From a virus: DNA of 25,067 bases. How positions within the stretch are numbered: position 1 is the first letter of the stretch; every line of letters begins with the position of its first letter. The stretch is from positions 348 to 25,414 of IMG/VR virus record IMGVR_UViG_3300021247_000125; one strand, given 5' to 3'. The notes beneath the pieces were generated by a model that saw nothing but the letters and a program-made list of their open reading frames with translations, did no database searches and was not told where the DNA came from. The position numbers were made by a program, and so were the translations under genes. Below, piece after piece: positions 1 to 25,067 of this stretch.

Positions 1-600
1 TTACGTTGGGACAGCAACCAATGCGACAAGAAGCTCCTCAAAGAGTTCATCGAGGTTGCCAACAAAGCCGATGAGATTGTCTTTCATAACGGGGACAAGT
101 TTGATATGCCCTGGATTCGCGCTAGGGCCATTTTCCACGGTCTTGACCCCATGCCCCAGTATCGGACGATAGACACGCTTAAATGGGCTAGAAACAAGTT
201 CCTGTTCAATTCTAACAAGCTGGACTACATCGCCAAGTATCTAGGCTTGGGCGGTAAGATAAAGACCGAATTTGGCCTCTGGAAGAAGATTGTCTTGGAC
301 AAAGATGCTAAGGCTATGAACCAGATGTGCGTCTATTGCGCCAAGGATGTAGAACTGCTCCAAGAGGTCTGGAAGAAGATGGAATACTACCTGCCTCACA
401 AAACCCACGTTGGGGTGGCTTCTGGCAACGATAGGTGGACTTGCCCTGTTGATGGTAGCATCAATGTCAGAATTAACAGGAAGAACATCAGCGCGGCAGG
501 AACCCTGTCCTACATGATGAAGTGTAATGACTGTGGCCGCTATTACAAGATTAGCCAGACGGCCTACAACGACTACGTTGAATGGCGTAAGTCACAATAG
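1..600 (+). CDS. DEDDy-type 3'-5' exonuclease, 5' partial
   Basis: The reading frame is open from base 1, so the true start lies outside the window; about 199 codons are present. Two motifs of the DnaQ-like (RNase H fold) exonuclease superfamily are visible: an Exo II motif HNGDKFD ending at codon 35 and an Exo III motif YCAKD (Tyr codon 112, Asp codon 116), which marks the DEDDy subgroup. Exo I would lie upstream of the window. After the nuclease core, a C-terminal part has CPVDG and later CNDCG, resembling a zinc ribbon in which one expected Cys is Asp. Such proteins act on DNA in phage replication or as proofreading or recombination nucleases. It could be a stand-alone exonuclease or the end of a longer protein; no polymerase motifs are seen. 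It is followed by a tRNA gene 6 bases downstream. The function class is fairly sure, the specific role is not. Confidence 0.8.
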   Translation, partial: LRWDSNQCDKKLLKEFIEVANKADEIVFHNGDKFDMPWIRARAIFHGLDPMPQYRTIDTLKWARNKFLFNSNKLDYIAKYLGLGGKIKTEFGLWKKIVLDKDAKAMNQMCVYCAKDVELLQEVWKKMEYYLPHKTHVGVASGNDRWTCPVDGSINVRINRKNISAAGTLSYMMKCNDCGRYYKISQTAYNDYVEWRKSQ

Positions 601-606
601 TTTTTT

Positions 607-681
607 GCTTTCGTAGCTTAATGGTGAAGCGCCGACTTTGTAAGCCGGATATTGCAGGTTCAAGTCCTGTCGAAAGCTCCA
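607..681 (+). tRNA. tRNA-Thr (anticodon UGU)
   Basis: A full cloverleaf can be folded by eye. The acceptor stem GCTTTCG/CGAAAGC has 7 pairs, followed by discriminator T and an encoded CCA (679-681). The D stem is GCTT/AAGC with GG in its loop. The anticodon loop is TTTGTAA (637-643) with anticodon TGT at 639-641. The variable loop has 5 bases. The T stem has 5 pairs including one G-T, with loop TTCAAGT. The anticodon stem CCGAC/GCCGG contains one A-C mismatch (A635 against C645). The gene is 75 bases long, including CCA. UGU decodes ACA, and also other ACN codons if the wobble base is modified suitably. Phage tRNAs usually supplement codons used more by the phage than by the host. Confidence 0.9.
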
Positions 682-685
682 ATTT

Positions 686-934
686 ATGTCTCCCTCAAAC
701 AGCCCAATAGACCCTCTCTACTGGTTCATAAATGACCCAGGTGATTTCAAAACTTCCGTTTTTGATGAGAACCATAAGTGGTTTCTCATTAAACCAACAG
801 AGAAATGGCGCTTTCTATCCAAGAATGTGGATAAAAGAACATTCACATGCGAAGTTGTTGGAGGAACTTCCTGCGGACTTAAATTCTTTCTACCAGAAGA
901 AATTGCTATTGCTGCGGAGCTGGTTAGCGATTGA
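686..934 (+). CDS. Small protein of unknown function (82 aa)
   Basis: This ATG-started frame of 82 codons begins 4 bases after the tRNA CCA and ends in TGA overlapping the stop of the convergent leftward operon by 11 bases. The protein is balanced in composition with no signal peptide, membrane segment or recognisable motif. It has an aromatic N-terminal part (DPLYWFINDPGDF) and a mixed beta-like middle. No Shine-Dalgarno sequence precedes it, because the tRNA 3' end lies immediately upstream; this is common in this window. A competing rightward frame (732-1034) runs through the end of the opposite gene and is less likely. I do not recognise the family. Confidence 0.6.
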   Translation: MSPSNSPIDPLYWFINDPGDFKTSVFDENHKWFLIKPTEKWRFLSKNVDKRTFTCEVVGGTSCGLKFFLPEEIAIAAELVSD

Positions 935-3725
935 GCAAATAATCGTCGATAGCCATTTGTTGATCGTGGCTAAAGTCTCCCATCATCTGCATATAATCGC
1001 CATAACCAGGCTTGCCCATGGCTTTTTGAATTAGAGCAATCCCAGCCGCAGTTTTCCTTGGAGCCATTTGAAGCAAACGAGCATCCGAGAACAAAGCTAC
1101 GTTAGCAGGAGTTGCTTTGTTTAGGAAAGCCTTACCAGATGCCTGTTCCAGCGCATAAGAAGCGAAACCAGCCGCAGCGAGGTTCTTATATGGCAAACGA
1201 CCAATTAAGCCCGTAATCTTGCGTCCTTGCTGGCTAGCCTTAGCTTGAAGAATGCTATTTGCAATCTCGTATTTAGTCCAGTTCTTGATGAGATCGAGTC
1301 TGTCCTTGCCAATAACAGCTTCAACCGACTGGCTTTGCTGTTTATTCTTGAACACATTGTTAAGCATCTGATCGAAGCTATATGTATTCTTGCCCGATTC
1401 TACGGTAGATTGACCCAAGACTCGCGCCTTCTCAAAGAGTGTCTGGAAAGCCGTATCAGCAATGTTCTTTTGCTGCTCTGGAGGCAGTTTGGCAATGACG
1501 CCTTTAACGTACTCTGGACGATACTTACCAGATAGAACCAATCCCTCAAAGAACTCGGCGGGACGTTCAGCAACGTGAACTGTATTACCATTATTGATTT
1601 GAGATACTAATGAAGAGGTCATGTTAGACCTACGTTCAGAAGCTAGTTTAATTGCATTCTTGTAATAGCTATTAGCCTTGTTTATGCCTTCTCTTTCAGC
1701 AATAGCCATAGCCTCATTGATAGCACCAATGGAAGGGAGGGCTTCGCTAGTAAATAAGCCATTCATATTCTTCATGGCATTCACCTGACGACCAGTTTGC
1801 TCAATGAACTGCCAGCGGTTGCTGCCATTAAAAATTGTATTCTTAACCGAGCTATCAATAGCGTTAAGCGACTGAGCCAACTTACCAATGTCTGCAATTT
1901 CAACATTACCAATGTTAACCTTGGATGAACCCATCAAACTATCAACAACAGAGCGTTTAAGGTTGTTAAATGTATTTGTAGGAATAACCGCTTTAGCCGC
2001 AGCCCAATCAGCCGTACCACCATTTGCAAGTGTTTTAACAACATCCTCTGGATTATTGACCAATCCATTGGCAATACGATACATCAAATCATTCGATTCA
2101 ATAGGAGAAATCATGGCCTTATAAGCCATGTGAGCAGACTTCAACTTAGCTGAACCTGGGCCAGTAAATGCCGCAACTGAACTATCTATGTCGTTAGAAA
2201 GAGATTTGTAGAGTTGTTTTGCTGTACCAACATCAAGTCCTGGGAACAAATCAGAAGGATTCTTAATTTTCTCTCCAATCATTGTCCTCAATTGACTTAC
2301 GGCACGCAGTTCTTGAGGTGTTCCAGCCGCTTGCTTGATTTGTTTAATGACAGTGAGCAGTGGTTGATAAATACTAAGAGTTGATGTCGTAGTTGTTTCT
2401 GGCCCCATAACTTGACGACCAAATTGGTCAACAATGCCAGTTGGTTGAGCTTCTACAACTTCAGACGATTTAAGAAGATTGTTCTCTAATTGATTAACTA
2501 GCTTTTTGCTTTCGGTAAGTTTTACAATTGCTTTAACACCTTTTTCCTTAGCCGCAGATGCAATTTCATCATAAGCACTTTGATACAAAGCATCAGTGGC
2601 TTTCTTTGCATCCATGAAGTTTTGTTTAACAGCTCCAATTGTAGCAAGTCCAGCTTCTCCTGGCTCTAGGCGTACAGCAGATGTTGCTTGATCTATCTCA
2701 GATAGTGTTCGCGCCTCTAATGATGTAGCGGCCTGTTCAGTCATTCCAACGGATTGAGCGCGTAATGCCTTATCGGTTTGCGTAAGGCTTTCGGCCAAAG
2801 CATCACCAGCCTCAACGGATGATAACTTAGCTGGATTGACGTTACGAATCACATCAGCCAACTCAGCAGAGGTGGATGGATTGTAACCTTGTTCTTGAAG
2901 AGCTTGTTTAGCTGCCTTACCCTCATCCATGAATGCTTCAATGTTAGATGTAAGAGCGGATCGTGTGCGCCCCATTTGAATTACCTTCTCAACGGCTTTA
3001 GGAACCGCGACACCCAAGGCTGTTTCAATTAGCGTTCCCTTTGCCCGACGACCCAAAATCTCAGGGGCATTAATTGGTTGTCCAGTTAATCCACGAAAAG
3101 CAGCATCCTGCAAGGCACCAAAAACATTGGAAGCCAAAGCACTAGCACCCGACACTTGGGCGAGTTTAGCAACGCCACCAGCGGTACCTGGTGTTCTAGC
3201 CATCGTAGCAACTACGCCAGCAGTAATTTCCGGCCCCCTAGAAGCAATTTCAGCTATATCACCAGCATCAAGACCTTTGGGATCGTCAACTACCCATTTG
3301 AAACCATTGGTCTTATCAGGAATACGAACCAAAGCCCGATTGCTACTAAGTGGAATAAAAGAATCCTTGCCGTATTCACTTTCGTAGTAGGCTTTCTTTT
3401 CAGGAGCAGTAGGAGCAAATCCAGCTACAAATCGGTTGGCCAAGGAAACCGTTTCCGTTGGAGATACGGGTTCAGCTAGGCCAAGCTGTTGTTGGACATT
3501 GCGAGCACGTTGCTGCGCCATCTGTTGCTCATTACCAGCAACAAGCTCAGGAATGGTAGAAGGATCGCGTTGTTGAGCCATTGGTTGGGCTTCAACAGGA
3601 GCAGCAGTAGCAGCAGGCGTAACCGATTGCTGTGAAATGTATGACTCAATCTCAGAAGCGGTTGGCTCCCGATTAGCCTCAATTTCAAATGTCCCCTTGT
3701 TGGTTTCGATTTGATATGTTGGCAT
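924..3725 (-). CDS. Large internal virion / DNA ejection-like protein (933 aa)
   Basis: This is the last and longest gene of the leftward operon, started at ATG 2 bases after the stop of the upstream gene. Residues 1-32 form a short beta-alpha segment (YQIETNKGTFEIEA, then a helix) of a kind seen at the N terminus of many phage internal and structural proteins. The rest is almost wholly helical and rich in Ala, Gln, Ser and Asn, with no Cys-rich or enzymatic motif. An Ala/Gly-rich stretch near residues 850-870 could contact membrane. No lytic transglycosylase motif was found, unlike T7 gp16. Its position at the end of a block of 295-, 417- and 933-residue proteins matches the order of T7 gp14, gp15 and gp16, which form the channel for DNA entry. 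That role is inferred from position and composition, not from clear similarity. Confidence 0.6.
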   Translation of the reverse strand: MPTYQIETNKGTFEIEANREPTASEIESYISQQSVTPAATAAPVEAQPMAQQRDPSTIPELVAGNEQQMAQQRARNVQQQLGLAEPVSPTETVSLANRFVAGFAPTAPEKKAYYESEYGKDSFIPLSSNRALVRIPDKTNGFKWVVDDPKGLDAGDIAEIASRGPEITAGVVATMARTPGTAGGVAKLAQVSGASALASNVFGALQDAAFRGLTGQPINAPEILGRRAKGTLIETALGVAVPKAVEKVIQMGRTRSALTSNIEAFMDEGKAAKQALQEQGYNPSTSAELADVIRNVNPAKLSSVEAGDALAESLTQTDKALRAQSVGMTEQAATSLEARTLSEIDQATSAVRLEPGEAGLATIGAVKQNFMDAKKATDALYQSAYDEIASAAKEKGVKAIVKLTESKKLVNQLENNLLKSSEVVEAQPTGIVDQFGRQVMGPETTTTSTLSIYQPLLTVIKQIKQAAGTPQELRAVSQLRTMIGEKIKNPSDLFPGLDVGTAKQLYKSLSNDIDSSVAAFTGPGSAKLKSAHMAYKAMISPIESNDLMYRIANGLVNNPEDVVKTLANGGTADWAAAKAVIPTNTFNNLKRSVVDSLMGSSKVNIGNVEIADIGKLAQSLNAIDSSVKNTIFNGSNRWQFIEQTGRQVNAMKNMNGLFTSEALPSIGAINEAMAIAEREGINKANSYYKNAIKLASERRSNMTSSLVSQINNGNTVHVAERPAEFFEGLVLSGKYRPEYVKGVIAKLPPEQQKNIADTAFQTLFEKARVLGQSTVESGKNTYSFDQMLNNVFKNKQQSQSVEAVIGKDRLDLIKNWTKYEIANSILQAKASQQGRKITGLIGRLPYKNLAAAGFASYALEQASGKAFLNKATPANVALFSDARLLQMAPRKTAAGIALIQKAMGKPGYGDYMQMMGDFSHDQQMAIDDYLLNR

Positions 3726-3727
3726 TA

Positions 3728-4981
3728 TTAACCCTTAATTTGTTTAATGGAACGGATTTGCAGACCTGCTGGCGCAACGCTTTCTTTAGCCTTAATCTTG
3801 CCTAATTTAAGCAATGTTTCTTTGATGGTTGTGAGATTTTTAATTTGTTCTTCCTCTGGAAGCGCAGGATCAATCTTGGCAATGTTGTTAGCCAAATCAC
3901 TGCCTTCTTGATTACTAATTTGACCAAGACCAGTAGCACCAGTTTTGCTCATAGCTTTCATAGACATGATGTTGTCTAGTTTTACAGCGGATTTGATGCT
4001 ATCCAATTTCGAAAGCAAAATTTTGCTTTCACCACCAAACGGAAGCGCTGCTCCAATCGCAGCAATAGGAGCATATCCTTGAATTGTTCCACCAGCTCCT
4101 TTTCTAAGCAAATTGATAGATTGGTCGATGTTATCAATTGTTGTAGAAAGCATAGCTTTGTGAGCTGCTGCTTGGTCTAACAAATTAGCATCTGCTTCAG
4201 CTTTTTTGGCTTCGTCTATTGTCTGTTGATAATTAAATTTCTCTCTAGCCAATGCAGTTGCTGGAGTTGGTTGACCAGCCGCAGCTGCTTGAGCATCGGC
4301 ACGACGAGCTTCTGCACGAAGTTTATCAACTTCAGCATTGAGTTTAAGAATTTCCGCAGGATCGCGGGGCTTGGGTTGAGCACGAAGTTCAGCTTCACGC
4401 GCATTAACCATAGCGTTAGCAACGCCAGCAATCTTATTGGGATCAAGACCAACAGCAAATCCACGTTCAATGAATTGCTGAACACCAATTGGAGTGGTCT
4501 TGTAAGCTGAACTATCAGTTGGCAGTTGCTCAAATGAAGCACCACCTTGGATTGCAGTACCAGCAGGAGCAGGATTGGTTTCGTTAAACAAGCCCTTCAG
4601 CTTTTCTTCTTCACCAAGACTCTTAGCCGCGCTAAGAATAGATGGAACACCAACTGTTTTAACAGCTGCACGAATAGCCTTAGAATCAAAAGCACCAGTT
4701 TGGTCTTTCTTGACACCAAGAAAATCGGCTAATGATGGATTCTTTTCAATTTTGCTTTGAACCAATGAAACAGCATCATTTTCTGCTTGTTTGGCTTCTT
4801 GTTTAGCGTAATAGTCTTTAATAGCTGCACCAGCTTGTTGACCAAGATTAGCCAATCCTTGACCAATGAGTTCACTCCCACGGGCCTGCGCCTGAGCACC
4901 TTGAAGCGCACCCTGCAAGAATGGAGTGTAGTCTGTGCGGCCTAAGCCAGCGTTTACTTGTGTGCCAGTTTGAAAAGCCAT
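3728..4981 (-). CDS. Helical virion protein, probable internal/ejection protein (417 aa)
   Basis: The ATG lies 5 bases after the stop of the upstream Gln-rich gene, and the stop is 2 bases before the next gene, so the three are co-transcribed. The N terminus (TDYTPFLQGALQGAQAQARG) is typical of phage virion proteins of this kind. A long coiled-coil-prone region (about residues 200-260, many Ala, Glu, Lys, Asp and Arg) is followed by more helix and a short Gly-rich turn (RKGAGGTIQGYAP). No membrane span or catalytic motif is visible. By position it is the middle member of the internal protein block (T7 gp15 position). I do not recognise a named family, and the function is inferred from neighbours. 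Confidence 0.6.
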   Translation of the reverse strand: MAFQTGTQVNAGLGRTDYTPFLQGALQGAQAQARGSELIGQGLANLGQQAGAAIKDYYAKQEAKQAENDAVSLVQSKIEKNPSLADFLGVKKDQTGAFDSKAIRAAVKTVGVPSILSAAKSLGEEEKLKGLFNETNPAPAGTAIQGGASFEQLPTDSSAYKTTPIGVQQFIERGFAVGLDPNKIAGVANAMVNAREAELRAQPKPRDPAEILKLNAEVDKLRAEARRADAQAAAAGQPTPATALAREKFNYQQTIDEAKKAEADANLLDQAAAHKAMLSTTIDNIDQSINLLRKGAGGTIQGYAPIAAIGAALPFGGESKILLSKLDSIKSAVKLDNIMSMKAMSKTGATGLGQISNQEGSDLANNIAKIDPALPEEEQIKNLTTIKETLLKLGKIKAKESVAPAGLQIRSIKQIKG

Positions 4982-4986
4982 AAGAG

Positions 4987-5874
4987 TTATTTCTTGCCGT
5001 AAATACCACCAAGAAGACCGCCACCGAGAGCACCTAGACCACCGAGAGCGCCGCCAATCATTGCACCCTTAGCTTGAGCATTAGCCCCAGCTAGGCCAGC
5101 CTGAGCACCATAGATGGACGCATTGTAGTTGGCTAGGTTGCTTTGATTCTGGAGAGCGAGATTGACCCCAGCGTTAGGATCACTGAAACGAGGGCCAACA
5201 GGCCCACCCGCTTGCTGATAGGCCAATCCTTGCTGACCTTGGGCATATTGCATGGCCGACGAAGGACGGCCCAAGATGGACATCAATGGGCTAGAGAACT
5301 GCTGGTTGTATGCCTGAGCAAGCTGGCCTGCGCCCATAGCTTCCTGACGTTTAGCAGCCAAAGAGCCTTCACGACCCAAGATTTCAGCGGCAATCGACGA
5401 TTGGTCACCAATACGACCACGAGACATACCGCCAGCACGGGCTTGCTGTTCAGCCAAACGACGTTGTTCAGGGGTGAGTCCTTGGGCCTGTCCGTAGAGC
5501 TGTTGGGCCAACTGTTGCTGCTGTTGAGCAATGGCAGCGGCATAGGGGTCGGCTTGGCGCATGGCTTCTGTAACGCCCTGCCCATATTGACCAATGGCAG
5601 CCACATCAGCCGCACGTTGCTGGGCCAGAGCTTGCTGCTCAATGGCTCCGAGTTGCTGGGTGCCTTGACCCAAAAGATTGATGCCGCCTTGCTGATATTG
5701 AGCAATGTCCGCCAAGTTGAGCGCGGCATACTTAGGGCGATATTGCTGCTCCAACCCATACGTCAACCCCTGAAGCTCTTGATTACCAAACTGCTGTTGG
5801 TATTCCAACATGGATTGACCCGCATTTACGCCCGTCGGCGCAGGGGGTGGAGTGGGTGTTTTCGTGCTGCTCAT
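4987..5874 (-). CDS. Gln/Ala-rich virion protein with Gly-rich hydrophobic tail (295 aa)
   Basis: The start ATG overlaps the stop of the preceding gene by 4 bases (ATGA). The N terminus is Pro-rich (TPTPPPAPTG). The middle is strongly Gln/Ala-rich with helical repeats such as QQQQQLAQQLYGQAQG. The C terminus ends in a Gly/Ala/Leu segment with GxxxG spacing (GALGGLGALGGGLLGGIYGK), which suits insertion into or packing against a membrane. Phage internal proteins that are ejected first (T7 gp14 position) are of similar character: small, Ala/Gln-rich and membrane-seeking. The assignment as an ejection protein is an inference. No enzymatic motif is present. Confidence 0.6.
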   Translation of the reverse strand: MSSTKTPTPPPAPTGVNAGQSMLEYQQQFGNQELQGLTYGLEQQYRPKYAALNLADIAQYQQGGINLLGQGTQQLGAIEQQALAQQRAADVAAIGQYGQGVTEAMRQADPYAAAIAQQQQQLAQQLYGQAQGLTPEQRRLAEQQARAGGMSRGRIGDQSSIAAEILGREGSLAAKRQEAMGAGQLAQAYNQQFSSPLMSILGRPSSAMQYAQGQQGLAYQQAGGPVGPRFSDPNAGVNLALQNQSNLANYNASIYGAQAGLAGANAQAKGAMIGGALGGLGALGGGLLGGIYGKK

Positions 5875-6215
5875 TTGTGCTTTAGTCTATCACAAAGCCG
5901 CTTAGCGTCATAGACTGCCAACCGTTGCGCTTTAAGCCCTTTATCCCGCATCCAAGCTATCTTTGGCAGGTAGAACGGCGCTTGGCCTAAAAACCACTCT
6001 AAACAGCCTTTACCAGCGGCGTAATGGACATACCAAGCGTCGGGATTGGCTGGAAACCAGTCTGCCTCGCCTATTTCAGCCCTAACAGGCTTAAACATCA
6101 TAAACCTATCGGGCGCGGCTATAACGTAGGCATTAACCAAGTAATAGCCCAAATCCTGCTCAAAATTCAACCCATGCTTGACGTAATGAGCCTTGGCTTG
6201 CTCAATAGGGGTCAT
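5871..6215 (-). CDS. Conserved phage protein of unknown function (114 aa)
   Basis: The ATG overlaps the previous gene's TAA (TAATG) and its own stop overlaps the next ATG, so it is embedded in the tail operon. The protein is compact and globular with many aromatics: KHGLNFEQDLGYYLVNAYVI, then WFPANPDAWYVHYAAGKG, then FYLPKIAWMRD and a basic helix at the C terminus. The general pattern (an aromatic core, then P-x-x-x-W-x-R/K) is one I associate with small proteins found beside tail fibre genes in other phages, without an established function. Its place just before the internal protein block is that of T7 gp13, but sequence similarity to gp13 is not evident. Confidence is high that it is a gene and low on role. 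Confidence 0.6.
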   Translation of the reverse strand: MTPIEQAKAHYVKHGLNFEQDLGYYLVNAYVIAAPDRFMMFKPVRAEIGEADWFPANPDAWYVHYAAGKGCLEWFLGQAPFYLPKIAWMRDKGLKAQRLAVYDAKRLCDRLKHK

Positions 6216-6718
6216 TAAACGGCTGTTAAGGCAACCTTGTATTCGTTAGTACCGTCAACCGTAACCAGCAAGAATGTGCCGCTAATATCGTTCTGAAAGC
6301 CAAATTTAATGGCATTACCACCTGTACCCGTGGTCATGGCAATAGTGCGACCAGTAGCTCCGCTGGAGATGATGGATTTTGTGTTAAGCATCCGCAAATC
6401 ACCATTGCTAGACAAATCACCATCACAAGTAACACTATTGGACGTTGTAACCGCGCCGCCAACAGCCAGAGTGCCTTGAATTGACTGATTGCCGCTAACC
6501 GTCACATTACCCGCGCTAGTCCAGCTCGGAGCGCCCGTAGAGAGCTTTGTGGGGGTGATGCCGCCATTCTTAACCGCAATGGCTCCAGAAGACAGTTCGG
6601 TAGTAACCGTGTCCACGGCACCAGCTGCAAACGTAGCGTTGTCCACCAGGTTGTTTAGATTGGCAGCAGTGACTTGATTGCCTGTGGCAAACGTAGAACC
6701 TTTGGATAGGATGGGCAT
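6215..6718 (-). CDS. Short tail-fibre-like / virion appendage protein (167 aa)
   Basis: The N terminus (SKGSTFATGNQVTAANLNNL, then VDNATF) has the pattern seen at the attachment end of many phage fibres and appendage proteins: a short basic start, then T-A-x-x-L-N-x-L-V. The rest is rich in Ser, Thr, Gly, Ala and Val with beta-strand periodicity, including SGNQSIQGTLAVGGAVTTSN, which resembles repeated fibre shaft segments. The C-terminal 30 residues could form a small beta knob. There is no catalytic motif. Gene context is between the tailspike and the small conserved protein. A TGTTAAAAT sequence ends 6 bases before the ATG and may be a -10 element. It could equally be a head decoration or a chaperone-like partner of the tailspike. 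Confidence 0.6.
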   Translation of the reverse strand: MPILSKGSTFATGNQVTAANLNNLVDNATFAAGAVDTVTTELSSGAIAVKNGGITPTKLSTGAPSWTSAGNVTVSGNQSIQGTLAVGGAVTTSNSVTCDGDLSSNGDLRMLNTKSIISSGATGRTIAMTTGTGGNAIKFGFQNDISGTFLLVTVDGTNEYKVALTAV

Positions 6719-6724
6719 GGTGGT

Positions 6725-6733
6725 ATTTTAACA
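6725..6733 (-). promoter_or_regulatory. Extended -10-like element before the short fibre gene
   Basis: TGTTAAAAT on the leftward strand ends 6 bases before the ATG at 6718. A start at the usual distance would give a nearly leaderless mRNA. No -35 match was found. Confidence 0.35.
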
Positions 6734-6741
6734 GAATAGAG

Positions 6742-6758
6742 GTGGCTTAATAGGCCAC
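6742..6758 (-). other. Small hairpin over the tailspike stop codon
   Basis: Leftward RNA has a 5-bp stem GTGGC/GCCAC with a 7-base loop that includes the TAA of the tailspike gene. No T run follows, so it is not a typical terminator; it may protect mRNA ends or be chance. Confidence 0.3.
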
Positions 6759-9419
6759 AAAAGTATCGGAATAGGTTGTTCCAAAGGCGAATACGCGCAT
6801 GAGAAGCGATCCACCAGCAGGCAAAGACGTTGGCGTGGACACGCTAGCCCAATTAACAGCAGGCCAATTAAGCGTTATCGAGCTACCCGTTGTGTTCTTG
6901 AGCGTCAGGAAAATGTAGCTTCCAGAAGCAATGCCAGAGAAGGTGAATGTCGTGTTTCCGGTGAGTCCAATGTAAATGCTAGTCTTTAGGTCTAGGCGCA
7001 CATCCACGGTGCCAGACGTGCCATAACCAAGCTCAGGAACTAGCTTGGCTTGATCGGTTTGTGTAATGCTGAACACGCCATAGCCACCTGTGATGTTCGC
7101 AGAGCCAAGGTTAATTAAGCCAGAACCATCAGAATAAACAATCGATATGCCGTTAGATGCCGTGGCTCCATTGATAAAGCTGGACACATAAGCGTTTCCA
7201 TAGGTCGTATCAACACTAGCTCCAGATATGTTTACTCGTTTAACACGAGAGCCATCAAACACAAAGGCGTAGATGGATGCGGATGGATAGAGACTGGATG
7301 AATACGGGACGGTATAAGTGCCGCCTGTAACTGAAATATCTTGGGTGTAATAGGACTGTCCGCCATCGCTAATTACCAAGCTATTGAATGTCTTACCAGC
7401 AGATGTAGGCGGATTGGTTCCGGGGAAGCAGGCGCAGTCATTAAGATTGACTGATGTAACGCCCTCTAGTCGGAAAGCACCAAACTCATCTCGCGGCCCA
7501 CCGTTAGGCCCGCAAGCATTTACATAAATCAAAGAGACGTTGCTGTTGTAAACAGTCCCGCCAAGCCAGTTGGTGGCTTGATTGGTAATGCCATGAGCAA
7601 AGAAACCAGTGAGGCCATAGTCCCATGTGCATTGAGAAATTCTGATGCCACCAATAGATGTTCCAGCTCGGCCATCTAAGTAAAGACCAACCGATCCAGT
7701 GCCGGGACTTCCAGACGTGTTGAACAAGCAGTTGTCGATGCTGGATTCCGTGACATTACCACCAGCAGTGCCGCCAAGCAATCCGCAGCTCCATAGCGTT
7801 CCAAGAGTAGCCGTTGCGCTGCCTGTAACCGTAGAAGTAACCGTTAGGCTGTTTGTAGCCGCTGAAGCAACCTTCCAACGACCATTGTAGCCGGCCACTG
7901 TTGAGTTGGAGATGACAATGTAATCGCCAGCACTAAAGCCATGAGACGTAGCATTAACCGTAAATGCACTTCCAGAGCCTGTAATGGTGCTGGAGAATGA
8001 CTTCCAAGGCCCGCCGCCCTCAAAGAAGCTGTCTGAAATCTGAATGCTGTTACAGCTATTAACCCAAAGGCACGGAGTGGAGTAGGATGTCTTAAACGAA
8101 CAGCCAGTAACTGTTCCAGCTCCACCAAGGCACTTCAACTGAGTGCCAACATTGCTTGTGCCATAGGTTTTGCACCCAGCCATTTGAAGCCATGTGCCAC
8201 CTTCTGTTGCCTCCCAAAGAAAAGACGTTCCAACATTGTCGCGGCCATCAACATTATTAACGTGAACAGACTGACCATTCTTAATGTGAATGATGGCGTC
8301 AGGATTGTATGTCGGAGGACTAATCGTTATCTTCTGAACGGTAAAGCCACTCAACGTCAGGTTATCAAACCCAACAAACTTCATAAAATAGCTTAGGCCA
8401 GAAGTTGTTAGGCTATTGTAAAAGACCGTTGCGCTTGGGCCATCACCAATGAATGCTGTCTTAATGTCTAGGCCAGTAGCATCAAACAACATATTGTTGT
8501 AGAAGGCGTAGTAGCCAGCCGGAGCATAGATAGCTCCGTCCAATTTAGCTGAACCAACCTTTAAACTGTTAAACGCCCTGACAAAAGGAGCCGCGCAGTC
8601 AGTGCCCTTATCTGGAATAGCGCCAAACCAACGAACGTCCAGCTTGGTTCCAGTTACAACAGAATTACCCTGCGTGCCAACGCCAACTCTATGCCAGCAA
8701 CCAGCCGTTGCTGCTGTGCCATAAACACCACCTGGGACAACTAACGTACCGTCATTATCAACGGAATAGTTGTCGCTAGCCACAAATTGCCAAAGGCCGC
8801 CACCGCCATCACCTGGAGTGCCACCATAAGCCGCCTCAACGATGAATTGCTTATCAACAGCACCTGTATAAGCACGCAAAGCAGCGCGATTGGCAACGCC
8901 GACAGGAGCACTGCTACTGCCCGCTGGGCCTGTAAGATTTTGAGTTACTACCCAAGAGCCAGAAGCCTTGGAATAGACATCTCCATTGGTCGTGCGGAGA
9001 TAAAAGTCGATGTTTACGCCCAATCCAGCAGAAGGAACACCGCTACCCGTGTACCAGACGCTTCCATTGGTTCCATTCGTACCGTTGGTGCCTACGATGG
9101 ATGTTGGACTTCCCCAAGATCCAGACGTCTTAGGGCCGTAAATAGCATTGGCAGTCGTATCAATGTAGAAGTCGCCGTTATTGCCCAAGCCAGAGCTAGG
9201 AGCACCAGAGCCATTTAGGATGGTATTGGTAGAGCCACCGCTTGTTGCAGCGTTAATCGTAATGCCATCCAGTCCGCGACTAATCGTAATGTTAGACCCA
9301 GCCAATAAGTTAACCTCGGCCTCATCCATCATCTTATTCAGACGAATGGCCGTGTCCTTGTTGGAAGCCCAATCCGTGGACTTATCCGTGAAGGTGTAAC
9401 CCTTTTTGATGTCAGACAT
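6747..9419 (-). CDS. Beta-helix tailspike / tail fibre (890 aa)
   Basis: Order of parts: an N-terminal attachment segment (1-60); two copies of a roughly 40-residue module (68-109 and 125-163, each with P-S-x-G-L-G and later a GSW) separated by a collagen-like GTNGTNGTNG; and a further domain to about 255. Then comes a pectate-lyase-type start (WFGAIPDKGTD near 264-274, YAPAGYYAFY near 298-307) opening a right-handed parallel beta-helix that runs to roughly 790. Residues 476-541 are an inserted beta module (SHGFSAGDYIVIS). The C terminus is a beta domain (TGNTTFTFSGIASGSYIFL). Such spikes bind and often depolymerise surface polysaccharide. I cannot assign catalytic residues or substrate. The ATG overlaps the nozzle gene stop by one base (TAATG). 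Confidence 0.8.
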   Translation of the reverse strand: MSDIKKGYTFTDKSTDWASNKDTAIRLNKMMDEAEVNLLAGSNITISRGLDGITINAATSGGSTNTILNGSGAPSSGLGNNGDFYIDTTANAIYGPKTSGSWGSPTSIVGTNGTNGTNGSVWYTGSGVPSAGLGVNIDFYLRTTNGDVYSKASGSWVVTQNLTGPAGSSSAPVGVANRAALRAYTGAVDKQFIVEAAYGGTPGDGGGGLWQFVASDNYSVDNDGTLVVPGGVYGTAATAGCWHRVGVGTQGNSVVTGTKLDVRWFGAIPDKGTDCAAPFVRAFNSLKVGSAKLDGAIYAPAGYYAFYNNMLFDATGLDIKTAFIGDGPSATVFYNSLTTSGLSYFMKFVGFDNLTLSGFTVQKITISPPTYNPDAIIHIKNGQSVHVNNVDGRDNVGTSFLWEATEGGTWLQMAGCKTYGTSNVGTQLKCLGGAGTVTGCSFKTSYSTPCLWVNSCNSIQISDSFFEGGGPWKSFSSTITGSGSAFTVNATSHGFSAGDYIVISNSTVAGYNGRWKVASAATNSLTVTSTVTGSATATLGTLWSCGLLGGTAGGNVTESSIDNCLFNTSGSPGTGSVGLYLDGRAGTSIGGIRISQCTWDYGLTGFFAHGITNQATNWLGGTVYNSNVSLIYVNACGPNGGPRDEFGAFRLEGVTSVNLNDCACFPGTNPPTSAGKTFNSLVISDGGQSYYTQDISVTGGTYTVPYSSSLYPSASIYAFVFDGSRVKRVNISGASVDTTYGNAYVSSFINGATASNGISIVYSDGSGLINLGSANITGGYGVFSITQTDQAKLVPELGYGTSGTVDVRLDLKTSIYIGLTGNTTFTFSGIASGSYIFLTLKNTTGSSITLNWPAVNWASVSTPTSLPAGGSLLMRVFAFGTTYSDTFVAY
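7797..7994 (-). other. Inserted beta module inside the tailspike beta-helix
   Basis: Residues 476-541 of the tailspike have the pattern strand, then SHGFSAGDYIVIS, then NGRWKVASAATNSLTV. This is a variant of a small beta domain often repeated in phage and bacterial surface proteins (hallmark: S/T-x-H-G-h-x-x-G-D, followed by N-G-x-h-x-V). It interrupts the beta-helix after ISDSFFEGGG and before the helix resumes near residue 550. Two related copies lie in the adjacent nozzle gene. Confidence 0.5.
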
Positions 9420-11593
9420 TAGGAGGCAGAAGTTGTGGACGAGAATGCAAGCATACCCGTAATTTTAACTGCGCGAATCTTAGGACGACCAGTGGTAGGA
9501 GTGACACCAATTTGTGCTCCGTAGGCTCGTTTGTTGCCTAGACGACCACGGATAGACTCATCCTCACCAGATGGAATAGGAGCACCAATGATGCTGGAAA
9601 TACTACCGTAAATCTCTGTGCCATCAAGATTTTCTGTTTCCATTGTCATAATGGCATCAGACTCAATTTCGGAAGCACTTTCAATGTGAAGCTCATAGCT
9701 ATTGAACTTCTTTCGATCCATTGTGCCAAAGGTATATTGGCGCGTGTTCAAGAAGCTGCTAATGCTATATTGGGCAGTGCCTTCACCAACGGCTAGAGCC
9801 AAGGTATCAACTGCTGCTGTTCCGCCATCAATCAAGTGAATGCCTCCAAGTTCATTAACGGCATAAAGACTGTTCAAGCCACCAGCGCCAGCACGAATGA
9901 AGTTCTTGATGTTCCAGCCGCGCTGATTGATGTAATCGACGCTTTCCCAACCATCATTAAGGAAATTATAGACAAGCATCATGTTGTTCTCTGTGCTGCC
10001 CTTGGGAGTTACAGCAAGATAGTAACGATTGTCATGGTAGATACCTACGGCATTGTCAATGTAAAGCGGATCAATGTTGTTAATGGTCGGATTGATGGCC
10101 TCAGACAATGGAACACTAACGCCACGAAGATTGTAAAGCTGGTCAAACTCAACGCCGTAAACACCGTTGTCCGACAGGAACATGATTTTGCTGCCCACTT
10201 GAGCAATGGACTTACGGGCGCAGCAGCCCACTTCACGGGTAATTTCACGCACAACGGCATTACCCAAGTCTGCCCCAACACCACTAATAAGATGGATGCT
10301 GTTACGGGTAAATGCAATTAGGTTGTCTTCTGCAAAGGGTTGAAGCGCCACCAGATAATCAGCACTACCAGAAGCAATACGGAACTGATTTTCGATTTGG
10401 TCATAAGTGTTCTGGTCAAGGATGTCGGAAGCAATGATTTCATCCGAGATGTTTCGGGCTGTAATGGTTGGGCTGCCAGACGTTCCTGTGGACAGATACT
10501 TAAACGGCATCCACAGACGACGTTGATGGTAGATGGCCCAATCGGGGCAGGGCATATGGGTGAATCCAAGCCCAATAGACTGACGTTGACCCACAGCCAC
10601 GGTGGTAGCCGCGCTATCGGCGCAATCGGCCTTAAATTTGAACGTAGTGGAGGTTGTGTCGTAAACGCGATATTCCTCAAGGCTATTGAGGCCCGTAGTG
10701 CCCCTATCGCTGACACGAACAAGGTCGCCAATTTGAACGGTATGGCCGCTGGCCGTTACTGTAACCACACCAGACGAAATAACCGTGTTATTTGTAGCCT
10801 GATAGATGACGGGCTGGGTGTACGCACCATTATCAACCAAGACAAACGTAGGCGAAGAGAAATTGCCATCCCATTGCAGGGCTGTTAAGCCATCACGGAA
10901 GATGAACAGATAGTTGAACGCTTGGACAAGATTGACATCCGTAGAGATGGTTACACCGGATGGGTAAGAAATTTGTGTGCTGCTACCATCACTCAATTTA
11001 ACGAGGTTTAGCGAGCTATTCGTGGCTAAAGCGATGTATTCCGTGTTGTTGGTTGCCGGATCGGAAAACAAGCAGCTTCCATAAACGCCGTTAATCGAGC
11101 TATCATCAAGGATGGGAGCGCCAGCGTGGTTGGTGCCAGCGATGGTGTAGGTTTCGCTACCTGTGGCTCCAGCAACAGTGAACGTAAAGGTGTTACTACC
11201 CGTAGATGTAATTGTGCGATTGCCATCAGCGGCAACACTACCAACCAATCCTAAGATGTGGACAAGCGTTCCAGATACAAATCCATGAGCCGTGCTCGTT
11301 GTAACTGTAACGGTTGTAGTAGCGCGGGTTGCGCTAGAAATGGTCTTATTGGCGTAGAGATAGAACGGAACTGTTAAAGCCCGAGTTCCTGTGGTGATGG
11401 GCAGGCCAAAGACAGAGATGCCTTTACGCACCTGCCAAGCCCCATCAACATCCATGCGGCCATTCTGACTGGCCGCCACTTCACCTGGCTTTAACTGATC
11501 GGGACGTAAACGGCTGTTGATACGCTGAAAAGCTGTATCTCCATCATCAACTTGCTGACTGTCCAAACGTCCGTATGTGGTGTAGCGAGGCAT
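9419..11593 (-). CDS. Tail nozzle / tail tube B-like protein (724 aa, T7 gp12-like)
   Basis: The start resembles other nozzle-type proteins: an early R-L-R-P-D-Q-L-K-P-G-E segment, then QNGRMDVDGAWQVRKGIS (45-60), the typical opening motif that introduces a beta-propeller. Later segments fit propeller blades: DWAIYHQRRLWMPF, NSIHLISGVG, KIMFLSDNGVYGVEF and MMLVYNFLNDGWESVDY. Two beta modules are inserted at about residues 84-152 (STAHGFVSGTLVHI) and 271-335 (SGHTVQIGDLVRVS). In T7 the gp12 hexamer forms the conical tail tip that contacts the cell surface. Size (T7 gp12 is about 794 aa) and context, just upstream of the spike gene, agree. No enzymatic motif is seen. Assignment rests on motif pattern and synteny. 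Confidence 0.7.
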   Translation of the reverse strand: MPRYTTYGRLDSQQVDDGDTAFQRINSRLRPDQLKPGEVAASQNGRMDVDGAWQVRKGISVFGLPITTGTRALTVPFYLYANKTISSATRATTTVTVTTSTAHGFVSGTLVHILGLVGSVAADGNRTITSTGSNTFTFTVAGATGSETYTIAGTNHAGAPILDDSSINGVYGSCLFSDPATNNTEYIALATNSSLNLVKLSDGSSTQISYPSGVTISTDVNLVQAFNYLFIFRDGLTALQWDGNFSSPTFVLVDNGAYTQPVIYQATNNTVISSGVVTVTASGHTVQIGDLVRVSDRGTTGLNSLEEYRVYDTTSTTFKFKADCADSAATTVAVGQRQSIGLGFTHMPCPDWAIYHQRRLWMPFKYLSTGTSGSPTITARNISDEIIASDILDQNTYDQIENQFRIASGSADYLVALQPFAEDNLIAFTRNSIHLISGVGADLGNAVVREITREVGCCARKSIAQVGSKIMFLSDNGVYGVEFDQLYNLRGVSVPLSEAINPTINNIDPLYIDNAVGIYHDNRYYLAVTPKGSTENNMMLVYNFLNDGWESVDYINQRGWNIKNFIRAGAGGLNSLYAVNELGGIHLIDGGTAAVDTLALAVGEGTAQYSISSFLNTRQYTFGTMDRKKFNSYELHIESASEIESDAIMTMETENLDGTEIYGSISSIIGAPIPSGEDESIRGRLGNKRAYGAQIGVTPTTGRPKIRAVKITGMLAFSSTTSAS
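10589..10783 (-). other. Beta module 2 in the nozzle protein
   Basis: Residues 271-335 of the nozzle protein (VVTVTASGHTVQIGDLVRVS, followed by LNSLEEYRVYDTTSTTFKF) share the H-x-h-x-x-G-D signature with the modules at 11138-11344 and 7797-7994. Confidence 0.45.
11138..11344 (-). other. Beta module 1 in the nozzle protein
   Basis: Residues 84-152 (TVTVTTSTAHGFVSGTLVHI, then DGNRTITSTGSNTFTFTV) match the same small beta module, with H-G-h-x-x-G and a later N-x-h-x-V/I-T. Confidence 0.45.
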
Positions 11594-11631
11594 TTAGCCC
11601 ATTCTACCAGCAACGCGACGAGCAAAACGCC

Positions 11632-11814
11632 TTATTTATGGGTCTTGCGACGATAATCAATGCCCTTAATGCGGCCTTTGTTGGCCGAGGCATAGAAGAC
11701 TTCCTTGGCTTTCTTAGGGCCATACTCAGCCACCATGTTTTTCATGATGGCTTTGCCTTTCTTAGTGAGGGGCATATTAGCAGGCTTTGCGCTTGCCGTA
11801 TTGAGCTTTGCCAT
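11632..11814 (-). CDS. Small basic conserved phage protein (60 aa)
   Basis: The 60-residue protein is strongly basic, with the core PLTKKGKAIMKNMVAEYGPK and then a YASANKGRIKGID segment. I recognise this as a small phage protein type (KKGK...YG.KKG..VFYAS.NKGKI.G) that is widespread in metagenomic podoviruses without a known role. Its first 38 bases overlap the end of the upstream 48-codon gene in another frame. The high Lys content suggests nucleic acid or membrane contact, but nothing proves it. The 38 bases between it and the next gene (11594-11631) hold nothing I can identify. Confidence 0.75.
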   Translation of the reverse strand: MAKLNTASAKPANMPLTKKGKAIMKNMVAEYGPKKAKEVFYASANKGRIKGIDYRRKTHK

Positions 11815-11923
11815 AGCCCTTACCTTTAGGGCCGTATTCCATCATACGCTCTTTTTTGCCTTCCATCTTCTCGTGCTTCACCATCTGTTTGCGGGAAGCA
11901 TATTTTTCGCCTTTAACGCTCAT
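11777..11923 (-). CDS. Lys-rich micro-protein (48 aa)
   Basis: The 48-codon frame runs from ATG at 11923 to TAA at 11777-11779. The product is very basic and Met/Lys/Gly-rich (KHEKMEGKKERMMEYGPKGK), ending in YGKRKAC. It starts with a 4-base ATGA overlap with the preceding micro-gene and overlaps the following 60-residue gene by 38 bases, which supports a coupled coding chain. The YGPK motif also occurs in the downstream 60-residue protein, so the two may be distantly related. No known function; nucleic acid binding or capsid-interior roles are possible. Confidence 0.6.
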   Translation of the reverse strand: MSVKGEKYASRKQMVKHEKMEGKKERMMEYGPKGKGYGKAQYGKRKAC

Positions 11924-12066
11924 TTGATTGCCTTACGTTTGCTTGGGTTGGGTTGACGAACGACGGTTTTAAGGCCGCTGTCGGGTTTAGCTGGCTTTTG
12001 GCCATACTTAAATTGAATAGCATCTCCAGAAACGGAGACTTGTGCAGTTTTGGTGGTGTAAACCAT
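11920..12066 (-). CDS. Micro-protein of unknown function (48 aa)
   Basis: The 48-codon frame runs from ATG at 12066 to TGA at 11920-11922, overlapping the next ATG by 4 bases. The N-terminal half looks like two short beta strands (TTKTAQVSVSGDAIQFKYGQ), and the C-terminal half is Pro/Lys-rich (KPAKPD, then PSKRKAIK). It could be a short virion decoration or DNA-binding tail; I do not recognise it. The sequence TGCTAAAAT ends 6 bases before the ATG and overlaps the stop codon of the upstream gene, so a dedicated promoter is possible. Confidence 0.6.
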   Translation of the reverse strand: MVYTTKTAQVSVSGDAIQFKYGQKPAKPDSGLKTVVRQPNPSKRKAIK

Positions 12067-12072
12067 GACACT

Positions 12073-12081
12073 ATTTTAGCA
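12073..12081 (-). promoter_or_regulatory. Extended -10-like element before the 48-codon gene
   Basis: TGCTAAAAT on the leftward strand ends 6 bases before the ATG at 12066. It overlaps the TAA stop of the upstream gene, so part of the match is forced by coding. Confidence 0.25.
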
Positions 12082-12318
12082 CGACCATGCCCGCCGACTC
12101 CAATAGTTGGCCGAGAGCTTGTTAGACGTGCCTTTAATGCCGCCAGATCGAGCGCAGTAGGACTTCTTACGTTCTGGAGAAGACTTCTTAATGGTCATAT
12201 TGGCATCGCCAAAACGAATGACTTTGGACTTACCGTTAGCACAGGCACGAACGACAGACTTCTTTCCGCCGCTTATATCGCGTCTTGGGCTGTTGCAAGG
12301 TAGATTGCGTGGGTTCAT
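12076..12318 (-). CDS. Small basic Cys-containing conserved phage protein (80 aa)
   Basis: The open frame extends upstream to a TTG at 12342, but I choose the ATG at 12318, which gives an 80-residue protein beginning MNPRNLPCNSPRRD. Features are a PCNSPRR start, the segment SVVRACANGKSKVIRFGD, and a basic C-terminal half (KKSSPERKKSYCARSGG, then NKLSANYWSRRAWSC). The pattern V-x-x-C/A-x-N-G-K-x-K-h-I-R-F-G followed by a K/R-A-R-x-G segment and a final ANYW is a conserved phage protein type of unknown function. Four Cys residues are present, but they are not arranged as an obvious zinc finger. It sits between the lysis-like genes and the micro-gene chain. Confidence 0.7.
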   Translation of the reverse strand: MNPRNLPCNSPRRDISGGKKSVVRACANGKSKVIRFGDANMTIKKSSPERKKSYCARSGGIKGTSNKLSANYWSRRAWSC

Positions 12319-12354
12319 AGGAATAATGGCCTTAAAACGCAAGGAAATGGGGTT

Positions 12355-12510
12355 TTAGCCCCTATTGGCTTCCTTCCTCCACTTCCAGATGAGGTAGGCA
12401 ATACCAATGAGCCCGCCGATAATACCGACAAGGCTGTTAATTTGACTCAAAGTGAGAGATGCTGCCGTGGGGGTGGCAGCCACAAGAATGTCTTTTTCAT
12501 GCGTGTTCAT
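12355..12510 (-). CDS. Single-span membrane protein, possible holin/lysis partner (51 aa)
   Basis: A 51-codon frame starts at ATG 12510 with a 4-base ATGA overlap with the holin-like gene and ends in TAA at 12355-12357. The product has a polar N terminus, then one strongly hydrophobic segment (INSLVGIIGGLIGIAYLIW, residues 24-42), then a basic tail KWRKEANRG. One span with an outside N terminus and a basic inside C terminus is the layout of small single-span phage holins and some lysis accessory proteins. Coupling to the larger holin-like gene supports a lysis role. No lipoprotein box or spanin periplasmic domain is present. It could also be a holin regulator. Confidence 0.6.
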   Translation of the reverse strand: MNTHEKDILVAATPTAASLTLSQINSLVGIIGGLIGIAYLIWKWRKEANRG

Positions 12511-12923
12511 TTGGAAGTGCGGGAATAGCGTGCGCCGAAGTACCAGAAAATCGCAGTAAACGAGCCAAACAACACCTCCGGTTGCATGGCTGCTTGCTGG
12601 GCTTCAGTGCCTGAGAAGTAGGCTCCTCCGATAATGATGATGGCAATCCATGCCAAAAGCGGGCGAGTGAGTTGTTTTAGGGCTTCAACTGTTAAGTAGA
12701 AATCCGTAACCCAAGGCGAAGCATTGACCGGGATAACAATGGGGGCATCGGTCTTCTGGCTTTCTATGAAAGCGTTCCAGGCCCCCGTTTTTTCAGCCGC
12801 ATCCATCTGAGCCTTAAGCATTGTCACCTTATTCTTCGTATCGAAGTAGTCCGTAACCACATGAAGCGCAGACCCTAATACGCCACCAGAGGCAGCGTTA
12901 AAAAGCATTTCGGCTATGTTCAT
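12507..12923 (-). CDS. Holin-like membrane protein (138 aa, 3-TM holin type)
   Basis: The protein has a weakly hydrophobic, Gly/Ala-rich N-terminal helix (7-27), a charged middle (DTKNKVTMLKAQMDAAEKTG), a conserved-looking NAFIESQK and TVEALKQLTRPLLAW segment, a strong span at about 88-104 (WIAIIIIGGAYF) and a second span near 116-131 (VLFGSFTAIFWYFGARY). This order fits the family described as 3-TM holin for gene-transfer-agent release, in which the last span is followed by a short basic tail. Holins make membrane lesions that time host lysis. Its start overlaps the upstream gene's stop by 4 bases, as does its stop with the 51-residue gene. I recognised no endolysin beside it. Confidence 0.7.
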   Translation of the reverse strand: MNIAEMLFNAASGGVLGSALHVVTDYFDTKNKVTMLKAQMDAAEKTGAWNAFIESQKTDAPIVIPVNASPWVTDFYLTVEALKQLTRPLLAWIAIIIIGGAYFSGTEAQQAAMQPEVLFGSFTAIFWYFGARYSRTSK

Positions 12924-13450
12924 ACGGCTTTAGGATTGGTTAGACGACGGAAAATGAAGTAGGGTAACCAGAGCCACTTTGGCATCTTAATCACCTTTAC
13001 GTTGGTATTTTGCACCACTGGCATCTCGGCATCCCACAGCTTAACACGGATGGGCTTGCCATCAGGTGAGCAGCAGTTGACCAATGACACATTGCGCGTA
13101 GGGGCGCGGCCCTTAGTCCAGTAGTTGTCATATTGACCTAGCTCAACTGTCCCGCTTATAACGCAGTTCTTGAGCTTTAGGCCGTCAATGGCTCCCTTCA
13201 CCGTAACCGAGCCTTGAATGACGCAGGATTGGAATGAATAGGCGTTTCCGCGCACACAATCAATGGAGTCTTCACGACTAGCGGGTATGACCAAGCCACT
13301 AGCCGTGAAGTTGCTCAAGTTGGAACACTTAAACAAGTCGTCCCATTGCATGGGATCGCTTGGAGCCTGCCAATCCTCAGGCGTAATGGTATAGCCGTTG
13401 TCTTGTGGCCCAACATAGCTACGCCAATTAACATCTGAGGTGCCACTCAT
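12920..13450 (-). CDS. Beta-strand repeat protein with hydrophobic aromatic C terminus (176 aa)
   Basis: The middle has short repeated strands typical of a small beta-helix or pentapeptide-like solenoid: SFQSCVIQGSVTVKG, LKLKNCVISGTVELG, then VSLVNCCSPDG. The C terminus is aromatic and basic (KMPKWLWLPYFIFRRL), suited to an amphipathic membrane anchor or to packing into a larger assembly. It is started at ATG 13450, one base after the upstream gene's TGA, and overlaps the holin-like gene by 4 bases. Position between a tail fibre and the holin could mean a tail component or a lysis-related protein. I do not recognise a named family and found no muralytic enzyme motif. Confidence 0.6.
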   Translation of the reverse strand: MSGTSDVNWRSYVGPQDNGYTITPEDWQAPSDPMQWDDLFKCSNLSNFTASGLVIPASREDSIDCVRGNAYSFQSCVIQGSVTVKGAIDGLKLKNCVISGTVELGQYDNYWTKGRAPTRNVSLVNCCSPDGKPIRVKLWDAEMPVVQNTNVKVIKMPKWLWLPYFIFRRLTNPKAV

Positions 13451-13451
13451 C

Positions 13452-13595
13452 TCATTCGGCTTTCTTTTCTTCCTTAGGCTTCAGAGCATCAACGAGCACT
13501 TCCACAGACTTGCGGAGAATTTCGTGTTGCTCGGCTGGCAGAGGAGCGAGGCGGGCGGCGGCGTACAGGTTGTTGAGGGCTTGTTCGGTAGTCAT
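13452..13595 (-). CDS. Small helical protein (47 aa)
   Basis: The frame is open to 13652, but the upstream part lies inside the preceding fibre gene. I choose the ATG at 13595, 4 bases after the fibre stop, giving a 47-residue product. It begins MTTEQALNNLYAAARLAPLP, then a second helix (HEILRKSVEVLVDALK) and an acidic/basic tail (KEEKKAE). Two helices with a Pro turn suggest a small coiled-coil oligomer. Short proteins with an E-x-A-L-x-x-L-x-x-A-A-x-x-A-P pattern occur in other phage tail regions without assigned function. It is one base from the next gene. Confidence 0.6.
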   Translation of the reverse strand: MTTEQALNNLYAAARLAPLPAEQHEILRKSVEVLVDALKPKEEKKAE

Positions 13596-13599
13596 GTTA

Positions 13600-15444
13600 T
13601 TAGTTGGATTCGAGTGCGGCGACACGTTGAGACAATGCCGCGACTTGGGCAACTAGATTTGCGTTCAAGCCGTTCAGTTCTTGAACAGCTTTAACCAGCG
13701 CAGCATAGATGCCTTCTTTTTCCAGACCTAAACGAGTTACTGTTTCACCGTTTTCCGTCGTCTCAAATTCTTTAACCAGATCAGGCATGATCGTCTGAAC
13801 TTCTTGAGCGATAAAACCGAACTGCGTTCCTTGATTAACAATGTCTGATTTCCATTTGTAAGAGACAGGACGTAACGCAAGAATTGAGGACAACCCATAA
13901 CCCAAATCAGCAATGTCAGTTTTGAGACGAGCATCCGATGGATTGGTACTAGTTAGCGTTCCACTATTGGAATAAACAAGACCTGTTCCAAGTGTACTAA
14001 CAATGACGTTGCCACTATAATCAATGGTCATCGCGCTGTTCGTGATGCCACTGCCGTAACTGTTCGACGTGCCGAACACTAAGTAAGAACCGTTGTTGGA
14101 ATAATAGGCTCCAATGCGTGCGCGAGGTGCTTGATTGTTTGCCGAGAAATCAATGCCCGAGTAATCGTTGGTCGATGTTGAGCCAGTAATGCGAACGCCT
14201 AAAGCGGAGGTTCCAGTGAAGCTGGTGACGCTTGCTGGGCCAGTAACCGCGAGTCCGGTTGAGGATAAGCGAGCAACTTCCGTCGTGCCGCCAGCATAGA
14301 AAGCCAAATCGGCACTCGCACTTGGCGTCTCAATCTTAAAGCGATTGGTGCTGTTTGTCTTGAATTGCAGACCAACAGAAGAAATGCCAGCGGACTCAAA
14401 TACGTTTACGCCATTGGTCGCTAGGGTTGAAAGAGCACCTGTGACAGCGAGTCCGGTGGAATAGAAGGTTCCAACGGTTGAACCCGCAGGGCGAATATCA
14501 ATAGACGAACCGCTTAAGGTTAATGATGCAAGTGTGCCAGTATTATTGGAATATGCCGCAAGAACACCCCCAGAAGAATAGTAACCATACAGTCCTTGTG
14601 CGACTGAAAACGAAGCAAGAGGGCCAGAGGCAGCGAGGAACGAAGCAGTTAACTGCGTAAACGCGCCCGTGGATGCCGTCGTCGCGCCCACCGTGCCGTT
14701 AAAGGCAGACGCCGTAATGGTCTTATTGCTCAACGCCTCCGAGCCAGCCAAGGTCGCCAGCGTGCCCGTGACAGGCAGCGTCAGGGCCGTGTTAGCCGTA
14801 GCCGTAAACGACTGCGTGAACGCGCCAGCGTGCGTCACGTTGCCCGCAATCGTAATCGTGTTCGCGCCGTTGTTTACGCCTGTGCCGCCGTAAGTGCCAG
14901 TAATTACATTCGTGACATCCGCGCTACCGTTGAACGAGCCACCGTGGATGTTGCGAGATGTTTGTAGAACAGTGGCAGAACCAGCATTGCCTGTAATGGT
15001 AGTTTGGTCGCCCGTGTTTACGCCACTAGAACTGCCGCTAAAATTGGATGCCGAAATAGTGGAAGATGCTGTTACGGTAGTAAAAGCACCCGTAGATGGG
15101 TTTGTGGCACCAATGGCTGTGTTTGTGATGCCAACAGCCGAATAGTCCGTGCTAACCCCAACAACTGCTCCTGTGCGACCAAACACACTAGAAACAGCGT
15201 CTGTCAAATCAACCTTCTCCCAGGCTGTTCCATTGCTGATGATCCAGTCACCCACTGCAAAGCTAATTGTAAACTGTGTTCCAGCCGCGCTGACAACGTA
15301 GTAGTCACCCTTGCTCGTAGATGCAGGAGGACTTGTTAGCGTAGGAGAATTAGCAGTCGCATCCCATGTCCCCTTGTAATTGACCTGTCCGGCAGTTAGA
15401 AGGGGCGGAGAATAATTGGTGATTTGGTCAAATAAGCCGGACAT
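13600..15444 (-). CDS. Tail fibre with C-terminal S74 intramolecular chaperone (614 aa)
   Basis: Residues 1-90 form the attachment end, including KGDYYVVSAAGT and VGDWIISNGTAWEKVD, a pattern common in phage fibres. Residues about 95-480 are Ser/Thr/Gly/Ala-rich shaft with repeats of the type STGAFTxxTAS and LPVTGTLATLAGSEALSNKT. Residues 503-614 are a peptidase S74 chaperone: SDARLKTDI supplies the Ser503-Lys508 dyad of this family, followed by LRPVSYKWK, FGFIAQEVQ and a C-terminal coiled coil (ALVKAVQELNGLNANLVAQV). Such domains trimerise the fibre and then cut themselves off just before the Ser. Its middle (around 14640-14940) is richer in G+C than the rest. It sits two genes away from the adaptor. 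Confidence 0.88.
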   Translation of the reverse strand: MSGLFDQITNYSPPLLTAGQVNYKGTWDATANSPTLTSPPASTSKGDYYVVSAAGTQFTISFAVGDWIISNGTAWEKVDLTDAVSSVFGRTGAVVGVSTDYSAVGITNTAIGATNPSTGAFTTVTASSTISASNFSGSSSGVNTGDQTTITGNAGSATVLQTSRNIHGGSFNGSADVTNVITGTYGGTGVNNGANTITIAGNVTHAGAFTQSFTATANTALTLPVTGTLATLAGSEALSNKTITASAFNGTVGATTASTGAFTQLTASFLAASGPLASFSVAQGLYGYYSSGGVLAAYSNNTGTLASLTLSGSSIDIRPAGSTVGTFYSTGLAVTGALSTLATNGVNVFESAGISSVGLQFKTNSTNRFKIETPSASADLAFYAGGTTEVARLSSTGLAVTGPASVTSFTGTSALGVRITGSTSTNDYSGIDFSANNQAPRARIGAYYSNNGSYLVFGTSNSYGSGITNSAMTIDYSGNVIVSTLGTGLVYSNSGTLTSTNPSDARLKTDIADLGYGLSSILALRPVSYKWKSDIVNQGTQFGFIAQEVQTIMPDLVKEFETTENGETVTRLGLEKEGIYAALVKAVQELNGLNANLVAQVAALSQRVAALESN

Positions 15445-15445
15445 T

Positions 15446-15766
15446 TTAGAGATAGTTGAGTTCGCTAATCGTGAAGACGCCAGAACCGCTAACAGAAATT
15501 ACCTTGACGGACTGGGCCCATGTTTTGCTCCAGATGCCACTATTACCATCCTTGATGATGTGACCATCGGTTGTGGTGGGGGTTGTGCCATCAATTGTAA
15601 AACGCATATCCGCACCAGCAAGTGTCCAATAGACATGGCTTGTATTGGCATTCAAAGCCGCGCCAATGAAATTGGTAGAACTGGAACTAACTGTTAGGTT
15701 GCGATGGGTAGTACCAGACACAGGAATAACCTGCATTGGCCCATTAACTACTTTTGCGTTAGACAT
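15446..15766 (-). CDS. Small beta-rich virion protein, paralog B (106 aa)
   Basis: A Ser/Thr/Gly-rich beta protein. Its C-terminal half, FTIDGTTPTTTDGHIIKDG then SGIWSK, is closely matched by the adjacent upstream protein (TFDGTTPTTTNGHVLPSG then GWWSK), and the NLTVS start of its middle corresponds to NLTVA there. It probably arose by tandem duplication. The DGTTPTTTNGH pattern appears in small phage proteins thought to sit on the virion. It starts one base after its paralog's stop and ends one base before the S74 fibre. Role unproven; it may be a tail or capsid accessory or decoration protein. Confidence 0.65.
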   Translation of the reverse strand: MSNAKVVNGPMQVIPVSGTTHRNLTVSSSSTNFIGAALNANTSHVYWTLAGADMRFTIDGTTPTTTDGHIIKDGNSGIWSKTWAQSVKVISVSGSGVFTISELNYL

Positions 15767-15767
15767 A

Positions 15768-16079
15768 TTAGTTAGTAAATTGACTGATGGTTACTTGAGA
15801 AGATGAGCCAGTATGGCGAATCAATTTAGCTGAAAGAACAGCATCTTTGCTCCACCAACCATACCAACCGCTAGGAAGAACATGACCATTGGTAGTCGTT
15901 GGAGTTGTACCATCAAATGTAACAACTACTGCGGCTGTATGTACTGTGACAAAAAACGCATTTGTCTTGTAATCAAAGTTAGTTGAGTCAAATTGTACGG
16001 CTGTTCCAGCTACGGTCAAATTTTGACCAGCGGCTGTACCATTAGGTTTAGGATAGAGATTAACAACAAAACTATTCAT
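15768..16079 (-). CDS. Small beta-rich virion protein, paralog A (103 aa)
   Basis: The ATG overlaps the adaptor stop by 4 bases (ATGA). The N terminus reads MNSFVVNLYPKPNGTAAGQ, then alternating strands, then the shared TFDGTTPTTTNGHVLPSGWY block and a final QVTISQFTN strand matching FTISELNYL in paralog B. No signal peptide, membrane span or catalytic motif is seen. The pair lies between the tail adaptor and the S74 fibre, so a tail-associated structural role is likely but inferred. Confidence 0.65.
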   Translation of the reverse strand: MNSFVVNLYPKPNGTAAGQNLTVAGTAVQFDSTNFDYKTNAFFVTVHTAAVVVTFDGTTPTTTNGHVLPSGWYGWWSKDAVLSAKLIRHTGSSSQVTISQFTN

Positions 16080-16849
16080 CGGCGGAAGGAGCGGGAATTA
16101 TGGGTTGAGATACGATGAGCCATCATACCAGTGGCGCGGGAAACATCGGTCTTTTGAAGTTGGTCATCAAGAATGCCTTTTGCGACATTTTCCTCAACGA
16201 TTGCTTTCTCATTTTGACCATCTTGACGCAGGAAATCAGCGTAAACAGCGTGAGCAATGTAGTCAAACCATTCGCTAGGAATGTTTGTGCTTGTCGTGCT
16301 GTACGGGCCATCCCAAACCATCTTGTAAGTGACGTAGGTGGCGGTAGAAGGAGCCGTGTCGCCAACCAAGTGAGCGCCATCAGCATTAACGTAGTATTCA
16401 AGTTCAACAGCCGAATAAAGATAGAATGGCTGATAGGTCTTATGAATACGCAAAAATGTGTCAATAGTGTTCTTGCCAGTTTGTGTAAAGGGAACGATGT
16501 TGCTGTTAAGCGTAGCCGTTCCTGTTCCACTACCTGCACCCGTTGCAACAAAGACCACGCCCACTGTGTTAGAGGCCGCGCCAATGGCAACAAAGTTGGT
16601 GTTTCCAACGCTAAGGATGGTGTAGGTGGTTCCAACAACAAACGAGCCAGCACTAACGGTGGTCGTGTATAGGTTGCGAAGTTCCCCTGCAACGAGATAG
16701 CGAGGCCAGTAGTCCGTAGCTTCGTAGGCCAAATTAGCCCGACGATTGACTAGGCTGTTAAGGAACGTGAGTTCGGTAGCGGTAAAGTCGCTTACGCCCG
16801 CTAGGGCTTGTACCCGAAGAATTAGGTCGCTGTATGTTCCGTTAGCCAT
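16076..16849 (-). CDS. Tail adaptor protein (257 aa, T7 gp11-like) with inserted beta module
   Basis: The N-terminal helices (SDLILRVQALAGVSDFTATE, then LNSLVNRRANLAYEATDYWP) and the C-terminal helical part (IPSEWFDYIAHAVYADFLRQ and a long final helix) match the general layout of head-tail adaptors or tail tube A proteins that dock on the portal. Between them, residues about 63-113 are a beta module (SAGSFVVGTTYTILSVGNTN, ending ATGAGSGTGTA) that looks inserted, since the helical fold resumes after it with NIVPFTQTGKNTI. The gene lies downstream of portal, scaffold and capsid, as T7 gene 11 does. It overlaps its neighbours by TAATG and ATGA. The role rests on position and fold-like pattern. 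Confidence 0.65.
   Translation of the reverse strand: MANGTYSDLILRVQALAGVSDFTATELTFLNSLVNRRANLAYEATDYWPRYLVAGELRNLYTTTVSAGSFVVGTTYTILSVGNTNFVAIGAASNTVGVVFVATGAGSGTGTATLNSNIVPFTQTGKNTIDTFLRIHKTYQPFYLYSAVELEYYVNADGAHLVGDTAPSTATYVTYKMVWDGPYSTTSTNIPSEWFDYIAHAVYADFLRQDGQNEKAIVEENVAKGILDDQLQKTDVSRATGMMAHRISTHNSRSFRR
16511..16663 (-). other. Inserted beta module in the tail adaptor gene
   Basis: Codons 63-113 of the adaptor encode SAGSFVVGTTYTILSVGNTN through TGAGSGTGTA. This is a module I recognise as frequent in phage structural proteins of unrelated families. It is bounded by helical segments typical of the adaptor. Confidence 0.6.
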
Positions 16850-17160
16850 TAGATTTTATTGGGACTGAGGTGGGGGAAGCGTTTCTGATAGTCTTTCATA
16901 AAGCCACGGTCACGCATGGCCTCTGCGCCGTATTTATTACGCATATTGAACCATTCCCATGCTGGGGTAACCGCAACGCAACGAAGGCTCTTAAAACCGT
17001 GTTTCTGAGCGTTCTTGATCTTGTCGGCGTGTTGGGCGCAAATCTTCTCGCGCTCATTCTCCCAAGCCTCCTTGAGTTTGACGCCATAACGCAGTTCATT
17101 GATTAACGCTCGGTCAGCGTCACCATTGGAACTCCGAGGCAATTTGGTAATAATTTCCAT
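16849..17160 (-). CDS. Conserved phage protein of unknown function (103 aa)
   Basis: A mostly helical, basic protein with the segments LRYGVKLKEAWENEREKICA, then CVAVTPAWEWFNMRNKYG and GFMKDYQKRFPHLSPNK. The PAWEWF...KYG pattern is one I associate with small genes next to capsid genes in podoviruses, without a known role. It is the first gene after the capsid terminator; its ATG directly follows the terminator's T run. No Shine-Dalgarno sequence is present. An extended -10 sequence inside the terminator loop may start its transcript. It could be a head completion protein, but this is speculation. Confidence 0.65.
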   Translation of the reverse strand: MEIITKLPRSSNGDADRALINELRYGVKLKEAWENEREKICAQHADKIKNAQKHGFKSLRCVAVTPAWEWFNMRNKYGAEAMRDRGFMKDYQKRFPHLSPNKI

Positions 17161-17195
17161 AAAAAAGGCTTGTGCGGATTATACCACACAAGCCT
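17161..17195 (-). terminator. Rho-independent terminator after the capsid gene
   Basis: Read leftward, a 9-bp perfect stem AGGCTTGTG (17195-17187) / CACAAGCCT (17174-17166) with a 12-base loop is followed directly by T6 (continuing the final T of the stem). It lies 24 bases after the capsid stop. Terminators just after the capsid gene are known in T7-like phages, where they raise capsid mRNA level. Confidence 0.85.
17178..17186 (-). promoter_or_regulatory. Extended -10-like promoter in the terminator loop
   Basis: The loop of the terminator contains TGGTATAAT on the leftward strand, a perfect extended -10 (TGnTATAAT). There is no good -35. A start about 7 bases downstream would give a leader of roughly 10-13 bases before the ATG at 17160. 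Confidence 0.45.
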
Positions 17196-17218
17196 CGGGG
17201 GGTTAGACTAACTGCTTA

Positions 17219-18196
17219 TTAGGCAATCGCCGTGATCTTGCCGTGAGCAAGGGGCGAGTGAACCTGGAGCGTGAGCGCCGCGTCAATGAAGCCGCGTTCG
17301 CCACCGCCTTGATTTGGCAGACGGGTGCTGCCGATGCTCATCAGCTCAGCAATACCGATGTAGTCGGGGTTGATGAGGTAACCAGTCGTAGCCGAAGGCA
17401 TACAAGCAGGGTTGCCGTTGATAACGGTGATGAGGCCGAAGTCGCTGTCGTAGGTGTTGACCGAGAGGGTGATCTCTTTGTCGGTCGCCATCTGGTTGAC
17501 GTGGAACACGTTCTCGCTGGAGTTGCCGTCAGAACGGGCAAAGCCAGAGATGGTGCGACGGAGGGTCGTACCAGCAACGAGCGTGAGGGCGTCAACGGTG
17601 CCTGTCTGTGTGAAGATAGAGGCAACGAGGCTGTTGAACACGGACTCAGTGAGAGCGGTGCCAGAGCCGTTGATCGACGCAGCAGGTGTGCGATAGTTCG
17701 ACGGAACATCCGCAGGGCCGCTGGACGAGAGCCAGTTGCCGAGACCACGGAGGGCGTAGGCTGTCGTGCTGCCATCTTCCACGGCGCGGTCTTGTGTACC
17801 AGCAACAGTGGCTTCGATGTCGCGCTTCATTTCGCGGATAGCTTTCGCTTCGGCTTCAGCAATCTTCGCTGGGCCAACGGACTCAACGGCGTCTTGGAGT
17901 TGCGACACCATGTAGTTCTTTTGGAACAGTTGGATGTAGTTACCGAGACGAGCGCGGCCCGAGAATTTGTCCGTGAAGGACGAGATGTCTTGACCTTCGC
18001 GCACGCCAGCAGTGACTGGAGCAGCGAGGGTATCAACCGTCCACTCATTGAAAGTGGCGGTAGCTTTGCTCTTTTTGGCGAGCGATGTGATCGGTGTCTC
18101 CTCGGGAGCAAGGATCGTCAAGACATCTGTGAGGTCTTCGCGATTGGAAACGGCAGAGCCGGGATTTGTGACGGAATAGGTGTTAGAAAAGGCCAT
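17219..18196 (-). CDS. Major capsid protein, SU10 type (325 aa)
   Basis: Residues 18-57 hold the signature of the SU10 major capsid family (DUF5309, an HK97-fold group): NREDLTDVLTILAPEETP followed by KKSKATATFNEWTVDTLA. Further family-like parts are the RARLGNYIQLFQKNYMVS segment near 82-99, a helical stretch with AIREMKRDIEATV (the long spine-type helix) and a beta-rich C-terminal domain. The length is within the family's usual range. It follows the scaffold-like gene by 12 bases and is followed by a strong terminator, as expected for the most abundant virion protein. The leader before its ATG is A/T-rich with no Shine-Dalgarno sequence. The protein forms the icosahedral shell. Confidence 0.9.
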   Translation of the reverse strand: MAFSNTYSVTNPGSAVSNREDLTDVLTILAPEETPITSLAKKSKATATFNEWTVDTLAAPVTAGVREGQDISSFTDKFSGRARLGNYIQLFQKNYMVSQLQDAVESVGPAKIAEAEAKAIREMKRDIEATVAGTQDRAVEDGSTTAYALRGLGNWLSSSGPADVPSNYRTPAASINGSGTALTESVFNSLVASIFTQTGTVDALTLVAGTTLRRTISGFARSDGNSSENVFHVNQMATDKEITLSVNTYDSDFGLITVINGNPACMPSATTGYLINPDYIGIAELMSIGSTRLPNQGGGERGFIDAALTLQVHSPLAHGKITAIA

Positions 18197-18208
18197 GATA
18201 TTAAAAAA

Positions 18209-19297
18209 TTAAGATTTGGTATGTTGAAGAGCACGAAGTTTGGTGAAGTCCTTATAGCTAGACGATTTTCCAAATCGTTCACTAAGGTCTTTCAAAGCCT
18301 TGTTTTGACGGGCTTCTGGTTTTAGGGACTCGGCAGACTGGCTAGTAATCGGGCTGTTCGGGGCCAGTTTAACGGACGGTTTAACGTCCACTGGTTTACG
18401 AGCATACAGACTATTGGCCGCATGAGCTAAGAGATATGGGATTTGTGGAGCCAAATCGGGCAGAGCTTTCTCTAAGCCCTTCAGTCGCTCATCACTCATC
18501 ATTGCCTCATATTGCTTACGGATGTCGTTGTCTTCGCCTTGCATCCAAGATAGCTCCGCTTTGGAGCGTTCAACTAGGGCTTGACGCAAGACTGTGCGAT
18601 CTTGTGCAAGTTTAATTTCCTTATGTTGAGCCGGCAGATAGGTATCTCGCGCTTTACGAGCCTTTCTGGCAGCATCTTTTACGTCGCGTTTAGTGTATTC
18701 CTTGCCATTGACGTTAGCAACAACGTCGTCGGCAGCAAGGTCTTCACTACGGTCAAGAAGGTCTTCAGCCCAATCAATAACTTCGTTTACCTCAGTGAAC
18801 TTCGTTTGAAGCTCTTCTGGTGTAGCAACGGAGGAATAGGGGTTGTTTTCCACTTTAGCTTCTAGTGGAGTCGCTTCTTCACGACGAGCGAGTTCAGCTT
18901 GGAGTTGTGCCAGTTGCTCTTCAGCAGCGCGGCGCTTGGCGGTGAGTTCACCGAACCGAGCAACAGCTTTGCTTCCGAGTTTAGACGCAAGCTCTTTAAG
19001 CTCCGCTTCACTCATGTTTTCTATCTCAACGTCCTTAGAAAGAACTTTTGCTTCCTCTTGAACATCGGCTTGTGGCGTTTCTTGAACAGGCTCTTGATTC
19101 TGTTCAATAGGTTCCGCAGCTTCAGGCTCAGGAATTGGCTTCTCCTCAACTGGCGGTGGCGGGGGCGATTTTTGCGCCTTAGCAGCCTCCATTTGGGCTT
19201 TATACCGTTGAGCAACAAAGTTGCTCGCAGATATGTTGGATTGATTCACTGGTTTTTGGGCGGCTCCAGCGTTAGCCGTTTGGACTTCGTTAGACAT
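18209..19297 (-). CDS. Capsid scaffolding-like protein (362 aa)
   Basis: The protein is hydrophilic and highly charged. It has a disordered, Pro/Glu-rich N-terminal third (KSPPPPPVEEKPIPEPEAAE), a coiled coil at about residues 120-140 (AAEEQLAQLQAELARREE), a charged helical centre and a basic C terminus (LSERFGKSSSYKDFTKLRAL). Acidic, helical proteins just upstream of the capsid gene are typically internal scaffolds that bind the capsid protein through a basic C-terminal helix and leave the head before maturation. An AAGGA Shine-Dalgarno-like site lies 6 bases before the ATG, one of the few in this window. Assigned by position and composition. Confidence 0.8.
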   Translation of the reverse strand: MSNEVQTANAGAAQKPVNQSNISASNFVAQRYKAQMEAAKAQKSPPPPPVEEKPIPEPEAAEPIEQNQEPVQETPQADVQEEAKVLSKDVEIENMSEAELKELASKLGSKAVARFGELTAKRRAAEEQLAQLQAELARREEATPLEAKVENNPYSSVATPEELQTKFTEVNEVIDWAEDLLDRSEDLAADDVVANVNGKEYTKRDVKDAARKARKARDTYLPAQHKEIKLAQDRTVLRQALVERSKAELSWMQGEDNDIRKQYEAMMSDERLKGLEKALPDLAPQIPYLLAHAANSLYARKPVDVKPSVKLAPNSPITSQSAESLKPEARQNKALKDLSERFGKSSSYKDFTKLRALQHTKS

Positions 19298-19305
19298 TAT
19301 TTTTC

Positions 19306-19326
19306 CTTAGCCTTTACGCCGCTAAG
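19306..19326 (-). promoter_or_regulatory. Leader hairpin overlapping the scaffold gene's ribosome site
   Basis: Leftward RNA can form a 6-bp stem CTTAGC/GCTAAG with a 9-base loop. The AAGGA ribosome site (19308-19304) begins inside the 3' arm, so folding could hide part of it. The ATG is at 19297. Confidence 0.35.
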
Positions 19327-19340
19327 AATTGCGAGGCTTT

Positions 19341-19368
19341 ATTGTAGCACCCCGCAGAATAATGTTCA
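19341..19368 (-). promoter_or_regulatory. Candidate promoter for scaffold and capsid genes
   Basis: Leftward strand: TGAACA (19368-19363, four of six matches to the -35 consensus), 16 bases, then TACAAT (19346-19341) preceded by TG as an extended -10 (TGCTACAAT). It sits at the end of the 80-residue gene, 44 bases before the scaffold ATG, in one of the larger gaps of the operon. Confidence 0.5.
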
Positions 19369-19608
19369 GAGTCGTTTGATGCGTTTCGCAGACAGGGCCA
19401 TGTAGTTGCAGGTTGTAAGGATTTCATCCAACGCCTGAATACGCCCACTAATCTCACGAATACGGCCTTCGTTAGCCCGATGGAGTTGTCCAATCGCTGC
19501 TTCACGTCCAGCCGCTACATAGTCGAGAAAGTCCAAGAACTGTTCCTTGTCGGCCAGGTAGTCTAGCTGTTGCTGAAGCGGGTGACGCGAGTTTCCGAAT
19601 AGTGCCAT
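19366..19608 (-). CDS. Small helical protein following portal (80 aa)
   Basis: The protein is almost entirely helical and charged: HPLQQQLDYLADKEQFLDFL, then GREAAIGQLHRANEGRIREI and IQALDEILTTCNYMALS. It starts 3 bases after the portal stop, without a Shine-Dalgarno site, so translation is probably coupled. Small helical proteins between portal and scaffold occur in several podoviruses; a portal or head assembly accessory role is possible but not shown. I do not recognise a named family. Confidence 0.65.
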   Translation of the reverse strand: MALFGNSRHPLQQQLDYLADKEQFLDFLDYVAAGREAAIGQLHRANEGRIREISGRIQALDEILTTCNYMALSAKRIKRL

Positions 19609-19611
19609 AAA

Positions 19612-21708
19612 TTATTGTTGTTGCATACCCTGCGTGGTCATTTCACCCATCTGCGCGGGGGCTGTGCCTAGCTTGCCAATCTGAGCATTCTGCATCTGCT
19701 GTAAAGCAAATTGGTATTGATTGACATACTTCTCAAGGCGAGCGCGGAAGCTCTCGTCTTGCTGTAAGCGTTGAGCAACGTCAGGCTGCTGGGCATACTG
19801 CTGAACCACCTGCAAGGCGATTTGAGCGCCATTAGGACGTGCTCCCACCTCAATGCCAGCATAAATCTTGGAAAGGTCTTCCGTGACCAGCTTAACCACT
19901 TGCTGCTGGGCTTGCTCAGCGGGCTGCAAGATGGCATCAGCCATAACGGGGTCAATGGACGAAGCCATCGCCTCAAGGAGAGCGTCGGCGTTAATGCGGC
20001 CATTCTTGTCCAACTGGAGCAAGCTGACAAACTGCTGCATACGGGCTTCCTGTGTATCGGGATCGTTGTTCAGAATGTCAAAGCTAACCGTAATGTCGAA
20101 GTCTTCATCAGGATTGCCCTTGTTGAAGCGCATTGGGTCAGCAACGCCTGTAACGCGGAAGAACACTTCGTCTGGGCCGAAACGCTGATAGCACTTGAAT
20201 GCCATCTTCAGAACATCGCGGGCGTGGTTGAGGAACTTAGAAACAAAGAATTGCTGGCGAACCGATGTAAGCGGATTGGCGGGATTGAGGCCAACGAGAT
20301 CATCAGCCGCGAGAAGCATTGTCTTCTCCATCTCAACACTGCCGGGGTTGTATTGCGGCACGGGGCCAAACGAGAACTCACCAGCGCGGCGATAGGGAAC
20401 AAAGCGACCTGGTCCCCAATCCGCAGGAGGATTGCCCACGGGGTGCATGATGGGAGGCAGCGTAGCCATGCTGTTGCGGTCTGTACGGCTATCGCGCTCG
20501 GTCTTAACGCTGTCCTGATAGCCACGAAGCAGCTCAGGGAACGTCTGGATGTCATACATCCGCTTAGAGTCATTGCTCAAACGGGTTACAACAAATGGGT
20601 AGTCGTTGTACCCGTTCAGCAATTCAAATTTAGCGTAGGGTTGCACATCCGCAGCGCCCGTGAACTTGGGGTGCATGATGGTGCGATAGATGCCTTCGCT
20701 GCCGTCTTCTGGATCGATGAGGCGTTGGAAGGCGTACACAATCTCAATGAGTTCGTCGGCGTTGTATTGCTGGCGATACTTGGAAAGGCCCGTAGAGCGT
20801 GTACCATAGACGCTTTCCATGTTGTAGGTGTTCACCCCACGGAAGTGCGTAACGACATACTCAGCCCAGCTCTCGTCCCAGCCATCGGAGGCCACGCGAG
20901 ATAGCACTTCCTGAACAGTGAGGAACGTGCGATAGAAAACAAAGGGTGCGCGTTGAGGGTCTAAGCAATAGGATGGGAAGAATACATCTCCATCTGGAGC
21001 ACATGATTGAACATAGGGACGATCAACGCTAAGTCTGCTGATTGGGAGTTCGCTAACTCCCGTCTTACGAAGCTCATTCAGAGCTTTCTTGGCGCGGCTT
21101 TCAATTACGTCTGGATAGACGGTACGGAGCATAGCAATGACATCTTTGTCATTCTTGCCCTCGATGATGAGCTGAGCCAGCTCTGGACTCGTAGCCGCGA
21201 TTTGCTGCAAATCAATCTTCTGTAAAAACTTCTTCTCCATACGTTCCCAGCCAACGTATGTGACCATCAGGCCACGTTCTAACAGGTAATTACCTCCAAG
21301 CTCCATCTCCTCTTTGAAACGTGGGATGTAGGTGGACAGCATCCACTTGAGGAATGCACTGGTAACACGCGAACGGCCTTCATCGCTGTATTCAACAGGA
21401 TAGGCACGGATGTTGGCTTTTGCCAACGAGGAAGTAAAAATGGAAACGTAGGTGCTAATCTTCTCGTCAATGACACGGGCTTCCGTATCAGACGCGCCTT
21501 CCCACGGGAAAGCATCACCGCCATGCTTGCGAAGGTCGCTCGACTTTCCAGGCCAATAGCAACGGCGATAGTCGCTGCTATTCACACACTGATTGAAGTA
21601 GGTGCCGAGTTCTGTGGTTGTCCTGTCGTATGCAGCTTTTAGAGCAACGACGTTAGGGCCATCATTTTCTACAAAGGTCAGGGCGTGTTGCTGTGGAGTT
21701 TCTTGCAT
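19612..21708 (-). CDS. Portal (head-tail connector) protein (698 aa)
   Basis: The motif WPGKSSDLRKHGG followed by DAFPWEGASDTEARVID (residues 65-81) is typical of the portal proteins of P22-like and related short-tailed phages. Later parts fit a portal: a long helical wing with GWERMEKKFL, the LDPQRAPFVFYRTFLTVQEV segment, the stem and clip region (FPELLRGYQDSVKTERD) and a Gln-rich helical C terminus (QYQFALQQMQNAQ) resembling the barrel of P22-type portals. The dodecameric portal is the vertex through which DNA is packed and released. The size is near that of P22-type portals (about 725 aa). It lies downstream of the terminase genes and upstream of scaffold. Confidence 0.88.
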   Translation of the reverse strand: MQETPQQHALTFVENDGPNVVALKAAYDRTTTELGTYFNQCVNSSDYRRCYWPGKSSDLRKHGGDAFPWEGASDTEARVIDEKISTYVSIFTSSLAKANIRAYPVEYSDEGRSRVTSAFLKWMLSTYIPRFKEEMELGGNYLLERGLMVTYVGWERMEKKFLQKIDLQQIAATSPELAQLIIEGKNDKDVIAMLRTVYPDVIESRAKKALNELRKTGVSELPISRLSVDRPYVQSCAPDGDVFFPSYCLDPQRAPFVFYRTFLTVQEVLSRVASDGWDESWAEYVVTHFRGVNTYNMESVYGTRSTGLSKYRQQYNADELIEIVYAFQRLIDPEDGSEGIYRTIMHPKFTGAADVQPYAKFELLNGYNDYPFVVTRLSNDSKRMYDIQTFPELLRGYQDSVKTERDSRTDRNSMATLPPIMHPVGNPPADWGPGRFVPYRRAGEFSFGPVPQYNPGSVEMEKTMLLAADDLVGLNPANPLTSVRQQFFVSKFLNHARDVLKMAFKCYQRFGPDEVFFRVTGVADPMRFNKGNPDEDFDITVSFDILNNDPDTQEARMQQFVSLLQLDKNGRINADALLEAMASSIDPVMADAILQPAEQAQQQVVKLVTEDLSKIYAGIEVGARPNGAQIALQVVQQYAQQPDVAQRLQQDESFRARLEKYVNQYQFALQQMQNAQIGKLGTAPAQMGEMTTQGMQQQ

Positions 21709-21732
21709 AATTTAGCGTGGAGATTGCGTTCT

Positions 21733-22005
21733 TTATGTTACCATGTTACGGGTTTCATTTAACTCTTTGAGTTTATTACTCTTGGCATGGGATATGGCGT
21801 TCTTAATTATGCCACAGACGTATTCTTGTGAACGACCTATCTTATCTGACAACTCATCCGGAAACAATTCAGCCGTGTTTTTTTCGCGCACACGCTTCTC
21901 ATGCTCATGCCAAAGCAACCTATCGCTTTGCTCTAACAGCCACTTACGACTTAACGTAATATCAGGAACTAAGGAACTCGTGTCGGTAGGTTGTGCCTGT
22001 TTCAT
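21733..22005 (-). CDS. Small protein with a possible helix-turn-helix (90 aa)
   Basis: The ATG at 22005 lies inside the end of the upstream gene (44-base overlap, different frame); no later ATG gives a sensible product. The N terminus is polar; then SRKWLLEQSDRLLWHEHEKR forms a helix. LFPDELSDKIGRSQEYVCGI with the following helix KNAISHAKSNKLKEL looks like a helix-turn-helix, with DKIGRSQEYV as turn and recognition part. It might bind DNA near packaging or act as a regulator; there is no stronger evidence. The 24 bases to the portal gene hold no obvious signal. Confidence 0.55.
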   Translation of the reverse strand: MKQAQPTDTSSLVPDITLSRKWLLEQSDRLLWHEHEKRVREKNTAELFPDELSDKIGRSQEYVCGIIKNAISHAKSNKLKELNETRNMVT

Positions 22006-22231
22006 CTTTAATTACTTCTACGTTAATGACTTTGCCATCTAGCTTGCCTGTCAGCTTGCGCGGAATGGCAACGGCACATTTACCTTCCACGCCATCAACA
22101 GATGCGAACACCCATTGTGGATTGCGGGCTTGGCATTGAACGACGGCACGCAAGAACTTGGGCTTGTCTGGACTTTCCGCGTTCAGCTCCTCAATGGACT
22201 TGAGTTTAATCTTAACTGATTTGGCTTTCAT
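21962..22231 (-). CDS. Small basic beta-rich protein of unknown function (89 aa)
   Basis: The ATG overlaps the terminase stop by one base (TAATG). The product starts with KAKSVKIKLKSIEELNA, then alternates strands (FLRAVVQCQARNPQWVFASV, CAVAIPRKLTGKLDGKVINV) and ends GTTYRHEFLSS. The strand pattern suggests a small beta barrel, but I see no defining motif. Location between large terminase and portal is where phages often keep small packaging or head accessory genes. Function unknown. Confidence 0.65.
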   Translation of the reverse strand: MKAKSVKIKLKSIEELNAESPDKPKFLRAVVQCQARNPQWVFASVDGVEGKCAVAIPRKLTGKLDGKVINVEVIKDETGTTYRHEFLSS

Positions 22232-23832
22232 TAGTATCCTCCTCGTGAGCGAGTTTTGGGTTGGGTTGTTTCATCTACAAAACGAATGTTGTCTATGCAC
22301 GCATAGCGAATAACGTCCACAGGGTCTTTCCAGCTTTCATCGCTGCCGCCATCTCCCGTGTATTCCTGTAAGGCTGTAATGATGTTCTCGCACCTGTCGG
22401 AGACGTAGAAGTGCGGCCTGTTAAGGCTATCGAGCTTTAGCTTACGATTGTAAGCCATCTTTGTCTGAATGGCCTGAATGCCATCCTCAATGTCTAAGCC
22501 GGGCGCAGGAATAAACGTAAGGCCGTTGTCTGCTAAGTCCTCGATGATGCTACTCGCCCCGTTCTGAGCTTGGTACTTGGCTGCACCAAGACGAGGGTCA
22601 ATGAGACGTTCGGTGATTGTCTCTCCGTTGTCGCTCTCGCAGCGTGTAATGAGTTCAACGTAGTCTTTGATGCCATAGCCCAACCCTTTGCTGCCTTCGC
22701 CACCAATCCACTTGCCTCCATGCCACTTGGCCCAATCCCCAACATTAACATCGGGCCACTCACGATAGACGTAGTAGGTTTCACTAGCATCCACGCCAAT
22801 CCAGCACATAAACCAATTCTTGCGACCAGCAGGGTCAAGAATCATGTAGCGGGTTAAGTCCTTGGGAATGGACTCATGCTTAATGACGTTCACTTCACGC
22901 GAGAACATAGGGAACCGCGTAGAAGCACTCTTGGTTGGAATGCCATAGGCACGAGTAAGGATTTCTTCCTCGCTGCGTCCCTTCAGGTCTTGAGCAATAC
23001 GCTCATACCCACCAAACGGATTGTCCTTGGAGTGGAAGTAGATGATGCCGCTATTGCGATTGGCCGAGTGCTGAACAAACGGCACGGGCCTATCGTTTAA
23101 AAGTTCTGCAACTTTAGTTTCAACTGTTCGTGCTTTTTCAAGATAGTCTCGTACAACTTCCGTGTAACCGTCAATGGGAGTAAACGTAACAATAATTTTA
23201 GCGTTTCTTGTAGCAAGACGAAACCTAAGAGTAGCGAGGAGCTCAGGGCCAATAAGATACTCGTCACACCAAGCGCCGATGTTAAGCCAAACAGGTTCAC
23301 GGCTGCCAAGCTCTGCGCCTTCCAAGATGGTGTCGTTGTTGAGGAATTGGGCATAGGTTTTGAAGATGATGTGGCTCTTGGTGCCTGGAAGAATGAGACT
23401 GCTCTTAGAGAAGCCATTCTTGCGTGTGTAGCTAATGTTCTCTTCCGCACTCAGCGTTTTCTTACGCAGCTCTTCTGGCAACGCATCATAGATGGCGCTC
23501 TGCTGCTGGCGAATCGAAACATCCGCATTCTGGGCAAAGCACATAATGACGCTACCTGGATTCTCCATCGCAGCCCTAACAACAGCCGTAGCTGCCCACG
23601 TCGTCTTAGAAGAGCGATTGCCGCCACTTACAAGCAATTCATTAAATTCTTCAAGCAACTCCTCTGCCTTCTTCCAATGCGGCAGCTTAAATCCATAGCG
23701 ATAGGGGTCGCGCTGACTATTCTCAATGGCTTGATGGTAGATGTCGTAGAGATTGGCAAGCGTCTCAGGCTTCATCTTAGCCATCTCCTCATTCGTAGGA
23801 GGAGTGAGAATGGGGTGGGCTTTCCAGATCAT
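22231..23832 (-). CDS. terL: Terminase large subunit (533 aa)
   Basis: N-terminal ATPase: Walker A GGNRSSKT at residues 70-77; Walker B with catalytic Glu in VWLNIGAWCDE (Asp190, Glu191); coupling motif IVTFTP (214-219). C-terminal nuclease (RNase H fold): first Asp in YMILDPAGRKNW (Asp333), second in ERLIDPRLGA (Asp412), and a candidate third in the C-terminal KDPVDVIRY segment. This is the motor that pumps DNA into the procapsid and cuts the concatemer. The size is normal for the family. It follows the small subunit by 16 bases. No Shine-Dalgarno site precedes the ATG. All essential motifs seem intact. Confidence 0.95.
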   Translation of the reverse strand: MIWKAHPILTPPTNEEMAKMKPETLANLYDIYHQAIENSQRDPYRYGFKLPHWKKAEELLEEFNELLVSGGNRSSKTTWAATAVVRAAMENPGSVIMCFAQNADVSIRQQQSAIYDALPEELRKKTLSAEENISYTRKNGFSKSSLILPGTKSHIIFKTYAQFLNNDTILEGAELGSREPVWLNIGAWCDEYLIGPELLATLRFRLATRNAKIIVTFTPIDGYTEVVRDYLEKARTVETKVAELLNDRPVPFVQHSANRNSGIIYFHSKDNPFGGYERIAQDLKGRSEEEILTRAYGIPTKSASTRFPMFSREVNVIKHESIPKDLTRYMILDPAGRKNWFMCWIGVDASETYYVYREWPDVNVGDWAKWHGGKWIGGEGSKGLGYGIKDYVELITRCESDNGETITERLIDPRLGAAKYQAQNGASSIIEDLADNGLTFIPAPGLDIEDGIQAIQTKMAYNRKLKLDSLNRPHFYVSDRCENIITALQEYTGDGGSDESWKDPVDVIRYACIDNIRFVDETTQPKTRSRGGY

Positions 23833-23848
23833 GCGTTAGCAGGAGCGA

Positions 23849-24343
23849 TCATACCGTTATGGCTTCTTTCTGAAGCGCGGCTCTAGCTTCCTCAATGGCC
23901 TTCATAGCATCCTCTAGGCTTGGCTTCCCTGCTTTGTGCTCAATGACCATCTTGTTCTCTCCAAGAGCCTGCATACCCTTATCAATGGTTATGCCATAGG
24001 ACAGGGCTAGGTCTTTAATGCTTACCTTCGCCAAAGCATCTGGATTATCTGCCAGCATAGCCATCTTCTGCTTCATCAGAAGCCGCATTCCTTCCGCCAG
24101 CTCAAATCCATCAGCCGCAAGCTGCTTCTTCCGCACATCAATCGCCATTTCATGTCTGGCCTTAATGCGACTAATTTGGCTAAACGAAAACCCAGTAGCC
24201 TCCGCTATCTCTTCCCAATTACCCCCACTAGCCAGCAACTCCAAGCAAAGCATCCCCTTTTCAGGCTGTTGTGCCTCCAGAGCACGACTATTCGCTTCTA
24301 TTAAAGAAGTGAGGAGAATTGGGCTTACGTCTTGTTTAGACAT
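23849..24343 (-). CDS. terS: Terminase small subunit-like protein (164 aa)
   Basis: A helix-turn-helix occupies residues 41-64 (GNWEEIAEATGFSFSQISRI), followed by a helical region that could form the oligomerisation core (DVRKKQLAADGFELAEGMRL and IKDLALSYGITIDKGMQAL) and a charged C-terminal helix. Small terminase subunits bind the packaging site through such an N-terminal domain and present DNA to the large subunit, whose gene follows 16 bases later. It is the first gene of the leftward arm; its DNA target could lie in the repeat-rich region just upstream. Family membership is inferred from domain layout and adjacency. Confidence 0.8.
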   Translation of the reverse strand: MSKQDVSPILLTSLIEANSRALEAQQPEKGMLCLELLASGGNWEEIAEATGFSFSQISRIKARHEMAIDVRKKQLAADGFELAEGMRLLMKQKMAMLADNPDALAKVSIKDLALSYGITIDKGMQALGENKMVIEHKAGKPSLEDAMKAIEEARAALQKEAITV

Positions 24344-24420
24344 TAAACTTGCGGCTTGTTAACTGAAAATAAAAGAAAGGCTTAAAAGAAAGGGGGAGTG
24401 TGAGGGGGAAAACAAAGACG

Positions 24421-24449
24421 TGTCAAGCCTATTCTTTTACAAGCCTATC
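24421..24449. repeat. Pair of 13-bp direct repeats containing -35-like sequences
   Basis: TGTCAAGCCTATT (24421-24433) and TTACAAGCCTATC (24437-24449) match at 10 of 13 positions, with starts 16 bases apart. On the leftward strand each ends in a TTGnnA sequence (TTGACA and TTGTAA), so they may be promoter parts or a regulator site. Confidence 0.45.
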
Positions 24450-24452
24450 ATT

Positions 24453-24468
24453 TTCGTGGCGTCACGAA
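24453..24468. repeat. Perfect inverted repeat
   Basis: TTCGTG, 4 bases (GCGT), CACGAA. It could be an operator or a small hairpin, and lies directly upstream of the 13-bp repeats in the leftward direction. Confidence 0.45.
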
Positions 24469-24479
24469 CTTGATGGCCC

Positions 24480-24563
24480 CCATTTGGGAATAATTTTTAA
24501 GAGGCTAGTTTACCTAGCAGGGTGGTCGCCATTTACGAATAATTTTTAAGGAGCCACTTTACC
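24480..24563. repeat. Two 35-bp direct repeats, 49-bp period
   Basis: Copies at 24480-24514 and 24529-24563 match at 29 of 35 positions, sharing CCATTT, then GAATAATTTTTAAG-like and TTTACC ends. The AT-rich core GAATAATTTTTAA is identical in both. Confidence 0.75.
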
Positions 24564-24574
24564 AATTTCAATCT

Positions 24575-24609
24575 CCCTACCCCCACCCCCTGATCGACCC
24601 CCTCCCCCC
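24575..24609 (-). other. Candidate G-quadruplex block (C-rich on + strand)
   Basis: On the leftward strand the G runs are G6, A, G5, TCGATCA, G5, T, G5, TA, G3. Four runs of five or more with loops of 1, 7 and 1 bases meet the usual G-quadruplex pattern; the + strand could form an i-motif. The two halves are nearly symmetrical around the 7-base loop. Confidence 0.65.
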
Positions 24610-24648
24610 TACTGCAAAGCAACTGCATTGCAATAGTAAGGCAGGCTT

Positions 24649-24710
24649 GGGACATGGAGTGTCCTACCCATCAGGCGGCATGGATACCTGGGACATGGAT
24701 TGTCTCACCC
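24649..24710. repeat. Two 21-bp repeats, each with internal dyad symmetry
   Basis: Copies at 24649-24669 and 24690-24710 share GGGACATGGA and an ACCC end (18 of 21 matches), starts 41 bases apart. Each has a GGACA...TGTCC-type dyad, exact in the first and with one mismatch in the second. This resembles tandem operator or iteron sites. Confidence 0.65.
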
Positions 24711-24880
24711 GATCCCCAATTATTAAAGCAAACAAGATGAAATAAGACTAGTGCAAGTAAGATTCGTTATCCCTGGCGCTCGCGTGAGCTGGTTTTTGCT
24801 TAAGGGAGGAGAATGCATTACGAGCGCGGATCCGGACGGCTAGTTGCCAGAAACCTAAACGGCATCGACCTGGCTAACGG

Positions 24881-24893
24881 CTAGAGCCTCTAG
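24881..24893. repeat. Short palindrome CTAGAG-C-CTCTAG
   Basis: A perfect 6-bp inverted repeat with a single central base. Possible protein site; could be chance in a region this long. Confidence 0.3.
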
Positions 24894-24958
24894 TGATCCC
24901 GTACGCTCTCCCTTTCTCCCTTACTGTGTGCTCTACTGTTCGATGAGGTAGGGGCCGC

Positions 24959-24969
24959 GAATCCGATTC
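24959..24969. repeat. Short palindrome GAATC-C-GATTC
   Basis: A perfect 5-bp inverted repeat around one base, 12 bases before an 8-bp palindrome CTTGCAAG. Weak evidence for a regulator site. Confidence 0.25.
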
Positions 24970-25067
24970 TTTCTTTGCTTGCAAGTTGTTAGTGCCGTAA
25001 CGCTTTACAAAGTTTCTCATTATTTATTGAAAATAGTGCTTGTATTTGTTGCGAGACAACGTATGGT

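Follow-up and report, generated by a model that had tools for sequence, protein, structure and literature searches.

The window, by which we mean the whole 25,067-nucleotide stretch analysed here (positions 348-25414 of a virus record of 25,414 bases), carries towards its right end, on the minus strand, a large terminase gene (terL; 22231..23832, 533 aa) recognised by its match to phrog_2, terminase large subunit (E 1.3e-20), and, in the position before it, a presumed small terminase gene (terS; 23849..24343, minus strand, 164 aa) with weak helix-turn-helix (HTH) matches at about residues 32-64. The structural model of the presumed TerS combines the HTH with long helices at moderate quality (pLDDT 71). 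The fold search returned no significant match for it, and identification through solved structures was set aside, the single match covering the HTH alone; the TerS assignment is presumptive and rests on gene order and the HTH. The window's TerL profile had no matches in the PDB, and blastn against named phages found no close DNA relatives of the window. Among named phages, matches to its TerL came only from the uncultivated phage C75C1 (OQ984151), the nearest GenBank relative with a TerL 44% identical, and from three Manatee Spring records. The search for RNA families in the window found nothing except one tRNA-Thr (anticodon TGT, 607-681), with an exonuclease gene on one side and the late gene block on the other. 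Between late genes there is also a 60-aa basic ORF (11632-11814), which by eye resembles small ORFs beside structural genes in other phages bearing the motif described below (L263:7655-7897).

Upstream of the presumed terS, the minus strand from 24609 to 24575 reads G6-A-G5-TCGATCA-G5-T-G5-TA-G3, confirming the five G runs (6, 5, 5, 5 and 3) and the loops of 1, 7, 1 and 2 bases that an earlier note, made from the letters of this DNA, had described. The setting given there was also correct: the block lies in gene-free DNA that extends from the presumed start of terS (24343) to the right end of the record, with repeats on both sides (24474-24514 and 24523-24563 on one, 24648-24669 and 24689-24710 on the other). 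Read along the late strand, here the minus strand, terS starts ~255 nt beyond the end of the conserved part of the block and is followed by terL, so that the site stands just left of the two terminase genes. The repeats left of the block are short palindromes of the GGGACAT...TGTCCC type. The same type recurs left of the G block in six other loci (L004, L008, L013, L029, L030 and L098), and quite different tandem repeats occupy this hypervariable left flank in other relatives.

This is the only motif of four G3 runs in the window, and it holds the window's G4Hunter maximum, 2.52. First-order simulation of the window, repeated 300 times, gave maxima that averaged 1.71 and reached 2.52 at most, and some four-run G3 motif arose in 45 of the 300. 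A G-quadruplex motif somewhere in 25 kb is therefore not rare, while one as strong as that of the window is approximately a 1-in-300 event.

Conservation of the G block and its spacing

Searches with TerL and TerS yielded at least ~155 loci. Upstream of terS these share a late-strand pattern of G6-9, one A, C or T, and G4-6, mostly followed by TC or TT, after which come an unconserved spacer, ATTGGT or a similar sequence, ~10 bases and a TTAAAAA tract. Among the matches listed, the strict block is present in 34 of the 39 non-redundant loci having at least 700 nt upstream, and its absence from the other five counts against the cos-site reading developed below; L151, outside the 34, has a G5AG8 variant. 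None of 126 control pieces contained the strict block. The distance to the A/T tract is kept as well: among the matches listed, the A-run starts 47-52 nt downstream of the block in 40 of 42 anchorable family members, and an A/T tract lies 42-51 nt past the block in 87 of 118 non-redundant loci from all sets, where shuffles give 5.7%, or ~7 of 118. Directly beside the block the DNA is repetitive and, even when close relatives are compared, hypervariable.

An exact-match scan for G7AG5TC contributed at least 120 stretches and with them phages whose TerL is 30-40% identical to that of the window or unrecognisable, most of them having the A/T tract equally far from the block. Since this set was chosen by the block, the shape of its block is no evidence, but its spacing is. 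The motif occurs once per genome in 16 of 16 motif-bearing records and in the record of the window. In bacterial genomes the pattern G7AG5TC..GCATC gave 10 matches in 257 Gb, mostly without an A/T tract as judged by eye, and we discarded these as probably due to chance. A sole one of the ten, in a Verrucomicrobia bacterium UBA6056 bin (L356, 569-619), has the full element (G block, ATGCATC and AAATTT) and is probably a phage contig or a prophage in the bin.

What is kept within the block is less than what first drew attention to it. Among the matches listed, four separate runs of G3 or more are found in only 24 of the 118 non-redundant loci. Conservation of the G runs in relatives, which the earlier note had proposed as a check, was seen for two of the five, G6-A-G5 (24598..24609, minus strand), which are kept in sequence and spacing; the other three, G5, G5 and G3 (24575..24590, minus strand), are not conserved as a set. 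Across these loci, evolution thus keeps the first two G runs and their distance to the A/T tract, not four runs. This bears on the possibility that the site works through a G-quadruplex, or through an i-motif on the other strand, for instance as a block to replication or transcription or as a folded packaging mark. The G4Hunter score is high and the block of the window does have four runs of G3 or more with short loops; sequences like it usually fold in potassium, and the block may well fold in vitro. Even so, considering which runs are retained, we regard a folded structure as the functional unit as very unlikely.

The surroundings of the block bear on two further readings. In one, the terminase operon would have its late promoter or a regulator here, the A/T tract serving as promoter and the G block as an upstream element. 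Its location upstream of late genes would suit such a role, as would one weak sigma-70-like match (24571-24542) and the tandem arrangement of half-sites, a second copy of the predicted cosN-A/T half, lacking a G block, being present at 24474..24514 (minus strand; 80% identity to 24523-24563, spacing 49), with similar tandem copies in some relatives. However, promoter-like matches are at chance level, the distance from the block to terS varies among relatives from 126 to 623 nt, and in the scan set the element sometimes stands beside other genes, as judged by eye: in L164 beside early genes, one of them for a DnaB-like protein, and in L215 beside a tail-type gene. We therefore find no support for the effect on late transcription that the earlier note had envisaged, and consider this role extremely improbable. 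The same variable distance and changing neighbours leave its suggestion of an origin mark unsupported. An origin or primer site consisting of a G run beside an A/T-rich stretch would agree with the place of both, as in C75C1, between early and late modules that are presumed to diverge, and would recall mitochondrial DNA, in which a conserved G-rich block makes RNA primers; but the element sits at the ends of linear genomes, next to known cohesive ends in cultured phages, as described in the following section, and an origin here seems to us hardly credible. On the early side of the element, an amidoligase gene adjoins a glutamine amidotransferase gene in the relative G003 (L345, 16433-18322) and a gamma-glutamyl cyclotransferase gene in C75C1 (20149-22830 of its record).

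Genome ends of phages bearing the element

Four contigs of the scan stop at ...TGCAT, 24-26 nt past the block. Two of them are linear records, G017 (43.7 kb) and G019 (44.3 kb), whose opposite ends begin CCTAAAAATTT and CCAAAAAAATG, with the terminase gene next in G017; joining the two ends of either record restores an internal element as in the other phages. The TerL of G017 is 80-84% identical to those of Streptomyces and Gordonia isolates. In the Streptomyces BI phages RavenPuff, Scap1 and ClubPenguin and the Gordonia phage Duffington, the right end reads ...G block...GCAT-CGCCGCCCT, or a variant of it, with the G run 36-37 nt from the end, and the left ends begin CCTATATTTT, CTATATTTTT and CCTAAAAATA. 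For the BI2 phages GoblinVoyage and Doxi13, 3' overhangs of 9 nt, 5'-CGCCGCCCT-3', have been reported (PMC11385150). Comparison of the contig ends with the isolate ends indicates that the contigs lack just the overhang, which is what end repair would cause. The G run of these isolates is G6-11 with or without one interruption, that of Duffington (G6-A-G5) being identical to the window's, and they combine it with a 9-nt overhang and a CCTAAAAA-like left end; they differ from the window in a spacer ~9 nt shorter and C-rich before GCAT. TerL searches starting from other motif-bearing phages found no further isolates with known ends.

Some contigs in the family of the window begin close to the block, their first bases being spread over the 60 nt that follow it, as sequencing failure at the G run would produce. 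We rejected these starts as proof of physical ends on account of the scatter and of artefactual G runs in some. It is common for metagenomic contigs to begin within the G block or immediately past it (L010, L025, L026, L042, L082, L130, L138 and L148), some with G runs of 14-32 that look like sequencing artefacts; assemblies seem to be broken by the cos G run.

The site might instead be a different kind of terminase site, namely a headful pac site or the start of a terminal repeat: many pac sites, too, lie left of terS and terL, and the known ends come from phages outside the window's family. Against this stand the cohesive 3' ends of the cultured element-bearing phages that were looked at, and we judge a site of this type quite unlikely.

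Seven 3'-overhang cos phages, HK97, phiC31, D3, D29, sk1, ArV2 and Sfi21, were chosen before their ends were viewed. In every one of them a G:C run lies at a distance of 35-44 bp from the right end: G9, which stops 42 nt short of it, in HK97, G5CG4 at 35 nt in phiC31, G4TG4CG3 at 40-44 nt in D3 and G6TAG6 at 35-37 nt in D29, and, with the Gs on the other strand, C8 at ~41 nt in sk1, C5GC4 at 38 nt in Sfi21 and several C runs, one of them at 38 nt, in ArV2. No G:C run was found near the right end of lambda, whose overhang is 5'. These genomes contain few such runs (0-8 clusters), and the odds of one falling within the last 60 nt are therefore ~0.2-1.3% per genome, a rough estimate because the sample is small and the pattern was settled only when several ends were already known. 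In total, eleven cultured phages, HK97 included, have a G:C run at about this distance from the end. The occurrence of the run on the opposite strand at the same place in sk1, Sfi21 and ArV2 further disfavours a G-quadruplex, and a role in which the run is read as duplex DNA fits better.

A predicted cos site and its relation to known systems

The observed conservation of the block sequence, its conserved spacing and the presence of the same element at the ends of isolate genomes make 24598-24609 most likely the left (right-genome-end) arm of a cos site, a reading in which we have considerable confidence. We infer the cut in the window's phage and its exact position by spacing alignment with the isolate ends, in which GCAT, CGCCGCCCT and CCTATATTTT follow one another; this places a predicted cosN with the 9-nt 3' overhang AAAGTGGCT at ~24552..24560 (minus strand, +/- ~3 nt). 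The right arm would then be the A/T tract CCTTAAAAATTATTCG (24536..24551, minus strand), which its conserved spacing and the analogy with HK97 make a possible TerS-binding side. The block-to-overhang spacing is longer in the window (~37 nt) than in the isolates (25-33 nt), which counts against the cos-site reading.

Along the late strand, the site would then consist of the G block (24609-24598), a spacer of ~37 bp, a terminase cut staggered at about 24561/24552 with a 3' overhang of ~9 nt, the A/T tract, terS and terL. The terminase might bind concatemeric DNA on the side of the A/T tract and cut at cosN, while some part of the cutting complex, the TerL nuclease, an HNH partner or TerS being candidates, would read the G:C run as duplex DNA three to four helical turns from the cut; the run would thereby fix the cutting register or, like lambda cosQ, bring packaging to an end. 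Our guess is that the reader is TerL or an HNH partner. The early region being outside the window, the check for HNH genes relied on the relative G003, which encodes two HNH-like proteins (one a weak HNH_5 match, one recognised by eye), neither adjoining the site. Pfam HNH and Endonuclease VII were dropped as a shared partner because of their patchy distribution.

Cos sites themselves are of a known kind. Our search of open full-text papers found no description of a G:C run at fixed distance in 3'-overhang cos sites, which does not by itself prove novelty. Locating the ends of a phage genome normally requires the sequencing of virion DNA; if cos is indeed marked by a G:C run and an A/T tract at fixed spacing, the ends of many uncultivated phages would become predictable from sequence.

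One of the closest known likenesses is C75C1, with G7AG5TC followed by CCGCCCCTTAAAAATTT upstream of the TerL homologue; it has only two of the G runs of the block and is a circular assembly. HK97, the model 3'-overhang cos system, resembles the window in having a late-strand G run left of the cut, A/T-rich DNA right of the cut, and terS and then terL downstream of cos, and differs in that its G9 is uninterrupted. HK97 TerS requires an A-tract and binds on the right side of the cut, where its site has been mapped at +15 to +29 (PMC11331095), and gp74 promotes cleavage (PMC9410871); the searched passages of these two structural papers do not mention the G9 run. The A/T tract conserved at fixed distance in the window and its relatives would be the counterpart of that A-tract, differing in that it starts ~4 nt after the predicted cut. 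The packaging signal proposed in the earlier note is thus well supported, in the form of a cos-like element found at genome ends, but its choice of the small terminase subunit as reader agrees less well with HK97, where the mapped TerS site lies across the cut from the G run (PMC11331095). In HK97 (TerS gp1, TerL gp2, HNH gp74) the HNH gene is at the right end, adjoining cos, and RavenPuff and ClubPenguin have one near the left end. The present comparison brings out a sequence element on the left side of cos in HK97.

A more distant parallel is offered by herpesviruses, which we compare from the textual description in PMC10763189. The duck plague virus signal pac1, whose A/T element is enclosed by G:C runs, lies 32 bp to one side of the cut, and pac2, beginning with an A-rich element, is 32 bp to the other side (PMC10763189). 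In the phage element a G:C run, ~25-37 bp away from the overhang compared with 32 bp for pac1, and an A/T tract stand on opposite sides of the cut in a similar way. The two differ in that a single base takes the place of the A/T element between the G:C runs in the phage block, and in that the phage A/T tract is next to the cut rather than ~32 bp from it. The parallel may reflect convergence or ancestry. Perhaps 3'-overhang cos sites in general include, as a part so far unnamed, a duplex G:C run that lies about three turns away from the cut, can be read on either strand and is the counterpart of the herpesvirus pac1 runs, one end-recognition rule having survived from a common ancestor of tailed phages and herpesviruses; we think this rather doubtful, but the comparison makes a cut-site rule shared by phage and herpesvirus terminases testable.
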